This document shows, in pieces, positions 1 through 64,000 of a stretch of 64,000 nucleotides of DNA. The DNA is from a virus: the IMG/VR virus record IMGVR_UViG_3300037244_000020, positions 1-64,000 of that record; one strand, 5' to 3'. Every line of letters starts with the position of its first letter. Positions within the stretch are counted from its first letter, which is position 1. Both the position numbers and the translations under genes were made by a program. The notes beneath the pieces are model-generated. The model saw nothing but the letters and a program-made list of their open reading frames with translations, had not been told where the DNA came from and made no database searches.

Positions 1-1364
1 GCCAATATTGCTCCTGCTTTGGCGGTATCCATCCGAGGGGCAGTGGCGCCCTTGGCTGCCAGAAATCCTTTGAACCGATCCCCGGATGTAAAGATACCGT
101 GGTCTACGTTAATCTCCTGCGTGACGCGCCCGGAGTCCATCGCCTGCAAGATGAAGCCTCGCGACTGGTTCGTCTCGGCGTCCACGATCTCGACGACCGT
201 CTCCGCCTCAAAGTGCCAGTTGGTTTCGCGGGAGAGCAAGTCTTCCCGCGTCGAGTAGATCCCGTTGCTCCCCAACATAATGCCCTTCGCCAGATCGCTC
301 ATGTCGTCTAGGTTGGTGCCCGCCGTGGGAGCAGCCTTTCCCCGCAAGTCTTTGGCGAGCGCAGGCACGTCCATAACCGCCGCCATCGCTGCAGGGGAGT
401 AGGAGTAGGCGTTGTTGCCCTGCGCGTAACCGTACATTCTGCGCAGCTCCTCCTTAACAGCCCTGCGCGTCGAATGCCCGTCGCCCTTGTACGAGTTGAT
501 GAGGCCGCAGCAGGCGTCAAGATGCTCGTCCAGTGTCTTCCCTAGGGCGTTCGACAGGATGCCAAGCTGCAAAGCGACCTTGTTCAGCCCCGTGTCGCTT
601 ACGTTCTCCCCGTTCATCAGCGCTTTCACGCTCTCCGGCCAGTCGCCGCCCATGCGCTTGATAAGGGTGTCGTCCGTCTTTTTCTTCGAGCGCTCGCGGT
701 AACGCTGCGCTATCTTGGTCTGGATGTCGCCATAGAGTGCCGCGAGTTGCGGAGATAAGACCGGCTCGGCGAGTTCGGGGAACGGCTGCGGCTCGCTGCA
801 CAGCGTTTCGTACAGGTCAGGCGTCATCTCGCGCATTTGAGTCAACGAGATGGGGACTTTAAACCGCCCTGCCTTCTCGCGCTCGACGTTTGGCGTGCGC
901 CACATGCGACCGCGCTTCGCGCTGTACACAGCCAAGTCGAGAAACTCTACATACGTTTCGTTAGCAATTTCCTTGTAGATCGCGGGCAAATACTGCACAC
1001 CGCCCTTCGCGCTGGAAAAGCACTCATGCGGAACTTCTGCATGAAACCCGCGCCCGCCAGTGGCATACAGGGAAACGCAATTCAGGTCAAGGCCATATGA
1101 TTCGGCCATAAGGTCGAGCCAGCGATTGACGGCTTCGATGCCTTCAGATATCTCAGGGCAATCCCAGTCGGCGTAAAAAGGTCCACTGTAGCGCGTCTTG
1201 AGCGTCTCTTCTAGCGGGGCGTCGTCCGCGACGAGATTACTGAGGTCCAAAACTGTGACGTACTTCGGCTTGCGGGTTTCGATAACGCTCGCCCGCTGCG
1301 ATGAGGGGGCGGAAAGCCAACCCCCGGTTTTTTCTAGTGAAAAATAAAAATAGGTGTCAGCCAT
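1..1364 (-). CDS. AEP-type DNA primase, partial (C-terminus off the left edge)
   Basis: The frame is open from an ATG at 1364 to base 1, about 454 residues, with no stop. FYADWDC at residues 63-69 fits the DxD metal motif of archaeo-eukaryotic-type primases, and GGRGFH at 103-108 fits the second catalytic motif that ends in His. Proteins of this superfamily make RNA or DNA primers at replication forks, and phage versions often carry a C-terminal helicase, which would lie outside this window. The SNF2-like helicase gene upstream at 1647-3050 supports a replication module. The start lacks a clear Shine-Dalgarno sequence, so it is provisional. A bifunctional primase-polymerase is equally possible. 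Confidence 0.75.
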   Translation of the reverse strand, partial: MADTYFYFSLEKTGGWLSAPSSQRASVIETRKPKYVTVLDLSNLVADDAPLEETLKTRYSGPFYADWDCPEISEGIEAVNRWLDLMAESYGLDLNCVSLYATGGRGFHAEVPHECFSSAKGGVQYLPAIYKEIANETYVEFLDLAVYSAKRGRMWRTPNVEREKAGRFKVPISLTQMREMTPDLYETLCSEPQPFPELAEPVLSPQLAALYGDIQTKIAQRYRERSKKKTDDTLIKRMGGDWPESVKALMNGENVSDTGLNKVALQLGILSNALGKTLDEHLDACCGLINSYKGDGHSTRRAVKEELRRMYGYAQGNNAYSYSPAAMAAVMDVPALAKDLRGKAAPTAGTNLDDMSDLAKGIMLGSNGIYSTREDLLSRETNWHFEAETVVEIVDAETNQSRGFILQAMDSGRVTQEINVDHGIFTSGDRFKGFLAAKGATAPRMDTAKAGAIL

Positions 1365-1453
1365 GTGGGCAACGGCCTGTGGTGTGGGTGTTGGGAAGGT
1401 GAAGCGGCATTGTACTACCGAGGGGCGTCAATGACGAAATCGATGGGAGCCAG

Positions 1454-1588
1454 TCATACGCCACCTTCCTTCAGCGCGACTTCCAACGCCCGGCGAAGAA
1501 TCTCAGCGGCAGGCATACCAGACTTGAGGGAGAGCGCGCGCAGCCTCTCAAGCATCTGTGGGGGAAAAAAGAAATTCACTCGTTTCAC
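1454..1588 (-). CDS. Small ribbon-helix-helix (CopG/Arc-like) protein, 44 aa
   Basis: The gene starts at GTG 1588 with an AGAGGT ribosome site just upstream. The 44 residues have the ribbon-helix-helix pattern: a short basic beta strand (KRVNFFFP), helix A (QMLERLRALSLKSG) and helix B (PAAEILRRALEVALKEGG). Proteins of this size bind DNA as dimers of dimers and often repress their own operon. A perfect inverted repeat sits directly upstream at 1603-1632, suitably placed for autoregulation. The gene lies between the helicase and primase genes, so it may set their expression. No toxin partner is visible, so an antitoxin role is not indicated. Confidence 0.7.
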   Translation of the reverse strand: MKRVNFFFPPQMLERLRALSLKSGMPAAEILRRALEVALKEGGV

Positions 1589-1602
1589 TGCGGACCTCTG
1601 TG

Positions 1603-1632
1603 GGGTGTAGGACTGGCGGCAATCCTACACCC
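1603..1632. promoter_or_regulatory. Perfect 10-bp inverted repeat upstream of the RHH gene
   Basis: GGGTGTAGGA (1603-1612) and TCCTACACCC (1623-1632) are exact inverted copies around a 10-nt spacer. The repeat lies between the helicase stop and the RHH start. It lacks a following T-run on the minus strand, so an operator is more likely than an intrinsic terminator. Confidence 0.5.
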
Positions 1633-1646
1633 GGTGGTCCGAAGTG

Positions 1647-3050
1647 TCAACCCCCGTAGAGCGCTGCGCGCAGATCATTCAGCGATGGCACGACTTGATT
1701 CACCAGCCCGTCGTTTTCAACCAAATTTTTCCGCAGCCGTACTTGGATCGTCCCCCCTGCCGTCGCAATACGCACACTCACGACCTTTTTTTGGCCTGGT
1801 CTTTCCAAGCGTTTCGTGGCTTGCCAGAACCCTTTCGCGTTAGTGGGAATCTCTAGGAAAAGCATATGCCACGCAACCTCCTGCAGCCCATCGACACCGA
1901 CGCCCCCGCTCAGAGGGTTTAGAACGATCACGCGACACGCCGGGTCCCCCCGGAACCTGTCCAACGCTGCGTCCTTGTCCTTCGCCGACACATCCCCGTT
2001 CACTTGCACGACATCCACACCTCGCTTTTGCAGATGCTCTACCGTGATGCGCACAGAATTCTTGTAGTTGGCGAAGACGACCAGCTTGGCGTCGCCGATC
2101 TCGGCCAGCGTCTGGTCCAACACTTCGAAGCCTGCGGGCACAAGCTTCTCGTCCTGAGCAAACTTGGCATACCCTAAAATCACCTGTTGAAGTGATGCGT
2201 ATAATTTTTGAGGGGTGCTTGCATCGATCGCTCCGCCGTCCTCCAGCAAGACCAGTTGCTGCTCGGCGATCTGCTTGTAGAGTTTGTGGTGGTGTGAGGA
2301 CAGGTCGTACTCAATCTCGCTGATCGTCGCCCTCGGCATATCCGGTCGCGCCTCAGGCGTCGAGACATACGAAGCGCGCTTTGCCATGTTGGACTTCAAC
2401 AGCGGTAGATTTTTCCATTCGATAACTTTCCCAAAGAAGTCTCTTTGGCCTACGTGGACGTTCTCGAACTGCGTTGCCGAGCGGTAGAGTTCTGGTGAAG
2501 TGAGCCTGCAGTACGCGTATCCATCTATAGGCGTGGATATGGGCGTGCCAGTGAGCAGGAGCAGCCCTTGGCCTGCTGCGATCTGAAGAATGGCGCGGAA
2601 GTTGCCTGAGGCGTAGTTTTTGATTGACGTCGCCTCGTCTACAACAATCATCCACTTCCGGCCTACGAACTCCGCGCTGAAACGGTCGAAGTCTTTCTTC
2701 AGAATCTCGATATTGGTCACAAACGCGACCGTTTCGTGGTCGATCTCAATCGCTGCGCGCTGCTTCGGCGTACCTGCGTAGAGTTTGTTGGAAATACCGC
2801 AAGAGTTAAGCCAGCGGACCCACTGCTTCAAAAGCACCGGAGGGCAGACGAACAGGATCTGCGCGCCGGTTTGTTCCCGGTAAATCATGGCATGCAGCGT
2901 GCTGGCTAACGTCTTTCCCGCTCCCATGTCCCAAAAATAGCTAGCTCTGCTAACAGACTCTGAAACCAGCCGGTCGATCTCGTCGCGCTGGTAGGCAAAC
3001 GGTTCGAATGGCAGCGTGACTTTGCCCAGAATCTTATCCACTTCACTCAT
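1647..3050 (-). CDS. SNF2/DEAD-like superfamily 2 helicase
   Basis: 467 residues from ATG 3050, which overlaps the stop of the upstream gene (ATGA) and has GGGAG in front; a longer in-frame extension is open but unsupported. MGAGKT at residues 42-47 is Walker A, VVDEAT at 136-141 is a DEAH-type Walker B, LLTGTPI is motif III, and GVGVDGL followed by QATKRLERPGQ matches motifs V and VI of SNF2-type helicases. Phage enzymes of this type act as ATP-dependent DNA translocases in replication or recombination. It lies in one leftward operon with the zinc-binding protein upstream and the primase downstream. The helicase class is clear; the precise role is inferred. Confidence 0.85.
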   Translation of the reverse strand: MSEVDKILGKVTLPFEPFAYQRDEIDRLVSESVSRASYFWDMGAGKTLASTLHAMIYREQTGAQILFVCPPVLLKQWVRWLNSCGISNKLYAGTPKQRAAIEIDHETVAFVTNIEILKKDFDRFSAEFVGRKWMIVVDEATSIKNYASGNFRAILQIAAGQGLLLLTGTPISTPIDGYAYCRLTSPELYRSATQFENVHVGQRDFFGKVIEWKNLPLLKSNMAKRASYVSTPEARPDMPRATISEIEYDLSSHHHKLYKQIAEQQLVLLEDGGAIDASTPQKLYASLQQVILGYAKFAQDEKLVPAGFEVLDQTLAEIGDAKLVVFANYKNSVRITVEHLQKRGVDVVQVNGDVSAKDKDAALDRFRGDPACRVIVLNPLSGGVGVDGLQEVAWHMLFLEIPTNAKGFWQATKRLERPGQKKVVSVRIATAGGTIQVRLRKNLVENDGLVNQVVPSLNDLRAALYGG

Positions 3051-3355
3051 ACAAACTCCCCGGGTGCTTCTTCTATAAAATAATCGGCGTCGCCGTATTC
3101 CCGGCGCTCTCCATTCCCTCTGAACCAGCAGCGCTTCGACCCGCGCCGGTGCATGGCGCCCGTCATCATGCCCGCCCACGCGTAACCGCTGCACATACAC
3201 CCCATCGCTCGGGTGTTGCGCCGGTTCATCCACGGGTCAGGCCGCCAGTCTCGCGCGCCGCACCAGCACATCGGCGGGCGTATGTAATCCTCAGGCGACT
3301 TTTTAAGCACTCGGCGCGCTTGGCACTTTCTGCAGCGACAATGAACACGGCTCAC
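3047..3355 (-). CDS. Cys-rich putative zinc-binding protein, 102 aa
   Basis: It starts at GTG 3355, and its stop overlaps the helicase start (ATGA), so the two are translationally coupled. Cysteines are clustered as CRCRKC near the N-terminus, CWC near residue 32 and CMC near residue 53, with a further Cys near residue 76, a plausible pair of zinc knuckles. The rest is rich in Arg, Trp and Met. I do not recognise a named family. Coupling to the helicase suggests a DNA-metabolism accessory role. Confidence 0.6.
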   Translation of the reverse strand: MSRVHCRCRKCQARRVLKKSPEDYIRPPMCWCGARDWRPDPWMNRRNTRAMGCMCSGYAWAGMMTGAMHRRGSKRCWFRGNGERREYGDADYFIEEAPGEFV

Positions 3356-3402
3356 ACATTTCCCCGAAAGTGTGCTATGGTGTAACTACTCTCTGAGAAC
3401 AT
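3352..3402 (-). CDS. Possible 16-aa leader peptide before the zinc protein
   Basis: ATG 3402 is preceded by GGAACCCAC and opens a 16-codon frame whose TGA overlaps the GTG start of the next gene. Size and overlap suit a translational-coupling leader. No conservation evidence is available, so it could be chance. Confidence 0.3.
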   Translation of the reverse strand: MFSESSYTIAHFRGNV

Positions 3403-3430
3403 GTGGGTTCCGTGGGTGGGGCGTGGGTGG

Positions 3431-3456
3431 AAAGGCCGGGGTCGTTCCCGGCCTTT
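3431..3456. terminator. Intrinsic terminator hairpin
   Basis: AAAGGCCGGG (3431-3440) pairs perfectly with CCCGGCCTTT (3447-3456) around a 6-nt loop. It follows the stop of the gene at 3461-3862. The better T-run (TTTTCTTTT) is on the plus strand, so it may work in both directions. Confidence 0.7.
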
Positions 3457-3460
3457 TCTT

Positions 3461-3862
3461 TTATGCAACGCTCATCGCTGTCAGCTTTACGTTCGCCAGA
3501 TGCAACTTGACCACGTCCAGCCTCGGCAGCATCGCGTCAGCCGTGCGGACAGCATTCAGGATTGGGGCCAGTTCAAGCTTCGTGGCGGTCAATTCCCCTG
3601 TCTTCGCGCCGATCTGCTCCAACGCGCGCATGCCCGAATCGATCTGGCGCAGTCCATTTGCGAATCTCTCCTCCCCCTCCACAGCCAGCCCGATCATCCC
3701 CAAGATCTGTGCGAGCATCTCTATAGCGTTCCGATCGGGCGCGCACGCCAGCGTGCCGTAAGCCGTGTGCAGGCCCATCGCTATCTCGTCGTGCAGTTCC
3801 CGCATTACTGGCGCGCGGATCAGGCGCGGCCGGTAGGGCTTGTTGCGTTTCTTGGCGGTCAC
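3461..3862 (-). CDS. Hypothetical protein, 133 aa
   Basis: It overlaps the preceding gene by ATGA at 3859-3862. The N-terminus is basic (MTAKKRNKPYRPR) and the remainder is predicted mostly helical, with heptad-like hydrophobic spacing. I do not recognise the family. It is the last gene before the 3431-3456 hairpin, so it appears to close an operon of small accessory genes. Confidence 0.6.
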   Translation of the reverse strand: MTAKKRNKPYRPRLIRAPVMRELHDEIAMGLHTAYGTLACAPDRNAIEMLAQILGMIGLAVEGEERFANGLRQIDSGMRALEQIGAKTGELTATKLELAPILNAVRTADAMLPRLDVVKLHLANVKLTAMSVA

Positions 3863-4155
3863 GCGTAGGCTCCCAGCGCGTTCGGTTTTGCTACAAACAC
3901 ATGCCAGACGAAGCCGCCCTCCGTCTGGAACGTGCCGATGTAGTCGCTAAAACCGATGCCGTCTGGAACTTCCCAGCCGGTGCCGATGACCGCCACGAGA
4001 CGCGCCTCTTGGGCGTTCTCGTCGTCAACGAGCGCCCAGAGTACCGGCGCTCCTCGCTGCGTATGGACGCACAGGATGTCTGCGTTTCGGGGCATCATGA
4101 CGGTGAATTCCGCAGCGCCGCTAGGGTCTAATGAATACTTGTGGATGGTGCGCAT
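3859..4155 (-). CDS. DUF7352-like small phage protein, 98 aa
   Basis: The sequence starts MRTIHKYSLD, has LWALVDDENAQE in the middle and DYIGTFQ...FVWHVFV near the end. This layout is typical of a small domain family common in phages (DUF7352, named from memory). The function is unknown. It overlaps the 133-aa gene by four bases and probably shares its mRNA. Confidence 0.6.
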   Translation of the reverse strand: MRTIHKYSLDPSGAAEFTVMMPRNADILCVHTQRGAPVLWALVDDENAQEARLVAVIGTGWEVPDGIGFSDYIGTFQTEGGFVWHVFVAKPNALGAYA

Positions 4156-4167
4156 GGTGTGGGTAGT

Positions 4168-4566
4168 TTAAAGGTCGACAAAATCCGGTTCGATCAGGTC
4201 TTCATTCCCGATCGTCACCAGAAACTCAATGAATTGTTCGCGGTCCATCACGCGGGCCGACTTCTCCAAGCCGCCCGTCGAAAACGTGCCCGCCTCAAGG
4301 ATGTAAGCGCGCGCCTTATCCGTCAGCCGCATCGGTACTGCGTAAGGCTTGAGCTTAGGCAGCGTCTCGATTGGGTCGTAAAGCGCTTCGACGCCTTCCG
4401 CCGTGATCAGCGTCACGCGCGCTGGGCGCCCCGTCGCACCCCCCATAATGTCAAGGTGGCGGGCGTACTTCGCATGCGAGCGCGCGATACGCCCCCGGTA
4501 GCTCGAATACACGTCGCGCATGTGCTTGTCGCGATGGATGTCCTGCAGATTGAACCATTTCGTCAT
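4168..4566 (-). CDS. Hypothetical protein, 132 aa
   Basis: The start overlaps the stop of the upstream gene (TAATG at 4564-4568). The protein is soluble, with a basic aromatic N-terminal part and an acidic C-terminus (EDLIEPDFVDL). No motif is recognisable. Its place in the leftward operon of tightly packed genes supports it as real. Confidence 0.6.
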   Translation of the reverse strand: MTKWFNLQDIHRDKHMRDVYSSYRGRIARSHAKYARHLDIMGGATGRPARVTLITAEGVEALYDPIETLPKLKPYAVPMRLTDKARAYILEAGTFSTGGLEKSARVMDREQFIEFLVTIGNEDLIEPDFVDL

Positions 4567-4931
4567 TAGTTATTTTCTCCTTGAGTCTCTTCTTCAATCC
4601 AGCGGTCGATTTTGCGCAGCAGCGCTGCACAGCGCGCCTCAACCTTGTAGCGCAAGGCGCGTAATGCCCGCAGGCGGGTGCTGTACAGCGCCTTGGGGTT
4701 TTGGGTGGTTGTGCGATCCGTGTAGCCTACAGCGTGGCTTACGCTGCTGGAACACGCCACTTCAACTCGGGCGCTGTCGGACAGTTCGCCAACAATCGCA
4801 AACCCCGTGGATAACTCTCGGGATAGCGCCTGCGGGTGTGGCGGTATTACGTCAGGCTCAACCGGCGACGTGCGACGCAGGGCTGCTTCCGTCAGCAGCG
4901 CTTCCATCCGCGCCTTCTCGACCTTGGTCAT
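4566..4931 (-). CDS. Hypothetical protein, 121 aa
   Basis: ATG 4931 overlaps the stop of the MazG-like gene (ATGA) and is chosen over a longer frame that would run back through that gene. The C-terminal third is rich in Arg and Ala (LRALRALRYKVEARCAALLRKIDRW), suggesting a long helix. No family is recognised. Confidence 0.55.
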   Translation of the reverse strand: MTKVEKARMEALLTEAALRRTSPVEPDVIPPHPQALSRELSTGFAIVGELSDSARVEVACSSSVSHAVGYTDRTTTQNPKALYSTRLRALRALRYKVEARCAALLRKIDRWIEEETQGENN

Positions 4932-5449
4932 AGCGCCCCCTGCTCCACGGGGCCTCCGTCTCGGTTGCCGTACGCCCGCGCGCGATCGATCACAGCCTCC
5001 AAATTTGGCTTCTTCCACCTTGCAGGCTTCTGAATCTTGCCGCCCGCATCCAATTTACACTTTCCCGTCACCGGGCTGATCTTCGCGAGGTTGCTGCGGT
5101 TGACCTCGTCCATCCCTTCATTTAGAGGCAGACCGGCCATCGCCGCCATGCCCATCGAGACGACCAGCGTGTCGCACAAGCCGTCAAGCAGCGCTACATC
5201 GTCCTGCTGCAAATCCCCTGCGGTCGCCTCGTTGGCGAGCGTGTACTGGATGCCGTCTTTAAATTGACGCATACGCAGCAACGCCGCGCTGTCGGACTTG
5301 AAGCACGCCTCGACGGTCTCAAACGACTCCTCGATGATCAGACGAAGACACAGCTTCGTCTGATCCAATGTCAGCGCTGTCGGATGAATCGGAAGAGTGC
5401 CTCGCGCAGCCTCGTTAAAGCGTACGACTTTCAGAAAATGGTCAGACAT
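4928..5449 (-). CDS. MazG/PRA-PH-like nucleotide pyrophosphohydrolase
   Basis: 173 residues from ATG 5449; an upstream in-frame extension would run into the next gene. LRLIIEESFE carries the EExxE metal motif of all-alpha NTP pyrophosphatases, and DGLCDTLVVSMG followed by NEGMDEVNRSNLAKI supplies the second acidic helix (ExxD type). The KPARWKKPNLE tail is typical of phage members. Such enzymes hydrolyse NTPs or dNTPs to monophosphate and pyrophosphate; in phages they may adjust nucleotide pools or host alarmone signalling. It leads the operon of small genes at 3461-4931. Confidence 0.8.
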   Translation of the reverse strand: MSDHFLKVVRFNEAARGTLPIHPTALTLDQTKLCLRLIIEESFETVEACFKSDSAALLRMRQFKDGIQYTLANEATAGDLQQDDVALLDGLCDTLVVSMGMAAMAGLPLNEGMDEVNRSNLAKISPVTGKCKLDAGGKIQKPARWKKPNLEAVIDRARAYGNRDGGPVEQGAL

Positions 5450-5504
5450 GGTAATTCCATTTGGGTGGGGTTTATAGTTTAACTCAAAACGCTCAATAGA
5501 GCGG

Positions 5505-5957
5505 TTACATCGACAAATAATCAACCATCACATACCCGCCCCACTCGTAAAGAATCTCAGCGGCCAACTCGCGTAGGTCCTTCCGGTTCTCGTGCGTAGC
5601 ACGGGCAACAATAAAAGCGTCCTCGCCCTTGGCGACAATGAACGGGATCAAGTTCTCAAACGCGTAGCGCATCGCGAACCAACCATGCCCGTTGACTTTG
5701 GCTGCGAAGCACGCGCCGTTCTCGGTGAACTCGATGACGACCGCGCGCTGCACCGTCTTCCCGACGTTGCTTTTCGGCTTGAACTGCTTCAGCGCGTCAG
5801 GCAGCGGTGCCGGGACGTTTAGCATCCCGCTCACGACCTGCGCGTAACCCATCCGCGTCTTGCCCGCGAGCGCGTCCCGCTTCCACTGCGATACCGGGTA
5901 TTCCGGGTGTTCGTAGTCGGGCCGCGACTCGATGATGGCCTGCCACTTCTCTTTCAT
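5505..5957 (-). CDS. Hypothetical protein, 150 aa
   Basis: ATG 5957 overlaps the stop of the 69-aa gene (ATGA). The central segment (GHGWFAMRYAFENLIPFIVAK) suggests a small alpha/beta fold, and the sequence ends EWGGYVMVDYLSM. I cannot assign a family. It belongs to the leftward run that begins at the promoter at 6610-6637. Confidence 0.55.
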   Translation of the reverse strand: MKEKWQAIIESRPDYEHPEYPVSQWKRDALAGKTRMGYAQVVSGMLNVPAPLPDALKQFKPKSNVGKTVQRAVVIEFTENGACFAAKVNGHGWFAMRYAFENLIPFIVAKGEDAFIVARATHENRKDLRELAAEILYEWGGYVMVDYLSM

Positions 5958-6163
5958 GCCGACTGCTCCGGCGCGTCGAAAGTCACAGTGATGCTGTACT
6001 TTCGGCAAAGCTCCTCGGCCTTCTCCCGGCTTGAGAAAATGTGCAAACCTTTAAACAAGCCTGCTGTGATCTCCCCTCCAACTGCGTCGAGCATCAGCAC
6101 ACCATCAGCGTAAAGTCTGTCGGCGTCGTTTCTCAGGGGACTGAGTTTGATCTCGGTTTTCAT
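5954..6163 (-). CDS. Hypothetical protein, 69 aa
   Basis: A small acidic soluble protein beginning MKTEIKLSPL. GLHIFSSREKAEELCRKYSI looks like a strand followed by an amphipathic helix. Its stop overlaps the next start. No family is recognised. Confidence 0.5.
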   Translation of the reverse strand: MKTEIKLSPLRNDADRLYADGVLMLDAVGGEITAGLFKGLHIFSSREKAEELCRKYSITVTFDAPEQSA

Positions 6164-6216
6164 CCTAGTCTTCTCTGTAGTAAATGTGGGTCCGAAGGGG
6201 GTCTATACGCTCGTCT

Positions 6217-6315
6217 TCAATCTTCTTTTCGCGAATCCCGCTTGTCTTGCCCCGCGATGTAGCCTATGCCGAACGCGCAAACAAAGACAACTATCCAGAT
6301 GATGCCGTCCATCAT
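6217..6315 (-). CDS. 32-aa single-pass membrane peptide
   Basis: ATG 6315 follows a strong AGGAGGT site and overlaps the upstream stop (CGATGATGG). The peptide is one hydrophobic segment (IIWIVVFVCAFGIGYIAG) followed by a charged tail (QDKRDSRKED), expected to sit in the inner membrane. The function is unknown. It is one of several such peptides in this arm. Confidence 0.6.
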   Translation of the reverse strand: MMDGIIWIVVFVCAFGIGYIAGQDKRDSRKED

Positions 6316-6584
6316 CGTGCGGCACCTCCTAATGGGTACAACGCTTCGTTGACCAGCCTGCGCACGTCTCTATCTGCCAGATCCCGCCGCAGCGTCTTGA
6401 TCGTTGCTTTGATCGTTTCCAGCGCTGCGTCGAGCTTGGCTTTATTCTTGTCGGCATCAACTAGCGCTTGCGCCAGTGACCTCGCGCGCTTTCTGCTCAC
6501 TTCTGTGCTCATGATCGCGACGACACGCCCGCGATCATCCTTAACCAAAACGCCGTGTTCGGGTGAAACAACTACCTTAAGCAT
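6312..6584 (-). CDS. Hypothetical protein, 90 aa, coiled-coil
   Basis: First gene after the promoter at 6610-6637. The N-terminal 30 residues look like beta strands (LKVVVSPEHGVLVKD), and the rest is a charged helix (DADKNKAKLDAALETIKATIKTL, shown only in part) likely to form a coiled coil. Its stop overlaps the 32-aa membrane peptide. The function is unknown. Confidence 0.55.
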   Translation of the reverse strand: MLKVVVSPEHGVLVKDDRGRVVAIMSTEVSRKRARSLAQALVDADKNKAKLDAALETIKATIKTLRRDLADRDVRRLVNEALYPLGGAAR

Positions 6585-6609
6585 AAACCTCCCCCGGTTG
6601 GTTTAGCTA

Positions 6610-6637
6610 ATTATACTCACTTTATCGTTCCCGTCAA
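6610..6637 (-). promoter_or_regulatory. Sigma70-type promoter (TTGACG, 16 nt, TATAAT)
   Basis: On the minus strand TTGACG (6637-6632), a 16-nt spacer and TATAAT (6615-6610) lie just upstream of the gene at 6312-6584. It directly follows the terminator at 6642-6661, so the gap acts as a transcription reset. Confidence 0.75.
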
Positions 6638-6641
6638 GAAT

Positions 6642-6661
6642 TAAAAACGCTCCGTAGAGCG
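6642..6661 (-). terminator. Short intrinsic terminator before the promoter
   Basis: On the minus strand CGCTC and GAGCG pair around a 4-nt loop and are followed by TTTTTA. It follows the stop of the exported-protein gene at 6670. The stem is only 5 bp, so its strength is uncertain. Confidence 0.5.
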
Positions 6662-6669
6662 CTTCTAAC

Positions 6670-7041
6670 CTACCTAGCCTTAAAGTCCGGCCTGATGTAG
6701 ATGTTCTCACCACGCTGCAGCACGCCGTCAATGTGGTACCCCTGGCAGTACCACGCGCCCATCGACGGCACGCAAGCAACGTCCACGACGCGGGGCGCGA
6801 TGTTCGCAGCGCTCGCCCCGCCTGGTAGATACCCAGGGACCGTATACAGGCCATCGCCGACCGAGACCGCTGCGGAAAAGCCGGTGGACCTCCCCGGCGA
6901 AGGCACACCCGAACCGAGCGGCACGCGGGCGACTTGGATCGTCGCCGGAAAGTTGGCGGGCATGCCGCCGTTGCTCAACGTTTCCTGAGCCTGCGCGGCG
7001 GCGCTCGCAGCCAAGAAGACCCCCAGTAGAATGCCTCTCAT
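6670..7041 (-). CDS. Exported protein with signal peptide, 123 aa
   Basis: The N-terminus MRGILLGVFLAASAAAQAQ is a Sec signal peptide with an AQA-type cleavage site near residue 18. The mature part is rich in Gly, Val and Pro and contains two Cys (VACVPSMGAWYCQGYH) that could form a disulfide in the periplasm. It is the last of three consecutive exported genes (8529-6670). The family is not recognised; an envelope or lysis-related role is only a guess. Confidence 0.6.
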   Translation of the reverse strand: MRGILLGVFLAASAAAQAQETLSNGGMPANFPATIQVARVPLGSGVPSPGRSTGFSAAVSVGDGLYTVPGYLPGGASAANIAPRVVDVACVPSMGAWYCQGYHIDGVLQRGENIYIRPDFKAR

Positions 7042-7051
7042 GGCGCTCTCC

Positions 7052-7735
7052 TCACTTCAGGGATACGACTGCAGGCGCATCCGAAGAAACCGCATGAGCG
7101 TCCGCCTCAGGCTTATAGATGGGCGTAATCTTGGTCACAACGCCCTTCGCATCCACTGATGCGGTGGTCACAGGCTTGGGCAGGGGTGCGGCCTGCACAA
7201 CGGTGCCCGTTGGGATTTCCTCGCCTGTGGCCGGGTCTAGCAGCGGGCGCCCCTTAGCGACCCACTCGTCACGCGACATCGGGCAGCCGCGACGGATGAT
7301 TGACGCGTCGCTGCGCCGGTCCATCACGCCCCCGCTCACTGAGATCGAGTAGCGTATGTCTTCGTCCGTACACAGGAGCGCCAAGGACGCAGCGTGCTCG
7401 CCTTGGTTCCACAACTCCCGGGCGTTCTTCAGCATCCGGCAGTTGTTGTCCGTCCAGGTCGTGCCGATGCCGAACCCAAACGACATGCCGGAGGCGCCCA
7501 TCGAAGACGACCCCATGCAGGTGTCGTTGCTCGATGTGAGGGCGGGCGCGAAAGCGGAGTTCGCAGCATACCGCGTGCCGCCCACGACTTCGTGGCTGTC
7601 GATCGACAGCGACTGACCTTGGTTTCCGCCCGCTGACTGCGACGAAGCTGCGTTAGTCGACGTGGTGGCGACGCTGGAGTTGGCGAAAGCAGCAACCGGC
7701 AGCAGGAGTGCTGCGGCAATGATCAGATTTTTCAT
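7052..7735 (-). CDS. Exported Ser/Gly-rich phage protein, 227 aa
   Basis: MKNLIIAAALLLPVAAFA is a clear signal peptide. The mature N-terminus is rich in Ser, Ala and Gln. It is followed by a Gly/Ser-rich segment with Cys (TCMGSSSMGASG), then WTDNNCRMLKNARELW and a further Cys pair. I recall similar exported proteins in other phages without a known function. It sits between two other exported genes and probably shares their transcript. Its ATG is preceded by GGAACC. Confidence 0.6.
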   Translation of the reverse strand: MKNLIIAAALLLPVAAFANSSVATTSTNAASSQSAGGNQGQSLSIDSHEVVGGTRYAANSAFAPALTSSNDTCMGSSSMGASGMSFGFGIGTTWTDNNCRMLKNARELWNQGEHAASLALLCTDEDIRYSISVSGGVMDRRSDASIIRRGCPMSRDEWVAKGRPLLDPATGEEIPTGTVVQAAPLPKPVTTASVDAKGVVTKITPIYKPEADAHAVSSDAPAVVSLK

Positions 7736-7782
7736 AGCGGGTTCCAGAAGGGCGTGAGGGAGGGGTGCCCCTCCCTTGTGGC

Positions 7783-8529
7783 TTAGTTCGCTGCAGCCTT
7801 GGCCGAACCGCCGTCAATCACCCAGTTGCTGCCGCCGCCCACATTCTTTACGGCGCTTCCGTCGCTATACGTCGTGTTGGTCAGGCGCGAGCTGTCACTT
7901 TGTGCCGTTGCCGACGTTTCGGTCTGAACCGTATTGACTGGCACGCTAACGCCGTTCACCGACACAAAGCCCGGCGTCAAGATGCCCGAGTCCGTCGCGC
8001 CGTAGAGGCTGGTGTTCACAGCCGAGTTCCCTTGGATCTGCGTCACGCCTTTGTTCGCGTCTCCTGCGGAAAACGACGACGAGCCGCCCGAGACGTACGA
8101 ATTGGCAATACCAGTCGCTGCGCCTGCGTAGCCTGGCAGAGCGGTACCTTCGATCGACTGCGCACCAGCGTTAGCTGAGTTCCACGAACTGGCTGCAGCG
8201 CGGCCTGTGCCAGTCGTCAGGCTCTGCGAGGACGTGTAGTCGTGCGTCTGAGCGAAGCCCGTAACAGATGCTGTGCCGCCTTGCGCGCCTTCGGGAGCGT
8301 TGACGAAGCTGCCAGTCTGGCCGTAGGTGGCGAAGGCGCCGCTTTGGGTGGACGAGTAAGCAGTGCCGACCCCTCTGGAACTGGCGAACGCTGCAGACTG
8401 CGAATTCACCACGCCAGACGCTGCGGGGGAGTTCGCCAAGTTAGCAGGCGGATTGCTCGGGCCGACCGGATTAGCCATTGCCGTTGCCGAAGCTGCCAGA
8501 ACCGCCACTGCCAGAAGTGCTTTTTTCAC
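7783..8529 (-). CDS. Exported low-complexity Ser/Ala/Gly/Thr-rich protein, 248 aa
   Basis: GTG 8529 has GGAGATTCAC in front. The signal peptide (MKKALLAVAVLAASATAMA) is followed by about 225 residues dominated by Ser, Ala, Gly, Thr and Asn, with no Cys and almost no charge. This composition suits a surface or periplasmic beta-rich or disordered protein. It is first in the three-gene exported cluster. The function is unknown. Confidence 0.6.
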   Translation of the reverse strand: MKKALLAVAVLAASATAMANPVGPSNPPANLANSPAASGVVNSQSAAFASSRGVGTAYSSTQSGAFATYGQTGSFVNAPEGAQGGTASVTGFAQTHDYTSSQSLTTGTGRAAASSWNSANAGAQSIEGTALPGYAGAATGIANSYVSGGSSSFSAGDANKGVTQIQGNSAVNTSLYGATDSGILTPGFVSVNGVSVPVNTVQTETSATAQSDSSRLTNTTYSDGSAVKNVGGGSNWVIDGGSAKAAAN

Positions 8530-8580
8530 GTGAATCTCCAGATGGGTGTGGCGCGGAGCCGCCGCGCCTGCGGTAGGTCG

Positions 8581-8811
8581 TTACGCGGGTTGCCGATCGA
8601 ACATCTGTGAATACGCTTGCGCGCCTACAGTGGTCAGCCGCCAAAACCCGAGGACGTTATTGACCAGACCCATCTGACGCAAATCCGGCAGCGTGGTGTA
8701 ACGGCCTTCCCAGTCCGTAAATGTCCCACGCTCCTTCCCCACTGCCCTGAACGCTTCCACCTGTTGCTCAACCAAGTGAATCGTCGTGGTGAAGGTTGCC
8801 GTATTGCTCAT
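8581..8811 (-). CDS. Hypothetical protein, 76 aa
   Basis: A soluble protein beginning MSNTATFTTTIHL. The C-terminal half (LPDLRQMGLVNNVLGFWRLTT) has a winged-helix feel but no certain match. A 109-base gap without a gene separates it from the next start at 9124; I see no clear promoter there. Confidence 0.5.
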   Translation of the reverse strand: MSNTATFTTTIHLVEQQVEAFRAVGKERGTFTDWEGRYTTLPDLRQMGLVNNVLGFWRLTTVGAQAYSQMFDRQPA

Positions 8812-8920
8812 GATTTCGTCTGACGCTTTATTAACAGTCCGCGCACAGTGTAAGGGCGGCTGCAGAGCGTCAGCACTTTCTGCGGAGAGTGTTACTCCAA
8901 TTACATCTGGTAACGAGGCG

Positions 8921-9124
8921 TCAAGCGGTGCTGGACTGTGGCGTCTCCGAGTACGTCTGGACCGTCGACTGTAGACGCTTCACGCGCTCTTGCAGCACGC
9001 TTACATGGCCTTTCGCAGCCTCTAGCGCCCCGCACGCGTCGAGGAGTTGAATCTGGGCGAAGCGCAACTGCTTGGTCGCGATATCGAGCGGGCTGGGCTG
9101 CACAAACGGGTTCGGGATTTTCAT
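8921..9124 (-). CDS. Hypothetical coiled-coil protein, 67 aa
   Basis: A Pro-rich N-terminus (MKIPNPFVQPSPLD) is followed by a single long helix with heptad-like spacing (ALEAAKGHVSVLQERVKRLQ). The ATG at 9124 is preceded by AAGGAACCCACC, a leader shared with several neighbouring genes. The function is unknown. Confidence 0.5.
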   Translation of the reverse strand: MKIPNPFVQPSPLDIATKQLRFAQIQLLDACGALEAAKGHVSVLQERVKRLQSTVQTYSETPQSSTA

Positions 9125-9148
9125 GGTGGGTTCCTTGTGGGTGGTGGG

Positions 9149-10168
9149 TTACTGCCAGGGGGCGCGCCCTTGGCACATACTGATAAACATCTCGGTCTGG
9201 TTTCTTTCGCACGCAGCGGTAGCGGCGCTCCGCGCTGCTGCCTTAGCATGCCAATCCCTCCCCGATTTCAGGCTATTAACCGCGCGTATGGCGCAGTCCA
9301 GAATCACGTGGTGTAGCTTCCAGTAACTAGGGTTTTTGGACTGTAACTCGGCAGTTGCGTTGTACGCAGCAACCGCAGCGTCCGCGTCCCCAGACACTGC
9401 CCAAGCGTCCGCCGCAGCTTTGGCAGGTGCGTCGTCCCTTTGTAGGTCTCCCGCTGTCACCCCCAAGACAGCGTCCATAGCTGCTTTGTAGGTCCTCCCA
9501 TAACGAGGGTGCATGGGGACGCAACCTGTAACTGGCGTGGTTGCCTCGCTCCAATTTAACCCTTCGGAGGCTTCCCATTCCGCCGACGCTGCTGCTTCGA
9601 CCGCGCCCCTAGCACCCCAAACTGCAGACTGCACGGCCCCCCATCCAGGACCGAACTCGTCCCACCTTGTGAATTCAGAAAACCCTGAAGCGCTAACTGC
9701 GGCCTCCGCAGCCATTGCTGCGAGTTGCCTTGCTATCGCCGACTCCCGTTGCTCTTCACTCTCGTCTCCTCGGCACCCCTCAGATTCCGCAGATTTGCGC
9801 GCGTCTGCTGCAGATGTCGCCACTTCTTCTTTCGTAGCGTTCCCCATGGCGTAACGTTCCGCCAAGACCACCGCCCGCTTGCTGCGAGGGTCTGCCATCA
9901 GGTGCTGTACTTGCCGCGCCGCCCACGCAGCGAACATCCTGGCGTCCCTTCCGCAGTCTGGGACGAACCGAAGAGCGTAAACTGCGTCATCGACGCCGTT
10001 CTTGACAGCTAGGTCGGCCAGGCGGATAGGCGCGCCGTTCAGGTACTTGGTTACATAGCATCCGCGTTCCTCGACTCCCTCATCAAGTAGGGGGTTCCAC
10101 AGCATTTCTACGACTCTGTCGCGATCTGCGCCGTAGAGTTTGGAGAGGGAGAACTCGTAGCAGGCCAT
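9149..10168 (-). CDS. Ala-rich helical protein, 339 aa; weak Imm-5-like resemblance
   Basis: ATG 10168 has AAGGAG 6 nt upstream; a longer in-frame start is not supported. The first 150 residues include CGRDARMFAAWAARQVQHL and PRSKRAVVLAERYAMGNATK. The pattern of a basic motif followed by an E-rich helix recalls the Imm-5-like domain often seen in phage proteins. The rest is Ala-rich and helical, with Trp at fairly regular intervals. Function unknown; the Imm-5 link is from memory and weak. Confidence 0.5.
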   Translation of the reverse strand: MACYEFSLSKLYGADRDRVVEMLWNPLLDEGVEERGCYVTKYLNGAPIRLADLAVKNGVDDAVYALRFVPDCGRDARMFAAWAARQVQHLMADPRSKRAVVLAERYAMGNATKEEVATSAADARKSAESEGCRGDESEEQRESAIARQLAAMAAEAAVSASGFSEFTRWDEFGPGWGAVQSAVWGARGAVEAAASAEWEASEGLNWSEATTPVTGCVPMHPRYGRTYKAAMDAVLGVTAGDLQRDDAPAKAAADAWAVSGDADAAVAAYNATAELQSKNPSYWKLHHVILDCAIRAVNSLKSGRDWHAKAAARSAATAACERNQTEMFISMCQGRAPWQ

Positions 10169-10197
10169 CTTGGCTCCTTGTGGGTGGGGGTTACTGC

Positions 10198-10482
10198 TCA
10201 ACGTCTCGCTGCATACTCGTGCGTAATGCCTGCGAACATGTCGTCTTCGTCAAAGCGCAGGGCGATGTGGTAGCCCGGCACCTGCCACTGCATCAGCTTC
10301 GCGCGACCGATAAAGCTCACGCTCGTTGGCTCTCCAACAGCCTCAACGATCTGGTCCTTCGACTTGCCGTACATATTGCCCAGCGCTTGGAAGCGCCGCG
10401 ACAGGCCACGTGCATTTCCGCGCCCCTTACCTGAGTTCGCCAGCAGCACGAAGATGAGCAGCGTTACGATCAGTAGTGTCAT
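10198..10482 (-). CDS. Membrane-anchored small protein, 94 aa
   Basis: The N-terminal segment MTLLIVTLLIFVLLA spans the membrane. The C-terminal 60 residues (GKSKDQIVEAVGEPTSVSF..., MQWQVPGYHIALRFDEDD) resemble the SmpA/BamE-type fold, in which a helix is followed by GxPT and a three-stranded sheet. It would be anchored in the inner membrane. The promoter at 10513-10540 lies directly upstream, so it heads an operon. Confidence 0.5.
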   Translation of the reverse strand: MTLLIVTLLIFVLLANSGKGRGNARGLSRRFQALGNMYGKSKDQIVEAVGEPTSVSFIGRAKLMQWQVPGYHIALRFDEDDMFAGITHEYAARR

Positions 10483-10512
10483 TTCTCTCTCCCTGTTAAG
10501 TTGATAAAGCTA

Positions 10513-10540
10513 ATTATACCTTCTTTTTAGTTTTGTGCAA
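10513..10540 (-). promoter_or_regulatory. Promoter (TTGCAC, 16 nt, TATAAT)
   Basis: Minus-strand TTGCAC (10540-10535), 16-nt spacer starting AAAACTA, and TATAAT (10518-10513) followed by TAGCT. Same family as the promoters at 24447, 25533, 27706, 29704, 33416, 35012 and 35881. Confidence 0.8.
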
Positions 10541-10570
10541 TGTTTTTAACGCAGCCCTCCCGCAGTGGTC

Positions 10571-10828
10571 TTAAACGCGTAGGAAGACTCTTAACGTTTC
10601 CCAAATGCTTGCCTTCTTCGGCTTGTCCGTCTCCAGCCTCAGGTCCCCGATGTTCACCATAAACTCGACCGGCGCCCCGTCAACCACGCACTCCACTTTC
10701 GCCAACTCTCCGATCACGCTGCGCACAACGCCCGGCTGATCAGTCCAGATTATGCGGCGCATGTCGCTATCTAGCCCGTATGCACGCCCGATGTAGATCA
10801 CCTTGTCGCCGATGTTTACCTTTTTCAT
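10571..10828 (-). CDS. Small beta-rich protein, 85 aa
   Basis: The start MKKVNIGDKVIYIG and the spacing of Val and Gly suggest an SH3-like or KOW-like barrel. The ATG overlaps the stop of the 52-aa membrane peptide gene. The function is unknown. It ends just before the promoter at 10513-10540. Confidence 0.5.
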   Translation of the reverse strand: MKKVNIGDKVIYIGRAYGLDSDMRRIIWTDQPGVVRSVIGELAKVECVVDGAPVEFMVNIGDLRLETDKPKKASIWETLRVFLRV

Positions 10829-10983
10829 CGCCTGCTCCTGGTTGGTTGCTTCGGGTGTTGCTGGTTAGGGAAAAGCCCGGGCATGCAGCGCTGCGCCAGT
10901 CGCGCGAGCAGCGCTTCGACCAGGATCGCAGCAGCAATGCCGCCAATCCACACGCCGATGTTTTTGAACTTGTCGTCGTCCAT
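10825..10983 (-). CDS. 52-aa single-pass membrane peptide
   Basis: ATG 10983 opens a frame of 52 codons whose TGA overlaps the next ATG. After MDDDKFKNIG comes a hydrophobic helix (VWIGGIAAAILVEALLA) and then a basic Pro/Gln tail (QQHPKQPTRSRR). An N-out or N-in inner-membrane peptide is likely. The function is unknown. Confidence 0.55.
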   Translation of the reverse strand: MDDDKFKNIGVWIGGIAAAILVEALLARLAQRCMPGLFPNQQHPKQPTRSRR

Positions 10984-10986
10984 AGC

Positions 10987-11238
10987 TCAATCTCCACTCT
11001 CCGTCAACTCATACGTCCAGGCATGGCCGTCGAAATTGTCCGGGTGCAGGCTGATGACCATACCACACTGCCGCGCCATGCCATTGATGACGGCCCAATC
11101 AGCGATCTCGTCGTCATCATCGAGCAGGCTGAATACCAACTCCGCCGTCACCATCTGAAATGCCTTCTCGACGTAGGGCGAGCGCTTGCACGCGTCGTCC
11201 ATCATCGCTTCGAATTTGCTGAAAGGGCCGTGAATCAT
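10987..11238 (-). CDS. Hypothetical acidic protein, 83 aa
   Basis: ATG 11238 overlaps the upstream TGA and has GGAGA five bases away, so it is preferred over an ATG four codons upstream. The protein is acidic, with a DDDDE stretch, and helical. The family is not recognised. Confidence 0.5.
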   Translation of the reverse strand: MIHGPFSKFEAMMDDACKRSPYVEKAFQMVTAELVFSLLDDDDEIADWAVINGMARQCGMVISLHPDNFDGHAWTYELTESGD

Positions 11239-11438
11239 GGTTGTCTCCATTCCTGGCTATCGTTACGGAACTCCGTGACGATAGCACCTTCGTAGACTAT
11301 CTGGCCCCAGTTAGGGCCTCTGCCGACCGGAGGGACTGCCGCCTTTGCCTCATCCAGCGTGTCAAAGCTGCCCCGGAAGTCGTCCCAGCCACCTAAGGGG
11401 TAATAGTCATCGCCGCAAAACAGGAGGTAGGGCTTCAT
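11235..11438 (-). CDS. Conserved small phage protein, 67 aa
   Basis: The opening MKPYLLFCGDDYYPLGGW and the DFRGSFDTLDEAKAAV segment match a small domain seen in many phages of Gram-negative bacteria; no function is known to me. Its start overlaps the upstream stop (ATGA). Confidence 0.6.
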   Translation of the reverse strand: MKPYLLFCGDDYYPLGGWDDFRGSFDTLDEAKAAVPPVGRGPNWGQIVYEGAIVTEFRNDSQEWRQP

Positions 11439-11782
11439 TCCAGAACCTCCTCGCGCACGTCTATATCGTACTCGTCGAATTCGAAGTCATGGAACTCTAC
11501 GATCGTGATGCCTTCGCTGCCGTCCATCCTCGGGAAGCCTTCCTCATCGCCTTTGAGCAACGACGCTATGCCACTGAACGAGGTAACGCTTTCGCGCAGT
11601 GCAATCATCAACGTCATCTCCAACAGCCCGGGTAAAGCGCCTCCTGTTCTCCTCGCGCGGTCCTCAGCATCGCCCCAGAAGTCGTTCCATTCTTTGATCT
11701 TCGCGTCCGTCAGGACATCGTGGTCGATGTCGACCGTCATGTGATGCGTACCCGAGTAGTCTAGGTAATAGCGTTTTTTCAT
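11435..11782 (-). CDS. DUF2528-like protein, 115 aa
   Basis: ATG 11782 gives MKKRYYLDYSGTHHMTVDID, and the following KEWNDFWGDAEDR helix fits the DUF2528 pattern as I remember it. The C-terminus is very acidic (EFHDFEFDEYDIDVREE). The upstream leader has the CCACCCAC-type motif discussed in the findings. The function is unknown. Confidence 0.6.
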   Translation of the reverse strand: MKKRYYLDYSGTHHMTVDIDHDVLTDAKIKEWNDFWGDAEDRARRTGGALPGLLEMTLMIALRESVTSFSGIASLLKGDEEGFPRMDGSEGITIVEFHDFEFDEYDIDVREEVLE

Positions 11783-11844
11783 CTCGTTTCTCTCTGTGGT
11801 GGGTTTTGGTGGGGCTAACAAGGTATATTAGCCCCACGCAAGGG

Positions 11845-13278
11845 TTATTTACCTAACTTGTCGAGCCAGTTGAGCAGTGTGAGCCACTCGCCGAAAGCGT
11901 CGGTCACTCCCTCAGATGACTCGAACCGAAACTCTAGGGACCGCGCAGTCTGGTTTTCCGCGAGCACTGCCCCGCTCATGCCTACCGGGTAGGGAAGGGT
12001 CTTTTCCAGGTGCGCCATAACTTCTTTCTTGCCCGCTGAAAACCCCTTCCAGTATTGGTCAGCCGAATCGCATTGCACAGGTGGCTCCCCTACCACGATG
12101 AACGCGATGCCCGCAGCGGCCGCAACTTCCTCGCAGTCTGCAGGATGGCTCTCGACGTACATCACGCCGCCGCGAGCCGTTGGGCCTGCTTTCCTGAGCG
12201 CCCATTCCGCAGCAGTCTTGACGAGTCGACTGCGATCGCCTCCGGTCCCGCCTGCCGTGCCGACGAAATGGATGCCTGAGGGCGTCACGACCGTGACTTT
12301 GACGGTTTCTGAAACGAATTTTTGCGTTGCACAGTCCTCAGCTTCTTCGGAGGGAGTCGCCTCAGTCCTTTCCTGGTCTTCCGCCTCCTTCAGAATCCAC
12401 GCCCCAAGTCTGCGCGCTTGCGCCTTAGATGGGCACCCGTAGGCCAAAATGTTCAGAGGCGGCAGGCGCCGCTGCGAGGTGCGGACGTACTCGGTAACTG
12501 CCGCGTAGCCCTGCTCCGGGTCGAAGAAAGTCACTGCGGCGCAGTTGCTACGGGTTTCAAGGGTTGCCCGGGGAACCAGCAACTGCAAGCGCATCCACTT
12601 CGCGCATTCCTCGGCCCAAATCTTAGCCGGCGCTTGGTCGTGAAGGAATTGGCCGCCCTCGACAAACGCTGCGCACTCCTCGATCGTCTTGTTGCGCGAC
12701 TCCGTTTCCGCTTTGGTGACTTCCTTACTGAGAACTACGCAACTGTTCATCGCCCGGCTGTAATTCTCCTGCGCCCACTTGAGACGCTTCTCCAAGTCTT
12801 CGACACGGCTGGCCATCTCTGCGCGGGTCTCTATATGCAGCTCATCCGCTGCTCGGAGGAGTTCATGTGCCCACTTCAGATTCGCCTCGGTCTTTCCTAT
12901 CAGGCTTCCGTTGTACAGGACCATCTCTGCCTCACCGCAGGTCGTCGCACCTGACACCTCATCCCGAACAGTGCCGATCTCCGCAGGTGCTGCTGCGGCC
13001 GCCATCTTCATCACCTCGTCCGGCGTCGGCGCGGTGTAGGTGACCTGCGCCCCTCCTGCGCGGTAAGTCACGCTGTAACTGTCAGACTTGAACTCCGCAG
13101 CGTGCCCTTCCGTCGGTGCAGTCGCTTTGTTCAAGATGTCGGCTATCTCTTGGGCTTGTTCGGTGGTGGCGTCGTGGACGAACATAAATACGCCTGCAGG
13201 TCCTAAAATTTCTAGGGTCGCGTCTTTGTCGGTGTCCCGATTTACGATCCAAGGCTTGCTTGTGTCGATAGTTTTCAT
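11845..13278 (-). CDS. 477-aa accessory protein with a tail-tip (J)-like segment
   Basis: The N-terminal third is a small alpha/beta region (TEQAQEIADILNKA), followed by a coiled coil around residues 150-210. Around residues 245-305 lies a stretch with FDPEQGY, TEYV, LNILAYGCPS and QARRLGAWILKE. It aligns with NDPAQQY, TEYV, MQIMAVGTTT and QAYRLGKWMLLSE in the phage's own tail-tip protein at 58703-61930. The C-terminal part contains GTGGDRSRLVKTAAEWALRKAG (quoted in part). The whole is a mosaic with no recognised family. It is cotranscribed with the DUF2528-like gene. Role unknown; interference with tail assembly or adsorption is speculation. Confidence 0.55.
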   Translation of the reverse strand: MKTIDTSKPWIVNRDTDKDATLEILGPAGVFMFVHDATTEQAQEIADILNKATAPTEGHAAEFKSDSYSVTYRAGGAQVTYTAPTPDEVMKMAAAAAPAEIGTVRDEVSGATTCGEAEMVLYNGSLIGKTEANLKWAHELLRAADELHIETRAEMASRVEDLEKRLKWAQENYSRAMNSCVVLSKEVTKAETESRNKTIEECAAFVEGGQFLHDQAPAKIWAEECAKWMRLQLLVPRATLETRSNCAAVTFFDPEQGYAAVTEYVRTSQRRLPPLNILAYGCPSKAQARRLGAWILKEAEDQERTEATPSEEAEDCATQKFVSETVKVTVVTPSGIHFVGTAGGTGGDRSRLVKTAAEWALRKAGPTARGGVMYVESHPADCEEVAAAAGIAFIVVGEPPVQCDSADQYWKGFSAGKKEVMAHLEKTLPYPVGMSGAVLAENQTARSLEFRFESSEGVTDAFGEWLTLLNWLDKLGK

Positions 13279-13320
13279 ACGTTCCTTTGGTGGGTGGGTC
13301 GCACGCGGCGGCCCGGTGGG

Positions 13321-13500
13321 TTATTTTCTGCTTATTAACTTAAGCACTAGACGGACAGCGTGGAGAATCGCCCAGGTAGTGCCTGTTCCAAAGACAAGCC
13401 CGATCGTCAAAGTGATCGGGCTATCGATCCCTGCGGAATACGCCATAAAGTCTAGCAACGCCCCTATAACTAAAGCGCTGAGGATTGTCTGGTGTTTCAC
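13321..13500 (-). CDS. 59-aa membrane protein with two predicted spans
   Basis: GTG 13500 has AGAGGCG in front. Two hydrophobic stretches (ILSALVIGALLDFMAY and ITLTIGLVFGTGTTWAIL) are separated by a short polar loop, with a basic end (LISRK). The shape suits a holin or an inner-membrane accessory protein, but no lysis partner is nearby. It is first after the promoter at 13529-13556. Confidence 0.55.
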   Translation of the reverse strand: MKHQTILSALVIGALLDFMAYSAGIDSPITLTIGLVFGTGTTWAILHAVRLVLKLISRK

Positions 13501-13528
13501 AATCGCCTCTAAGATTTGAGTTACCCGA

Positions 13529-13556
13529 ATTATAAGGTATTTATAGTTTTCGTAAG
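13529..13556 (-). promoter_or_regulatory. Probable promoter (CTTACG, 16 nt, TATAAT)
   Basis: Minus-strand TATAAT (13534-13529) with a 16-nt spacer to CTTACG (13556-13551). The spacer AAAACTATAAA matches the TTGCAC promoter family, but the -35 is weaker. Confidence 0.55.
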
Positions 13557-13677
13557 CTTTTTCTTTCTTAAAGTTGTAACGGAGTGTTTCTACAGAGCCT
13601 TTTCGCAGCTTGAACGTAACGCGCCGCCTTCCGCAGTGGTCGCATGAGCCCGGTAATGTAACCCATACGGAACACGG

Positions 13678-14478
13678 ATGTCAGCATTAGGCGGCTTCAA
13701 AGATCTCACAGGCTCCCGGTTCGGGATGCTCACAGTAGCAGCACAGGCCGAACGGGGCAAGGACGGTAGAATTCGCTGGACCTGCAGGTGTGACTGCGGC
13801 GGCGAAACTACCACTAGCACTTCAAACCTCAAGTCTGTCAAAAATCCTACACTGGACTGCGGTTGCAGAGGGCGTGCGGCAGCCAAGTCCGATCACGCTG
13901 GAAAGCGCTATGGGAGGCTTGTGGCCCAGATTCCTGTAGGATCCGGATGGGGCCGCAACATCAAGTGGGAGTGCCTTTGTGACTGCGGAAAAACCTGCGA
14001 GATAGTTGGAGTCTCACTGTCTAACGGCACAACTAAATCCTGCGGCTGTCTTTCTCTTGACTTGACAGCCGCACAGGGACGCCGTAATGCTACACATGGG
14101 CACACTAAGGGGTACGGGACCACTCCGGTCTATTCGTCTTGGAACAACATGTTCGCACGTTGCTACAACCCTAAAAACAAAGACTACTATCTATATGGCG
14201 GTCGCGGCATACGAGTCTGCGATCGTTGGAACAGGTTCGAAAACTTCTTGGAGGACATGGGGCCTACGTGGGAGAAGGGCCTGACAATTGATCGCTATCC
14301 CAACAATGACGGAAACTACGAACCCGGCAACTGCCGATGGGCTACCCGCCTCCAACAAGTTCAAAACCGAAGGAAATACGGACATGGCAGAATTGACTAC
14401 GCGGCGGCGCAAAGCGCTGCCAACAGAGAAGTTTGCGCTACCAGCAACCCGACAATACCCAGTCGACACGAGAGCTAG
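13678..14478 (+). CDS. Putative homing endonuclease with Cys-rich repeats, 266 aa
   Basis: Two repeats with GRFGML/YGRLV, W(T)C.CDCG and CGC motifs (residues about 8-65 and 75-125) form likely zinc-binding units. The second half has YSSWNNMFARCYN, YGGRGIRVCDRW and DRYPNNDGNYEPGNCRWA. The W.NM..RC, YGGRGI.V..RW and NY.P.NCRW signatures are those of a large family of phage and bacterial proteins treated as HNH/AP2-type mobile endonucleases. It lies rightward among leftward genes, as expected for a mobile insertion. Its last 32 codons run out of frame over the start of the DUF6582-like gene. Confidence 0.7.
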   Translation: MSALGGFKDLTGSRFGMLTVAAQAERGKDGRIRWTCRCDCGGETTTSTSNLKSVKNPTLDCGCRGRAAAKSDHAGKRYGRLVAQIPVGSGWGRNIKWECLCDCGKTCEIVGVSLSNGTTKSCGCLSLDLTAAQGRRNATHGHTKGYGTTPVYSSWNNMFARCYNPKNKDYYLYGGRGIRVCDRWNRFENFLEDMGPTWEKGLTIDRYPNNDGNYEPGNCRWATRLQQVQNRRKYGHGRIDYAAAQSAANREVCATSNPTIPSRHES

Positions 14479-14626
14479 GGCGGCTAACGCAAAGGCTCGC
14501 GCAACGCAGCAGCTTGCTAAGGGCAATCTTACGCCTGCGCAAAACGCAAAGGTCCAGGCAGCTGCTAACAAAGTGCTCGCCCAAACCGCTCCCAAAAAGA
14601 CAGCAGCAAAGAAAACCACGAAGTAA
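14384..14626 (+). CDS. DUF6582-like Ala/Lys-rich protein, 80 aa
   Basis: ATG 14384 has AAGGAA nine bases upstream and begins MAELTTRRRKALPTEKFALP. The FALP..R.YPVDTRARAANAKARA pattern is that of a small phage domain I recall as DUF6582. The end is Lys/Thr-rich (PKKTAAKKTTK) and resembles the basic tail of the 61-aa gene at 47065. It overlaps the preceding endonuclease gene by 95 bases in another frame. The function is unknown. Confidence 0.6.
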   Translation: MAELTTRRRKALPTEKFALPATRQYPVDTRARAANAKARATQQLAKGNLTPAQNAKVQAAANKVLAQTAPKKTAAKKTTK

Positions 14627-14661
14627 CCCACCGGGCGGCTCGCCGCCTTGGAGAAACACCC

Positions 14662-14937
14662 ATGAAACTCTTAGCCGCCCTCCTGCTCGCCCTGCCGATC
14701 GCCGCGCACGCTTACACCCTTTCTGACGATCCGTGGTCAGGCCACACGAGCCACAGCGGTCCTTACACGACCGGACAGTATTCAGACCAAAGCGGCGCTG
14801 CTTTGTCGACGTATTCCTACCGTTCCGGCTCGTCCGACTACTCGCAGAGCACTTACACGGGGTCGGACGGTGTGAGTCACACGCAACACTGTACGACTCA
14901 CATCATCAGCGGCTTTGTCGAGCACACTTGCTACTGA
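14662..14937 (+). CDS. Exported Ser/Tyr/Thr-rich protein, 91 aa
   Basis: MKLLAALLLALPIAAHA is a signal peptide, with GGAGA before the ATG. The mature region is rich in Ser, Tyr, Gly and Thr and ends with two Cys (QHC...HTCY) that could pair. Composition is like the exported proteins at 6670-8529. It ends two bases from the leftward gene at 14939, so the two converge tail to tail. Confidence 0.55.
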   Translation: MKLLAALLLALPIAAHAYTLSDDPWSGHTSHSGPYTTGQYSDQSGAALSTYSYRSGSSDYSQSTYTGSDGVSHTQHCTTHIISGFVEHTCY

Positions 14938-14938
14938 A

Positions 14939-15217
14939 TCACAGGCCCAGCAGCGTGCCCAGTTGCGAGAAAAGTCCTTGCGCTTGCGTGTGCGTATCGA
15001 GCGGAATCAGAATCGAAGGGCCGCTCATGCCTTGGTTCTGAGCGCCGACCACGGGCGTCACCACAACCGGCACCAAGCCTTGTTGCTGTTGTTGTTGCTG
15101 GGTATTGGCCTGGGCTTGCGCCTGGTTGACGGTCTGATTAACCTTGATGCCCGAACCGTCCACGCCGTCCGGGAAGTCAGAGGTGGTGGTGCCGTCGCCT
15201 ACGTCTACGTCTGCCAT
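14939..15217 (-). CDS. Gln-rich hypothetical protein, 92 aa
   Basis: MADVDVGDG is followed by a low-complexity Gln segment (QANTQQQQQQQ) and a hydrophobic end (LFSQLGTLLGL). No signal peptide is seen. It may be cotranscribed with the S53 peptidase upstream, 68 bases away. The function is unknown. Confidence 0.5.
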   Translation of the reverse strand: MADVDVGDGTTTSDFPDGVDGSGIKVNQTVNQAQAQANTQQQQQQQGLVPVVVTPVVGAQNQGMSGPSILIPLDTHTQAQGLFSQLGTLLGL

Positions 15218-15285
15218 GATAAGTTCCTTGAAAGTTGGGTAAATGCAAAGTGCCGCCTGCGTGATTCAGGGCTGCGGCTCGCCCG

Positions 15286-16878
15286 TTACTTCAACAAAGC
15301 CTGTAGGCGCTTCCCGTCTGGTCGCCCCACCCCCGTACTTGCCGACCAGCCCGCTGCCGCTGCGAAATACCCGTTGTTGCCTTCCGTAATCGGCACAAAG
15401 TGCGCAGCGCCTTTGTAAATCGCCGGGTGCATAAACCCTGCTGGCTTCCGGTTTAGCGCGTTTATCCGGGCAACGAGCGCAGCCATCAACGGGGCGACCG
15501 CGCTCGTTCCGCCGATCACGTCCATCACGCCATTGACCATCACCAGATAGCCGGTGTTCGGGTCAGCGTTGCCCGTCAAGTCCGGCGCGCCGCGCATCGT
15601 GAGAGGCTCGGTGCCCCCGGCCGTAAGCGCGACTTTCAGGCCGTGCTGGTAAGTCGGCAGAGGGAAGACCGTGCTGATACCTCCGCCTGTTGCGCCGCCT
15701 TGGCCGGTCTCTTGATTGTTCCAGACCGTCTCTTTCGCGACCTGCTCGCCCATCGCGTGAACGGTTGTGCCGCCGCAGCCAACGACCCAGGGGCTGCTCG
15801 ACGGAAAGTCAGCGTGCTGGCGCCCGTCTGTCAGGCCGTCTGTCGACCCGTTGTCGCCTGCCGCCGCGAAGACCGTCACGCCCATGGCGGCGGCCGCCTG
15901 CAGTGCGCGATTCATCGCGGTCATCGCTTCTTTCGTCCACAAGACCTCAGGCGCTCCCCAGCTAATCGAGATGACGGACGGCTTATTGATCGTGTCATAG
16001 ACGGCCGCATTGATCGCGTCGAGAAACCCCTGATCCGTGTTCGGCGCGAAATAGACCGCGATACGCGCTCCTTGCGCGAGCGCGCCGATGACTTGAATGT
16101 CGAGCGCCACCTCCCCGTCGGCGCCACTATCCGCACCGCCTGGGCTGTTGCTCGCGTGGTCGATCGACACCGGGACGATATCCGGCACATCCAGCCCCAA
16201 CTCAGCGAAGTAGGCCCGGTTGTCTGCTGGCATATACCCGCCGCCCAACTCGATGATGCCCACACACTCTCCGGCGCCGATGCTGTCCGGGAAGTTGTAG
16301 AGCGCTGCGAACTCATTGGGCGCGAAGTAGGCTGTCTGCGCCTTCACCGCCTTCGGGCCGATGCGCTGCGCCAAGCTGGGCGACTGTACTGTTCGGTTGA
16401 CTATATGGTGGGTCTCGCTGGCGGGTCGCGTGTCCAAACCCACGACCGCCTCCACAATGCCGTGCAGGCTCTCGGGCACCGTCGCGGCTTCCGTGACGCC
16501 TCGATATGTGCCCTGCGGATAGGCAAAGCGGTGCATCTTCACGTCAAACGCGTTCTCGAATTGCGCAGCGGTGCCTGTCAAATGGATCGTCGCCCGCGCG
16601 ACATTCTCATCAATCACGTTCAAGCCGTATTCGCTCGCGAACTGCTTGACCTTTGCGCGGTCTTCGTTGGTCGCGCCGAACACGCGCGTGAATTCAGCGC
16701 GGGAGAGCGTCGGCTGCGATCGATCGCCCTCCGCCATTTTTTCCGTGATCTGGTCCAGCAGCGCCTGATTGTTTCGGCGCAGTACCAGCGACACTTCCAT
16801 ACGCTCGGCGGGGTCTACCGGACCTGTCGCCTCAGCGCCCCGGAAGGAAGGGCGCGCGTCGCCCAGTTTGATCCTCAT
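15286..16878 (-). CDS. S53 family (kumamolisin-like sedolisin) serine-carboxyl peptidase, 530 aa
   Basis: Residues 25-165 match a pro-kumamolisin activation domain (SRAEFTRVFGA, IHLTGTAAQFENAF). The catalytic domain has the sedolisin triad: Glu256 and Asp260 in GEVALD, the oxyanion Asp342 in AAAGDNG, and Ser459 in IGGTSAVAP. The Asp260-Asp342 spacing of 82 is the same as I recall for kumamolisin. In the C-terminal calcium loop the usual Asp residues appear as Pro496 (VPITEGNNG) and Ser512 (AGWSAS), so the site is altered. No signal peptide is present. Such enzymes cleave proteins at acidic pH after self-processing. ATG 16878 has GGGGAT in front. Its role in a phage is unknown. Confidence 0.9.
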   Translation of the reverse strand: MRIKLGDARPSFRGAEATGPVDPAERMEVSLVLRRNNQALLDQITEKMAEGDRSQPTLSRAEFTRVFGATNEDRAKVKQFASEYGLNVIDENVARATIHLTGTAAQFENAFDVKMHRFAYPQGTYRGVTEAATVPESLHGIVEAVVGLDTRPASETHHIVNRTVQSPSLAQRIGPKAVKAQTAYFAPNEFAALYNFPDSIGAGECVGIIELGGGYMPADNRAYFAELGLDVPDIVPVSIDHASNSPGGADSGADGEVALDIQVIGALAQGARIAVYFAPNTDQGFLDAINAAVYDTINKPSVISISWGAPEVLWTKEAMTAMNRALQAAAAMGVTVFAAAGDNGSTDGLTDGRQHADFPSSSPWVVGCGGTTVHAMGEQVAKETVWNNQETGQGGATGGGISTVFPLPTYQHGLKVALTAGGTEPLTMRGAPDLTGNADPNTGYLVMVNGVMDVIGGTSAVAPLMAALVARINALNRKPAGFMHPAIYKGAAHFVPITEGNNGYFAAAAGWSASTGVGRPDGKRLQALLK

Positions 16879-16895
16879 TTCTATCCCCTGGGTAG

Positions 16896-17192
16896 TCAGA
16901 CGGTGCCGTTCATGCCTAGGAAGACGCGTAGTTCCTTGACGTCGTTTGCGAGCAGGTTGCGCGCGTTGTCCAGGCTCGTCTGAAAATCCAACAGCAGGTT
17001 CTTTTCCAGCGTCTCTAGCCGACCTTCCATCACGTTGAGCAGCGCCTTAACAGCCTGCGCGCTGGCGGCTGAGATTGTTACGACAGGCTCCTCAGCGACG
17101 GCGACAGGCTCCGTGCGGTCTGTGCCGGGGTTCACGCCTAGCGGTGCTGCGGGTAATGCGACAGGGGAAGCGTTCGGGGCGAAATCGGGCAT
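16896..17192 (-). CDS. Hypothetical protein, 98 aa, helical C-terminus
   Basis: ATG 17192 has GGAACC upstream. The first half is Pro/Ala/Val-rich and probably disordered; the second half is a helix (LLNVMEGRLETLEKNLLLD). The same layout recurs in the 88-aa gene at 18359. It lies 18 bases before the S53 gene and probably shares its mRNA. Confidence 0.5.
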   Translation of the reverse strand: MPDFAPNASPVALPAAPLGVNPGTDRTEPVAVAEEPVVTISAASAQAVKALLNVMEGRLETLEKNLLLDFQTSLDNARNLLANDVKELRVFLGMNGTV

Positions 17193-17211
17193 GGCGGGTT
17201 CCAATGAGAAA

Positions 17212-17232
17212 GACCGGGCTATGCGCCCGGTC
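17212..17232 (-). terminator. Hairpin in the leader of the 98-aa/S53 transcript
   Basis: On the minus strand GACCGGGC pairs with GCCCGGTC around 5 nt and is followed by TTTCTC. It sits between a possible TATGAT -10 and the gene start, so it could be an attenuator for the S53 transcript rather than an end-of-operon terminator. Confidence 0.45.
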
Positions 17233-17328
17233 CATTATCATAACCCGCCGTCAGACGAATCCGACGCTTACGCCGTATGACGAAATGTAGCTTACCTCGT
17301 CTCCTGTATCGGGTATCCTGCCCTGCTT

Positions 17329-17348
17329 TATAGCAAACTCGTGCTATA
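17329..17348. promoter_or_regulatory. Inverted repeat with extended -10 before the P63C gene
   Basis: TATAGCA and TGCTATA are exact inverted copies around 6 nt. The right arm overlaps TGCTATATT, a possible extended -10 for the rightward P63C gene. This suits an operator controlling that gene; the -35 is weak. Confidence 0.4.
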
Positions 17349-17404
17349 TTTCACGCGTGCGCTGGAACGCACGGTATTAATTCAACTTTCAGGGGAATCT
17401 TATC

Positions 17405-18304
17405 ATGGCAACTAAGTCCGAAGCTGGCAGGTTGGGAGGTTTGAGGAAGGGTGTCAATGCGCGCACACCTAAGGCCACCCACCAGGGAACGCTAAAAATA
17501 GGCGGTGCTGAAATTCCGTGCTTTGTTCTAACGGACGGTACAAGGGTAATGACCCAACGGGGGTTGGGCAGTGCCGTATCCCTGTCCTCCGAGCGGGGGG
17601 ACTCAATTCCCCGTTTTCTAGGCTCAAAGTCTATGGAACCCTTTTCCAGCAAGGCTTTGACGGTGGGACTGGAAAGCCCTATAGAGTTCACAATGCCGCA
17701 AGGGGGCACGGCGAAAGGGTATCGAGGGGACTTGCTCCCTGAGCTTGTTGAGGCGGTGCTTTCGGCGGCGGACGCGGGTGCCTTGGGGAAACCTCAGGCG
17801 CACGTCGTCGCTCAATGTCAGGCCCTCGTCAGGGCACTTGCGCGGGTAGGTATCACAGCGTTGATTGATGAAGCCACGGGGTATCAGAGGGCGCGCACAG
17901 CGGATGCCCTTGCGACGCTGATGGAGGAATACCTGGCGAAAGACGTCCGCCCCTGGGCCAGAGCGTTCCCGCCTGATTACTACAAAGCGCTCTGTGACGC
18001 CTACGGCCTGCCGTTCTCTGTTGTATCAGGCGAGTATCCCGGTTACTTCGGCCACGCCACGAATAACCTGATCTATGACCGGATGCTGCCGGGCATGCGC
18101 GCCGAACTCAAAGGGCTGAAGGCTGCGCGCCGTACAGGAACGATGCATCAAGGGCTTTCTGAAAAAGTAGGAACCAAAGCTTTAAGCCACATGATCGGCT
18201 TGGCTACGGCGGCTCTGCGGTTGGGAAAATCCCGGCCCGCAGCGGAGAAGCTAATGGACGAGCTAGGGTACCCTGTTCAGCCCCGAGAATCGGATAACGA
18301 CTAA
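17405..18304 (+). CDS. P63C domain-containing protein, 299 aa
   Basis: ATG 17405 follows AGGGGAA. The N-terminus has a KSEAGRLGGLRKG segment, and DGTRVMTQRG follows. The C-terminal 180 residues match P63C as I know it: LVRALARVGITALIDEATGYQ, WARAFPPDYYKALC, YFGHATNNLIYDRMLPG and the Hxx(L) segment MHQGLSEKVG. The domain is common in phages and in bacterial mobile DNA, with no established function. It stands alone in the opposite direction to its neighbours, with its own possible operator (17329-17348) and terminator (18307-18335), like a morphogenetic or moron-type insertion. Confidence 0.8.
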   Translation: MATKSEAGRLGGLRKGVNARTPKATHQGTLKIGGAEIPCFVLTDGTRVMTQRGLGSAVSLSSERGDSIPRFLGSKSMEPFSSKALTVGLESPIEFTMPQGGTAKGYRGDLLPELVEAVLSAADAGALGKPQAHVVAQCQALVRALARVGITALIDEATGYQRARTADALATLMEEYLAKDVRPWARAFPPDYYKALCDAYGLPFSVVSGEYPGYFGHATNNLIYDRMLPGMRAELKGLKAARRTGTMHQGLSEKVGTKALSHMIGLATAALRLGKSRPAAEKLMDELGYPVQPRESDND

Positions 18305-18306
18305 AA

Positions 18307-18335
18307 GGAAAGCCGGGTAGTTTTCCCGGCTTTCC
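18307..18335. terminator. Bidirectional terminator after P63C
   Basis: GGAAAGCCGGG (18307-18317) and CCCGGCTTTCC (18325-18335) pair over 11 bp around a 7-nt loop, followed by TTGTTTTC. It separates the rightward P63C gene from the leftward gene ending at 18359. Confidence 0.8.
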
Positions 18336-18358
18336 TTGTTTTCCTGACGAAATGTGGC

Positions 18359-18625
18359 TTACAGGCGCAGCAGCCCCTTCAGCTTCGCCAGACCTTCTTT
18401 CACATCGGCGGCCAGCGCGTGCTCGAACTTTTCGAACGCGTCTTCCAAGCGCGCGACGACGCCCTTAGCGGCTTCATGGCTTTCAGCAGCGATCGGGACG
18501 ATATTGGTGACCTCGGCGGGTTGGGCATTGTCGGGCACCGGGGCTGGCTCGGTGCTCGACGGCGTGCCGTCTTCCAGTACAGGCGCGGCGGCCAGGTCTA
18601 CAGCGTCGTTCGTGGTATCGGTCAC
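18359..18625 (-). CDS. Hypothetical protein, 88 aa, layout like 16896-17192
   Basis: GTG 18625 has AGGAG eight bases upstream. An acidic, Pro/Ala-rich N-terminus is followed by a helix (RLEDAFEKFEHALAADVKEG). Composition and layout echo the 98-aa protein at 16896, suggesting distant relatives on either side of P63C. The function is unknown. Confidence 0.5.
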   Translation of the reverse strand: MTDTTNDAVDLAAAPVLEDGTPSSTEPAPVPDNAQPAEVTNIVPIAAESHEAAKGVVARLEDAFEKFEHALAADVKEGLAKLKGLLRL

Positions 18626-18686
18626 AGAAGAGGCTCCTTTTCAGGTTGGGATAAGAGCCGCCAGTATACACCACGGAAACGCTCTG

Positions 18687-18860
18687 TCAGGGAGTTACGC
18701 CTACCCCGGCCAACTGCAAGGCTCGGGCTTGCGTGCCTGCGCTGTAGCCCGCCATGAACTCTTTGAACTCGGCAGAGCCTGGATCGTACGGGTTACGGTT
18801 CCACCCGGCGCCGCGCATGGCGGTGTCGTAACCTTGGCTGTAGTGGGGGCTGGGCGTCAT
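18687..18860 (-). CDS. RMF-like (ribosome modulation factor) small protein, 57 aa
   Basis: ATG 18860 lies three bases after the stop of the next gene. The core GYDTAMRGAGWNRNPYDPGS followed by EFKEFMAGYSAGTQAR lines up with RMF: GY..G..G, PY, then a second W/F..G(W/Y) helix. RMF causes ribosome dimerisation (100S) and hibernation. It forms a tandem with the RMF-like gene at 18864. Whether it binds ribosomes is not known. Confidence 0.65.
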   Translation of the reverse strand: MTPSPHYSQGYDTAMRGAGWNRNPYDPGSAEFKEFMAGYSAGTQARALQLAGVGVTP

Positions 18861-18863
18861 GGG

Positions 18864-19079
18864 CTAGTAGGCGTGGTGGCCGTGCGCGTGGTGGGCGCCC
18901 CTGTGCGTATAATGCCCGCGCTTTTGCAGGATGTGCGCTTTCAGTCCGTCGGCCCGACCTTCTAACCATTGGTGAAATGCCCGCGTGCCCGGAGGAAACG
19001 GGACCGAATCCCATCTCTTTCCATGCATTCCTGCGCCGAATCCCATCCAGTAGAAACCTGATTCCACGTTGCTTGCCAT
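18864..19079 (-). CDS. Second RMF-like protein, 71 aa, His-rich tail
   Basis: ATG 19079 has AAGGAG seven bases upstream. YWMGFGAGMHGKRWDSVPF followed by FHQWLEGRADGLKAH again shows the RMF pattern of two helices with G..AG.HGK, PF and W..G. The C-terminus is His-rich (HYTHRGAHHAHGHHAY), which could bind metal. Tandem with 18687-18860, so the pair may act together. Confidence 0.65.
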   Translation of the reverse strand: MASNVESGFYWMGFGAGMHGKRWDSVPFPPGTRAFHQWLEGRADGLKAHILQKRGHYTHRGAHHAHGHHAY

Positions 19080-19131
19080 GACCGCGCTCCTTGAGAAATG
19101 CTTCAGGGTAGCGCGCGGGGCGTACGACGAA

Positions 19132-19791
19132 TTAGGGGGCGCGGCGCTTTCTGAGAAGCCTCTCCAGCTTCAACTGGGTCCGCGCTATTTGCTCCTCAAG
19201 GCCGTGTTTAGCTGCGCTCTTTGCCCTCGCACATTCTACGCAGTTTCCGCTTGCTGCGTACCTCAAGCCCTTATGCCCGTGCGCGCACACAGTCTCGGAC
19301 TCGTAAAACCGCAGCCCTCCGGCCTTAGCCTCGCATCGGGCGTGTCTTTCTTGCGCGTGGTGCGATCTTTCCACCTTCGGCGCGTAATTCGCGAGACTCT
19401 GGGCTTTCACGCACTCTACGCAGATGTTGCGATTCGCGTACCTCAGTCCTTTATGCCCGTTCCGACACGCGACTTCGGACTCGTAGTGTAAATCCCCCTT
19501 CTGCACCGCCTCCCGTCGGGCCTGCTTATCCCGCTCGATGGCGGCTGATCTCTCTTTTACCTTTGCTATCCTCTCTTTCTTCGCGGACACCTGCGCTTCT
19601 CTGTACTTCGCCCCCGGATGTGCTTCTCGGTAGTTCTTCTGTGCAGAGACTCGTCTGCACTCGATACACCGACCACTTACGAGATTGTGTACGACAAGCC
19701 TGTGTGCGACGTGACCGTGTTTGCAAGGCTCGCCTGTGAAATACTGCTTGAGTCCGAGCGCGATCGCCTCGGCGCGACTGATGATTTTCAT
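19132..19791 (-). CDS. Protein with three zinc-finger-like CxxGH...CxxC units, 219 aa
   Basis: ATG 19791 gives MKIISRAEAIALGLKQYFTG. Three copies of the unit C..GH(V/K)..R........C.EC occur at about residues 23-45, 107-130 and 167-190, joined by Lys/Arg/Glu-rich helices. Each could bind one zinc ion and the linkers could bind nucleic acid. Single units of this kind occur in phage HNH or endonuclease VII-like proteins, but I see no catalytic HNH. Function unknown; a DNA- or RNA-binding role is inferred. Confidence 0.6.
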   Translation of the reverse strand: MKIISRAEAIALGLKQYFTGEPCKHGHVAHRLVVHNLVSGRCIECRRVSAQKNYREAHPGAKYREAQVSAKKERIAKVKERSAAIERDKQARREAVQKGDLHYESEVACRNGHKGLRYANRNICVECVKAQSLANYAPKVERSHHAQERHARCEAKAGGLRFYESETVCAHGHKGLRYAASGNCVECARAKSAAKHGLEEQIARTQLKLERLLRKRRAP

Positions 19792-19893
19792 ATTGGACCT
19801 GACTAGGATCTGACCGTTAGATGAGCACGGAAAGCGGGCGGTCAAACCAGCTTTGTCGGGAGCAAGCCTATCCGTGCGGGTGAAACTATATCA

Positions 19894-21192
19894 TTAAACC
19901 GCTTCGAACATTTCCGGCACGATCGTATTCCGGGCGACTTCCCCGAACTCCGTGTGGTAAGTGATCGCCTGCGCGCTGCGCTCCGATACGTAGCCGCCCC
20001 GCGCTGAGTGGGCATCCCGCGCAGCTAGTGTGCGGTGCTGCACAACCGTGACGCCGTTGTGCTCTTTTTCGTCCTTATGATGCCGATGTCCCGTGTGGAT
20101 TGCGCGCTTGGTCGTCTTGCCCCACATCTCGGGAAACTGCGCCGCGAAGAGCAGCGGCAGTTGCTCGTTTTTCTTCAAATGCCCGTGGTGGAAACCCAGC
20201 ATGCTCGTACCGTGTTGATACGCGTAGTAAGGCAATTCCGAGTCTACGACGGTAATCCTCGGCTCGTTCTCGTACAGCGCTCGGAAAAGCGCCCTCAGCC
20301 ACAGCGACGACGCGAGATCATGATTTCCCTCCGCAAGGAGAACGACAACTTTGTCGTGTCTGGCGAGCGCGAAGTCCACAAGGCGGCGCAGCACCCGAAT
20401 GGCGACGCCTACAATCTTCGAATACCGCCCGTCTGCGTCCAAAACGAAACCGTGCGTCGGCGTTACGGGCAGCAGTCCATCGAAGTGTAGGAAGTCGCCG
20501 AGTTGCGCAATAAACGCGGTGCTGGCGGCGGGCGCCGCGTCAATCATGTACGAAAAAGCATTGACGAGCGTTCTTTCCGCAATTTCCAGGCTCCAGTCTG
20601 CGCCTGTTTCGGCTTTATCCGCGAGCGCGCCGAGGTGGTAGTCCGTGAACGTGTACAGGTTGCACAGCGTCTCGCTCGTATGCTCGGGAGCCTTTGTCGG
20701 TTTTAGCTTCGGTAGTGTCTGCGCCATCGCGTCGAACGCCTCGCGCATGATGGCTTCCTGCGCTGCCTGGTCGGCCGTCGTCTTCACCCACTGCGCTGTC
20801 GGCTTGCCGTCTTCGTTGTAATAGGTCGACACGCCCTTAACGACAAACCCATCGGGAACGGTATGCACCATATCGTGACTCGGCGCGTGCCCCATCCTAG
20901 CAGCGCGCTTTTTCAACGAATCCAGCGAGTTGCAGATCGTCCCTACACTGATCTTGAGCGCGCCCGCTGCAGCCCTCATGCCTCCGTGCTTCTCGACCGC
21001 CTCGATGATTTCGATTTGGCGCACAGTCGCAAATTGGATAAGCTCGGAGAGACCCTCTGGCGCATCCGAGCGAGTCGCGTCGCCCTTCATGTGGCGGCGT
21101 ACCGTCGCCTCGTCAACGCCCAATGCTTTGGCTGCTGCGCGGAAACTGCCGTGCTCGGCTACGGCATCTTGAAACTTCTTGAGTTTTGTCAC
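19894..21192 (-). CDS. Metallophosphoesterase with two N-terminal HTH motifs, 432 aa
   Basis: It starts at GTG 21192. Two HTH-like segments (GSFRAAAKALGVDEATVRRHM and GGMRAAAGALKISVGTICNS, each given in part) occupy residues 1-95. The rest is a calcineurin-like phosphoesterase: TDYHLG, QLGDFLHFDG, EGNHD, GFHHGHL and HTGHRHH supply the metal ligands. This is the SbcD-like fold used by DNA exonucleases and phosphatases. The HTH-MPE fusion suggests a DNA-targeted nuclease or regulator. A promoter at 21237-21265 precedes it. Confidence 0.8.
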   Translation of the reverse strand: MTKLKKFQDAVAEHGSFRAAAKALGVDEATVRRHMKGDATRSDAPEGLSELIQFATVRQIEIIEAVEKHGGMRAAAGALKISVGTICNSLDSLKKRAARMGHAPSHDMVHTVPDGFVVKGVSTYYNEDGKPTAQWVKTTADQAAQEAIMREAFDAMAQTLPKLKPTKAPEHTSETLCNLYTFTDYHLGALADKAETGADWSLEIAERTLVNAFSYMIDAAPAASTAFIAQLGDFLHFDGLLPVTPTHGFVLDADGRYSKIVGVAIRVLRRLVDFALARHDKVVVLLAEGNHDLASSLWLRALFRALYENEPRITVVDSELPYYAYQHGTSMLGFHHGHLKKNEQLPLLFAAQFPEMWGKTTKRAIHTGHRHHKDEKEHNGVTVVQHRTLAARDAHSARGGYVSERSAQAITYHTEFGEVARNTIVPEMFEAV

Positions 21193-21236
21193 GCGAATTC
21201 CCCCGGCAGAACCGCTTGAATAACGGCTTTGCGCGG

Positions 21237-21265
21237 AGTATGCCGGAGTTTACAACTCGTTACAA
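21237..21265 (-). promoter_or_regulatory. Promoter (TTGTAA, 17 nt, CATACT)
   Basis: Minus-strand TTGTAA (21265-21260), 17-nt spacer, CATACT (21242-21237), about 45 bases upstream of the metallophosphoesterase GTG. Confidence 0.5.
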
Positions 21266-21270
21266 GTTTG

Positions 21271-21495
21271 CTAGGCGAAGAAACCGCCCCAGCAGGTGAG
21301 GCACAGGACGACGACCGGCACGATTAGCGCGCCGAGGGTCGACATGGTTTGTACGATGGCGGGGTACTCCACCGCCTCCCGTTTCATCATCCCGCTCACG
21401 CGCTGATGCAGCGCTTTCTGATCCAGGCCCGTCCAGATGAACAGAAACAGGACCAGCAGAAACTGAGGAGCGCTCCAATGAGAGACATTAATCAT
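21271..21495 (-). CDS. Membrane protein, 74 aa, two predicted spans
   Basis: Two hydrophobic segments (FLLVLFLFIWTGL and TLGALIVPVVVLCLTCWGG) flank a polar loop (KALHQRVSGMMKREAV). Its start overlaps the stop of the double-HTH gene. A holin-like shape, but no lysis genes are near. The function is unknown. Confidence 0.55.
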   Translation of the reverse strand: MINVSHWSAPQFLLVLFLFIWTGLDQKALHQRVSGMMKREAVEYPAIVQTMSTLGALIVPVVVLCLTCWGGFFA

Positions 21496-21962
21496 GGCTC
21501 ATATCTCGCTTTACTCGAAAATCCGCACAGCCAGTCAAGCGACACGTTCAAACGCTTGGCGACTTCCAGCAGTTGTTCGTACCTGGGGGATTCCTTGCGC
21601 TCCCAACTGCTTACCCTTTCGCGCCTCACGCCTAATAACTCAGCCATTTGCGGCTGCGTCATCCCGCGAACCTCGCGCTCTACCTGCATGCGATCGCTGA
21701 ACAGACTGGTGCGGTATCCGGCGCTCTTCTCTAGCTGGCGCGGCTCGTCGTTCACGCCCGCCAGATAGTCGACTGATATATCCAGCGCCTGCGCAATCGC
21801 GGTAAGCGTTTTATGGCTCGGCAGGTTGATGCCCGTCTCATAGGCTAATAGGCGCTCTACGCTGATGCCTGTTAAGTGGCTGATAAAGGCGATATCCATT
21901 ACGCGCAGCCTCCGCGCTTTTGTGAAGCGATGCCCGAAGGTTTCTATTTTGGGTGTGGTCAT
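21492..21962 (-). CDS. Double-domain XRE/Cro-type regulator, 156 aa
   Basis: ATG 21962 has AAGGAG upstream. Two helix-turn-helix domains occur: residues about 10-70 (GISVERLLAYETGINLPSHK, ALDISVDYL) and 90-150 (MTQPQMAELLGVRRERVSSW, RLNVSLDWL). Two HTH_3 domains in one chain would bind a composite operator as a monomer or dimer. It probably regulates early phage genes; the target is unknown. Confidence 0.75.
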   Translation of the reverse strand: MTTPKIETFGHRFTKARRLRVMDIAFISHLTGISVERLLAYETGINLPSHKTLTAIAQALDISVDYLAGVNDEPRQLEKSAGYRTSLFSDRMQVEREVRGMTQPQMAELLGVRRERVSSWERKESPRYEQLLEVAKRLNVSLDWLCGFSSKARYEP

Positions 21963-21973
21963 GCTGATGCTCC

Positions 21974-22288
21974 TTAATGCCTACAATCTGGGCAGTCGTC
22001 GGACCAGTCTCCGGTATAGCCATGAGGGCACCGGGCGCTTGCCCTTGCGGCAGCTTCGCGGATCGCTGTCATACTGCCCCCGTCCGGCTTTACCGGCGCC
22101 GGTCGCGCATCAGCTATCACGACGCGCGCCGTAGGCCGTACTCGGCCTGCCCATCCACACCAGGCGTGCTCGGTGTTACCCGCGAAGTATGCTCGATTCG
22201 GCTGCGACGCCAGTGCTGGAGTTAAGTCGTAGCCTCGCTCTCTGGCCCATACTTCGAAGCCTTTCCAATCGGTCGGATCGTGAATCAT
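21974..22288 (-). CDS. Hypothetical protein with C-terminal Cys/His cluster, 104 aa
   Basis: Starts MIHDPTDWKGFEVWARERGY. The end CPHGYTGDWSDDCPDCRH could bind one zinc ion. The middle (NTEHAWCGWAG) recalls small phage proteins. Start overlaps the upstream stop. The function is unknown. Confidence 0.55.
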   Translation of the reverse strand: MIHDPTDWKGFEVWARERGYDLTPALASQPNRAYFAGNTEHAWCGWAGRVRPTARVVIADARPAPVKPDGGSMTAIREAAARASARCPHGYTGDWSDDCPDCRH

Positions 22289-22524
22289 TCAGGTTTCTCC
22301 TTTTCGATCGCCGCATTCGCTTGCGCGGCTAGCAGCATATCTCGTTCCATCTCCGCCCGGCCGCAGGCACGCGAGACTCTCTCAAGCTGTGCGGCTGCAA
22401 AGTTCAGGCGGTCTTGCATTTCGTCGTATGCGTCTAACAAGTGGTGAACCTTTAGGCCCCAACCGCTGCACCCGCCAGTCTTGAGCGTTTCGCGGATTTC
22501 GGCAATGGCTTCGGCGTCAATCAT
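22285..22524 (-). CDS. Hypothetical helical protein, 79 aa
   Basis: ATG 22524 (MIDAEAIAEIRETL) overlaps the stop of the 52-aa gene and has GAAGGTG upstream. Mostly helical with a central coiled-coil (LLDAYDEMQDRLNFAAAQLE). The family is not recognised. Confidence 0.5.
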   Translation of the reverse strand: MIDAEAIAEIRETLKTGGCSGWGLKVHHLLDAYDEMQDRLNFAAAQLERVSRACGRAEMERDMLLAAQANAAIEKEKPE

Positions 22525-22679
22525 GGCTTCACCTTCAAGCATGTCCCGCTCGCGGCGTCGGTCGGGTCTTGTGCAGTTGCGAGTAATGCGCGCGCAAACC
22601 TAAGTACCGTCGGCTGGTTAAATACATAGCAGAACGGCACGACATCATCAAATAACTTCAAGATCTGTTCGTCGGTCAT
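22521..22679 (-). CDS. 52-aa protein with FARALLA motif
   Basis: ATG 22679 overlaps the upstream TGA and its own TGA overlaps the next ATG. The segment PTVLRFARALLATAQ resembles DWINFARVLLAAPTG in the 112-aa protein two genes upstream, a short motif I associate with many small phage proteins. Too short for a confident function. Confidence 0.55.
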   Translation of the reverse strand: MTDEQILKLFDDVVPFCYVFNQPTVLRFARALLATAQDPTDAASGTCLKVKP

Positions 22680-22900
22680 TTCACTTTCCCTTTCAGTGCG
22701 GCGCGCGCCAATCGTTCAGTCATCACGTCACGAAACACGCCCATTACTTGGCCTTGCTGCTGATTCAACAGGTACGGGGCGATGCGCCGGTGGAACTCGG
22801 CTTGCAAGTCATCCAGCCCTGGCGGGAGCGTCTGCGGCTGGCGCTTAGGCTGAGTCAGCCGTTGCGGGAGGTTGTCGCGAAATTCAAGGGCAGCGTTCAC
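22676..22900 (-). CDS. Hypothetical protein, 74 aa
   Basis: Starts MNAALEFRDNLPQRLTQPKR; basic and Gln/Pro-rich with a C-terminal helix (MTERLARAALKGKVK). Overlaps both neighbours by four bases. Function unknown. Confidence 0.5.
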   Translation of the reverse strand: MNAALEFRDNLPQRLTQPKRQPQTLPPGLDDLQAEFHRRIAPYLLNQQQGQVMGVFRDVMTERLARAALKGKVK

Positions 22901-23235
22901 TTTCTTTCTCCTGTAGGTGCGGCGAGAAGCACGCGCGCAAAGTTTATCCAGTCTTCCGCTTCGGTGTGGATCGGGAAGTCGCCCTTCAAATCCTCGTACA
23001 ACATGGGGTTTCCCATCGCTTTGGCCGCCAAGCGCAGGATGGCATCATCCGACGGCGATACCTCCGCGAGCAAGCTACTTGAGCGATAAGCTTCCTGCAA
23101 AGTCTGATGTGCAGCTTCTATCGCGGAGATCTTTGCTTCTATTGTCTTAAGCACGTTATATTGCTCTTCCTGCTTACCGTGCTCGGCTATAAACTGCTCA
23201 TCGGTGAGTTTTACGCTCTCTGAAAACGATTTCAT
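22897..23235 (-). CDS. Hypothetical coiled-coil protein, 112 aa
   Basis: The N-terminal half is a coiled coil (EEQYNVLKTIEAKISAIEAA), and the C-terminus carries the FARVLLAAP motif. Similar to the 141-aa gene at 23482 in its helix-then-short-motif plan. Overlaps both neighbours. Function unknown. Confidence 0.5.
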   Translation of the reverse strand: MKSFSESVKLTDEQFIAEHGKQEEQYNVLKTIEAKISAIEAAHQTLQEAYRSSSLLAEVSPSDDAILRLAAKAMGNPMLYEDLKGDFPIHTEAEDWINFARVLLAAPTGERK

Positions 23236-23471
23236 GATCCTTCCTTAGCAGCGCCATAAACCAATTCGTCTAGGCTGACTGAAAAAATCTTGCTGATTTC
23301 CAGCAAATCCCAATATCGCGGCCAGCCTTCGCCAGCCTCAATTCTGGATGCCGTCATGGGCGATATGCGCAATTTCTGCGTCAATTCTTCCTGCGTCATC
23401 CCGCGATCTTTGCGCATCTGGCGCAAGCGCGCGCCGAATCCCATCGGTCCAGGGCGTAGAGTGGTTTGCAT
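23232..23471 (-). CDS. XRE-family DNA-binding protein, 79 aa
   Basis: From ATG 23471, GFGARLRQMRKDRGMTQEEL followed by LRISPMTASRIEAGEG and IFSVSLDELVYG is a standard Cro/CI-type HTH_3 domain. The start is uncertain: an ATG at 23444 (MGFGARL) or an earlier one overlapping the previous gene are alternatives. It likely regulates a nearby operon. Confidence 0.7.
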   Translation of the reverse strand: MQTTLRPGPMGFGARLRQMRKDRGMTQEELTQKLRISPMTASRIEAGEGWPRYWDLLEISKIFSVSLDELVYGAAKEGS

Positions 23472-23481
23472 GGCGTGGGTG

Positions 23482-23907
23482 TCAAGTGGGCTTGATTGAA
23501 TTAAGCGGCCGGTTTGCGCTGCCTTCCGGGTCTGCAAGTGCGGCGCGCGCCGTTTCGATTACTTCCGGCCATTTGAATGGCGGCTTTCCGCCTTCATCAT
23601 CCGCCCATTTAGCGCCGCAATCTCCGCAAATCTCCCACATAGCGCCGCTACGGTAAGTATTTTCATGCGTGCACATTTGACGCTCTGCGTAACACAGCAG
23701 ATCCTTTAAAGCTTGTTTTAGCCCTCTTGCGGGCTTGTCGGTGGCGTTCAAATTCGCTTCAGCAAATTCCACGCCTTCCATAAACGACCGTCGCGCTGCC
23801 TGATCGGCCGCCATTTTGACTGCTATCGACTGCAGCGCTTCAAATTGATCTTGCTGCTTGCGCCGCTCTTCTTTGGCGTCTTCAAGCGTGAATTGAAGTT
23901 TGTTCAT
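23482..23907 (-). CDS. Hypothetical protein with zinc-ribbon segment, 141 aa
   Basis: A charged helical N-terminus is followed by CTHENTYRSGAMWEICGDCG, with Cys, His and CxxC spacing typical of a zinc ribbon found in small phage proteins. It ends in a Pro/Asn-rich tail. The gene lies downstream of the ACP gene. Function unknown. Confidence 0.55.
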   Translation of the reverse strand: MNKLQFTLEDAKEERRKQQDQFEALQSIAVKMAADQAARRSFMEGVEFAEANLNATDKPARGLKQALKDLLCYAERQMCTHENTYRSGAMWEICGDCGAKWADDEGGKPPFKWPEVIETARAALADPEGSANRPLNSIKPT

Positions 23908-23942
23908 CGTGACTCCCTGTCAGGCTCACAGCCAGTTAAAGG

Positions 23943-24203
23943 TTAGCTAATGCCCCGCGCGCCGTGCACGTATTCAACGATCGTCTTGCCTGTCGTGAAC
24001 TTGCGCATGTCGTCGTCCGGCACCTCGATACCAAAGTCGTCTTCAATCGTCAACGCCATCTCGACCATATCGAGCGAGTCTGCGTTATACGGCGCGCGTT
24101 CGAGGTTGTCGGCCATGTCGACTCGCTCCACAGCTACGCCAAACTGGTCAGAAATGACATCTTTTACGCGGTTCTCGATGAATTTCAGACTGTGTGTGGT
24201 CAT
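23943..24203 (-). CDS. Acyl carrier protein homologue, 86 aa
   Basis: ATG 24203 overlaps the stop of the 33-aa membrane peptide. The sequence IENRVKDVISDQFGV, then NADSLDMVEMALTIEDDFG and EVPDDDMRKFTT, tracks bacterial AcpP across its full length. Ser43 in the DSL motif is the expected 4-phosphopantetheine attachment site, so it should be modifiable by a host holo-ACP synthase. ACPs carry acyl chains in lipid synthesis. Phage copies are uncommon. It might sequester acyl groups, alter membranes or act as a cofactor for host enzymes; this is inference. Confidence 0.9.
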   Translation of the reverse strand: MTTHSLKFIENRVKDVISDQFGVAVERVDMADNLERAPYNADSLDMVEMALTIEDDFGIEVPDDDMRKFTTGKTIVEYVHGARGIS

Positions 24204-24301
24204 TTCGTAAGGAGTCCGTAAAAGTAATGGAAGTCGTAAATCGTGGCTGAGATACAAAGCGTCAAGATAGCCACGAAACAGGCTGCGAAAAAGTATTTCA
24301 T
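24200..24301 (-). CDS. 33-aa membrane peptide before the ACP gene
   Basis: ATG 24301 overlaps the TGA of the 40-aa peptide, and its own TGA overlaps the ACP ATG. The peptide has one hydrophobic helix (YFFAACFVAILTLCISATI) and a Tyr/Phe-rich end. Coupling to the ACP suggests they are made together. Confidence 0.55.
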   Translation of the reverse strand: MKYFFAACFVAILTLCISATIYDFHYFYGLLTK

Positions 24302-24420
24302 ATTCGGTCCTTCCTTGCGCGGCGCCACAGGGAGCGGATACCCGCAGAGGCCGCCTCCAGCGCGCACAGCCAGCCTAAAAAGAAAACCGACAGCGGGATA
24401 ATCGTTGATGCGTTAAGCAT
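24298..24420 (-). CDS. 40-aa membrane peptide, first gene of the ACP operon
   Basis: ATG 24420 has GGAGA upstream and follows the promoter at 24447-24474. It has a hydrophobic helix (TIIPLSVFFLGWLCALEAA) and a basic tail (RSLWRRARKDRI), so an N-out, C-in inner-membrane orientation is likely. Confidence 0.55.
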   Translation of the reverse strand: MLNASTIIPLSVFFLGWLCALEAASAGIRSLWRRARKDRI

Positions 24421-24446
24421 ACGTGTCTCCGTGTTTCAGTTATCTA

Positions 24447-24474
24447 ACTATAGCATATTTATTGTTTTGTGCAA
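24447..24474 (-). promoter_or_regulatory. Promoter (TTGCAC, 16 nt, TATAGT)
   Basis: Minus-strand TTGCAC (24474-24469), 16-nt spacer starting AAAACAATAAA and TATAGT (24452-24447), driving the ACP operon. Confidence 0.75.
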
Positions 24475-24507
24475 GTGCCGAATGCGCTTTGTGGAGGGGT
24501 TAGGCGG

Positions 24508-24786
24508 CTACACTATGAGAAGATAACTCAGCGCCCTCTCGATGATGCGCGCCTCTGATGACCTCCCCTCGTCTCCGTCCCTTGCGACGCGCTTGATGCG
24601 GCCGCTCTCTACGCGGTGATTGGTGCCGATGTTGTACCACTCCTTAACGGCATTCGGGTACAGCAGCTTCGCAGGGTCGTCTACTATGCGCGTGTCGACC
24701 CTAACGCGCTGTGAAGGCGTTGCACCCTCACAGGGAGGTGTGTCTGTGCTGCAGTAAAAGCTGGTTCGGCTAATTTCGAAAATCAT
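24508..24786 (-). CDS. Hypothetical protein, 92 aa
   Basis: Starts MIFEISRTSFYC. Predicted mixed alpha/beta with two Cys near the N-terminus. No family recognised. It ends just before the promoter at 24447-24474. Confidence 0.5.
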   Translation of the reverse strand: MIFEISRTSFYCSTDTPPCEGATPSQRVRVDTRIVDDPAKLLYPNAVKEWYNIGTNHRVESGRIKRVARDGDEGRSSEARIIERALSYLLIV

Positions 24787-24797
24787 GGTTTATTCCT

Positions 24798-25217
24798 TTA
24801 GAGCCTGCGCTCAATGTCGAAAAACGCGCTATGCGGGTCGCATTCGAAAGCTTCCGGCGTAGGCATAGATGCCAAGATACGCGATTCAATCTGCGCAAAG
24901 TCAATCGACGTCACCGCAGCAACTTGCACGCCATCTACGTACAGCACACCGTTGACCGCTTCTCTAACGCGCTGGCCTTCCTCGGTGCGCGGGTGGTTGC
25001 TCTGCAGATTCGGCCCGCTTGCCCAGCGATCGGCCATCGCCACAGACGGCCCTTTATGAGACCTTTGTTCCTTCCTCCAAGCCTTCTCCCGTCGCTTGTG
25101 CTTGCCGTGATGGTCTGGCGTCATCGGCTGCAGCGAGCGGCTGCGACGGTGTTTCAGCGCGCGGACCTTGCGTGTTGGGCCAGTGCGTTCGTGCCAGGTT
25201 TTGGTGAGGGGTTTCAT
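24798..25217 (-). CDS. Basic protein carrying a tail-tube-like peptide, 139 aa
   Basis: The first 60 residues are very basic (KHRRSRS, KHKRREKAWRKEQR). Around residues 88-108, VNGVLYVDGVQVAAVTSIDF nearly repeats VNGAMYVGGVQVAVVTSIDF of the phage's own tail tube protein (50438-51658), and the underlying DNA is also similar. The next residues (AQIESRILASM) resemble motif A of family A DNA polymerases, which may be chance. Function unknown; a structural-protein mimic or captured fragment is possible. Confidence 0.55.
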   Translation of the reverse strand: MKPLTKTWHERTGPTRKVRALKHRRSRSLQPMTPDHHGKHKRREKAWRKEQRSHKGPSVAMADRWASGPNLQSNHPRTEEGQRVREAVNGVLYVDGVQVAAVTSIDFAQIESRILASMPTPEAFECDPHSAFFDIERRL

Positions 25218-25220
25218 GGC

Positions 25221-25499
25221 TTACTCGAACTCTTCTTTCAAGAGCGCGTACAGACGGCGGCGGTCTTTCTTGGCTCGGTCATCTCCGGCGTCTCTTTTCT
25301 CGTACCAGTCGTCAAGCTGCACAGCCTCCGATTTAACACATTCGTAAATCGTGACGTATCTTTGCTCGTCGTCAGGTATGTAATCCTCCAGCACTTCGTC
25401 AAACACCTCGGCGCGCGCCTCTTCCCAGGTTTCGGCTCGCAGCTCTACTACGTTGGTCACGCTGTCCGGGTCGTACTCGGTCAGTATCGCAATGAACAT
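25221..25499 (-). CDS. Hypothetical acidic protein, 92 aa
   Basis: First gene after the promoter at 25533-25560. Starts MFIAILTEYDPDSVTNVVEL and is acidic in the middle (EDYIPDDEQR) and basic near the end (KKDRRR). No family recognised. Confidence 0.5.
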   Translation of the reverse strand: MFIAILTEYDPDSVTNVVELRAETWEEARAEVFDEVLEDYIPDDEQRYVTIYECVKSEAVQLDDWYEKRDAGDDRAKKDRRRLYALLKEEFE

Positions 25500-25532
25500 T
25501 TCTGTTACTCCGTGTCGGTTTCAATAGAGCTA

Positions 25533-25560
25533 ATTATACAGACTTTATTGTTTTGTACAA
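25533..25560 (-). promoter_or_regulatory. Promoter (TTGTAC, 16 nt, TATAAT)
   Basis: Minus-strand TTGTAC (25560-25555), 16-nt spacer starting AAAACAATAAA and TATAAT (25538-25533). Nearly identical to 24447-24474, including the sequence upstream of the -35. Confidence 0.75.
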
Positions 25561-25586
25561 GTGCTGAATTGCCTTTATGCAGCGGG

Positions 25587-25841
25587 TTACGCTTCACTGC
25601 CTCCTTTATCGATATACCTCACGTCGTGATGGCTGCACCACGGGTCAGGATTCACACGGTAGTAAAACCCGTTGCGGTCTTGGACCAGCAACCTTAACTC
25701 TACAAGCTTGCTCACTACCGCGCCAGCGGATCGGCCCAACAGGTCTTGCAGCGCTTCTAACGAGTCGCCGTCTCCAAACGCTTCGCGCAGATCTTTGTAA
25801 TGCTCCGGCGTCCAGTTCTTTCCAGCGTTGTCAAGGTTCAT
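25587..25841 (-). CDS. Possible winged-helix protein, 84 aa
   Basis: TPEHYKDLREAF, LEALQDLLGRSAGAVVSKLVE and LVQDRNGFYYRV suggest three helices and a wing. Last gene of the first copy of the duplicated cassette, without a counterpart in the second copy. Function unknown. Confidence 0.5.
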   Translation of the reverse strand: MNLDNAGKNWTPEHYKDLREAFGDGDSLEALQDLLGRSAGAVVSKLVELRLLVQDRNGFYYRVNPDPWCSHHDVRYIDKGGSEA

Positions 25842-25842
25842 C

Positions 25843-26004
25843 TCACACCCCTAAAAGATCGATCTTGGCTTGCTGGCGCGACACCTCCCAGAGGTCTGTG
25901 AGCAAGCGGTCTACTTCATCGGCGCTGTGTGCCTGGCGCAACTCAGATTGAATCTCTTGCTCCCGCTCTCGTAGCGCTGCGCTTACGCGTTCTTCAATGG
26001 TCAT
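25843..26004 (-). CDS. 53-aa helical protein, cassette copy A
   Basis: ATG 26004 overlaps the upstream TGA. MTIEERVSAALREREQEIQS and WEVSRQQAKIDLLGV are nearly the same as in the protein at 27765-27926, which has the same length. Charged and helical. The function is unknown. Confidence 0.6.
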   Translation of the reverse strand: MTIEERVSAALREREQEIQSELRQAHSADEVDRLLTDLWEVSRQQAKIDLLGV

Positions 26005-26444
26005 GGCTGGGACTCCTGCGTTCGGATGAGGGTAGCCAGCCAGTAAGGTACTTTGAAGCAGTGCGCGGTACTCCATTGCTCGGCGGCTCCGCCCCCATTA
26101 AACGGTCCGAAATACTCGAAACCGCTGATCGGGTCCCCAGCAATGACGATGGTTTGAGGCAGCGCTTCGCGCGCGAGTGCTTTCTTCGCGCAGCCTAGGG
26201 CACGCGCGGCCCCTGCTTGACCTTGGGTGCTCAGAATCACGACAACGTCACCCAGCGCTAGGTACAGCCGCTCTGCTTCGCTCGCAGGTTGCTCCGCCGC
26301 GTCTGACACGGGCTGCAAGTCCACAATCATCCGTATCTCATTGCCTAGGGCGGCCTGTCCGTATTTAACCGTCGCGTGAGAGTCCGCGAACGGGCCGTAG
26401 TATTTGTAACCGTTCGCGGGGTTGCCTGCTATGATGATTTTCAT
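26001..26444 (-). CDS. Hypothetical protein, cassette copy A, 147 aa
   Basis: It contains two internal repeats: GNPANGYKYYGPF at the N-terminus and GDPISGFEYFGPF near residue 105. A paralogue lies at 28174-28602 with the same two repeats. The repeat suggests a small beta-hairpin unit that binds a common ligand. The function is unknown. GGAACC precedes the ATG. Confidence 0.6.
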   Translation of the reverse strand: MKIIIAGNPANGYKYYGPFADSHATVKYGQAALGNEIRMIVDLQPVSDAAEQPASEAERLYLALGDVVVILSTQGQAGAARALGCAKKALAREALPQTIVIAGDPISGFEYFGPFNGGGAAEQWSTAHCFKVPYWLATLIRTQESQP

Positions 26445-26467
26445 TTCGTGGTTCCTAGGTGGATGGG

Positions 26468-26659
26468 TTACTTCGCAGCGTTCAGCGCGTTGCAGACTAG
26501 CTCTGCATCCACTTCACTGAACGTCTCGCATACCGTGTCGAATTGGTTTTCGAATGGGTCGCCGTCGATCATGAGCGGCCTCATTGTATCCACGATCGTA
26601 AATTCGAAACAGCAGTGCGCAGACTCCGAGCCGGGTACGACTTTGTAGCGCTGACTCAT
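26468..26659 (-). CDS. Hypothetical protein, cassette copy A, 63 aa
   Basis: MSQRYKVVPGSESAHCCFEF and an acidic C-terminal helix (SEVDAELVCNALNAAK). The last bases of this gene are still visible as part of a scar at 28620-28650 in the second cassette. Function unknown. Confidence 0.55.
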   Translation of the reverse strand: MSQRYKVVPGSESAHCCFEFTIVDTMRPLMIDGDPFENQFDTVCETFSEVDAELVCNALNAAK

Positions 26660-26895
26660 TTCGTGGTTTCCTCTTTTGGCTCATACCAACGACCCTCTCG
26701 GCCGCACAAACTGTAAACGCGACACCAGAAGAAGCTGGTATTCGCCCCGTATCTGTGATGCTCCGCCCAGGAAAGATCTCGATATTCTTCCTGCCCCGTC
26801 ACCCGGCTGATTGCTCGGTTTTGCGGCGCGTTGCAGTAGACGACGTAACCCTCAGCGGCGTGCTTGCACGTGGCGCAAGTTTTACCAGTCTTCAT
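26656..26895 (-). CDS. Cys-rich protein, cassette copy A, 79 aa
   Basis: CATCKHA near the N-terminus and later CNAP, CRVYSLCG give a probable zinc site. The start (MKTGKTCATCKHA) survives as MKTTKTCNTCKHA in the truncated copy at 28599-28682. Function unknown. Confidence 0.6.
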   Translation of the reverse strand: MKTGKTCATCKHAAEGYVVYCNAPQNRAISRVTGQEEYRDLSWAEHHRYGANTSFFWCRVYSLCGREGRWYEPKEETTK

Positions 26896-27154
26896 TATCT
26901 TCCTCTGTTTGCATGTCGGCGCTCGGCTTGCCGTCTTCCCAATTAATCTCGATCAACAACACATCGCTACCGGGGATGAGTATGTCGTTTCCGTTCTGGT
27001 GGAGCAGCCACAGCACATCAGCGTCGTGCGAGAAGCCTTTAACCGTGCCGTACCCCTCGTTCTGCTTTGTGCAGACGCGAGCGGTATACTTGCGCCCGCT
27101 GTTTTGCTCGTCGGTCAGGATGCGGATTGCGTAATCTACTAGGGATGTGGTCAT
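26882..27154 (-). CDS. Hypothetical protein, cassette copy A, 90 aa
   Basis: MTTSLVDYAIRILTDEQNSG with DADVLWLLHQNGND; paralogue at 28669-28938. Beta-rich with an acidic tail (EEDNEDW). Overlaps the neighbouring genes. Function unknown. Confidence 0.6.
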   Translation of the reverse strand: MTTSLVDYAIRILTDEQNSGRKYTARVCTKQNEGYGTVKGFSHDADVLWLLHQNGNDILIPGSDVLLIEINWEDGKPSADMQTEEDNEDW

Positions 27155-27585
27155 TTCGCGGCTTCCAAGACTTTCATATCAAACCCCTTGGCGACCAGCG
27201 CGTCGACTAAGGGCACGATCTCGGATTCGACGGCGACCGTCCAGCGCTGGCCGTCCCAAGTGTAGTTGTATTCCTCAGTGTCTCTACGCGCCTCAGCTTC
27301 CGTGGCGTCGGTCCAGCCGTTCTCACACAGATCCCCTCGATCGCGACCGTAGTAGACAGTGCAGCCGTCGGCAGGTTTGGCGTAAGTGTGGCCCTCGGGC
27401 TTGTCGCAGCGACGCCCGAGTTGGCTCATGTTGCCATGCTCAAGTAGTGCGTCGACGCGCTCTTGCGTGTTGTAGCAGGCGAACAGGATCAGGCCGTTGC
27501 GGTTTATGTGGCCGTCGAAATGGCAGTACACCGATTTCCAAGTGCCGTTGCTGAGTTTTGCGGTGATCGTGCTGCGTGTTGCCAT
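27151..27585 (-). CDS. Conserved phage protein of the MATRSTI type, 144 aa
   Basis: ATG 27585 gives MATRSTITAKLSNGTWKSVY, then CHFDGHINRNGLILFACYNT and YYGRDRGD. I recall this family in many phages, with no known function. The sequence upstream of this ATG is not coding, so a longer frame is rejected. Confidence 0.7.
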   Translation of the reverse strand: MATRSTITAKLSNGTWKSVYCHFDGHINRNGLILFACYNTQERVDALLEHGNMSQLGRRCDKPEGHTYAKPADGCTVYYGRDRGDLCENGWTDATEAEARRDTEEYNYTWDGQRWTVAVESEIVPLVDALVAKGFDMKVLEAAK

Positions 27586-27616
27586 GATGTGTTCTCTGGG
27601 GTGTGCAACTACTAGA

Positions 27617-27673
27617 TTAGGACGAGATGATGAGTACAAGGAGTGCAAGGGCGAAAGCGACAGCAACAAGCAT
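27617..27673 (-). CDS. 18-aa hydrophobic micro-peptide
   Basis: ATG 27673 has CGGAGGT seven bases upstream and encodes MLVAVAFALALLVLIISS, a bare transmembrane helix. It lies directly after the promoter at 27706-27734. It could be a leader peptide or a membrane effector. Very short, so tentative. Confidence 0.45.
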   Translation of the reverse strand: MLVAVAFALALLVLIISS

Positions 27674-27705
27674 CTTGTACCTCCGTGTTGTGTTTCGATG
27701 TAGCT

Positions 27706-27734
27706 ATTATGCAGAGGTTTTTAGTTCTGTGCAA
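27706..27734 (-). promoter_or_regulatory. Promoter (TTGCAC, 17 nt, CATAAT)
   Basis: Minus-strand TTGCAC (27734-27729), 17-nt spacer, CATAAT (27711-27706) followed by AGCTAC. It separates cassette copies A and B. Confidence 0.75.
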
Positions 27735-27764
27735 CTGTTAAAACGCTTTGCGCAGCGACTTTCG

Positions 27765-27926
27765 TCACACTCCCAAAATATCCACTTTCGTCTGCTGGCG
27801 CGACAATTCCCACAGTTCCGCGAGCAACTCGTCTGCTACGCTGGCGCGTGGCTGTTCGCGCAATGCTGCTTGAATCTCCTGCTCGCGCATCCGCAGCGCT
27901 GCACTCACGCGTTCTTCAATGGTCAT
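27765..27926 (-). CDS. 53-aa helical protein, cassette copy B
   Basis: ATG 27926 overlaps the upstream TGA. MTIEERVSAALRMREQEIQA and WELSRQQTKVDILGV mirror the copy at 25843-26004. Function unknown. Confidence 0.6.
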   Translation of the reverse strand: MTIEERVSAALRMREQEIQAALREQPRASVADELLAELWELSRQQTKVDILGV

Positions 27927-28171
27927 GCTCGCTTCTCCTTTCCCACCAGCGCCAGGCGCTGGCGCTTTGACTGAAGGCTTTCGATCCATTCTACAGCCGG
28001 GCGCGTGCCTTGGAAGAACACCTTTTGATCGTCGCTCTCCTTCGGGATGCGGTGCACGCCTGCAGCGCGGTTATCGACATAGAGGACATCGTAATGGGTC
28101 GGACTCTCCCCGATAACCTCTACCAGGACCAGCCAGCCGTCACGCTTGGCGAGGATTGTGCCGTGGGTCAC
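27923..28171 (-). CDS. Small beta-rich protein, 82 aa
   Basis: The preferred start is GTG 28171, just after the upstream stop; an earlier ATG lies inside the upstream gene. HGTILAKRDGWLVLVEVIGE and YDVLYVDNRAAGVHRIPKE suggest a small beta barrel. Present only in cassette copy B. Function unknown. Confidence 0.5.
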   Translation of the reverse strand: MTHGTILAKRDGWLVLVEVIGESPTHYDVLYVDNRAAGVHRIPKESDDQKVFFQGTRPAVEWIESLQSKRQRLALVGKEKRA

Positions 28172-28173
28172 GA

Positions 28174-28602
28174 TTACGCTTGCTCCGAAGGGCTGATGAG
28201 GGGAGCGAGCCAGTGCGACCCTTTGGGGCACTTCTCGTTACCCCATTTCTCCGCCGCGCTGGCGCCATTAAACGGTCCGAAATACTCGAAACCGCTGATC
28301 GGATTTCCGACGATAACGATAACTGGCGGCAGCTTCTCGGGGTGGCGCGCCTTTTTCGCAGTGTCCCGTGCGAGGTCCGTGTTGATGGGATAAGTGCTCA
28401 GAATCTCAACAACATCACCTAGCGCGATGCGCAGCCGCTCTGCTTCGATGAGGCTCTGTGGTATGCCGGACACGGGTTGAAGGGTCACAAGCATCCGATG
28501 ATTTGTATTCTCTTTGCAATACTTACGGGCAGCCTCTGCACCCGCAAACGGTCCGTAATACTGATAGCCATTTGCGGGGGTACCGTCTATGATGATTTTC
28601 AT
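28174..28602 (-). CDS. Hypothetical protein, cassette copy B, 142 aa
   Basis: GTPANGYQYYGPF near the start and GNPISGFEYFGPF in the second half match the paralogue at 26001-26444. Divergence is moderate, so the duplication is old or under diversifying pressure. Function unknown. Confidence 0.6.
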   Translation of the reverse strand: MKIIIDGTPANGYQYYGPFAGAEAARKYCKENTNHRMLVTLQPVSGIPQSLIEAERLRIALGDVVEILSTYPINTDLARDTAKKARHPEKLPPVIVIVGNPISGFEYFGPFNGASAAEKWGNEKCPKGSHWLAPLISPSEQA

Positions 28603-28682
28603 TTGTGATTCCTTGTCAGTGGGGCTATTTCGCAGCGTTTAGCGGCATGTTTGCACGTATTGCAAGTCTTAGTCGTCTTCAT
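28599..28682 (-). pseudogene. Deletion scar: truncated copy of the Cys-rich gene
   Basis: ATG 28682 reads MKTTKTCNTCKHA, equivalent to the start of the Cys-rich gene at 26656-26895. After 14 codons it passes into sequence equivalent to the end of the 63-aa gene (26468 copy), out of frame, and stops after 27 residues. In cassette copy B a deletion therefore joined the start of one gene to the end of the next. Confidence 0.65.
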
Positions 28683-28938
28683 CGACTTCTCCTGTCGGAT
28701 GCTTGCTCGGCTCGCCATCTTTCCACTGGATCTCGATCATCTCGACTGCGCTGCCCGGAGTGATCAAGTCATTTCCGTTCGCGGTGCGCAGCCAAAGCAC
28801 GTCGGCATCCCGTGAGAATCCCTCGACCGTGCCGTCTACCGTGCACAATTTCGTGGCGACGCGAACGGTATATTCGCGGCCGCAGTTTTGCTCGTCGGTC
28901 AGGATGCGGATGGCGTACTCTACTAGGGAGGTGGTCAT
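28669..28938 (-). CDS. Hypothetical protein, cassette copy B, 89 aa
   Basis: MTTSLVEYAIRILTDEQNCG with DADVLWLRTANGND mirrors the gene at 26882-27154. GGAACAAAACACC precedes the ATG. Function unknown. Confidence 0.6.
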   Translation of the reverse strand: MTTSLVEYAIRILTDEQNCGREYTVRVATKLCTVDGTVEGFSRDADVLWLRTANGNDLITPGSAVEMIEIQWKDGEPSKHPTGEVDEDD

Positions 28939-28959
28939 GGTGTTTTGTTCCGTGTTCGG

Positions 28960-28981
28960 TTTCGATAAGGCGTTATCGAAA
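28960..28981. other. Perfect 9-bp hairpin between pentapeptide gene and cassette B
   Basis: TTTCGATAA and TTATCGAAA pair around 4 nt. No T-run follows, so it may be an RNA-processing or operator site rather than a terminator. Confidence 0.45.
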
Positions 28982-28996
28982 TGTCAAAATATACGT

Positions 28997-29626
28997 CTAA
29001 ACTAGGCCAGCTCCTCTCAGGTCCGCGCTGCTCAGGTCCGCGTAGCGCAGGTCCGCGCTGCTCAGGTTTGCGCCTTCCAGGTCCGCGTAGCTCAGGTCCG
29101 CGTAGCTCAGGTCCGCGCTGCTCAGGTTTGCGCCTTCCAGGTCCGCGTAGCTCAGGTCCGCGTAGCTCAGGTCCGCGTAGCGCAGGTCCGCGCCTCTCAG
29201 GTTTGCGCTGCTCAGGTCCGCGTAGCGCAGGTTTGCGCTGCTCAGGTCCGCGTAGCGCAGGTCCGCGCCTCTCAGGTTTGCGCCTTCCAGGTCCGCGTAG
29301 CGCAGGTCCGCGTAGCTCAGGTTTGCGTAGCGCAGGTTTGCGTAGCGCAGGTTTGCGTAGCTCAGGTTTGCGTAGCTCAGGTTTGCGTAGCTCAGGTTTG
29401 CGTAGCTCAGGTCCGCGTAGCTCAGGTTTGCGTAGCGCAGGTTTGCGTAGCGCAGGTTTGCGTAGCTCAGGTTTGCGTAGCTCAGGCCAGCTCCTCTCAG
29501 GTTTGCTCCTTCCAGGTCCGCGCCTTTTGCCACCGCAGCACCCGCTGTTACCGCTTCGGTATTGTTCGGGGCCTCGTGGCTGAACAAAACTTCTTGCGTC
29601 GTTCTATGTTTAATTTCGATTTTCAT
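28997..29626 (-). CDS. Pentapeptide-repeat protein, 209 aa
   Basis: After [20 protein letters not shown] and about 20 linker residues come some 33 consecutive A(N/D)LxY/S/G repeats ([15 protein letters not shown]). These form a right-handed quadrilateral beta helix in this family. Members such as MfpA and Qnr mimic B-DNA and protect gyrase, but most phage members are uncharacterised. At DNA level the repeats are made of a few near-identical 15-mers, showing recent expansion. It is first after the promoter at 29704-29732. Confidence 0.9.
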
Positions 29627-29703
29627 AGTTATCTCAGTACTGTTCTTTCAACGCATCGCGATAAGACGTTACCGCAATGACAAAGTTCGGTTTCGATGTA
29701 GCT

Positions 29704-29732
29704 ATTATTCCGTACTTTTTAGTTTTGTGCAA
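29704..29732 (-). promoter_or_regulatory. Promoter (TTGCAC, 17 nt, AATAAT)
   Basis: Minus-strand TTGCAC (29732-29727), 17-nt spacer AAAACTAAAAA..., AATAAT (29709-29704), then AGCTAC. Drives the pentapeptide gene. Confidence 0.75.
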
Positions 29733-29768
29733 TCTTTAAATCGCTTTGTAGAGAGGATTGGCGCAGCG

Positions 29769-30383
29769 TTAGATGTCCACCATTTCCGGGGAAAACTCCA
29801 GGGGCGTGGCTTGAACGCCTCGAATCGGTTCTGCGCCCAGGGCTACCATGCTCTGCCCCTTTGGAAGCGCAGCCTTCGGTTTCTGTGCCGTATCGGCAGG
29901 TTCTGGTGCGGTGCCGCCTAGAGCCTTGATCGCAGCATCAATCCTCTCGCGCTCGGTCGTCAGCCAGCCAATCTGCAGCGTTCTAATCATCGTCTCTGAC
30001 GGCGGCCACTCTTCCGACTCGATCGCGGGAAGCATCACGGCGCGCAGCCACCTATGGAAGTGGATAGCAGGGCCGTAGGCGGCTTCGGACCAGTCGTCGG
30101 TACGTGAGGCAGGGGTAGCGGCGAAGAGGCCCTCACGGGTCACGCATTTGCGCGGGTAACGCTTCCCGGCGAAGGGGAGAGTGCGAATCTCTACTTCGTC
30201 GCATGTGGGGCGCATGCGATCAGGGCATTCATACAGCAGCGCTTGCGCCAGTTCGGTGAACGGGAAGAAGAATTCGCCATCACAGCGTACGGCGGTCACG
30301 GGGTGAGTGTGCCCGTCATGGGCGGGGTAAGTGAGTGTGAGGGTGTCGGAGGGGGTGATCATGGTTTCTTGGGTGGGCCTCAT
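29769..30383 (-). CDS. BRO-N-like antirepressor-type protein, 204 aa
   Basis: HPVTAVRCDGEFFFPFTELA, then LPFAGKRYPRKCVTREGLFA and FHRWLRAVMLPAI, follow the plan of BRO-N/antirepressor N-terminal domains, where a WYF-type loop is followed by a helix ending in a conserved R.(V/L).P. The C-terminus has a charged helix and a Pro/Ala tail. ATG 30383 overlaps the upstream stop (ATGA); an ATG seven codons later is possible. A role in phage gene control is likely. Confidence 0.55.
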   Translation of the reverse strand: MRPTQETMITPSDTLTLTYPAHDGHTHPVTAVRCDGEFFFPFTELAQALLYECPDRMRPTCDEVEIRTLPFAGKRYPRKCVTREGLFAATPASRTDDWSEAAYGPAIHFHRWLRAVMLPAIESEEWPPSETMIRTLQIGWLTTERERIDAAIKALGGTAPEPADTAQKPKAALPKGQSMVALGAEPIRGVQATPLEFSPEMVDI

Positions 30384-30733
30384 TCCGGGGTACCTACGAG
30401 GATCATGGATTTGCAGCCAAGGGCGACTACTTCGAATTCCGAGAGTTTGCGCGCCTTTTGATCAGGCTTGAGCTTGGCGCCGTACGTGATCAGGATGCGG
30501 ACACCTTCCTCAGTGACGACACCCCAGGCGGTCGCGCCTCGCACACCTCGGACATAGGTTAGACAGGGCCACTTCCCAGAGACGCCACTAGCGCTACTCT
30601 GAGAGTAGCCTAGCCAGCGCGCGATATCAGAGGCGACAAAAATCAACTGCCCGCCTGCCAGCGCGCATCGTATCTGTCCAGGGCCGTCCTTAAAGACGTA
30701 GGGCACGCTCATGAACTCGGGGATGTCACGCAT
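30380..30733 (-). CDS. BRO-N-like short protein, 117 aa
   Basis: IRCALAGGQLIFVASDIARW followed by LGYSQSSAS and later AWGVVTEEGVRILI looks like a shortened BRO-N domain. GGAG stands seven bases before ATG 30733. It lies beside the longer BRO-N-like gene in the same operon. Confidence 0.5.
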   Translation of the reverse strand: MRDIPEFMSVPYVFKDGPGQIRCALAGGQLIFVASDIARWLGYSQSSASGVSGKWPCLTYVRGVRGATAWGVVTEEGVRILITYGAKLKPDQKARKLSEFEVVALGCKSMILVGTPE

Positions 30734-31370
30734 GAGCGGTCTCCACTCGGCTCGTCTTGGCTTTCTGGTCAGCGCGCCACTTACGGGCGCGTTCTATAGC
30801 TTTGAGGCGGCGGTCTTCGGCGCGTGCCGGGGCCGTCTTCGCACTTCTGATCTTGCGCAGTTCCCCCTTTATGGCGAGGATTTCGGCTCTCTTCTCTCGC
30901 TCGATAGCCCGTGCCTGCTCATCGGCTTTGACATCTTCAGCGATCAGTAACCAGGTGGGCGGCTTTTTCGGCGCGTTTAGGCGGTCAAGCCTCGCTTGCA
31001 TGCGTCTGGACCGGGGGATCTGGTCAACAGGCACCTCAAGACTCCAGTACTTGTGGCGCGACTGCCCCCGGCGATCCCGCTCGCGGGCTAGCTGAAGTAC
31101 GCAGTCCTCGGGGGACTGTGCGTCAGGGTCGTTCAGCGCTTTGCCACTTTCCCAGTAGATACGCAGTGTCAGGTACGCGATGCGTTCGTCCATCTGCAGG
31201 AAGTTTTCCGCAGCTTCTTCGGCGTGGCGTTGTAGGTGTTCGTATTGGTCAGTATCGTACGCCGCGTTTGCCAGTTTCTGGCGCTGCAGCGCATGACCCC
31301 AAGACACGTCCTTCTTTACCCTGGCCTTCGCACGGCGTACGTAGAGGGAGGGGCTTACTTTGCTGGACAT
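30726..31370 (-). CDS. Basic helical protein, 214 aa, first gene left of the palindrome array
   Basis: ATG 31370 has AAGGAA upstream and begins MSSKVSPSLYVRRAKARVKK; an upstream extension would enter a structured non-coding repeat. The protein is strongly charged and helical (REKRAEILAIKGELRKIRSA), with DNA-binding-like composition. Its position next to the palindrome array suggests that it might bind it, but there is no recognised DNA-binding motif. Confidence 0.55.
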   Translation of the reverse strand: MSSKVSPSLYVRRAKARVKKDVSWGHALQRQKLANAAYDTDQYEHLQRHAEEAAENFLQMDERIAYLTLRIYWESGKALNDPDAQSPEDCVLQLARERDRRGQSRHKYWSLEVPVDQIPRSRRMQARLDRLNAPKKPPTWLLIAEDVKADEQARAIEREKRAEILAIKGELRKIRSAKTAPARAEDRRLKAIERARKWRADQKAKTSRVETAHA

Positions 31371-31383
31371 GCGCGTTCCTTGC

Positions 31384-31454
31384 CCTGTGACGATGGGCCT
31401 TGGCAGGCCCTGCATAAGGTCAGGGGGCCTTTGCAGGCCGCCCATCGTCACAGG
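31384..31454. repeat. 15-bp perfect inverted repeat with 41-nt structured loop
   Basis: CCTGTGACGATGGGC (31384-31398) and GCCCATCGTCACAGG (31440-31454) are exact inverted copies. The loop holds a further GGCAGGCCC/GGCCTTTGC pairing. On the minus strand it forms the 5' leader of the 214-aa gene 14 bases from its start, so it could regulate that gene or act as a protein-binding site. Confidence 0.6.
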
Positions 31455-31805
31455 ACCCTTATGTTTAGCTTGTTCCCTGTGTATCTGCCAAGATTTGCAG
31501 GGGGCTTTAAGGTTCGCAGCGCTTTGCACGCCGCGTTCGGAAAGGTAGGCCAATCTCAGCGATTTGTCAATACCTCCCGCAGCGACTGACCGACCGTACG
31601 CAGAGCTACCCCCCCCGGCGGAAACCCCCAGGTTGGGACTTTGTTAGTCACTTTTGTACAGAGAGATATCTTATACAAAAGTAACTAACATTCTTCTTCC
31701 CTGCGAGTTTCCTTCTGGGGGGGTGCCTTTGCGTACGGTAAATAACTCCAATAAATTCAACTACTTATAAGTGCACTTTTTTGGTGCACTAGCAATGACA
31801 AGTAG
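31455..31805. other. Non-coding AT/GC mixed region with an imperfect 16-bp inverted repeat
   Basis: No gene is supported here. GTTAGTCACTTTTGTA (31643-31658) pairs with TACAAAAGTAACTAAC (31674-31689) with one mismatch, around a 15-nt loop rich in GA. The region leads into the palindrome array and may hold promoters for the leftward gene at 31370, but none is clear. Confidence 0.5.
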
Positions 31806-32247
31806 TTAGCTGCATTCAATGTAGGCTAATGCCTATTTTTTAAGCACCGCTGCCTAATTTTTAAGCATTAGCCTACATTGAACGTAGCTAGGTTTTGCCT
31901 ATTTTTTAAGCATTAGCCTACATCAATGTAGGCTAATTCGGGTTTAGCCTACATTGATGTAGGCTAATTTAGGGTTAGCTGCATTCAATGTAGGCTAGTT
32001 TCCTTACAAAGCTGAGAGAGGCTCCCGAACGCCGTTGTAAGGAAACTCATGAGTGGCGTGAAAACAACGGGTTTTTAGCTGCACTCAATGTAGGCTAATG
32101 CCCGATTAGCCTACGTCAATGTAGGCTAATGCCTATTTTTTAAGCAAAAGCTAGCCTACGTCAATGTAGGCTAATGCCTATTTTTTAAGCAGGTGAGCGG
32201 AAAGCGTGCCTATTTTTTAGGCATTAGCCTACATTGAATGCAGCTAA
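31806..32247. repeat. Array of nine 24-bp palindromes with AT-rich 17-mers (candidate origin or control array)
   Basis: Nine copies start at 31806, 31868, 31913, 31944, 31975, 32075, 32106, 32151 and 32224. The half-site is TTAGCCTACAT or close variants (TTAGCTGCATT). Six AT-rich 17-mers of the form TGCCTATTTTTTAAGCA lie beside them. Outermost copies are exact reverse complements. Spacings of 62, 45, 31, 31, 100, 31, 45 and 73 bases are roughly mirror-symmetric about the hairpin at 31998-32046. The form suits binding of a dimeric protein at a replication origin, partition site or silencing array. Which of these is not decided by sequence. Confidence 0.75.
31998..32046. repeat. 12-bp perfect inverted repeat at the centre of the array
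   Basis: GTTTCCTTACAA (31998-32009) and TTGTAAGGAAAC (32035-32046) are exact inverted copies around 25 nt. It occupies the largest gap between palindromes and forms the approximate symmetry centre. Confidence 0.6.
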
Positions 32248-32262
32248 AAACTCCGAGTTGCG

Positions 32263-32433
32263 TCAGACGAACGCTGAAAAAATATGAAAAATATTTGGGC
32301 AACCTGCGAACAACCAGCCGAAAAAGAGGCCAGTGAAGAAAACCCCGCCCGTTGTCAAGAGACTTTCTTTGGTTGTCTCTGCGTCTTTCGGGAAGAGGAA
32401 GAGCGGTTTGTGGTGTTTGTGTTTGTGGTGCAT
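32263..32433 (-). CDS. 56-aa membrane protein with His-rich N-terminus
   Basis: ATG 32433 has GGAGGT in front and lies three bases past the upstream stop. It begins MHHKHKHHKP and has a hydrophobic segment (GVFFTGLFFGWLFAGC). It ends at the edge of the palindrome array. Function unknown. Confidence 0.55.
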   Translation of the reverse strand: MHHKHKHHKPLFLFPKDAETTKESLLTTGGVFFTGLFFGWLFAGCPNIFHIFSAFV

Positions 32434-32435
32434 GG

Positions 32436-32624
32436 TTAGACCTCCGCCAATTTCTTGCTGTATGTGAAGAGGCGGTAGCTGCCGGATAGCTCGACAAACA
32501 CAGGGAACTCTCCGACACGCGCGGGACGATGAACGTCTCGGCTGTATCTCGGCTTATCTACGCTGCCTACCAATTTGTTTTCTGCGGGGTTCCACTCTTT
32601 GCTGTCCACTGTCTTGACTGTCAT
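32436..32624 (-). CDS. Hypothetical protein, 62 aa
   Basis: MTVKTVDSKEWNPAENKLVG, then VGEFPVFVELSGSYRLFTY, suggests a small beta-rich protein. Shares the upstream leader AACTGGAGAAAACGAG with two other genes. Function unknown. Confidence 0.55.
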   Translation of the reverse strand: MTVKTVDSKEWNPAENKLVGSVDKPRYSRDVHRPARVGEFPVFVELSGSYRLFTYSKKLAEV

Positions 32625-32647
32625 CTCGTTTTCTCCAGTTGGTTCGG

Positions 32648-33175
32648 TTAGATGGCTGCAGACTTGCGCTTGCCTTTCTCAAAGGCGCGCTCTAACGCAC
32701 GTTGCACGCTCAAGGCGTTGACCGTGAAAATTACGACGTGAGCGCCGCGCTTGCCTTTAATTTCCACGACGCTGTTTTCGACGGACTCCACGACGCATTT
32801 CGTGTTGAGTTTGTAATCGCTGAAGACGAGAGATCCTAAGACCGTACCCGGCTTCAGGTTCAACGCTGCTTCAGCGTCAGCCAGTCGTTTCGCAGCGGCG
32901 CGAGCGTCGATCACTTGGCGTGCGTAATAGACCTCATAGCCGAAGTCGCCACCCTCTACGTTGGAGCGGTTCCGTGCTGCGTCTTCCGGCCGCAAGTAGT
33001 CGCCGAAGTCTGCCTTGACGAAAGCCTTAACTTCGCTGCTGTAGAACAGGCCGGAGTCAAGCGCCTGCTGCGTGGCGTCGATTAAGCGCTGTTCGTGGGC
33101 GACTGGCTCACGGTGTCCGGCTGCGATCGGGACCCAAGTCGTGTATGCGTCGTCTGATAGTGGGTAATGGGTCAT
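32648..33175 (-). CDS. Hypothetical protein, 175 aa
   Basis: Starts MTHYPLSDDAYTTWVPIAAG. A helical centre (YYARQVIDARAAAKRLADAE) precedes a beta-rich end with KPGTVLGSLVFSDYKLNTKC. Not a recognised family. Same leader as its neighbours. Confidence 0.5.
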   Translation of the reverse strand: MTHYPLSDDAYTTWVPIAAGHREPVAHEQRLIDATQQALDSGLFYSSEVKAFVKADFGDYLRPEDAARNRSNVEGGDFGYEVYYARQVIDARAAAKRLADAEAALNLKPGTVLGSLVFSDYKLNTKCVVESVENSVVEIKGKRGAHVVIFTVNALSVQRALERAFEKGKRKSAAI

Positions 33176-33198
33176 CTCGTTTTCTCCAGTTGGTTCGG

Positions 33199-33390
33199 TT
33201 ATTCGGTCGCTGCGATCGCGTCCCGCATTTCGTTGTAATCCATCGCGCGTACCTCGATCATTACCGCGATACGTTCCTCAAGACCGGCGACACCTTGCAA
33301 GCGGCGTTGCATCAATTCCGCGCGCATCGCTGCAGCTTGCGGAACTATCCAGTTACAGTCTTGGCGGGTACGTTCGTTAATCCGGGTCAT
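33199..33390 (-). CDS. Hypothetical helical protein, 63 aa
   Basis: ATG 33390 gives MTRINERTRQDCNWIVPQAA and is mostly helical (MRAELMQRRLQGVAGLEERI). GGAGAAAACGAG stands upstream. First gene of the leftward run starting at the promoter 33416-33444. Confidence 0.5.
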   Translation of the reverse strand: MTRINERTRQDCNWIVPQAAAMRAELMQRRLQGVAGLEERIAVMIEVRAMDYNEMRDAIAATE

Positions 33391-33415
33391 CTCGTTTTCT
33401 CCAGTTGATGAAGCT

Positions 33416-33444
33416 ATTATATACGGCTTCCTAGTTTTGTGCAA
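33416..33444 (-). promoter_or_regulatory. Promoter (TTGCAC, 17 nt, TATAAT)
   Basis: Minus-strand TTGCAC (33444-33439), 17-nt spacer starting AAAACTA, TATAAT (33421-33416). It lies between divergent genes. Confidence 0.8.
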
Positions 33445-33462
33445 CAACTAGTTACCTTAAAT

Positions 33463-33696
33463 ATGGGCGGCTCCCTTGACTCCCGCCTAGCACAAAACGA
33501 CACTCTCCGCATTATGGACATTTTCGCGAACGTTCCCCCTTTGTTTGACGACGGTCAAGACCTGTATAGGGTCCTGACGCCGTCCGACGCTATGAACTGG
33601 CACAGTGAAGCGTTTCCGGTCTACAATCCGGGCATATCGCGCGCTGTACGTCTGCTGCATCGCGCCCTAGCCATTCTAAGGAGCGCTCCTCAATGA
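33463..33696 (+). CDS. Hypothetical protein coupled to the HU-like gene, 77 aa
   Basis: ATG 33463 is preferred to a GTG inside the promoter. The stop overlaps the HU-like ATG. Segment MDIFANVPPLFDDGQDLY is acidic and the C-terminus is helical (AVRLLHRALAILRSAPQ). Ribosome site is weak. Function unknown. Confidence 0.5.
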   Translation: MGGSLDSRLAQNDTLRIMDIFANVPPLFDDGQDLYRVLTPSDAMNWHSEAFPVYNPGISRAVRLLHRALAILRSAPQ

Positions 33697-33974
33697 TTAC
33701 TGCGCCGCCGCGCAAGCTGGTTTCCCGTGTCGCGAAGAAGACAGGTTTGAAGATGGAATACGTGCGGGACGTGCTCGTCGCAGCCTTTGAACAGATCAAG
33801 GATGAAGCTGCAACAGGGTCTATCATGATTCGCGGCTTCGGCACGTTTCATACAGCGACGCGCGCTGGATGTGTTCGCCCGTCGCCGTCTGACACGTCGA
33901 AAATTATCGAGGTGCCGTCGACCAGGCGGCTTACGCTGAGGTCGCCTTCGGATCGGATTGAAGAGGATGAGTGA
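33693..33974 (+). CDS. HU/IHF-like DNA-bending protein, 93 aa
   Basis: Residues KLVSRVAKKTGLKMEYVRDV are the N-terminal helices. GSIMIRGFGTFHTATR is the beta-hairpin core with the family signature GFG.F, followed by the DNA-binding arm and RRLTLRSPSDRI. Such proteins bend DNA in origin firing, packaging or recombination. It lies 1.2 kb from the palindrome array, so assistance at that array is possible. Confidence 0.85.
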   Translation: MITAPPRKLVSRVAKKTGLKMEYVRDVLVAAFEQIKDEAATGSIMIRGFGTFHTATRAGCVRPSPSDTSKIIEVPSTRRLTLRSPSDRIEEDE

Positions 33975-33977
33975 GGG

Positions 33978-34559
33978 TTAGCCGTAAGCGCAGGGTGTGA
34001 ACGCGTCGGCAACCTTTTCAGAGCGCCGTGGCATGATGACGCAGAACGCCGTGCAATCCGGGCCGTGCATGACGCCGCTGCCGTCATACGTGCGTAACTC
34101 GGTGTTGGGTTTGCTGTCATGCCACGTCTGTATGGCCTTTTCGGCGTCCGCAATGTAGCTCCAATTGAATTGGAGCGCGTCTTGCTGTATGCGTTTCGTG
34201 GGGATAACACGGCGCCAGTCAGGAAATTTGCCGTCGATCGGTGTGAAAATTGGGTCGCCTAAGCTGTAACGCCCGTCGGGCATTGCTGATAGCGTGATGT
34301 CTCCCTTACCTTTGACAGCTGTCTTTACCGTGTCAGACGGCACGATAATAGAGAACGGGCCTTTCTGCGGGGTGTCAGTCCAGCGCGCAATCGCCGCCGG
34401 AATCAAGCCGCAAAACATACGATGTCCATCCGTCGCGACGATGTGGATATCCCCGGATGCCGTGAATTCAAGAAGAACGCCGTTAAGGTAATAGCGAATG
34501 TCTTTTACTGCTGCATGAGAGAGTGCCGCGCGAAGTTGGGATTTAGTGAATGTGATCAT
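33978..34559 (-). CDS. Sliding-clamp (DnaN)-like protein, 193 aa
   Basis: ATG 34559 gives MITFTKSQLRAALSHAAVKD. RYYLNGVLLEFTASGDIHIV followed by ATDGHRMF is the signature of the beta-clamp (DnaN) family. The length is about half of a 366-residue clamp, so it would represent one or two clamp domains. Small phage clamp-like proteins may work as trimers or modulate the host clamp; that is inference. It converges with the HU-like gene. Confidence 0.75.
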   Translation of the reverse strand: MITFTKSQLRAALSHAAVKDIRYYLNGVLLEFTASGDIHIVATDGHRMFCGLIPAAIARWTDTPQKGPFSIIVPSDTVKTAVKGKGDITLSAMPDGRYSLGDPIFTPIDGKFPDWRRVIPTKRIQQDALQFNWSYIADAEKAIQTWHDSKPNTELRTYDGSGVMHGPDCTAFCVIMPRRSEKVADAFTPCAYG

Positions 34560-34563
34560 TTGG

Positions 34564-34713
34564 TTACTCTGCGTCACAAGCAGCAAGAAACCGCTGCAGG
34601 GTGTAATGGTCGGAAAAGCCGCGAATCTTGCTCACGTTGATCGCGGCTTGTTTTCTTTCGGATCGCGTCTCGATAGACAGGATCTCGCGAGCGATGAGGG
34701 TGAATCGGTTCAT
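34564..34713 (-). CDS. Hypothetical basic protein, 49 aa
   Basis: ATG 34713 overlaps the upstream TGA and the gene ends five bases before the clamp-like ATG. Helical and basic (IETRSERKQAAINVSKIRGF). Function unknown; coupling to the clamp gene suggests joint expression. Confidence 0.55.
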   Translation of the reverse strand: MNRFTLIAREILSIETRSERKQAAINVSKIRGFSDHYTLQRFLAACDAE

Positions 34714-34976
34714 TCGGCGAAGCTAGCGCGGTACTGGTCGCGCGGTTCGTCATACACAAAGACATAACCGTCTTTCGTGCCCCCAGCAATCCAGGACTTG
34801 CCGTAATCGTCCCATCCGAGCTCGCGAACAAGCGCCATCGCTGCGGCTGCATGGACATCCTGCCCGCTTAATTCGTGCGGGTAGGAAATGGTGATCGAGC
34901 CAGCTTCGCACGTCGCTTTGATGCGCGAACCCTTCGTGTTGGTTGCTGAGATGTACTTGGTGGTGATTGCTTGCAT
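34710..34976 (-). CDS. Conserved phage protein, 88 aa
   Basis: MQAITTKYISATNTKGSRIK, then ATCEAGSITISYPHEL and ALVRELGW, matches a small protein widespread in phages, with no known function. Follows the promoter at 35012-35040. Confidence 0.65.
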   Translation of the reverse strand: MQAITTKYISATNTKGSRIKATCEAGSITISYPHELSGQDVHAAAAMALVRELGWDDYGKSWIAGGTKDGYVFVYDEPRDQYRASFAE

Positions 34977-35011
34977 GATGTTTGTTCCTTGTTTCTGGAT
35001 TCGATGTAGCT

Positions 35012-35040
35012 ATTATGCCTGGGTTTATAGTTTTGTGCAA
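35012..35040 (-). promoter_or_regulatory. Promoter (TTGCAC, 17 nt, CATAAT)
   Basis: Minus-strand TTGCAC (35040-35035), 17-nt spacer, CATAAT (35017-35012), then AGCTAC. Serves the clamp-like operon. Confidence 0.75.
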
Positions 35041-35043
35041 GAA

Positions 35044-35160
35044 CTATTTGCAGCTTGCCGTGTGATCGTAAAAGCCTGTCACGCTGGGGAAGTCTTGGTA
35101 AAAATCCCAGGCAGCGTGGATTGTGACGATAACGGCGATGTAGATGATGAGTGCGCGCAT
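35044..35160 (-). CDS. 38-aa membrane peptide
   Basis: ATG 35160 encodes MRALIIYIAVIVTIHAAWDF, a transmembrane helix, then a soluble tail. It lies downstream of the hairpin at 35176-35225. Function unknown. Confidence 0.5.
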   Translation of the reverse strand: MRALIIYIAVIVTIHAAWDFYQDFPSVTGFYDHTASCK

Positions 35161-35175
35161 TTTAAATCTCGGGTT

Positions 35176-35225
35176 AAACAACAAACCCGGGCGCCCTGGT
35201 GTCAAGGCGCAATCGTTTGATGTTT
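35176..35225 (-). repeat. Nested hairpin element, copy 1
   Basis: AAACAACAAAC pairs with GTTTGATGTTT with one mismatch, and inside it GCGCC pairs with GGCGC. A second copy with the same plan and sequence is at 35540-35589. Between genes on the minus strand, so an RNA-processing or termination site is likely. Confidence 0.6.
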
Positions 35226-35517
35226 ACTTCACGTCAACTGATACTTTTGCCAAGAAGCCCGTGGTGTCTATCTCTACATTGGGGGGCAGACGGTCCAGCC
35301 GGAGCCAAGCATCCCCGCCTAAAATGTCTCGGCGAATGCGCGCCAGCATCCCCGGAAACATATCACTGTTTGCGTAGCCGCCGAATTTCGGGTGCTGGCG
35401 TGCAGCAGCCATATCGACGTGTGTCCGCTTGATCTCAGGGACGACCACGTATTGATATAGTGGCGTGTCGTCGACACTGAACATTGTTTGCAGTTTGGCT
35501 TTAAATTCGATTTTCAT
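35224..35517 (-). CDS. Conserved phage protein, 97 aa
   Basis: MKIEFKAKLQTMFSVDDTPL, then QYVVVPEIKRTHVDMAAARQ and YANSDMFPGML, is a pattern I know from many phages. No function is known to me. Between two copies of the nested hairpin. Confidence 0.65.
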   Translation of the reverse strand: MKIEFKAKLQTMFSVDDTPLYQYVVVPEIKRTHVDMAAARQHPKFGGYANSDMFPGMLARIRRDILGGDAWLRLDRLPPNVEIDTTGFLAKVSVDVK

Positions 35518-35539
35518 TTCGTTCTTCCCGTGTTTCGTT

Positions 35540-35589
35540 AAACATCAAACCGGGGCGCCCTATCGCTAAGGCGCAATCGTTTGATGTTT
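35540..35589 (-). repeat. Nested hairpin element, copy 2
   Basis: AAACATCAAAC (35540-35550) and GTTTGATGTTT (35579-35589) pair perfectly; inside, GCGCC and GGCGC pair. About 40 bases match the copy at 35176-35225, with the loop differing, consistent with a conserved RNA structure. Confidence 0.65.
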
Positions 35590-35848
35590 AAGGCAACATC
35601 GCGATACATTCCCCAGTCTGCAAAGTGTGCGCACGCTGCAGAAACGTAAAAGTATGGTCGTGCTTGCCCGCCAAAGCCTCAGCATGTTGCTCGTTTCGCC
35701 ACGCTATGTAGCTGGGCAGGTCATTAACGCGCACGTCGCCTGAAACGGCCTCTGCAATGCAGGCTAGCGAATTGTCCGCGAACCATTGGCGGGTTTGCTG
35801 GATTGTTTCTTGTGTGAGGGCAACGCCTGCGAACATCATCATCATCAT
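35588..35848 (-). CDS. Conserved phage protein, 86 aa
   Basis: It begins with five Met codons, so the exact start is unclear. LTQETIQQTRQWFADNSLAC, then YIAWRNEQHAE and LQTGECIAMLP, matches a small phage family of unknown function. Follows the promoter at 35881-35909. Confidence 0.65.
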   Translation of the reverse strand: MMMMMFAGVALTQETIQQTRQWFADNSLACIAEAVSGDVRVNDLPSYIAWRNEQHAEALAGKHDHTFTFLQRAHTLQTGECIAMLP

Positions 35849-35880
35849 TTTGTTTCCCTGCGTTTCGTTTCAGTAAAGCT

Positions 35881-35909
35881 ATTATGCCGTAGTTTTTAGT
35901 GAGGAGCAA
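35881..35909 (-). promoter_or_regulatory. Promoter (TTGCTC, 17 nt, CATAAT)
   Basis: Minus-strand TTGCTC (35909-35904), 17-nt spacer, CATAAT (35886-35881), then AGCTTT. Weaker member of the TTGCAC family. Confidence 0.65.
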
Positions 35910-35917
35910 GCGGAATT

Positions 35918-36322
35918 TTAGTCAGTATCTATGACACCCTCTAAGTACCTCAAGAATGACCCGCAGTGTTTGCAGCGCTTGCTCTCAGTACGCTTGAGGC
36001 GCTTGCGCGCTGCATATATCGCGTTAGACCCTATGCGCAGCGACCTAGCGACGTTTTCAATGCCCATTTCCGGGTCTTTAGACAGCAAGTCTAGTGCTAT
36101 CCTGGTTCGGCTTACCGCGGGCGCCCTGTTAGTTACCCGTGGTTCGAAATAGCCTGTGTAGCGGTTAGCTGGCTTGGCAGGATGACCTCTCATCCGCTCG
36201 GCAGAAAGCGCGCGGGAGATTAGCGATTGGGATACTCCGAGAAGCTGGCAGACCCTGTACTGCGTCATACCGGGGTTGTTCCGCAATATTTCTAAGGCTT
36301 GCTGAGTCTTACTTTTTTCCAT
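35918..36322 (-). CDS. HTH DNA-binding protein with zinc-like tail, 134 aa
   Basis: Two HTH segments occur: MTQYRVCQLLGVSQSLISRA and MGIENVARSLRIGSNAIYAA. The C-terminus KRCKHCGSFLRYL holds a CxxC pair. It is probably a transcriptional regulator of the adjacent early/late border region. A 187-base gap upstream (36323-36509) holds a CCGAC/GTCGG repeat and a pair of AATTTTTCG boxes that could be its operator. Confidence 0.65.
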   Translation of the reverse strand: MEKSKTQQALEILRNNPGMTQYRVCQLLGVSQSLISRALSAERMRGHPAKPANRYTGYFEPRVTNRAPAVSRTRIALDLLSKDPEMGIENVARSLRIGSNAIYAARKRLKRTESKRCKHCGSFLRYLEGVIDTD

Positions 36323-36509
36323 TTGTTGCGTATCCGAGACAGCGAAAAATTCCTAATTTTTATCTCTTGACACCGACGAAATTTTCTGGTTTGTCGGCGT
36401 TACGAAAAATTAGCCTAAGCACAAGTGTATAGCAAGTGCGGTCTAGTTGGCGCGCAAACCGCCAGTGCGCAAGGCTTTCGCTCGCCAACTACTTAACACG
36501 GGTAAACCC

Positions 36510-37028
36510 TTAGACGTGTTTCCAAGTCTTGCGCGTGCGGATCGCGTGGACAGTCACATTCGACACACTGTAGCGCGCGCCCAACACTCTGTTCGTGTCC
36601 CTTGACAAACGAATATCCCTCACATCCTGATCTGTCAGCGACGATTTGCCGGACCGTTCGCCTCGTAGCGCCTGGCGGCACGTTGCAGCAGTCTGTATAG
36701 CGTCTGCGTGCGTTCCCCAGCGAAGGTTGCTGATGCGATTGTCCGCGTAATCACCATTGGCGTGCAAGCCTGATAAGCCATCAGGACACGCGCCTGAAAA
36801 CGCTTCCAACACTAAGCGATGAACCAGAAACCGCTGAGTCACGCTGTCTTTGCACAGTGTTACCTGCCAACGACCTTGATTGTTCTTGCCAGGTTTCAGC
36901 AGTTGCTTCGGTTTGCGTGTGCCAGATGCTGTCGCTTCGGCGGTCAGTCTAACCAAGCTGCGAACACGACCATCGTCGCTGACCTGGTACAGACCGATGT
37001 AGCTGATAACGTCTCGCCATTGTTCCAT
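36510..37028 (-). CDS. HNH homing endonuclease with NUMOD4 motif, 172 aa
   Basis: N-terminal WRDVISYIGLYQVSDDGRVR is NUMOD4. FLVHRLVLEAFSG, then LHANGDYADNRISNLRW, is the HNH motif with an H..N..D-N..N..W pattern. The C-terminus VLGARYSVSNVTVHAIRTRK is an HTH shared in plan with the GIY-YIG gene at 39056. It stands alone at the junction of the two gene arms, with its own promoter. Confidence 0.85.
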   Translation of the reverse strand: MEQWRDVISYIGLYQVSDDGRVRSLVRLTAEATASGTRKPKQLLKPGKNNQGRWQVTLCKDSVTQRFLVHRLVLEAFSGACPDGLSGLHANGDYADNRISNLRWGTHADAIQTAATCRQALRGERSGKSSLTDQDVRDIRLSRDTNRVLGARYSVSNVTVHAIRTRKTWKHV

Positions 37029-37058
37029 GATTGATAACCTCTGTTGTGGGTGTTGGCG

Positions 37059-37087
37059 AGTATAATCGTTGTTAAGTATGACTGCAA
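37059..37087 (-). promoter_or_regulatory. Promoter (TTGCAG, 17 nt, TATACT)
   Basis: Minus-strand TTGCAG (37087-37082), 17-nt spacer, TATACT (37064-37059), driving the HNH endonuclease gene. Confidence 0.7.
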
Positions 37088-37199
37088 GCTGCGATGTAAG
37101 TCATTGATTCATATGTGTTTGTCTGTGTTAAACCTATGTCAAACGCATTTGTCATAAACAAGTTTATCGCTCAATCGTTCTGTGCAGCGCATTTCGCGC

Positions 37200-37227
37200 T
37201 TGCACACGTCTATAAACGGTGTATACT
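37200..37227 (+). promoter_or_regulatory. Late operon promoter (TTGCAC, 16 nt, TATACT)
   Basis: TTGCAC (37200-37205), 16-nt spacer, TATACT (37222-37227). It carries the same -35 as the leftward promoters. It points to terS and the head genes. Confidence 0.75.
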
Positions 37228-37325
37228 TAGTTCATTGACAACGGACTGACCTAAGCAATGACATGAATAGATTGATCATGACCTCGATCGATGCTGACCT
37301 GACCAAACGATAGCTTTGGCAGTCA

Positions 37326-37348
37326 CGATGACCGTGTTGCGGTCATCG
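37326..37348 (+). other. 9-bp perfect hairpin before terS
   Basis: CGATGACCG and CGGTCATCG pair around TGTTG. T6 lies about 25 bases on, too far for a standard terminator. It contains a TGACC motif found nearby, so it may be a terminase or regulator binding site. Confidence 0.5.
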
Positions 37349-37474
37349 ATGCGCTCGGCCTACCCCCACCCCCCTTTTTTGCTCGGCGCGGCGCGTGGTA
37401 TCCTCGCGTCTGTGGTATGTCAAGTTTTTCGAGTTTGTCACATTACAATAAGCTTACAGCGGGGTAACGAGAGC

Positions 37475-38203
37475 ATGACCTACGATTGCAAAGATCTGAC
37501 CGAGCGGCAGCGCAAGTTCTGCGAAGAGTACATCGTAGACCTGAACGGACGCGCCGCTGCCGAGCGCGCTGGCTATGCCCCGAACGGCGGCCAGGTCACG
37601 AACCTTCTCAAGCTCCCGCACGTCAAGGCATACGTCGACTATCTCAGCGACGAGCGCGCCAAGCGTGTCGGCGTGACTTCCGACTTCATCCTAGAGCGCC
37701 TGCTCGCCATGGCGACGGTCGACGTCAACGACCTCGTCCAGTACCGACGCCACTGTTGTCGACACTGCTACGGCGAGGACTTCCGATATCAGTGGACCGA
37801 CGCTGAGTACGAGCGCGCCGTCAAAGAGGCCACGGACCGTCACCTCCCCATCCCCGAGGCACCTGGCGGAAACGGCTACGACCGCACCAAAGACGCCAAC
37901 CCCGACTGCCCAGAGTGCCGTGGACAGGGTAAAGGCGAGGTGTTCGCTGCCGACACGCGCAAGATGTCACCTGAAGCGAAGATGTTGTACGATGGCGCCA
38001 AAGTGGGCCGCGACGGCTTGGAGATCAAGACGCTCGATCGGCTGCGCATTTACGAACTGATCGGTAAGCACATCGGCATGTTCAAGGACAAGGTCGAGCA
38101 CAGTGGCAAGATCGAGAATACCGGCCCGGTGCTGAACTTGACACTCGCTGCGCCGCCGGGGACGAAGATCGCGGAAAATTCCCAAGAACCCACCAAGGAG
38201 TGA
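37475..38203 (+). CDS. terS: Terminase small subunit, 242 aa
   Basis: ATG 37475 gives MTYDCKDLTERQRKFCEEYI. The LTERQRKFCEEYIVDLNGRAA and AERAGYA segments form the Terminase_2-type HTH. A Cys pair (CRHCYG) and PDCPECRGQGKG form a zinc site usual in this subfamily. An upstream extension is unsupported. TerS recognises the packaging site and loads TerL. Confidence 0.9.
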   Translation: MTYDCKDLTERQRKFCEEYIVDLNGRAAAERAGYAPNGGQVTNLLKLPHVKAYVDYLSDERAKRVGVTSDFILERLLAMATVDVNDLVQYRRHCCRHCYGEDFRYQWTDAEYERAVKEATDRHLPIPEAPGGNGYDRTKDANPDCPECRGQGKGEVFAADTRKMSPEAKMLYDGAKVGRDGLEIKTLDRLRIYELIGKHIGMFKDKVEHSGKIENTGPVLNLTLAAPPGTKIAENSQEPTKE

Positions 38204-38211
38204 CGTTACAA

Positions 38212-38439
38212 ATGGCTGACAAGCATGCAAACAAAACCCCGGCAATGCTGCGCGATCTCGCGGACGATATTGAGAAGGGCGTGCACGGGAAGGTCCACGC
38301 AGCAGCCGTCGTTCTGGAGTCTGAAGGCTTTCCCGTTTTCGGGTTTGGCGAAACCGGAGAGGGCATGAGCAATGTCAGCGAGTTGTTCAGCCTTGCGCAC
38401 CACAAGATGGTGATGCTGAGGTTGGAGTCGAGGGAGTAG
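38212..38439 (+). CDS. Hypothetical protein, 75 aa
   Basis: ATG 38212 lies 11 bases after AAGGAG. NKTPAMLRDLADDIEKGVHG followed by VFGFGETGEG is a small conserved phage protein of unknown role. It lies between terS and the Tad2-like gene. Confidence 0.6.
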   Translation: MADKHANKTPAMLRDLADDIEKGVHGKVHAAAVVLESEGFPVFGFGETGEGMSNVSELFSLAHHKMVMLRLESRE

Positions 38440-38472
38440 CCCCTTAACCTTACAATTATTACAGAGACTCCC

Positions 38473-38910
38473 ATGTCCCGCGTCCCTCCCAGAAGCTGGA
38501 ACGAAACGTTCGGCACAGCCTACGAGCACCTCAAAGCTGGCCGACGTGCAGCGCGCCTTGGCTGGAACAGCAACCGGGTGTGGCTCGAAGCCCTAAGCGA
38601 TACCGCGACCGTCATCCTGCATAAGGACGGCGTGCGCACCGACTGGGTGCCGGATGCGGGCGATCTCATCAGCAACGATTGGCATGTCTTCCCACCCCTT
38701 GAAAGGAGCTTAACCATGACCACCACGCCTAGCAGAGAAGCCCGCGAAGTAGCAGCAAGCCGCCTTAGTCCCGCCAGCTACGCGAACGTCGACGACTATA
38801 TCGCGGCCGTCGACAAGCTCGCTCGGTATATCGAGCATGGCAACTTTAAGGACACCGACAACCAGCCACACGTCACCGCAGCAGTCACGAATGTGATGAA
38901 TGTTCGGTAA
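38473..38910 (+). CDS. Tad2-like (DUF2829) Thoeris anti-defence candidate, 145 aa
   Basis: Residues 8-78 (FGTAYEHLKAGRRAARLGWN, then RVWLEA and PDAGDLISNDWHVF) match DUF2829, the fold of Tad2. Tad2 proteins bind and sequester the cyclic-ADP-ribose-type signal of Thoeris immunity. A second domain of about 65 residues (SREAREVAASRLSP...) follows without a recognised match. Activity is not shown by sequence. It lies between terS and the GIY-YIG endonuclease. Confidence 0.7.
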   Translation: MSRVPPRSWNETFGTAYEHLKAGRRAARLGWNSNRVWLEALSDTATVILHKDGVRTDWVPDAGDLISNDWHVFPPLERSLTMTTTPSREAREVAASRLSPASYANVDDYIAAVDKLARYIEHGNFKDTDNQPHVTAAVTNVMNVR

Positions 38911-38932
38911 ATAACCCCGATTTAACCTCAAC

Positions 38933-38956
38933 GAAACCGCCCACTGAGGCGGTTTC
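38933..38956 (+). terminator. Hairpin after the Tad2-like gene
   Basis: GAAACCGCC (38933-38941) and GGCGGTTTC (38948-38956) pair around 6 nt. T-run is short (TTTC inside the arm), so termination may be partial. A TATTAT follows that could be a -10. Confidence 0.55.
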
Positions 38957-38983
38957 ATGCTATTATAGCAACGCACGTCTAGG

Positions 38984-39060
38984 GTCATTCCCGAAAAGCT
39001 GGCTATCCACCGGCCTGACGTGTCTCCTCAGTGGATATCGATTGGGAAATCGGGAATGAC
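38984..39060 (+). promoter_or_regulatory. RNA hairpin enclosing the GIY-YIG start codon
   Basis: GTCATTCCCGA (38984-38994) pairs with TCGGGAATGAC (39050-39060), which contains the ATG and the GGGA ribosome site. An inner stem pairs TATCCAC (39004-39010) with GTGGATA (39031-39037). Folded RNA would block translation, as is known for several phage homing endonuclease genes. Confidence 0.7.
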
Positions 39061-39907
39061 AGACCAGACAAACTGGCCCAAACGCGGTGACGGCATTTGT
39101 GGCATCTACGCGATTGAAAATCTCATCGACGGGAAGTTCTACGTCGGGCAGTCTGCGGACATGAGATCAAGGTGGGACGTTCACCTTTATATGCTCAGAA
39201 AAGGAACGGCGAGCACGAAATTGTTGCGCGCATGGCGAAAGCACGGTGCGGAGAATTTCAGGTTCTTTGCCGTGGAAGAATGCTCAGTCGAAGATCTTAC
39301 AGCGCGAGAGCAAGCGTGGATCGACACGTTCGACGCTGTGAAGAAGGGCTACAATATCAGTCCCTTGGCGAATTGCACGCGCGGGGTGAAGCACACGGCC
39401 GAGGCCCGCGCTAACATGTCAAAGGCGCAACTTGAGATAAACTCACGCCCCGGCGCAAAGGAGCGACGAGTAGCTGTGGCAACGAAGGCTTGGGAAGACC
39501 CGGATGCTTTAGCCCGAAAGAGCGCGGCCAGCAAGAAATCAAGGAACAAGCCAGAGGCAAAGGCCAGGCAATCCAAGGTATCAAAGGACCAGTGGGCAGA
39601 CCCGGAAGGCAGGGAGCGTCGTCTGGATGCCTTAGTAAAGTGGTGGGCAGACCCTGACGCGAAAGCTAGTAGGCTAATGCTCCTGCAGAGTGGACGCACC
39701 CCAGAGGTAGAGGCGCAAAGGAAGGAGGCCGCAAAGGCAGCGAGGAGAGCCAGTGCGATCCTCGCTGTGGAAGACGTCTTGGAGATCCGCGCCAGATACG
39801 TATTCCGATGTCCGGCAAATGGAGGGAAAGCACTCGCAAAGGAGTTCGGAGTGTCCAACACGTACATCAGCAACATTATCGTGCGAAAGGTTTGGAAGGA
39901 CATCTAA
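39056..39907 (+). CDS. GIY-YIG homing endonuclease with NUMOD3 repeats, 283 aa
   Basis: From ATG 39056, GICGIYAIENLIDGKFYVGQ is the GIY-YIG catalytic start, with R near SRWDVH and E in TAREQAWIDTF as other active residues. KHTAEARANMSKAQ is a NUMOD3-type segment. Repeated ADPEGRERR/WADPDAKASR helices and a C-terminal HTH (LAKEFGVSNTYISNIIVRK) give target recognition. It lies directly before terL, which is interrupted by a hairpin insert at 40020-40076. Earlier ATG start is unlikely because the hairpin controls 39056. Confidence 0.9.
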   Translation: MTDQTNWPKRGDGICGIYAIENLIDGKFYVGQSADMRSRWDVHLYMLRKGTASTKLLRAWRKHGAENFRFFAVEECSVEDLTAREQAWIDTFDAVKKGYNISPLANCTRGVKHTAEARANMSKAQLEINSRPGAKERRVAVATKAWEDPDALARKSAASKKSRNKPEAKARQSKVSKDQWADPEGRERRLDALVKWWADPDAKASRLMLLQSGRTPEVEAQRKEAAKAARRASAILAVEDVLEIRARYVFRCPANGGKALAKEFGVSNTYISNIIVRKVWKDI

Positions 39908-39947
39908 TGCTACAATGCGGGAAATTAAGCTACAAAGGCTCCCCGCA

Positions 39948-40037
39948 ATGAATTTGAGTCTTCATCAACGCCAATCAGAAGCTTTCACTTCGAAAGCGAC
40001 GGAGATTTTGTATGGGGGCGGGTGGTGCCTCTGCTAG
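39948..40037 (+). CDS. terL: Terminase large subunit, N-terminal fragment (29 aa, ends at UAG in insert)
   Basis: ATG 39948 gives MNLSLHQRQSEAFTSKATEI, then LYGG, the expected N-terminus and start of the P-loop region of TerL. It then enters the 57-nt insert and stops at TAG 40035-40037. The frame is the same as the downstream part, so the two are one gene interrupted. Confidence 0.85.
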   Translation: MNLSLHQRQSEAFTSKATEILYGGGWCLC

Positions 40038-40063
40038 AAGGTTTGGCAGAGGCACCACCCGCC
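40017..40063 (+). repeat. 18-bp perfect hairpin inserted in the terL P-loop codons
   Basis: GGCGGGTGGTGCCTCTGC (40017-40034) and GCAGAGGCACCACCCGCC (40046-40063) pair perfectly around an 11-nt loop starting with TAG. The extra sequence is 40020-40076, 57 nt. Without it, terL would read LYGG-AAGGGKSH without a break. Confidence 0.9.
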
Positions 40064-40070
40064 TTCTTCA

Positions 40071-41420
40071 ATGAGCGCCGCAGGCGGAGGCAAGTCCCAT
40101 TTGCTTCGCGTAGCGTCGATCGCATGGTGTGCCGACATTCCGGGCATCCAAATAGCCCTGTTCCGCAGGCTCAGTGACGACATCACGAAGAACCATTTAA
40201 CTGGGGTTTCCGGGTATCCCGAGCTTCTGGCCGACTGGGTGAAGGCAGGGCATGTGAAAATCAATTTTTCGGCCCGTACAATAACTTTTTGGAACGGGTC
40301 GAAGATCCATCTTTGTCACTGCCAGTACGAGTCCGACGTATCGAAGTATCAGGGAGCAGAGTTCCAAGTTGAAATGTTTGACGAGGGAACCCACTTCTCC
40401 GAGACCATCTACAGGTACCTGCGAGGGCGGCTGCGCATGGGCGCACTGAAACTCCCGGAAAAGTATGTTGGGATGTTTCCCCGGATTTTGATAGGGTCGA
40501 ATCCTGGATCGGTCGGGCATGCCTGGGTCAAAGCGTCTTTCGTTGACATGGCGCCCCCGATGGAACTGGTGCAAATGCCGAAAAACGAAGGGGGTCTCAT
40601 TCGGCAGTTCATACCCGCGAAACTGGAAGACAACCCGACGTTGATGGAAAGCGATCCGATGTATGCGGATCGCTTGGAGGGTCTCGGTCGACCTGAACTC
40701 GTCAAAGCCCTTCGTGACGGGGACTGGAACATAGTTGCAGGGGGTATGTTCGACGACGTGTTCTCTACTAAGCACCAAGTTCTTGCCCCCTTCGAGATTC
40801 CTCGCACCTGGAGGATCGACAGGTCATTTGATTGGGGTTCAGGAAAACCCTTCGCGGTGTTGTGGTTCGCCGAGTCAGACGGGTCGTCCGTTCGCCTTGC
40901 AGACGGCTCCGAGCGTAACTTCCCACGAGGGTCGATCTTCCAGATCTCTGAGTGGTATGGCAGTAACGGCAAACCCAATGAGGGTCTGCGCATGATGAAT
41001 GCGGAAATTGCACGCGGCGTGAAGGAGCGCGATTTAGCTATGAAGCGCATCGTCCATGCTGGCCCCGGCGACAACTCGATAAATGACGTAATCAACGGCA
41101 CGAGCATTGCAGACGAGATGGCGCGTGCGCCGAATTACATCCGCTGGACGCCATCTGACAAGAACCCAGGCAGCCGGAAGCACGGGTGGGACATCCTGCG
41201 AAAGCTGCTGAAGAACGCAATTGATAGGCCGCTGGAAGAGCCGGGTTTCTACATTTTCGACACCTGTCGAAACACGATCCGTACGCTTCCGGTCTTACCT
41301 CGCCACGCCACCAAAGACGGGGATCTTGACTCCGACGCGGAAGACCATATTGCAGATGCAATTCGCTACCGTGTCTCCGCCAAAAAACGCACGATGACCG
41401 TCAGCGGCCTCGCTATATAA
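40071..41420 (+). CDS. terL: Terminase large subunit, main part, 449 aa
   Basis: Coding from ATG 40071, or from the insert end. AAGGGKSH is the end of Walker A; VEMFDEGTHF is Walker B; IGSNPGSVGH is the coupling motif; RSFDWGSG, GPGDNSI and DAEDHIADAIRY are the RNase H-like nuclease motifs. This ATPase packages DNA and cuts concatemers. The region before the P-loop is separated by the hairpin insert. Production of full protein requires bypass, readthrough, RNA removal or reinitiation at 40071; no ribosome site is evident there. Confidence 0.95.
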   Translation: MSAAGGGKSHLLRVASIAWCADIPGIQIALFRRLSDDITKNHLTGVSGYPELLADWVKAGHVKINFSARTITFWNGSKIHLCHCQYESDVSKYQGAEFQVEMFDEGTHFSETIYRYLRGRLRMGALKLPEKYVGMFPRILIGSNPGSVGHAWVKASFVDMAPPMELVQMPKNEGGLIRQFIPAKLEDNPTLMESDPMYADRLEGLGRPELVKALRDGDWNIVAGGMFDDVFSTKHQVLAPFEIPRTWRIDRSFDWGSGKPFAVLWFAESDGSSVRLADGSERNFPRGSIFQISEWYGSNGKPNEGLRMMNAEIARGVKERDLAMKRIVHAGPGDNSINDVINGTSIADEMARAPNYIRWTPSDKNPGSRKHGWDILRKLLKNAIDRPLEEPGFYIFDTCRNTIRTLPVLPRHATKDGDLDSDAEDHIADAIRYRVSAKKRTMTVSGLAI

Positions 41421-41444
41421 TCGCGGAAAATCACAGGACGAAAC

Positions 41445-42998
41445 ATGACCGTCAACTTCACTGCGACGACCCCTGAGGGGTTTCCGCCACCAGTCCAACA
41501 ACTGATTCAAGGCAATGCTAACGACGTGCGCGAACCAAGCCGCGTCGTGCAGAACATGATGGTCAACTGGCTCAAGGTCACGACGTTGCTCGGCGGCACC
41601 AAGGCGATGCGGGAGGCTGCGACCATCTTCCTCCCCAAGTGGCGCCGGGAAGAGCCGAATGACTACGCGCTGCGCCTGAAGACGACGGTGTTGTTCAACT
41701 GCTTCGGCCATACGGTAGACGGCCTAGGCGGCAAGCCTTTCGTGCGGCCGCTGGGCTGGTCGACGGATATGTCTCCAGAGGTTGAGGCGTGGTTCCCCAA
41801 CATCGACCTGACGGGTCGCAGCTTTCACGTCTTCGCGCAGGAAGTCTTCAAGTTCTCACTTGCCTACGGCCTGTCGCATGTGCTGATTGACTATCCGGTG
41901 ACTGCGGGGAAGGTGCGTACCGTCGCTGATGAAAAAGCGATCGGCGCCCGCCCCTACCTAGTCCACGTCAAGGCCAACCAGATTCTCGGCTGGCGCTCGA
42001 CGATGAAAAATGGCGGCGAAGTGCTGACGCAAGTTCGCATCCTTGAGACCTGCGAAGTGGAAGATGGCCCGTTTGCCACGCGAACCGTCGAGCAGGTCCG
42101 CGTGTTGGAGCCGGGAACGTGGACGACCTACCGGCTAAAGCCCAAGCAGGCGCTTGTCACTCAGATCAGCCCGTCATCCAATGATCCGCAAGAGTGGGCG
42201 GTGTTCGATAGCGGCACCACGTCGCTCGACTACATCCCGCTCATCACTTTTTACGCACGCCGTACAGGTTTCATGACGGCGGACTCGCCGCTAATCGACA
42301 TCGCGGACCTGAATATCCTGCACTGGCAGGTCGGGTCAGACATGTATTCGGTGCTGCACACCGCGAGCGTGCCGATTTTGACGATCACCGGCGTCGAAGG
42401 CAATGACGATGGCGAAGCGACTCTGGAAATCGGCACGGCGTCGGCGCTGAAGTTACCACAGGGCGCAACGGCACGCTTTACAGAGCACAGCGGGAAGGCT
42501 GTCGGGTCGGCGCTGACCGCACTCGGCACGATGGAAGAGCAGATGCGTCTGCTCGGTGCCGAGTTGCTTGTGAAGAAGCCGGGGCAGGCGACCGCGACGC
42601 AGGCTACGCTCGACACGAGCCAGCAGCGGTCGGAACTCCAGGCTATCACTAGCGTATTCGAGGATACGTTGGATCAGATCGTCGGGGTCATGGCGGCATG
42701 GGGCAATATCCAGAACTTCACGGGCAACATGCAGGTCTATGACGACTTCCTGCTCGCGGCCGACGACGCGGTGCAAGAAGCGCTGCTATTCTCGATCGTG
42801 ACGGCAGGTCTGCTCTCGCCGCAGTCGTTCTTTGAAGCCATGCAGCGGCGTAACGTGTATGACACTGACATGACTTGGGAGCAAGAGCAGGAGCGTATCA
42901 AGGCGCAGCCGCTGCCAGCGCCGTCCCTGCTGCAACCGAAGGTGGCAGGCATTCCGAAGGTGGCGTCAAGTTCTACTTTGGCGCAGTTGAGTGATTGA
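41445..42998 (+). CDS. Portal protein, DUF4055 family, 517 aa
   Basis: Starts MTVNFTATTPEGFPPPVQQL. KAMREAATIFLPKW, RLKTTVLFNCFGHTVDGLGG and FSLAYGLSHVLIDYP are typical of DUF4055 portals found in siphoviruses. The portal is the packaging vertex dodecamer. It follows terL by 24 bases. Confidence 0.9.
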   Translation: MTVNFTATTPEGFPPPVQQLIQGNANDVREPSRVVQNMMVNWLKVTTLLGGTKAMREAATIFLPKWRREEPNDYALRLKTTVLFNCFGHTVDGLGGKPFVRPLGWSTDMSPEVEAWFPNIDLTGRSFHVFAQEVFKFSLAYGLSHVLIDYPVTAGKVRTVADEKAIGARPYLVHVKANQILGWRSTMKNGGEVLTQVRILETCEVEDGPFATRTVEQVRVLEPGTWTTYRLKPKQALVTQISPSSNDPQEWAVFDSGTTSLDYIPLITFYARRTGFMTADSPLIDIADLNILHWQVGSDMYSVLHTASVPILTITGVEGNDDGEATLEIGTASALKLPQGATARFTEHSGKAVGSALTALGTMEEQMRLLGAELLVKKPGQATATQATLDTSQQRSELQAITSVFEDTLDQIVGVMAAWGNIQNFTGNMQVYDDFLLAADDAVQEALLFSIVTAGLLSPQSFFEAMQRRNVYDTDMTWEQEQERIKAQPLPAPSLLQPKVAGIPKVASSSTLAQLSD

Positions 42999-42999
42999 T

Positions 43000-43965
43000 A
43001 TGAGACCCGCCTTCGCCACCGCTGTAGCTGCTTTGTTCATCGACCACGGAGTGCGTTTGGTCCAGACGGCGGATGGTCTGACGCAAGACGCCAACGACCG
43101 TTTAAGAGAAGCCGCTGATGTGATTGGGGCGCTTCTGCTCGCCACCGACTTCTCGAACTCGACGGACGTGACCAGCACGCTTGTGATCATCAAGTCGACC
43201 ATCGAGGATGCCTATCAGCAGATCGCTGCGGAATCTTCAAAAAGTCTTTCGGGCCTGCCCGCCATAGAATCACAGTTCGTCGTCTCGGCGATCAACAAGG
43301 AAGCCGAGCAGGTTTTGATGCGGTCTCCTCGCCTGACCGTGACCGAGCCACACCTCGATGGCGTTCCGGTCTCGGCCTGGTGGGATGCGCAACAGAAAGA
43401 CACGGTCGCAAAACTCGTAGCGACCGTGCGCGTCGGCATCACGGCAGGGCGGGTAGCCCAGGAGATTGCGAACATGATGGTCGCGGCGAACGGGCCAATG
43501 GCAGGAGCGATGAGGAACGCTGAGACGCTCACGCACACCGCCGTGCAGCGCGTCGCGATGGATACGCGCAACGCGGTGCTGACTGCCAATAAGAGTGTCG
43601 TAGAAGGGCTGCAGGTCGTCGCCGTGCTCGACTCACGGACTTGCGCGCAGTGTCTGGCCTACGACGGGGCGACTTACGATCGCAGCGGCGAGCCAGTTGG
43701 CGACACGACGCTGCCGTTTAACGGAGGGCCAGCCTTTCACTTTCATTGCCGATGCGGTACGGTGCCGATCTTCCTCGACCAGCCGCCTCCCGAGAAGCTA
43801 ACCGCCGAAGCGTGGCTCGACAGTCGTACCGAAGCGCAGCAAGACGACATGCTCGGGGAAGGGCGCGCTGCACTCTACCGGAAGGGAAGTTTGACGCTCA
43901 GAGATTTGGTTTCTGGGACAGGAACTCAACTTTCTCTAGCGCAACTTAGAGAAAAGTACAACTGA
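43000..43965 (+). CDS. Minor head protein (Mu gpF-like), about 321 aa
   Basis: ATG 43000 or GTG 42991 overlapping the portal stop. The C-terminal half has DTRNAVLTANKSVVEGLQVV, LDSRTCAQCLAYDGATYD and FHFHCRCGTVPIF, which match phage Mu F-like minor head proteins with a zinc-type Cys/His set. It is probably ejected or head-bound. Confidence 0.85.
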   Translation: MRPAFATAVAALFIDHGVRLVQTADGLTQDANDRLREAADVIGALLLATDFSNSTDVTSTLVIIKSTIEDAYQQIAAESSKSLSGLPAIESQFVVSAINKEAEQVLMRSPRLTVTEPHLDGVPVSAWWDAQQKDTVAKLVATVRVGITAGRVAQEIANMMVAANGPMAGAMRNAETLTHTAVQRVAMDTRNAVLTANKSVVEGLQVVAVLDSRTCAQCLAYDGATYDRSGEPVGDTTLPFNGGPAFHFHCRCGTVPIFLDQPPPEKLTAEAWLDSRTEAQQDDMLGEGRAALYRKGSLTLRDLVSGTGTQLSLAQLREKYN

Positions 43966-44054
43966 TTCTGTAAAATTTGGTATGATGCGGGCATTTGCTA
44001 GCGTGTGGACACAGGCTAGCGCAACGGGCGGGATCGCCTTTTATTTAAAGCCGG

Positions 44055-44891
44055 ATGGCTGAAGGAAAGCTGGACATGAAGCTCAAGCTCGACGAAGAAG
44101 GTCACGCAGTACTGGTGGACGGTAAGCCGGTTTATGTGCATGACGACGGTAAAGAAATTCCGTTCGATGCAGCGCGTACGGTGGAAACGATCAGCCGCCT
44201 GAATGGCGAAGCGAAGAACCACCGGGAAGCGAAGGAAGCGGCAGAGACTCAATTGGGCGCGATGAAGGATCAGGTCAAGGTGTTTGAAGGTCTGGACCCG
44301 AAGTCGGCGCGCGAGGCACTGCAAAAGCTCAAAGACATCGGCGACGGCAAGCTCATCGAAAGCGGCAAGTTGGACGAAGTGCGCTCGGCAGCAACGAAAG
44401 AATACGAAGTGCGGCTCGCAGCGCTGCAAGCTGAGTATGGCGAGAAGGAAGGCAAGCTGGTAGCAGACCGCGAGGCGCTGCAAGGCCATCTGAATAACGA
44501 GATCATTGGCGGTAGCTTCGCGCGTTCGAAGTTTATCCAAGAGAAGATCGCGGTACCGGTGGACATGATTCAGGCGACGTTTGGCAAGAATTTCAAGGTA
44601 GAAGACGGTAAACTGGTGGCGGTGGATGCGCAGGGCAACAAGATTTTCTCGCGCGCCCGGCCAGGTGAGTTGGCAGATTTCGACGAAGCGATGGGTTCGC
44701 TCGTCGAGCAGTACTCCAGTCGAGACCATATTCTGAAGGCTTCGGGAGCAAGCGGCTCGGGGGCGGCCGCTTCGGCAGGGGGTAGTGGCAGTAAGGACGG
44801 CAAGAGCATGACGCGAACGGCGTTTAATCAGCTTCATCCAATGGACCAGATGAAGACGATCAAATCCGGGGTCAAGATTGCGGACGAATAA
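44055..44891 (+). CDS. Scaffold-like protein (DUF6651 type), 278 aa
   Basis: MAEGKLDMKLKLDEEGHAVL, then a long coiled coil with Lys/Glu/Ala (residues 45-160), and a Gly/Ser-rich linker before a short C-terminal motif (FNQLHPMDQMKTIKSG). Size and place before the coat gene suit a scaffold. Confidence 0.8.
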   Translation: MAEGKLDMKLKLDEEGHAVLVDGKPVYVHDDGKEIPFDAARTVETISRLNGEAKNHREAKEAAETQLGAMKDQVKVFEGLDPKSAREALQKLKDIGDGKLIESGKLDEVRSAATKEYEVRLAALQAEYGEKEGKLVADREALQGHLNNEIIGGSFARSKFIQEKIAVPVDMIQATFGKNFKVEDGKLVAVDAQGNKIFSRARPGELADFDEAMGSLVEQYSSRDHILKASGASGSGAAASAGGSGSKDGKSMTRTAFNQLHPMDQMKTIKSGVKIADE

Positions 44892-44915
44892 TTTTTCAAA
44901 AGAGGATTGACCACT

Positions 44916-46058
44916 GTGGCAAATACACTGACCGGGCTTCTCCCGACTCTTTATGAATCGCTGGATATCGTTTCGCGAGAGCAGGTCGGGTTCATCCCGT
45001 CTGTCGCGATGGACGCGAGCGCCGAACGTGCAGCGGTGGGTCAACAGATCCTCGTTCCGATCACGCCGGCGTCGCAGTCCTACGCCGTCACGCCGGGTGT
45101 GACCGCACCGAACACGGGGGATCAGATCATCGGTAACACGCCGATCACGATCTCGGCGTCCAACGCAGTGGCGATTCGCTGGAACGGTGAAGAACAGCGC
45201 GGCATCAACACTGGCCCAGGCTACACGAACATCAAGAACAACCAGATCGTGCAGGCGATGCGCACGCTGTGCAATGGCATCGAACTGCTGGTTGCGCAGA
45301 CGGCCTACCTCGGTGCGTCGCGGGCAAGCGGCACTGCAGGCGCTACGCCGTTCGCGTCGGATCTGTCGGCAACCGCCAATTCGCGCAAGATTCTGGCGGA
45401 TAACGGCGCACCGCTGTCGGACATCCATCTGACGATGAACACGACCGCTGGCGCGAAAATGCGCACGCTGACGCAATTGACGAAGGCGAATGAAGCAGCC
45501 GACGACACGATGCTGCGTCAAGGTGTACTGCTCGACGTCCATGGCTTCGAGATCCGTGAATCGGCACAGATCCAGTCGACGACCAAGGGCACGGGTGCTA
45601 GTTACGTGACCAACGGTGCGGCGGTAGTCGGCCAGACTGTGATCCCTCTGATTACGGGTACGGGCACGATTGTTGCTGGTGATGTCGTAACTTTCGCAGG
45701 GGATCCGAACCTCTACGTGGTGGCGGCGGGCGGCGGCATTGCTGCTCCGGGGTCTATCACGATCAACAAGCCGGGTCTTCTGACGAATGTTTCCGGCAGT
45801 ACCGCCGTTACGGTTGGAGGCTCGTATACGCCGAACTTGGCCTATCACCGAAATTCAATCGCGTTGGTCACGCGCAGCCCCGCGCTCCCCATCGAAGGGG
45901 ATATGGCGGTGGACCGGGTGACGATCATCGACCCGCGCAGCGGCTTGGCATTCGATGTTGCGCAATATTTACAATATCGTCAGGTGTTGACGGAAATCTC
46001 GATTGCGTACGGCGTGGCTGTCATAAAGCCAGAACATGTGACGACGCTTTTGGGCTAG
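44916..46058 (+). CDS. Major coat protein, P22 gp5-like, 380 aa
   Basis: GTG 44916 with AGAGGA nine bases upstream gives MANTLTGLLPTLYESLDIVS. REQVGFIPSV and DASAERAAVGQ, an inserted domain around residues 220-300, and PRSGLAFDVAQYLQYRQ followed by ISIAYGVAVIKP are the P22 coat family pattern. A short internally deleted relative lies at 49892-50356. Confidence 0.9.
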   Translation: MANTLTGLLPTLYESLDIVSREQVGFIPSVAMDASAERAAVGQQILVPITPASQSYAVTPGVTAPNTGDQIIGNTPITISASNAVAIRWNGEEQRGINTGPGYTNIKNNQIVQAMRTLCNGIELLVAQTAYLGASRASGTAGATPFASDLSATANSRKILADNGAPLSDIHLTMNTTAGAKMRTLTQLTKANEAADDTMLRQGVLLDVHGFEIRESAQIQSTTKGTGASYVTNGAAVVGQTVIPLITGTGTIVAGDVVTFAGDPNLYVVAAGGGIAAPGSITINKPGLLTNVSGSTAVTVGGSYTPNLAYHRNSIALVTRSPALPIEGDMAVDRVTIIDPRSGLAFDVAQYLQYRQVLTEISIAYGVAVIKPEHVTTLLG

Positions 46059-46074
46059 TAGCCTAGTCTCACTG

Positions 46075-46108
46075 AAAACCCTCCGCAGTGGAAGTTGCGG
46101 AGGGTTTT
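46075..46108 (+). terminator. Strong terminator after the coat gene
   Basis: AAAACCCTCCGCA (46075-46087) and TGCGGAGGGTTTT (46096-46108) pair over 13 bp around 8 nt and are followed by GTTTTT. It would reduce transcription into the next genes, so capsid is made in excess. Confidence 0.9.
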
Positions 46109-46214
46109 GTTTTTCTGTAGTATTGCAGTCGGAGGTGAACGGGCCGGCCAGCCCTTTCGGTGCTCATTCCACTGAATAGCCTCCAAATTTCAAATAATCG
46201 AATGAGGATTTCAA

Positions 46215-47051
46215 GTGAACTACCAGAAGCATTACGATACGCTGATCGATCGCGCCCGAAACCGTAAGCTTTCAGGGTATAAGGAACGCCATCACGTCAT
46301 CCCTCGCTGTATGGGCGGGAGCGATGACAAGTCAAATCTTGTGGAGTTGCTGGCGGAAGAGCATTTCGTGGGCCATCTTCTGTTGGCGCGCATCCACCCG
46401 GAAAACAGAAAGTTGGTGTTCGCTGCGAACATGATGCTGATGAACAGCCCGATGCATCATGGCGCTCGATCCAGGAACAAGAGGCATGCGTGGCTTAGAA
46501 AGGCACACGCCGAGGCAGCAAGAGCTACGCATCTAGGAGTTCCAAAGTCCCCTGAACACGTCGCCAAGGTAAGCCGGGCATTGACGGGTAAGCCAGGAAC
46601 GCGGCGAGGGGCGGTCACTGCGGAGGAAACCAAGGCGAAGCAGTCCGCAGCAGCCTTCGCTAGACCTGACAAGGCTGAAAATGACGAGAAGATGCGGGAA
46701 GGCTACGCAAGGATGACGCCACAGGAGCGTACGGCGCAGGCGGGTAAGGCATGGGATACAAAGCGCGCCAACGGGAAAGATAGGGACACGCCAGAGACGA
46801 GGGCCAAGAAAAGCACGGCGGGCAGGGAGCGCTCTCAGAGAGAAACCTCAGAGGAGAAAACCGCCCGAGCTTTGAAGGCTGCAGAGTCACGCCGCCGTAA
46901 CGGAAGTGACAAAGCTACGCCTGAATCCCGAGAGCGTATGCGCCAAGCCCATCTCGGGAAGAAACAATCCTTGGAAACCGTCGCCAAACGTAAAGCCACT
47001 ATAGCACGCAATAAAGCGCTCAAGGCTGTTACAATGCCGGAAAACACCTGA
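46215..47051 (+). CDS. HNH-type homing endonuclease with NUMOD3-like repeats, 278 aa
   Basis: GTG 46215 with GAGGATT upstream. YKERHHVIPRCMGGSDDKSN followed by LLAEEHFVGHLLL is the HNH core with zinc-free H-H..N..H. LGVPKSPEHVAKVSRALTGK and MRQAHLGKKQSLETVAKRKA are NUMOD3-type repeats. It lies between the coat gene and the 61-aa gene. CTCATTC/GAATGAG at 46163-46206 could fold near its ribosome site. Confidence 0.85.
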   Translation: MNYQKHYDTLIDRARNRKLSGYKERHHVIPRCMGGSDDKSNLVELLAEEHFVGHLLLARIHPENRKLVFAANMMLMNSPMHHGARSRNKRHAWLRKAHAEAARATHLGVPKSPEHVAKVSRALTGKPGTRRGAVTAEETKAKQSAAAFARPDKAENDEKMREGYARMTPQERTAQAGKAWDTKRANGKDRDTPETRAKKSTAGRERSQRETSEEKTARALKAAESRRRNGSDKATPESRERMRQAHLGKKQSLETVAKRKATIARNKALKAVTMPENT

Positions 47052-47064
47052 TTGGAGCCGATCC

Positions 47065-47250
47065 GTGGCAACCGCACCAATGAAAGCTGCAGCAAAGACC
47101 GTTCCGGCGAAAACTGCTCCAAAGACGCCGAACGGAAAGATCACGCTGGACCAAGCGTTGAAGATGTATGACAACTCCCCGGCCGACAAGGCTGCTGACC
47201 TCGCTGCGGCAAAGAAGTTGATGGCTGCGCACAATAAGAAGGTGAAGTGA
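47065..47250 (+). CDS. Basic Ala/Lys-rich protein, 61 aa
   Basis: GTG 47065 encodes MATAPMKAAAKTVPAKTAPK, then ITLDQALKMYDNSPADKAAD. The Ala/Lys/Pro-rich start is like the end of the 80-aa gene at 14384. In head-gene position; may be a minor capsid or decoration-associated protein. Confidence 0.55.
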   Translation: MATAPMKAAAKTVPAKTAPKTPNGKITLDQALKMYDNSPADKAADLAAAKKLMAAHNKKVK

Positions 47251-47251
47251 C

Positions 47252-47515
47252 ATGTCCGAAGTCATCCCGACCGTACGCGTATTGCACCCGGACCACCCGG
47301 ACGGCATTCTAATGAATGAAGCTGATCTGACCGATGAGCATGTGCTTGTCGATCCGAAGGCTGAGAAAGCGCGGCGCAAGAGTCTGAAAGAGACGTTGGC
47401 TGCGGAGATTGCCGCAGAGGACGCAGCAGAAAAAGAAGCTGCTGCGCGCGCCGCGCATGTCGCCAGTACGCTTGCTTCGCTCAGTGAAGCGATTGACCAA
47501 GGCGCGAAAGCCTGA
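47252..47515 (+). CDS. Hypothetical protein, 87 aa
   Basis: MSEVIPTVRVLHPDHPDGIL, then a charged Ala-rich coiled coil (SLKETLAAEIAAEDAAEKEA). Its stop overlaps the next ATG. In the head-completion gene set. Function unknown. Confidence 0.55.
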   Translation: MSEVIPTVRVLHPDHPDGILMNEADLTDEHVLVDPKAEKARRKSLKETLAAEIAAEDAAEKEAAARAAHVASTLASLSEAIDQGAKA

Positions 47516-48081
47516 TGGCGCTCATCGTCGAAGACGGCACAGTTGTTGCGGGGGCGAATTCTTACTGCACGAAAGCTTACGCTGACAACTACCATGCGAA
47601 CGTCGGTAACGTCGCGTGGGCTGCTTTGCCGAGCGTCAATGACGTACCTGCGCCTGCGGAAAGCGTCGTCACCAAGGAAGCGCTGCTGCAGCGAGCGACG
47701 CAGTACATGCTTGGCGTCTATCGGCTGCGCTGGCTAGGGCTTCGGATAAGCCCGACGCAATCGTTGGACTGGCCGCGCTTAGGCGTGATCCTAAAAGATA
47801 CGGCGTCGTTCTTCGTCGACCAGCGCTTGGCCTACACAGTGCCCGCCAATATCGTACCTGACGTTGTCCAGCAGGCGTGTTCGGAATTGGCGCTGCGCGC
47901 TTCGACGCAGGATTTGTGGCCGGATCTGGACCAGCGCACGCTGCTGGAAAAGGTCGGCCCGATCCAGGTGAACTACGATCGCTTCTCCCCGCAATACCGG
48001 CGCTTCCGGCAAGTGGACCTGCTGCTCAATCCGTATCTGGACGGTACGAACGGGTTGACAACGCGGGTGGTGCGTCGGTAA
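47515..48081 (+). CDS. Head completion/connector protein (DnaT-like fold), 188 aa
   Basis: MALIVEDGTVVAGANSYCTK, then LQRATQYMLGVYRLRWLGLR and PANIVPDVVQQACSELALRA, is the common phage adaptor annotated as DnaT-like ssDNA binding. It is typically the head-tail connector directly after the capsid genes. Confidence 0.8.
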   Translation: MALIVEDGTVVAGANSYCTKAYADNYHANVGNVAWAALPSVNDVPAPAESVVTKEALLQRATQYMLGVYRLRWLGLRISPTQSLDWPRLGVILKDTASFFVDQRLAYTVPANIVPDVVQQACSELALRASTQDLWPDLDQRTLLEKVGPIQVNYDRFSPQYRRFRQVDLLLNPYLDGTNGLTTRVVRR

Positions 48082-48106
48082 GCCCTACTAAACCCAGAGA
48101 ACCCAC

Positions 48107-48313
48107 ATGAAACCCATTCAACACTCCACCAACACGCACATGCAAGGCTCGCTTCCCATAACGAAGACGGAAGCCGAGGGCAAATCCGCGATCATCTCGT
48201 TCTGGAAGCCAACGCAAGAGGAACTGATGAGCCTCAACATGGGGGGCTTGATCTCGCTGCTGGTGATAGGGGATGCCATGCCTACCGTGGCCGTGACGGC
48301 GATCAAGGCATGA
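48107..48313 (+). CDS. Hypothetical protein, 68 aa
   Basis: MKPIQHSTNTHMQGSLPITK, then FWKPTQEELMSLNMGGLISL. Beta/alpha small protein within the head-tail connector set. Family function unknown. Overlaps the next gene by ATGA. Confidence 0.55.
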   Translation: MKPIQHSTNTHMQGSLPITKTEAEGKSAIISFWKPTQEELMSLNMGGLISLLVIGDAMPTVAVTAIKA

Positions 48314-48525
48314 GTGCGAACGTCATTAAGCTTCAGCACACAGGTACGCCGCGCACTCTGATGGAGAACGCGGCTGAAATCGCCCACGACATGAAGTATG
48401 CGTTGATGGTGTTCGTTCGGAAGGACGGCACTATCGGGACGGAATGGTCACATATACCCGATAACCTAGCGGCACTAGGAGCGATTGAAGTCCTGCGATC
48501 CGAGTTTCTTTCAAACGCGCTATGA
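48310..48525 (+). CDS. Hypothetical protein, 71 aa
   Basis: MSANVIKLQHTGTPRTLMEN, then ALMVFVRKDGTIGTEWSHIP and LGAIEVLRSEFLSNAL. A small phage family with a beta hairpin and helix. Overlaps both neighbours. Function unknown. Confidence 0.55.
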   Translation: MSANVIKLQHTGTPRTLMENAAEIAHDMKYALMVFVRKDGTIGTEWSHIPDNLAALGAIEVLRSEFLSNAL

Positions 48526-48938
48526 GCATCTACGACAGCCTCCAAGCCACGGCGATGTCGCTGCTGACCCGGTATGGCAGACCGAAAGGCGTCACACTGC
48601 TGCAAGCCGGGCCTGCGTCTTACGACCCTGCGACGGGTAAGAATTCGCCAACGACGACCACGTACATCGGTACCGGGGTGTTGATCGACTACTCGCTCAC
48701 GCAGCCCTCTGTGTCGACGGTACGCGGCACAGAGATCCAGCAAGGCGACAAACTGCTGTATCTCGGTATGCAGGGCACGTTGAACGGTGTTCCGGTCCAG
48801 ATGCCACAGCCGAACACGGATGATACGATCGTAGTCGCGGGCACGTCGTATAACGTCGAGGCGACGACTACGATTGACCCTGCTGGCACGCCAGTAATAC
48901 ATACGATGCACCTCAGAGGCGTTCCAGGGGTACCTTAA
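48522..48938 (+). CDS. Neck/head-tail joining protein, 138 aa
   Basis: MSIYDSLQATAMSLLTRYGR, then GVLIDYSLTQPS, EIQQGDKLLYLG and DTIVVAGTSYNVE suggest the beta-rich fold of a neck protein. Its position between the connector and the HK97 gp10-like gene supports this. Confidence 0.7.
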   Translation: MSIYDSLQATAMSLLTRYGRPKGVTLLQAGPASYDPATGKNSPTTTTYIGTGVLIDYSLTQPSVSTVRGTEIQQGDKLLYLGMQGTLNGVPVQMPQPNTDDTIVVAGTSYNVEATTTIDPAGTPVIHTMHLRGVPGVP

Positions 48939-49402
48939 TGGCAGATTTCGCTGCTCAGATTCGAGCGTTCCAAGACAAAGTGCGACGCAACATTGACATC
49001 GTCGTTCAGGAGTCGACGGCTGAGATCGCGGCCGAGCTTGTAAGCCGCACGCCGATAGACATCACGACACTGCGCGCGAATTGGCAGTTCACGATCGGGG
49101 CGCCGTCTGGGGAAGACTTCCCGGGAGCGGCAGACGAGTCGCCGGAGGGGTCTACTACAGCAGCGAAGCTGGGGAGCGAGATCAGGGAAGTGCCTGCGGG
49201 TTCCGTGACCTACGTAGTGAACAACAGGCCGTATATGCCGATGATTGAATATGGCCTGTACACCGGCGGAACTAGCGGCAAACGCCGCAGCAGCAAGACT
49301 ATCAACGGCTTCTCCACGCAAGCACCAGCAGGCGTGCGCGACGTGACCGCCATCGGATGGCAAACCTTTGTTAAAAACGCTATCGCCAAAATAATTACAT
49401 GA
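48938..49402 (+). CDS. Tail completion protein, HK97 gp10-like, 154 aa
   Basis: MADFAAQIRAFQDKVRRNID, then IAAELVSRTPIDITTLRANW and YVVNNRPYMPMIEYGLYTGG, is the HK97 gp10 pattern with the conserved TP.DTG.LR segment. It joins head and tail. Confidence 0.85.
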   Translation: MADFAAQIRAFQDKVRRNIDIVVQESTAEIAAELVSRTPIDITTLRANWQFTIGAPSGEDFPGAADESPEGSTTAAKLGSEIREVPAGSVTYVVNNRPYMPMIEYGLYTGGTSGKRRSSKTINGFSTQAPAGVRDVTAIGWQTFVKNAIAKIIT

Positions 49403-49815
49403 ATTCAGACATCCGGGAAGCCTTCGAGACGCGCATCGCAGCATTTGCCGCCGCGCAGAAACCGCCGCTGCCGATCGCGTGGGAGAACACGTCCTACACA
49501 CCTTCGCCGAGCGTCGCGTACTTACGATGCGCCATGCTTCCGGCCGTGACGCAGAATCCGTCGATGGGCGCTCCGCACGTGCGGCTGGTGGGTCTGTACC
49601 AGGTGAATGTGTACGGAATTCAAGATGAGGGACCGGCCGGTGCGGAAGCCATTGCAGATGCCATAATCGCGTTGTTTCCGCGCGGCGGCATGGTGCAGAA
49701 CGGCGTGATTGTCAATATCGACACAACGGGGTCGCGAGCACAAGGCTTGAACGACATCAACGGGTTCTTCTTTATCCCGGTACGAGTCAAGTATCGCGAA
49801 GATGTTTTGAGTTGA
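49399..49815 (+). CDS. Tail terminator-like protein (DUF4128), 138 aa
   Basis: MNSDIREAFETRIAAFAAAQ, then ENTSYTPSPSVAYLRC and GLYQVNVYGIQDEGPAGAEA, corresponds to the tail terminator family that caps the tail tube. Overlaps the previous gene by ATGA. Confidence 0.8.
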   Translation: MNSDIREAFETRIAAFAAAQKPPLPIAWENTSYTPSPSVAYLRCAMLPAVTQNPSMGAPHVRLVGLYQVNVYGIQDEGPAGAEAIADAIIALFPRGGMVQNGVIVNIDTTGSRAQGLNDINGFFFIPVRVKYREDVLS

Positions 49816-49825
49816 CGCGGAAAGG

Positions 49826-49854
49826 TTGCGTACAGCGCTTTAACGTTGTACAGT
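49826..49854 (+). promoter_or_regulatory. Possible promoter (TTGCGT, 17 nt, TACAGT) before the mini-coat gene
   Basis: TTGCGT (49826-49831), 17-nt spacer, TACAGT (49849-49854), in the 76-base gap before the mini-coat gene. It would allow that gene to be expressed separately. Confidence 0.45.
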
Positions 49855-49891
49855 AGATTCTCGAACCCACCCTTAGACGAAGCCCGCGCCC

Positions 49892-50356
49892 ATGAAAGAT
49901 ACCCTTGAAAGTTTTCTTCCCAAGATCCAAGAGTCACTAGATATCGCGTCACGTGATTTGAACTGGCTCTCAGACATTACTCTCGACGCCAGCGACGAGA
50001 AGGTAGCGAAAGGCAGCAAAACTGCGGGAGAGTGCGGGAGCGTAACTATCTCTCAAGCTATGTATGTTGCGCTTCCAGTTACTCCCCCGCTCTATAAGGC
50101 TAGTGAAGATCCACGGTATCTGGAACGACACCACGTGACGCACGCCTTCAAGACACTCTTCGAAGCCGTCGAGGCAGAGATTGCTGAAGGGTCAACAGTG
50201 CTCGCTACCCGCCTTCCTGACGTTCCTGACATTGTAATAAATTCAGCCGTGGTTACTGATAAGCGCAGCGGTATCTCATTTTGTATTTGGGACTACGGCC
50301 ACCCACCTCTGGGGCGTGTGCGCTACACGGTCAATATCGCTTACGGCGTAGCCTGA
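49892..50356 (+). CDS. Mini-coat protein: internally deleted P22-like coat relative, 154 aa
   Basis: TLESFLPKIQESLDIASRDL and LDASDEKVAKG parallel TLTGLLPTLYESLDIVSREQ and MDASAERAAVG of the coat protein at 44916. HVTHAFKTLFEAVEAEIAEG parallels IVQAMRTLCNGIELLVAQ. LATRLPDVP, DKRSGISFCIWDYG and VNIAYGVA parallel LVTRSPALP, DPRSGLAFDVAQY and ISIAYGVA. About 225 central residues, including the inserted domain, are missing. It lies in the tail region between tail terminator and tail tube. Role unknown: minor capsid part, assembly modulator or remnant. Confidence 0.75.
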   Translation: MKDTLESFLPKIQESLDIASRDLNWLSDITLDASDEKVAKGSKTAGECGSVTISQAMYVALPVTPPLYKASEDPRYLERHHVTHAFKTLFEAVEAEIAEGSTVLATRLPDVPDIVINSAVVTDKRSGISFCIWDYGHPPLGRVRYTVNIAYGVA

Positions 50357-50372
50357 CTAGACAAGCAGGTAA

Positions 50373-50432
50373 TTCCCCTGTGAAGCGCGTTTTGAGCTAA
50401 AATCGCGCGAAAGTCTATACTTCACAGGGGAA
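50373..50432 (+). promoter_or_regulatory. 13-bp hairpin occluding the tail tube ribosome site
   Basis: TTCCCCTGTGAAG (50373-50385) pairs exactly with CTTCACAGGGGAA (50420-50432), which contains the AGGGGAA ribosome site. The loop has an inner GCGCGTTTT/AAAATCGCGC stem. Folding would lower tail tube translation. Confidence 0.7.
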
Positions 50433-50437
50433 GATTC

Positions 50438-51658
50438 ATGGGTTTGATCGCCGTTGGCGTATCCAAGCAGCTAATTTTCGCGAAGGAGACCACTTTCGCT
50501 GTGGAGGCTCCTGCGGCATCAGGCCAGCTTTTGCGCCGCACCACCAGTAACTTGGACTTGGCGAAGAAGACTTACAAGTCGACGGAAATTCGCCCGGACT
50601 ATCAGCGTTCTGACTTCCGCCATGGCACGCGCTCTGTGACCGGCACGATCTCCGATGAATTGTCGGTTGGCACGTTCGAAGCGTTCATGGCCTCCGCAAT
50701 GCGCCAAGCGTGGCAGACGCCAGCTACGAGTGGTCCGATCACGGTCATCACGGCGCAAGCAACCGCCCCGCAATTCGCGCGTTCGGCAGGATCATTTCTG
50801 ACGGATGGGTTTAAGATCGGTGACGTGGTGCGCTGGTCGGGATTCTCTACGGGCGGCGCGACGGCGAACAACGCCAAGAACTTCCTGATCACGGCGCTCG
50901 ATGCGACCGACATGACGGGCGTATTCCTGAATAACGATCCAGTTGCGCCGGACGTCGCAGGAGACTCGGTCACCTGTTCCGTGGTGGGCAAGAAGACGTG
51001 GATTCCGACGACCGGCCACACGCGGGATTCGTACACGATCGAGCACAGCTACACGGACATCAGCCAGAGCCAAGTGTTCACGGGCTGCCGCATCAGCCAG
51101 ATGACGGTCAAGCTGCCGTCAACGGGCTTGGCTACCGTGGACTTCCCGGTCCTCGGCATTAACGGCACCGAGACGGCCGGGGCGTATTTCACCACCCCGG
51201 CTGCGCCTTCTACCGGCAAGATTCTTGCAGCGGTCAACGGGGCGATGTACGTGGGCGGGGTGCAGGTCGCTGTGGTGACATCGATTGACTTCACGGTCAA
51301 CGGCAATATGACGACTGGCGACGTGGTCGGCTCCAATGTGGCGCCGGACATCTTCCCAGGTTCCATCGACGTGACCGGCACGATCTCTGCGTACTTCGAG
51401 GATGAGACGTTCCAATCCGCGTTCTATAACGAAACGGAAGTGGCAGTAGTCGTGGCGCTGACGGCTGACAATACGCCGACTGCGGACTTCCAAGTCTACA
51501 GCTTCCCACGCTGCAAGTTCAACGGCGCGACGAAGAACGACGGTGAAGTGGGGCTGGTGCAGTCGGTACCGTTCGTGGCGCTGCTCAACAACGCAGGGGG
51601 CGCTGCTGCTCCTACGCTGCTCACCACGATGTCGATTCAAGACTCGGCGGCTGTCTAA
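50438..51658 (+). CDS. Major tail tube protein, 406 aa
   Basis: MGLIAVGVSKQLIFAKETTF, then GTRSVTGTISDELSVGTFEA and DSYTIEHSYTDISQSQVFTG, are the phage tail tube (TTP) pattern. The segment ILAAVNGAMYVGGVQVAVVT is nearly repeated in the early gene at 24798-25217. The size and place are standard for a siphovirus tail tube. Confidence 0.9.
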   Translation: MGLIAVGVSKQLIFAKETTFAVEAPAASGQLLRRTTSNLDLAKKTYKSTEIRPDYQRSDFRHGTRSVTGTISDELSVGTFEAFMASAMRQAWQTPATSGPITVITAQATAPQFARSAGSFLTDGFKIGDVVRWSGFSTGGATANNAKNFLITALDATDMTGVFLNNDPVAPDVAGDSVTCSVVGKKTWIPTTGHTRDSYTIEHSYTDISQSQVFTGCRISQMTVKLPSTGLATVDFPVLGINGTETAGAYFTTPAAPSTGKILAAVNGAMYVGGVQVAVVTSIDFTVNGNMTTGDVVGSNVAPDIFPGSIDVTGTISAYFEDETFQSAFYNETEVAVVVALTADNTPTADFQVYSFPRCKFNGATKNDGEVGLVQSVPFVALLNNAGGAAAPTLLTTMSIQDSAAV

Positions 51659-51696
51659 AATAACGAAAGCCCTCTATAATGGGGGCTTCAACCTTC

Positions 51697-51762
51697 TGCA
51701 CGCAAAGACCGGCCGTTCGGCGCTAGGCTCATAGCTTAGAGTGCCAGCGATCTTTGCGTGCA
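51697..51762 (+). other. 12-bp hairpin with 42-nt loop before the tail chaperone
   Basis: TGCACGCAAAGA (51697-51708) and TCTTTGCGTGCA (51751-51762) pair exactly. The loop contains GCTAGGCTCATAGC-type pairing. It lies just after an AAGCCC/GGGCTT hairpin that may end the tail tube transcript. Function unknown: RNA stability or processing. Confidence 0.5.
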
Positions 51763-51781
51763 CTAACCCACGGGGAATTGC

Positions 51782-52246
51782 ATGAGCGACAATCAAGACA
51801 ACAGCGGCGAAGCCCAAGCATCGGCTCCGGTCATCGGCTTCGACATCGGCCTGTCGGACACCAGCGAGTTGACCTACGACATCCCGTTCAGCTTCGATGC
51901 GGACGGTAAGGCCAGCGCAGGCATTACGGTTGTCGGCAAGAACTCCCAGCAGTACAAGGACGCCGACCGCGCTCTTTCGCGCGTGGCGCTGAAGAAGTCG
52001 GCTGTGCGCGGCCGCCCGCTGGATCTGAAGAAGGACTCCGACTCGGACGAATTCCTCGATCAGCGCGAATCCACGAACGTCGCGCTCGCGGTCGCCATTA
52101 CGGTCGGCTGGTTTGGCCTGACGGACAAAGGCGCTGAGTTCCCGTTCAGCAAGGCTGCGGCTCAGATGCTCTACTCGAAGAATAGCGTAGTGCGTGACAA
52201 AGTGCTTGTTGCTGTCGAGGACGCCTCAAATTTTTTGAAACGCTGA
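51782..52246 (+). CDS. Tail assembly chaperone, short form (G-like), 154 aa
   Basis: MSDNQDNSGEAQASAPVIGF, then TYDIPFSFDADGKASAG and FLDQRESTNVALAVAITVGW. It ends just after the slippery site A AAT TTT (52228-52234), as expected for the lambda G analogue. Confidence 0.85.
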   Translation: MSDNQDNSGEAQASAPVIGFDIGLSDTSELTYDIPFSFDADGKASAGITVVGKNSQQYKDADRALSRVALKKSAVRGRPLDLKKDSDSDEFLDQRESTNVALAVAITVGWFGLTDKGAEFPFSKAAAQMLYSKNSVVRDKVLVAVEDASNFLKR

Positions 52247-52590
52247 TCAAAGCCACCGTTCAGCATTGCGAGGCTGAATTCAGGCTCGCAAAACTGGGGC
52301 CGGACGGGGTACCGAAGCGTACGCATCTTGAAGCGGTCATGAGCCAGACAGGGAAGTTGCCCAAAGAACTGGCTAGTATCCCGAAGATGCCGAACGAGAT
52401 GGTGTACCTGTTCGAATGGTTTTGCGAGCTTGACATGGCGAGGGGCGGCAACGGGTTCGGCATCAACCCGCTGGGCTTCACAGAGATCAGCGCGTGGGCG
52501 CAACTCACACGCAATTGCCCTCAGCCGTGGGAGATCGAGGTTCTGAGACGGCTCGACGCTGTTAGAATCCGGGTAGCGAACGAAAAATAG
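51782..52590 (+). CDS. Tail assembly chaperone, frameshifted long form (G-T-like), about 269 aa
   Basis: A -1 shift at A AAT TTT (52228-52234) continues as KFFETLIKATVQHCEAEFRL and through PKELASIPKMPNEMVYLFEW to the stop at 52590. The downstream frame is open across the whole gap and lies exactly between the chaperone and tape measure, as in lambda G/GT. Both forms guide tape measure folding. Confidence 0.85.
52228..52234 (+). promoter_or_regulatory. -1 ribosomal frameshift slippery site A AAT TTT
   Basis: The heptamer AAATTTT in the zero frame reads xxA AAT TTT and fits the X XXY YYZ rule. It lies five codons from the end of the G-like frame. Confidence 0.85.
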
Positions 52591-52598
52591 GGAAAGCA

Positions 52599-55500
52599 GT
52601 GGACATTGCCCAACTCGGCCTTTCAGTCGACTCAACGTTGGCGGTCAAGGGCGCTGGCGAGGTCAGAAGCGCCCTCGACGGGGTTACGGCCAGCGCGGAT
52701 AACGCGACCGCCTCCGTCGGGAGGCTGGCAGGTGCCACGTCTTCAGCCAGCGCTGCACAGAGCGCCGCCGCCACGGCGACCGAGAGCGCTGCGACGTCCA
52801 CATCGTCAGCGGCGACCGCTGCGGAGCGCCTGCTTGCCTCTCTCCAAAGGCAGATCGATCTGTACGCAGCCACGGACGCAGCCATTGCATCCTACAACGC
52901 GTCAGCAGCCAAGGCGACAGAGTCGCAGACAGCACAGATCGAAGCGTCAGCCGCGATGATCAGCCAGTTGCAGGCCGAAGGTGCGCAGCGCGCACAGTAC
53001 TATGCGCAAGTGGAGGCGTCAGCCGCCGCTGGCGATAAATTCATTGCGAGCCTGAAGACGCAGGTAGCCACGATGAATCTGACGAGGGCGGAACTCCTTG
53101 CCTACAAGGCGGATCAGCTAGGCGTGGCGGAAGCCGCCGCGCCGCTGATTGCCGCACTCACTGCGTCAGGAGCTGCCGCCGCTACCGCTGGGGAAAGCGC
53201 GGCGGCGGCGAGCGCGCGGTTTCAGGCTATTGCTGCAGCGGGCGTGGAATGGGCCGCTGCTAATTCTACGGTAACCGGGTCTATAGAGGGGCTGGCGGCA
53301 GCCAACGGCGTCGCTGAAAAGTCCGTCGCAAACCTAACCGCTACGATCGAGGCTCAGAACGTATGGTTTAAGGAGACAACTGCCGAGGTGAACGCGTCGT
53401 CTGCGGCGTCTAAGGGAGCAGCGGCAGCGGCCGAGGCGCGCGCCGCTGCGGTGGACAAGGTGACCACCAGTCTTGAGCGGCAGCTTGTCGCCGCTACCGC
53501 GTCAAAATCGCAACTCGTTGAGTATGACGCGCTCGTTCTGGGGGCTACAGAGCAGGAGACAGCCTACGCTGTTGAGCTTGCCAAGGAAGTTGAGGTACGC
53601 GCTGCACAAGCTGCGCAGGGAGCTAAGATGGCGGCAGCCCTCGAAGCAGAAACTGCGGCGACCAACGGCGCAAGGGGGGCCACGGCGGCATTTACCAGTG
53701 AGATTCTCGTTCTGTTCCGTGAATTGGCACGCGGCAATTTGACACAGTTCGCTGGCTCGCTCACGAGGTTGATCTCACTTGGTGGCGCGACTGCTCTTCT
53801 GTTCAACCCCCTGACGTTAAGCGCGCTTGCGCTCGGCGCCGCATTCGTGAAGGTCGAAAACGAAAACGCTGCGCTTGATCGGGCGCTGGCTCTGACCAAC
53901 GGCTATGTGGGCGAGACCGCAGACAGCATGAATAAGATGGCGGACGCCATATCGCAGAGTGGGGTGACTATCGGCGTGGCGAGGGACGCACTGACAGAAC
54001 TCGCCGCGACGGGACGCGTGACAGGGGCCAATATTCAGCTTCTGGGGACGGCATCGGCGGAAGCGGCAACCTACTTAGGCGTCTCGACCAAGCAGATGGC
54101 AGCCGACTTCACGAAACTCGGCGACGAGCCGGTAAAGGCTGCGGTAAAGCTGAATGAGCAGTACCATTTTCTGACACAGGCCACGTTCGATGCAGCCGAG
54201 GCGCAGCATAAGCAAGGGAATGAGACCGAGGCGGCACGAATTCTGCAAGAGGCGCTCGCCAGCTCCTTCATAAAGGCTGCGGACGACATGAAGACAAAGC
54301 AGGGACCGCTTCTAAAGTTCTGGCAGGACTTGAAGGAAACGATCAGCGGCACGGTAGAAGCGATCGGATCGATTGGCGCGACAGCGGGGCCAGCCGAGAT
54401 TCTCGCGCGGGATCAGGCGAACAAGGCTGCACAGACTGCTAGAGGGCCTTTCAGTTCGTGGACTTCTGAAGATGACGCCAGACTGCAGAAAGAAGCCATG
54501 GCGGCCGTAGCAGCGATCGCAGTAGCGCGCAATAAGTCCGCAGCGGACACGGTGGAACAGCAGCGGGAAACCGCGACGCTCACCTATGACACGTGGCATA
54601 AGAATTACTGGACCAAGCAGCAAAAGGAAGCGCAGGATCTCAAGGACTATGAAGACAAAATAGCGGGGCCACTCGGGTTAAGCGCAGCGCAGCGCGCAGC
54701 GGACGAGGCGCAGATACGAGCCAAAGATAGGCCCAAGGGCGCTGGTGCCGTCAACACCGCCGAAGCGCAAGCCGCACAGCAATCCCTAAAGGATCAGTTC
54801 ACCGAAGAGCAGAAGCTGACGGCAGACAACCAGAAGATCTTAGACGCGGACCATAAGGCGAAGCTCGTCTCGGACACCGACTTTTATACGCAGGAGAGGA
54901 CGCTCGTCGCGCAGGACTTATCGCAAAAACTCGACTACTACAGTAAGTTAGAAGCGCTGCTGAAGTCAGAATCTGAGAGTTCGAAGACGTCTAATTCGCA
55001 GAAGATCAGGGACGCGAAGCAGGTAGCCAGCTTGGAGTCAGATGCCCGCGTGGCGCAGGCCGACGCGGCGGCTAAGACGAAAGTAATTAACGACGCGGAA
55101 CTAAAGGCGACGGACGATAAAACCAACGCGGTCGCGAAATATCAAGCGGTGCTGGACGCGCAGTACATAGCTGCGCAGAAGACGGCGGAAGCGCCGTTGA
55201 CGACCTTTGGGCTGGGTTCGCGGCAGGCCGCGCTGGCATCGGCCGATGCGGCGGCACAGGCAAAGGCTGCGGAGGAGATTACGAAGCTCCAGGCTGCGGC
55301 ACAAGCAGCCGCACTTGCGAATCCTCAATCAGTCACGGATGCCAGCAAAAAAGCGTATGCAGACCAAGTCGCGGCGGCACAGGCGCAAGGGGACAGGCTT
55401 GTCGCGATGAACCATAAAGTCTACGACGAGGTCACTGCGCAGCAGCAAGACTGGCTCGGAGGCGCGAAAACAGCTTGGGCGAACTGGGCGGATAGCGCAA

Positions 55501-56234
55501 ACAATACGGCGTCCCAGGCAGGCAGCACGGTCACCACGGCGCTCAACGGGATGACCGATTCGCTGACCACGTTCGCGACGACTGGCAAGTTGTCGTTCAC
55601 GAGCCTCGCTGACAGCATCATCAAGGACATGATTCGTATCGCGATCCAGGCGGCTGCGACTCAAGCGCTTTCGGCGCTCTTTGGGGCGGTAGGGGGTGGA
55701 GCGAGCAGCGCGATAGGGAGCATCACAGGCGGACTCAGTACGGCTACGGCGGCTCCGATCGCAAGCGCGCTACCGGGTGATAGCATCACCAACTTCCTGA
55801 ACCTGACAGGTAACGTCGTTGGGAAAGCTGATGGCGGCTACATCAGCGGCCCAGGCAGCGGCACGAGCGACAGCATCAACGCGAAGTTGTCGAACGGCGA
55901 GTTCGTCGTGAACGCTGCGGCCACGGCTGCTAACCGACCGATGCTCGAAGCGATGAACGGCGGCGCACAGAGTTCGTCGAGCAAGACGCACTTTGCAACG
56001 GGAGGCTTCGTTGGAAGTTCTCCTAGCACCGTAAGTGGCGGCACGTCGATTGTGTTTAACATCTCGCAAGGTGGAACGTCTCAGGGCGCGGCTCCAGCAG
56101 GAGGCGCAACAGGCGACAAGCAGAAGACTGCCGCGATGCAGAAAGAGCTTGAGTCGGCCGTGCTAGCGGTGGTTCAGAAGCACTCAGAGCCGGGCGGTCA
56201 GATTAACAAAATCATTAAACAGGTGAGTCGTTGA
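52599..56234 (+). CDS. Tape measure protein, 1211 aa
   Basis: GTG 52599 with GGGAAA upstream. Long Ala/Ser/Thr-rich coiled coils (residues 30-370), a membrane-like segment near 395-420 (LFNPLTLSALALGAAFVKVE), further coiled coils, and SLADSIIKDMIRIAIQAAAT near 1010, a segment typical of tape measure ends. At about 0.15 nm per residue this predicts a tail near 180 nm. Confidence 0.9.
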   Translation: MDIAQLGLSVDSTLAVKGAGEVRSALDGVTASADNATASVGRLAGATSSASAAQSAAATATESAATSTSSAATAAERLLASLQRQIDLYAATDAAIASYNASAAKATESQTAQIEASAAMISQLQAEGAQRAQYYAQVEASAAAGDKFIASLKTQVATMNLTRAELLAYKADQLGVAEAAAPLIAALTASGAAAATAGESAAAASARFQAIAAAGVEWAAANSTVTGSIEGLAAANGVAEKSVANLTATIEAQNVWFKETTAEVNASSAASKGAAAAAEARAAAVDKVTTSLERQLVAATASKSQLVEYDALVLGATEQETAYAVELAKEVEVRAAQAAQGAKMAAALEAETAATNGARGATAAFTSEILVLFRELARGNLTQFAGSLTRLISLGGATALLFNPLTLSALALGAAFVKVENENAALDRALALTNGYVGETADSMNKMADAISQSGVTIGVARDALTELAATGRVTGANIQLLGTASAEAATYLGVSTKQMAADFTKLGDEPVKAAVKLNEQYHFLTQATFDAAEAQHKQGNETEAARILQEALASSFIKAADDMKTKQGPLLKFWQDLKETISGTVEAIGSIGATAGPAEILARDQANKAAQTARGPFSSWTSEDDARLQKEAMAAVAAIAVARNKSAADTVEQQRETATLTYDTWHKNYWTKQQKEAQDLKDYEDKIAGPLGLSAAQRAADEAQIRAKDRPKGAGAVNTAEAQAAQQSLKDQFTEEQKLTADNQKILDADHKAKLVSDTDFYTQERTLVAQDLSQKLDYYSKLEALLKSESESSKTSNSQKIRDAKQVASLESDARVAQADAAAKTKVINDAELKATDDKTNAVAKYQAVLDAQYIAAQKTAEAPLTTFGLGSRQAALASADAAAQAKAAEEITKLQAAAQAAALANPQSVTDASKKAYADQVAAAQAQGDRLVAMNHKVYDEVTAQQQDWLGGAKTAWANWADSANNTASQAGSTVTTALNGMTDSLTTFATTGKLSFTSLADSIIKDMIRIAIQAAATQALSALFGAVGGGASSAIGSITGGLSTATAAPIASALPGDSITNFLNLTGNVVGKADGGYISGPGSGTSDSINAKLSNGEFVVNAAATAANRPMLEAMNGGAQSSSSKTHFATGGFVGSSPSTVSGGTSIVFNISQGGTSQGAAPAGGATGDKQKTAAMQKELESAVLAVVQKHSEPGGQINKIIKQVSR

Positions 56235-56584
56235 GCGTCGATCTCGATATTTTTACGTGGCTGCCGCAGTACGGCGCGCAAGGGTCGGTTACGCCTAGCG
56301 TGCTGACTGCGCAGTATGGGGACGGCTATTCTCAAGATGTGCCGATCGGTGTTAACTCGACGCCGCAGGTATGGACCCTGACTTTCAACAACGACCCTGA
56401 TACAGGCGACGCGATCTTTCAATTTATCCAGAACAAAGGAGGCGTTCAGCGGTTCTGGTGGACGCCCCCTCGTCAGAGCCTGGCGGTCAAAGTAAAAACG
56501 ACGGGGGCGTACACGAAAACCGAAACGGACTCAGGACAGGTTACAATCGGGGTTACCTTTACACAGGTCTTTGATCCAGATTAA
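56231..56584 (+). CDS. Minor tail protein M-like, 117 aa
   Basis: TTG 56231 overlaps the tape measure stop (TTGA), with AGGTGA upstream. FTWLPQYGAQGSVTPSVLTA followed by YGDGYSQ and RFWWTPPRQSL is the phage minor tail (gpM) pattern. Confidence 0.85.
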   Translation: MSVDLDIFTWLPQYGAQGSVTPSVLTAQYGDGYSQDVPIGVNSTPQVWTLTFNNDPDTGDAIFQFIQNKGGVQRFWWTPPRQSLAVKVKTTGAYTKTETDSGQVTIGVTFTQVFDPD

Positions 56585-56586
56585 TC

Positions 56587-57273
56587 ATGACGAATCTCAT
56601 CAACGCGGAAGTCTTAAAGCTCGCCCCGGACCACCTAATAGAACTGTACATTCTGGACACCAACGTAATCGGCGGCGGATCGATCGATTACTTCCACGCG
56701 GGGACGGCCACCAACCGCTGGCCCATCGTTTTCCAGGGCATCACGTACCAGCCATTCCCGATCGAGATCACCGGGTTCGATCGTACAGGACAAGGCACGA
56801 TCCCGAAGCCCAAGGCGTCAGTATCGAACGTGCAAGGCGTCATCTCAGCAACCGCGCTGCAATTCAATGACTTGGTGGGCGCGAAGTTCACACGCAAACG
56901 TACGTTCGCGAAGTTCCTTGACGGCAGCCCGACCGCCGATCCTACGCAAGAGTTTCCGCTCGACATTTATTACGTCAACCAGAAGCTCAACGAGAACGCG
57001 CAGCTTGTAGAGTTCGAACTGACAACGTCGTTCGACATGATCGGCTTATCGCTGCCTAGTCGCCAGATCCTCCAAAACAGTTGCCCGTGGGTCTATAAAA
57101 GCGCTGAGTGTAGCTGGGTGCCTGTGGCGGGGGAGTACTTCGATGTGAACGATGTTTCGCAGGCGCTGATCGGTGGGGATGTGTGTGGCAAACGTCTGAC
57201 ATCGTGTGAGGCTAGGTTCGGAGCGGTTACATTGCCTTTTGGCGGTTTCCCGGGCGCGCGGGCGTATATATGA
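56587..57273 (+). CDS. Minor tail protein L-like with Cys cluster, 228 aa
   Basis: MTNLINAEVLKLAPDHLIEL, then the C-terminal SCPWVYKSAECSW and GDVCGKRLTSCEARFG with four Cys, as in lambda gpL, where they hold an iron-sulfur cluster. It forms part of the tail tip. Confidence 0.85.
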   Translation: MTNLINAEVLKLAPDHLIELYILDTNVIGGGSIDYFHAGTATNRWPIVFQGITYQPFPIEITGFDRTGQGTIPKPKASVSNVQGVISATALQFNDLVGAKFTRKRTFAKFLDGSPTADPTQEFPLDIYYVNQKLNENAQLVEFELTTSFDMIGLSLPSRQILQNSCPWVYKSAECSWVPVAGEYFDVNDVSQALIGGDVCGKRLTSCEARFGAVTLPFGGFPGARAYI

Positions 57274-57359
57274 ATAAGGCTTGCGCTGAGTGCTGCTTTA
57301 ATGGTGCGCGCAAGAGCAGCGGAGACTGGCCTAGCCTACCTTGGAGCAATCATGTCTGA
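57270..57359 (+). CDS. Possible 29-aa Cys-rich peptide between L- and K-like genes
   Basis: ATG 57270 overlaps the L-like stop and its TGA overlaps the K-like start region. It reads MNKACAECCFNGARKSSGDW with three Cys. Overlaps at both ends support it, but there is no ribosome site. Confidence 0.35.
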   Translation: MNKACAECCFNGARKSSGDWPSLPWSNHV

Positions 57360-58080
57360 CATCGTGCGCCAGATGATCGAGGTCGCCCAGCAGGAGGCGC
57401 ACGACAACGAGCGGCCTCGGGAACGCTGCGGGGTTGTCGTAAAGGAAGGCAACAAGCCACGCTTGATAGAGTGCAGCAACGTACACGACAACCCGCACGA
57501 GTTCTTCAGAATCTCTGCGCAAGAGTGGGCCTACCTGGACATCGATCACGAGGTGCTGTCGGTGTGGCACACGCACCCCAACGGCACGGCTGCTCCCAGC
57601 CAAGCCGATCGCGTGATGATTGAGGCGACGGGTCTGCCGTGGCACATCGTCAGTTGGCCTGAGGGCGGACATAGTTACACGGAGCCGACCGGCTACGAGG
57701 CACCGTATGAGGGCCGAGTATTCGTACACGGCATTCTGGATTGCTACGCGCTTGTGCGGGACTGGTACAGGCGCGAGATGAGCGTAAGCCTGCCCAACGA
57801 TGACCGGGAGGATGAGTGGTGGAATAAGGGGAAGAACACCTACCTCGACGGCTTCGAGAAGAATGGATTCGTGTCGATGGGTGCCGACGTGCGCAACCTG
57901 CGCAGAGGTGACGGAATCCTTATGCAAGTCGTTTCCAAGGTGCCTAACCACGCTGCGGTTTACCTCGGAGATGGTAAAATCCTGCATCATGTGCACGGCA
58001 AGCTGTCGAATATCACCACGTACGGCGGCTACTGGCTGAAGCACACCACGCACATTCTCAGACACCGGGAGCACCTATGA
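57352..58080 (+). CDS. Tail tip K-like protein, JAMM plus NlpC/P60, 242 aa
   Basis: ATG 57352 with GGAG upstream. Residues 1-115 form a JAMM domain: Glu24, His73 and His75 in HTHPNG, Ser83 and Asp86. Residues 125-240 form NlpC/P60, with Cys131 in LDCYALV and His in NHAAVYLG. Lambda gpK has the same pair; it digests peptidoglycan or processes tail proteins. Confidence 0.9.
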   Translation: MSDIVRQMIEVAQQEAHDNERPRERCGVVVKEGNKPRLIECSNVHDNPHEFFRISAQEWAYLDIDHEVLSVWHTHPNGTAAPSQADRVMIEATGLPWHIVSWPEGGHSYTEPTGYEAPYEGRVFVHGILDCYALVRDWYRREMSVSLPNDDREDEWWNKGKNTYLDGFEKNGFVSMGADVRNLRRGDGILMQVVSKVPNHAAVYLGDGKILHHVHGKLSNITTYGGYWLKHTTHILRHREHL

Positions 58081-58706
58081 CTACAGTCGTTAACGAGTAC
58101 ACCGAGGTAATCCTCGCAGGCGAGCTTGGAAAGAAATTCGGGCGCGTGTGGAATCTCGTGGTGAAGAACCCGATCCACGCGCTGCGCCTGATTGGGCTGA
58201 ATCGGCCAGACTTCAGGAAGCACCTACGAGAAAGCGCTGAGAAAGGCTTGTTCTATCACGTCATCGTAGATAAGCGCCACCGCAGCGAAGCTGAACTGCG
58301 TCTGCCCGCAGGCAAGCGCTTAATCATCGCGCCTGCTGTGCAGGGGGCAGGAGGGAAGACGTTCGCGATATTTGAGCTTGTGGCTTCGGCGGTCCTCGCT
58401 ATAGTAACCTTCGGGACTAGCCTGATTCCAGAATCGGCTGCCCTCGCCGCAGCGTCGATGGCGGCAGGTCTGGCGCTTTCAGGCATTACAGGACTCTTGA
58501 CCACTGTCCCCAAAGTAGGGACCGGGCAGTCCAGCGCGGCGCTGCAATCCTCGTTCTTTAACGGGGCGACTAATACGCAGCTACAAGGTACGCAGGTTCC
58601 CGTTGTCTACGGTGAAATGCTGATCGGGTCGCAGGTGGTGAGCGCGGCGTTGAGCGCCGTTGATGCCAGTTCGGCTGGGCAGGTTTCAGGGCTGGTCAAA
58701 GAATGA
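58077..58706 (+). CDS. Tail assembly protein I-like, 209 aa
   Basis: LAGELGKKFGRVWNLVVKNP, then RLIIAPAVQGAGGKTFAIFE and a membrane-like segment, then FFNGATNTQLQGTQVPVVYG, the gpI signature. Works with J at the tail tip. Confidence 0.85.
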   Translation: MTTVVNEYTEVILAGELGKKFGRVWNLVVKNPIHALRLIGLNRPDFRKHLRESAEKGLFYHVIVDKRHRSEAELRLPAGKRLIIAPAVQGAGGKTFAIFELVASAVLAIVTFGTSLIPESAALAAASMAAGLALSGITGLLTTVPKVGTGQSSAALQSSFFNGATNTQLQGTQVPVVYGEMLIGSQVVSAALSAVDASSAGQVSGLVKE

Positions 58707-61700
58707 CGGATGTCGTGAAGTTGAGCAATAGACCCGCTCCGCAGGGCGCAGGCGGGGGCAAGGGCGCAGGCGGGGGTGGGCAGACTCCTACAGAAGACCC
58801 GGACTCGCTCCAGTCGATTGCCTCGGTTGCTCTGCTCGACCTGCTCTGCGAGGGGGAGGTCCAAGGGCTGGTCAACGGCATGCAGTCGATCTTCCTGAAT
58901 GGCGTACCGTTGCTGCAGAATGATGGCGTTACCGCGAACTTCTCAGGCGCGACAGTCGGGTGGACGAACGGCACACAGACACAAAGCTACCTCCCAGGCT
59001 TCGGGGGCGTTGAGGCTACGGTAACACTCAACACGCAGGTAAGAAACAGCCTGCCGATTACGTTGGCGGTAGACAATCCGGCTGCGAATGCTGCAGTCAT
59101 TACGTTGTCGGTTGGAGGGCTGTCCTCAACCAGCAATTCCACGGGCGATGTAACAGGGTCGTCCGTGGAGATGGTCGTCGACTACCAGCCGCAAAACAGC
59201 GGCTGGATTCGCGCGATTGACGCGGTGATCACAGGAAAGACGCGCAGCCCTTATGAGCGCAGTTACCGCTTCCCGTTGACAGGCACCGGCCCGTGGAATG
59301 TGCGGGTGACGCGCGTGACCCCGGACTCCGAGACGCAGTTGCTCGTGAACGATACTTACGTCGACGCGCTGTCGTCCATTGTCGACCAAAAGTTGAGCTA
59401 CCCGAACTCGGCGCTCGTAGGTATGCAGATTGATGCCCGCCAGTTCAGTAGTATCCCGACGCGCACCTATCTTGTGCAGGGCATGAAGATACGGGTGCCG
59501 AGCAACTACGACCCAGTGTCCAGGCTCTATTCGGGTATATGGGATGGCAGCTTCCAAGTCGCGTACTCTAACAACCCGGCGTGGTGCCTGTATGACCTGA
59601 TGACGTCGACTCGGTACGGGCTTGGCAACTATATCGAAGCATCTCAGATCGATACGATTGGCTTGTACGAGATTGGGCAGTATTGCGACGAGATGGTGCC
59701 GGACGGGTTCGGCGGCCAGGAGCCTCGCTTTCAGTTGAACACCGTGCTCAACACGGCCAAAGCCGCGTATGACATGATTCAGGATATCTGCAGCGTCTTC
59801 CGAGGCATGACCTACTGGTCGGCGGGGGCAGTGGTCGTGACGCAGGACGCGCCGACGACGCAGCCGATGCCGCTGTTCTCGCCCGCCAACGTAGTCAATG
59901 GTTCGTTCAACTATGTCGGCAGCGCGCGCAAGGACCGGCATACGGTCGCTTACGTCCAGTGGAATGATCCGGCGCAGCAATACCAGCAGGCGACGGAGTA
60001 TGTTGAAGATCCTGACGGCATCACGCGCTACGGCATCAGGTCTATGCAGATCATGGCGGTCGGGACGACGACGCGGGGGCAGGCGTACAGGCTGGGCAAG
60101 TGGATGCTGCTGTCTGAGCGCGTCGACACGGACCAGTTGACGTTTCAGACGGGTCTTGACGGCGCGCAGTTGTTCCCCGGCCAGATTATTCAGGTCGCAG
60201 ACCCAGTGCGCGCGGCACGTCGTATGGGTGGACGCACGCTTGCAGGTACGACGGTTAGCATTCAACTGGACGCGCCCATCACGTTCGACGGAGGGCAGTC
60301 CTATACGCTGTACTTTATGGATGCGAACGGGGATCAGCAGTCGATAGGCGTTGAGAACACGCTGAACACGACGGACCAGTTGCAATTCGTCACTGCCACT
60401 CCTACCGCGCCGAATCCAGGGTTCATGTGGATGCTTTCATCCACCGACCTGAATACGCAGTTGTTCCGAGTCATTAACGTAACAGAGTCGGCCAAAAACA
60501 CTTTCGACGTACTGGCCGTGACGTACAACGAGTCGAAGTTCAACGACGTTGACTTCAATACGAAGCTGCTGTTACCGCCGATCGGCCTCGGCAGCGGATT
60601 GGGTGCCGCGCTCCCGACGAACTGGTCCGTCACGCCTGCGACGTATCTGAGTGCGCCGGGCGTGCTTGGGCAGAAGCTGATTTTGTCGTGGAGCGGCAAT
60701 ACCACGCAGTTTCAGTTGCAGTACCAAGTCAACAGCGGCGTCTGGGTTACGGCCACGATGCACACGCCTGGGTACGAGATTCTTGGCGTGACGGCAGGTG
60801 ATGTTTACGACTTCCGCGTGTTCGGAGTGTCATCGGACGGCACGCTGTCTTCGTCGCTCGATGAGACCTACACGGTGCTTGCCAAGTCGGTTGCGCCCGG
60901 CGCGCCGTCGAGCCTGACGGCTGCGGGCAATATCCGTTCGGTGGTGTTGAACTGGGGTGCGCCGTCCGATCTGGATCTGGATCATTTCCAAGTGTTCTAT
61001 GCCTCCACTAACATCATCGGCAATGCTGTGCTGGTGGCGGATAAAGTAGGATCGACGACGTGGACGGTAGGGGGTTTGACACCCGGGTCGACGTACTACT
61101 TCTGGGTCCGGGCGGTCAATACAAGCGCGCTGAACGGCCCGTACAACAGCAACATAGGCACGGCCGCGACGGTGCTGTACACGCAGCCGGGCGACTTCTC
61201 CATCGGTAGCATTCTCAACGCAATATCGACCGCAAACGAGATTAATGGCGCGCTGATCGCTAACCAGACGATCACGCAGGCCAACATCGCTGCGCAGGCG
61301 GTAGGCACGGCGCAGATTCAGAGTGCGGCAGTCGGCACGGCGCAGATTGCAAGCGGTGCCGTGACGGCCACGCAGATCGCGAACGCTGCGATCGGCACAG
61401 CACAGATCCAGAACGCAGCGATTACGACGGCGCTGATTCAGACGGCGGCAGTCGGCACTGCACAGATCCAGAATGCGGCGATCTCGTCGGCTTTGATAGC
61501 GAACGCTGCGATTGGCACTGCGCAGATTCAGGATGCGGGGATCACGACGGCCAAGATCGGAACTGCGCAGATCGACACGCTGCGTATCGGGGCGAACGCT
61601 GTTACGACGCTAGCGTCCTGGTCAGGGTTGGGCAGCGGTTGGTATACGTCCACTAACCAGCAGGTTGGGTACACAGCTTCTGGCGGGGATATCCTAGTTT

Positions 61701-61930
61701 TTGTTGTCGGCACGTGCGGCATCCCCGCATCAGGGGAGACTATCCAGAACACACCTGGCGGGGTGACTGTCTCCCTCAACGGAACCGCTGTTGCTTCTGT
61801 TTCCGACAGCTTAGGCACGCAAGTAACAGGGTTCGGGCGGATTACTGGGGTAAATGGCAGCGTTACTGTGAACGTGGCTTCAAACAACGCTCTTTACGTT
61901 AGCGTCGCTATTTTTGAGGCAAAACGATGA
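58703..61930 (+). CDS. Tail tip host-specificity protein J-like, 1075 aa
   Basis: A Gly-rich start is followed by SIASVALLDLLCEGEVQGLV and further J blocks, including VQWNDPAQQYQQATEYVEDP and MAVGTTTRGQAYRLGKWMLL. Two fibronectin III-like domains follow (APGAPSSLTAAGNIRSVVLN). Then repeats of the form IGTAQIQNAAITTALIQTAA form a predicted beta-helical stalk. The C-terminal domain is the likely receptor-binding part. A piece of this protein is echoed in the early gene at 11845. Confidence 0.9.
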   Translation: MTDVVKLSNRPAPQGAGGGKGAGGGGQTPTEDPDSLQSIASVALLDLLCEGEVQGLVNGMQSIFLNGVPLLQNDGVTANFSGATVGWTNGTQTQSYLPGFGGVEATVTLNTQVRNSLPITLAVDNPAANAAVITLSVGGLSSTSNSTGDVTGSSVEMVVDYQPQNSGWIRAIDAVITGKTRSPYERSYRFPLTGTGPWNVRVTRVTPDSETQLLVNDTYVDALSSIVDQKLSYPNSALVGMQIDARQFSSIPTRTYLVQGMKIRVPSNYDPVSRLYSGIWDGSFQVAYSNNPAWCLYDLMTSTRYGLGNYIEASQIDTIGLYEIGQYCDEMVPDGFGGQEPRFQLNTVLNTAKAAYDMIQDICSVFRGMTYWSAGAVVVTQDAPTTQPMPLFSPANVVNGSFNYVGSARKDRHTVAYVQWNDPAQQYQQATEYVEDPDGITRYGIRSMQIMAVGTTTRGQAYRLGKWMLLSERVDTDQLTFQTGLDGAQLFPGQIIQVADPVRAARRMGGRTLAGTTVSIQLDAPITFDGGQSYTLYFMDANGDQQSIGVENTLNTTDQLQFVTATPTAPNPGFMWMLSSTDLNTQLFRVINVTESAKNTFDVLAVTYNESKFNDVDFNTKLLLPPIGLGSGLGAALPTNWSVTPATYLSAPGVLGQKLILSWSGNTTQFQLQYQVNSGVWVTATMHTPGYEILGVTAGDVYDFRVFGVSSDGTLSSSLDETYTVLAKSVAPGAPSSLTAAGNIRSVVLNWGAPSDLDLDHFQVFYASTNIIGNAVLVADKVGSTTWTVGGLTPGSTYYFWVRAVNTSALNGPYNSNIGTAATVLYTQPGDFSIGSILNAISTANEINGALIANQTITQANIAAQAVGTAQIQSAAVGTAQIASGAVTATQIANAAIGTAQIQNAAITTALIQTAAVGTAQIQNAAISSALIANAAIGTAQIQDAGITTAKIGTAQIDTLRIGANAVTTLASWSGLGSGWYTSTNQQVGYTASGGDILVFVVGTCGIPASGETIQNTPGGVTVSLNGTAVASVSDSLGTQVTGFGRITGVNGSVTVNVASNNALYVSVAIFEAKR

Positions 61931-62313
61931 CCATAACCGACACCAACACGCCGGTCGACTACGTCGTAGCCGACGCGACCGGGAAGATCATAATCAAAGG
62001 GCGCGTCCCGTTCTTTATGCTCGAAGCCCAGCCGCTGCAAACTGGGCAGTCTATCGTGCAGGGCGACGCCGACCCTGCGACCGACTACGTCCTCAAAGGC
62101 GTCATCACGCCCCGCCCCGCCAACCCCACCACGCTGACCGGCATGAAATTGCTGAACGTGCCAAACCCCTCTACTGTTACAATAGACGGCGTAAACCCGC
62201 AGCAAGTGACGGACGGAGAAGTGGATTTGAGTTTTACACAGCCGGGTACATATACCATAACAGTTTCTTCGTGGCCGATGCTTGACGCCTCGTTCCGGGT
62301 GACGCAGCCGTGA
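61927..62313 (+). CDS. Hypothetical tail-associated protein, 128 aa
   Basis: MTITDTNTPVDYVVADATGK, then PFFMLEAQPLQTGQSIVQGD and GTYTITVSSWPMLD. Beta-rich with an Ig-like end. Overlaps the J stop (ATGA). Probably tail fibre assembly or a small tail protein. Confidence 0.6.
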   Translation: MTITDTNTPVDYVVADATGKIIIKGRVPFFMLEAQPLQTGQSIVQGDADPATDYVLKGVITPRPANPTTLTGMKLLNVPNPSTVTIDGVNPQQVTDGEVDLSFTQPGTYTITVSSWPMLDASFRVTQP

Positions 62314-62498
62314 AGATAGTCCACAACCCCGACCCGAGGCCGCTGAGGCAGAAAGCATACCCGTCGACCGGGGATCAACTCGACGCGATCTGGAAGATTG
62401 TGAACGCTCTGCTCGCGGGCGGTATTCCGCCTGACGACGCGCTGAAAGTGCGTGACGAGATAGCAGCGGTAAAAGCTAAATACCAAAAGGGGAAATAA
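62310..62498 (+). CDS. Hypothetical protein, 62 aa
   Basis: GTG 62310 (GTGA overlap) gives MKIVHNPDPRPLRQKAYPST, then GDQLDAIWKIVNALLAGG. A small phage family with YPSTGDQLDA, found beside tail fibre genes. Function unknown. Confidence 0.6.
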   Translation: MKIVHNPDPRPLRQKAYPSTGDQLDAIWKIVNALLAGGIPPDDALKVRDEIAAVKAKYQKGK

Positions 62499-62903
62499 GT
62501 GGCTGCTGCGGCTTATGATATTCAGCTTGAGCAGGGCGAGACCTTCAGCCCCGTCTGGACATGGAACTGGCCGGGCGCTGGCCCGTTCAACTTCACGGGC
62601 TATTCTGCGCACATGCAGATCAGGTCCACGTTCTATGCAGGGGCGACGCTCGTGGACCTGCACAGCAATACGGGCGGCATCATCTTAGGTGGCGTATTGG
62701 GCACGATGCAGCCGATCATCACGGCATCCGCGTCCGCTGCTCTCCTGTCTGGACAGGTGCCATTGTCCCAAATTCTGAACGGCCGTTCAGTTTATCAGCT
62801 TGGCGTATACGACGTGAAAATTACAGACCCTAGCGGTAGCGTCCTCACCCTCATGGGCGGCAATGTATGGATCGCCCCGCAAGTAACCGTAGGCGGGGCC
62901 TAA
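62499..62903 (+). CDS. Hypothetical tail protein, 134 aa
   Basis: GTG 62499 gives MAAAAYDIQLEQGETFSPVW, then FTGYSAHMQIRSTFYAGATL and YDVKITDPSGSVLTLMGGNV. Beta-sandwich type seen beside tail fibres. Function unknown. Confidence 0.6.
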   Translation: MAAAAYDIQLEQGETFSPVWTWNWPGAGPFNFTGYSAHMQIRSTFYAGATLVDLHSNTGGIILGGVLGTMQPIITASASAALLSGQVPLSQILNGRSVYQLGVYDVKITDPSGSVLTLMGGNVWIAPQVTVGGA

Positions 62904-62906
62904 GAC

Positions 62907-64000
62907 ATGGCGGTAAATCCAGTACTCACGAACAATGCGTTTTCGCTCACAGTAGATGTTAGCGGCGCACAGGCTGCAGGAACTTTTGCAGCGGAGGCGC
63001 AGGTTTCGGCGCTGGCGGCTTCAGTAAGCGCTGCTACAGCCACGACTGAGGCGGCCATTGCGACCAGCGCCGCGACGAGCGCAACAGCCAGCGCTACCAG
63101 TGCGACAGCCAGTGCAACGAGCGCAACAGCCAGCGCGGCTAGTGCGTCCGCCAGCTCTGTTGCACTTACGGCGGGCCTCGCCTCGTTTAACAAGACATGG
63201 CTCGGCCCGCATACGAGCGACCCGACGCTGGATAACCAAGGCAATGCGCTCGTGATCGGCGCAGATTATCTGAATACCAGCGTCACGCCGAACACCATCC
63301 GAGTTTATACGTCGACGGGGTGGCAGGACCAAGACGCCACGGCGGAAGCTGCAAGCGCTAACGCATCACTGTCCGCCACTCAGGCTGCGACCAGCGCGGG
63401 AAACGCGGCGTCCAGTGCGACGGCGGCGGGTACGAGCGAAACGAACTCAGCCGCTAGCGCCACGTCAGCATCTGCGTCGGCTTCCACCGCGACGGCGCAA
63501 GCTACCAACGCGTCTAACAGCGCCACGGCGGCCGCCACGAACGAAACGAACGCTGCGGCGAGCGCGACGTCCGCCTCGGGCAGCGCCACGGCAGCGAGCA
63601 CAAGTGAGACCAACGCATCCGCCAGCGCGACGTCCGCCTCGGGCAGCGCGTCTACTGCGACGACGCAGGCCGGAAACGCGTCAACCAGCGCAACTAACGC
63701 AGCTACTTCGGCGAGCACTGCGACGACGCAGGCCGGAAACGCGTCAACCAGCGCAACTAACGCAGCGAACAGCGCTACTTCAGCTTCGAATAGTGCGTCC
63801 GCAGCGGCGACCAGCGAGACGAACGCCTCGAACAGCGCCTCGGCTGCCGCAACGAGTGCATCTAACGCGGCGGCTGCTGCCGCAGGACTGTCGGTCGTGA
63901 ACGGCGTGTTGAGCGTAGCAGTGAACGGCGGGGTGACGCTGACTGCTGACCAAGCCGCCAACGGCATCCACGTCTACACAGGCACGCTGGCGGCGGCCAC
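62907..64000 (+). CDS. Tail fibre protein, partial (runs off right edge)
   Basis: ATG 62907 gives MAVNPVLTNNAFSLTVDVSG. About 365 residues are visible: an Ala/Ser/Thr-rich stalk, a small domain with LGPHTSDPTLDNQGNALVIG and RVYTSTGWQ, then another Ala/Ser/Thr stalk (SASATSASGSAS). Two 63-nt direct repeats occur (63565/63628 and 63654/63717). It resembles a trimeric fibre shaft. The tip is outside the window. Confidence 0.85.
   Translation, partial: MAVNPVLTNNAFSLTVDVSGAQAAGTFAAEAQVSALAASVSAATATTEAAIATSAATSATASATSATASATSATASAASASASSVALTAGLASFNKTWLGPHTSDPTLDNQGNALVIGADYLNTSVTPNTIRVYTSTGWQDQDATAEAASANASLSATQAATSAGNAASSATAAGTSETNSAASATSASASASTATAQATNASNSATAAATNETNAAASATSASGSATAASTSETNASASATSASGSASTATTQAGNASTSATNAATSASTATTQAGNASTSATNAANSATSASNSASAAATSETNASNSASAAATSASNAAAAAAGLSVVNGVLSVAVNGGVTLTADQAANGIHVYTGTLAAA
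63654..63765 (+). repeat. 63-nt direct repeat in the tail fibre
   Basis: The stretch starting ACTGCGACGACGCAGGCCGG at 63654 recurs at 63717, with about 48 identical bases. A similar 63-nt period occurs at 63565 and 63628. Equal period of 21 residues suggests recent shaft expansion. Confidence 0.7.

Follow-up and report, generated by a model that had tools for sequence, protein, structure and literature searches.

The characterized S53 peptidases, kumamolisin, sedolisin and TPP1, shed a prodomain and act in acid. The family is defined by a homologous catalytic domain, and a C-terminal calcium site is widely conserved among its members. In kumamolisin, the calcium ligands are D316 and D338 together with the backbone oxygens of I317, G334 and G336. 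Human TPP1 is the enzyme lost in CLN2 disease. Its calcium is held by D517, D543, V518, G539 and G541, and beside this site lies a hydrogen-bond set that the enzyme needs, formed by R447, D451, Y508 and W542 (PMC2914745). Autoprocessing of pro-TPP1 requires calcium, as chelation blocks the zymogen step, and the activity of the mature enzyme is insensitive to EDTA (PMC2914745).

Here, an S53 gene is described from a window of 64,000 bases, which corresponds to bases 1-64000 of a 90,837-bp IMG/VR record. The gene encodes a full pro-kumamolisin within a complete phage genome, whereas the 50,697 catalogued phage records yielded no S53 gene with any of three different queries. The literature searched contained no report of a sedolisin from a phage. 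That the product is an S53 enzyme of the kumamolisin type, and that its gene originates from the phage, we regard as close to certain. Both aspartates of its calcium site are replaced. If the enzyme is active without calcium, it would provide a natural test of whether the conserved S53 site serves zymogen processing or stability, a question that bears on TPP1.

The peptidase gene and its product

The gene starts with ATG, lies 6 nt downstream of an AGGGG Shine-Dalgarno sequence and maintains an uninterrupted frame of 530 aa (Table 1). The encoded protein comprises a prodomain (aa ~15-150), a flexible linker (~155-180) and a catalytic domain (~181-530). In Pfam, Pro-kuma_activ (PF09286), a prodomain usual among S53 enzymes, matches aa 15-150 with an E-value of 6.7e-24 and 85 bits (cut-off 23.5), and Peptidase_S8, which has the subtilase fold, matches aa 264-478. 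Among proteins of solved structure, the best match is to intact pro-kumamolisin (1T1E), which covers aa 5-529 at an E-value of 2.8e-132; kumamolisin-As comes next. The score against kumamolisin is 445 bits, compared with 92 against sedolisin and 63 against TPP1. The Ser-Glu-Asp triad (E256, D260 and S459, with the GGTS motif) and the oxyanion residue D342 are all present, as is the auxiliary Glu-Trp pair E210/W307, which is E32 and W129 in kumamolisin; the same six residues occur in 80 of 80 close cellular relatives. Judged by the Glu-Trp pair and by these scores, which are highest against kumamolisin, the product is a member of the kumamolisin subfamily. The S53 assignment, the propeptide and the full set of catalytic residues claimed in the original prediction are thereby borne out.

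The window protein was modeled with AlphaFold (AF2), with 41 relatives as further input. The mean pLDDT is 91.7, and the main low-confidence region of the model is the linker between the prodomain and the catalytic domain (~161-180). Superposition on 1T1E places the model in the S53 fold (TM 0.93/0.92, with 45% identity in the structure alignment), and the prodomain is predicted to dock on a catalytic domain with an intact triad.

The N-terminus of the window protein lacks a hydrophobic segment (the best mean over 11 residues is -0.65), in agreement with the earlier claim that a signal peptide is missing. The accompanying suggestion that this hints at a special intracellular or packaged role did not survive comparison: in a crude hydrophobicity test, a signal-like N-terminus was found in none of ~92 prodomain-bearing relatives, one misextended frame aside. 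The absence is therefore a family trait, and its interpretation as a phage adaptation was rejected.

In a tree of catalytic domains, viral S53 proteins form clades apart from the cellular enzymes, and the window protein groups with 80 cellular proteins and kumamolisin. It occupies a lone branch of 0.46-0.71 changes per site, its place within the cellular-type clade was not settled by the trees, and the nearest cellular protein is ~52% identical to it. A clade uniting the window protein with L005 and L009 (SH-aLRT 96, catalytic-domain tree) did not recur when near-full-length columns were used and the calcium loop was omitted; attraction to the long branch of L009 may have produced it. Bearing a prodomain and falling with cellular proteins, the window protein lies outside the prodomain-less viral sedolisins of IMG/VR. 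Since the viral clades are separate and the window protein is of the cellular type, S53 enzymes seem to have been acquired by viruses more than once.

Genomic context

The first and last 127 bp of the record are identical, indicating a circular, complete assembly, and a primase-like gene spans the junction. The record encodes small and large terminase subunits, a portal, a head morphogenesis protein, a major head protein, a tape measure protein and a J fibre. An endolysin and an Rz-like spanin lie at 66.9-68.2 kb of the record. A PolA-type polymerase, a ThyX-like protein, a ligase, an SbcCD-like pair and a RecD-like helicase were recognized from translations read by eye, and no tyrosine integrase was recognized in the record.

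The peptidase gene belongs to a minus-strand block of replication and recombination genes (exonuclease, helicase, primase) outside the late and lysis block, a location that fits early or middle expression at least as well as late expression. Its surroundings include an HNH endonuclease, a J-like tail fragment, a P63C/phrog_2384 gene and the phrog_704 exonuclease. Codon usage correlates with that of the phage core genes (r=0.92) and GC3 is 0.77, inside the core range; by codon usage, the peptidase is a resident phage gene.

The gene upstream of the peptidase has no family match and is probably co-transcribed with it. Beyond it stands a terminator-like hairpin, of a kind whose regional frequency is only slightly above that in shuffled sequence. 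On the downstream side, a Q-rich motif of 31 aa in the 92-aa protein recurs at 68% identity (E 2e-9) in a late-region protein of 348 aa, encoded at record 68594-69640(+); neither protein has a family match. The convergent 91-aa ORF is a doubtful part of the peptidase operon.

Table 1. Features in and around the peptidase gene, in window positions.
Feature	Position	Strand	Remarks
S53 pro-kumamolisin-type endopeptidase gene	15286..16878	-	530 aa; basis: ORF, Pfam, 1T1E alignment, AlphaFold model
Codons of former calcium loop	15340..15393	-	aa 496-513 (P496 I497 ... G510 W511 S512 A513); basis: alignment
Upstream gene	16896..17192	-	98 aa from ATG; 17-nt gap to peptidase gene; Pro/Ala-rich N-terminus, helical-looking C-terminus
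Terminator-like hairpin	17211..17233	-	GGACCGGGCGCATAGCCCGGTCT, then T-rich bases; upstream of the 98-aa gene
Exonuclease (phrog_704) gene	19894-21192	-	same strand and block as peptidase gene
Downstream gene	14939..15217	-	92 aa, Q-rich; directly 3' of peptidase gene
Convergent ORF	14662..14937	+	91 aa; signal-peptide-like N-terminus (MKLLAALLLALPIAAHA), good Shine-Dalgarno

The sole close relative found for the phage is a 4.9-kb contig (L142) with a head module (portal 79%). The exonuclease has many homologs, with neither synteny nor a sedolisin there, and no related phage carrying the peptidase gene was found.

Several other features of the genome were recorded. A pair of genes is duplicated at 26001-26444/28174-28602 (56% identity) and 26811-27134/28703-29005 (61%). 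In the minus-strand block, a 477-aa protein (11845-13278(-)) contains a 58-aa stretch with a match (36%) to the J tail protein of this phage and is otherwise unlike tail proteins. Three homing-endonuclease-like genes, partly interrelated, are present at window positions 39020-39907 and 46215-47051 and at record positions 74487-75422, one of them between the terminase subunit genes.

The calcium site

In the alignment, D316, I317, G334, G336 and D338 of kumamolisin correspond to P496, I497, A508, G510 and S512 of the peptidase. The substitution of Pro496 and Ser512 for the two aspartate ligands, on which the original prediction was centered, is thus upheld, and the window protein, missing the two-Asp C-terminal Ca2+ site, is called a variant of S53. 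The former calcium loop is modeled at pLDDT 92-95. The hydrogen-bond set of TPP1 corresponds by motif to R429, D433, Y488 and W511, all four of which are present.

Both aspartates are kept in 133 of the 136 relatives in which both positions are readable, a proportion that applies to relatives picked by similarity to the window query and is not a whole-family rate. By origin, the pair is found in 80/80 cellular, 8/9 plasmid and 45/47 viral proteins. The exceptions are a Rhizobium plasmid protein (L009), with S/S, and a viral pair (L051/L053); these proteins still carry the Ser-Glu-Asp triad. In the viral pair, a four-residue deletion shortened the calcium loop and the aspartates became K/L, a separate loss of the site. 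An apparent second proline at the first ligand, in L116, was rejected as an alignment shift, as the aspartate is there. The losses in L009 and L051/L053 qualify the uniqueness of the window variant, in which the change is, on these alignments, specific and rare rather than unique.

An otherwise intact enzyme without its calcium site suggests calcium independence, given that calcium in TPP1 serves zymogen autoprocessing. By this analogy, the window enzyme is likely calcium-independent or altered in activation, although loss of both carboxylates could instead impair activation.

S53 enzymes in other viruses

Sedolisins had been called rare in phages. The claim stands for catalogued phages, as the queries above found none, and it is incomplete for uncultivated viruses: an alignment query of IMG/VR recovered 49 loci encoding S53 enzymes, so that at least this number exist there, mostly without a prodomain. 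Scanning the viral and genome collections with a single sequence gave no S53 match, in contrast to scans with an alignment, and in BFVD, S53 enzymes occur only in giant viruses, the phages showing subtilases. A Pro-kuma_activ match is absent anywhere in 42 of the 45 IMG/VR S53 records tested. In most of the prodomain-less proteins, a short stretch of a few tens of residues precedes the catalytic domain, many viral S53 proteins carry a Pro/Thr-rich C-terminal tail, and the catalytic residues are intact across the set (most of L014-L061).

Terminase or portal, within the three families searched, is present in 20 of 43 S53 virus records, and it is on these genes that phage status rests. In two records (L027 and L049) the S53 gene is flanked by tail genes on one side and endolysin genes on the other; in a third (L041) its neighbor is a minor tail gene. 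L056 and L057 are terminase-bearing phage contigs whose S53 protein has a partial Pro-kuma_activ match. A 214-kb contig with a full-length S53 protein (L013) was set aside as a phage relative, having no terminase or portal by the three families and neighbors without assignment. The S53 gene at L055:9938-12355 is split by an insertion of ~365 aa that resembles an intein and includes a LAGLIDADG domain (PF14528, E 6.9e-8); the insertion sits inside the catalytic domain between the equivalents of E256/D260 and that of D342. The survey points to a broader group of phage sedolisins lacking a prodomain among uncultivated viruses, which may have a role in lysis or infection.

Possible roles of the phage enzyme

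The reading that is tentatively preferred, though we would hesitate to call it probable, is that of a calcium-independent, acid-activated kumamolisin zymogen of a complete tailed phage, released at lysis. The activity, pH, calcium dependence and location of the peptidase, as we infer them, would be as follows. The protein, having no signal peptide, would fold into an inactive precursor within the cytoplasm of the host, like its bacterial relatives. It would need no calcium, the loop fold and the R429-D433-Y488-W511 set being kept in the model. Lysis of the cell by the phage would release the zymogen, acid surroundings would trigger self-removal of the prodomain, and the freed enzyme may then digest outside proteins such as cell debris, neighboring cell surfaces or matrix. 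Action after lysis is favored over action during infection because the cytoplasm is neutral and the prodomain is retained. A structural role appears less likely because the gene is away from the late block and the protein lacks a C-terminal tail.

These two arguments bear on the nearest competing explanations. The enzyme or its operon partners might be packaged in or attached to the virion, aiding adsorption or penetration through protein layers. The 31-aa motif of the downstream 92-aa protein, which recurs in a protein whose gene immediately follows the lysis cassette, points weakly to the virion, and the placement of S53 genes beside tail, endolysin or minor tail genes in three other records, together with the Pro/Thr-rich tails of many viral enzymes, agrees with this proposal. 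However, the window gene is ~20 kb from the structural block and on the opposite strand, its product is of the cellular prodomain type, outside the viral clades, and removal of the prodomain would have to occur on the particle; a virion-associated protease is therefore considered unlikely. Similarly unlikely is a protease acting inside the cell during infection, in host takeover or against defense. Such a role would suit a gene that shares a strand and block with exonuclease, helicase and primase genes and whose product has no export signal, and a cytoplasm poor in calcium would fit with loss of the calcium site. Against this, the characterized S53 enzymes work in acid once the prodomain is gone, whereas the cytoplasm is near neutral and the prodomain is retained here, and the bacterial relatives equally have no signal peptide.

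It is also conceivable, if quite improbable, that loss of the calcium ligands reduced the enzyme to a degenerate form with little or no activity, either in the course of being lost or retained solely for binding. Both carboxylates are lost, the branch is isolated and fairly long, and autocatalysis of pro-TPP1 needs calcium (PMC2914745). Yet the frame is open over 530 aa, the catalytic residues and the W-Y-D-R set are intact, the predicted fold is confident, the other calcium-site losses also kept the triad, and EDTA leaves the activity of mature TPP1 unaffected (PMC2914745). Hardest to credit is host DNA or an assembly chimera, although the protein belongs to the cellular type and no phage relative carries it at the same locus. 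The original prediction had named a prophage boundary with host DNA as the finding that would overturn it. Instead, the record is complete with identical 127-bp ends, hallmark phage genes lie on both sides of the peptidase gene and phage genes flank it, no tyrosine integrase was recognized, codon usage and GC3 match the phage core, and even the nearest cellular protein is only ~52% identical; a host origin or prophage edge was rejected on these grounds, and the claim of phage encoding holds.

The preferred reading, release of a zymogen at lysis, can be extended to a broader and more doubtful proposal. Tailed phages, probably of acidic environments, would constitute an unrecognized S53 reservoir repeatedly taken from bacteria, in which the window enzyme would be a calcium-independent, acid-triggered zymogen that acts during lysis or later, and most of the other enzymes, those without a prodomain, would be linked to tails or lysis.

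Comparison with known S53 enzymes

The window protein most resembles pro-kumamolisin and kumamolisin-As (1T1E, 1GT9, 1SIO), with which it shares the succession of prodomain, linker and catalytic domain and all catalytic residues. It differs from them in being phage-encoded, in lacking both calcium-binding aspartates and in a calcium loop six residues shorter, a shortening common to many bacterial relatives. Bacterial kumamolisin-like enzymes from Burkholderiaceae, Acidobacteriota and proteobacterial MAGs (L062-L141) have the same architecture at ~46-53% identity, likewise with no signal peptide, but they are encoded by cellular genes and all 80 keep the aspartate pair.

Among viruses, most S53 contigs (most of L014-L061) have a similar catalytic domain and residues. 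They differ in the missing prodomain (42/45), in forming separate clades, in mostly keeping the calcium aspartates and in often carrying a Pro/Thr-rich C-terminal tail. L056 and L057 are likewise phage S53 enzymes with a partial prodomain match; unlike the window protein, to which they are ~33% identical, they have Cys at the E210 position, keep the calcium aspartates and lie on a very long separate branch. The giant-virus enzymes (Homavirus, Barrevirus; BFVD) are alike in prodomain and catalytic fold (TM 0.82), but they are longer proteins of viruses of eukaryotes with 33% identity. Human TPP1 (3EDY, 3EE6) shares the fold, the Ser-Glu-Asp chemistry, the prodomain and, by motif, the W-Y-D-R set. 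It differs as a tripeptidyl exopeptidase whose D517/D543 calcium site is intact and needed for zymogen processing.
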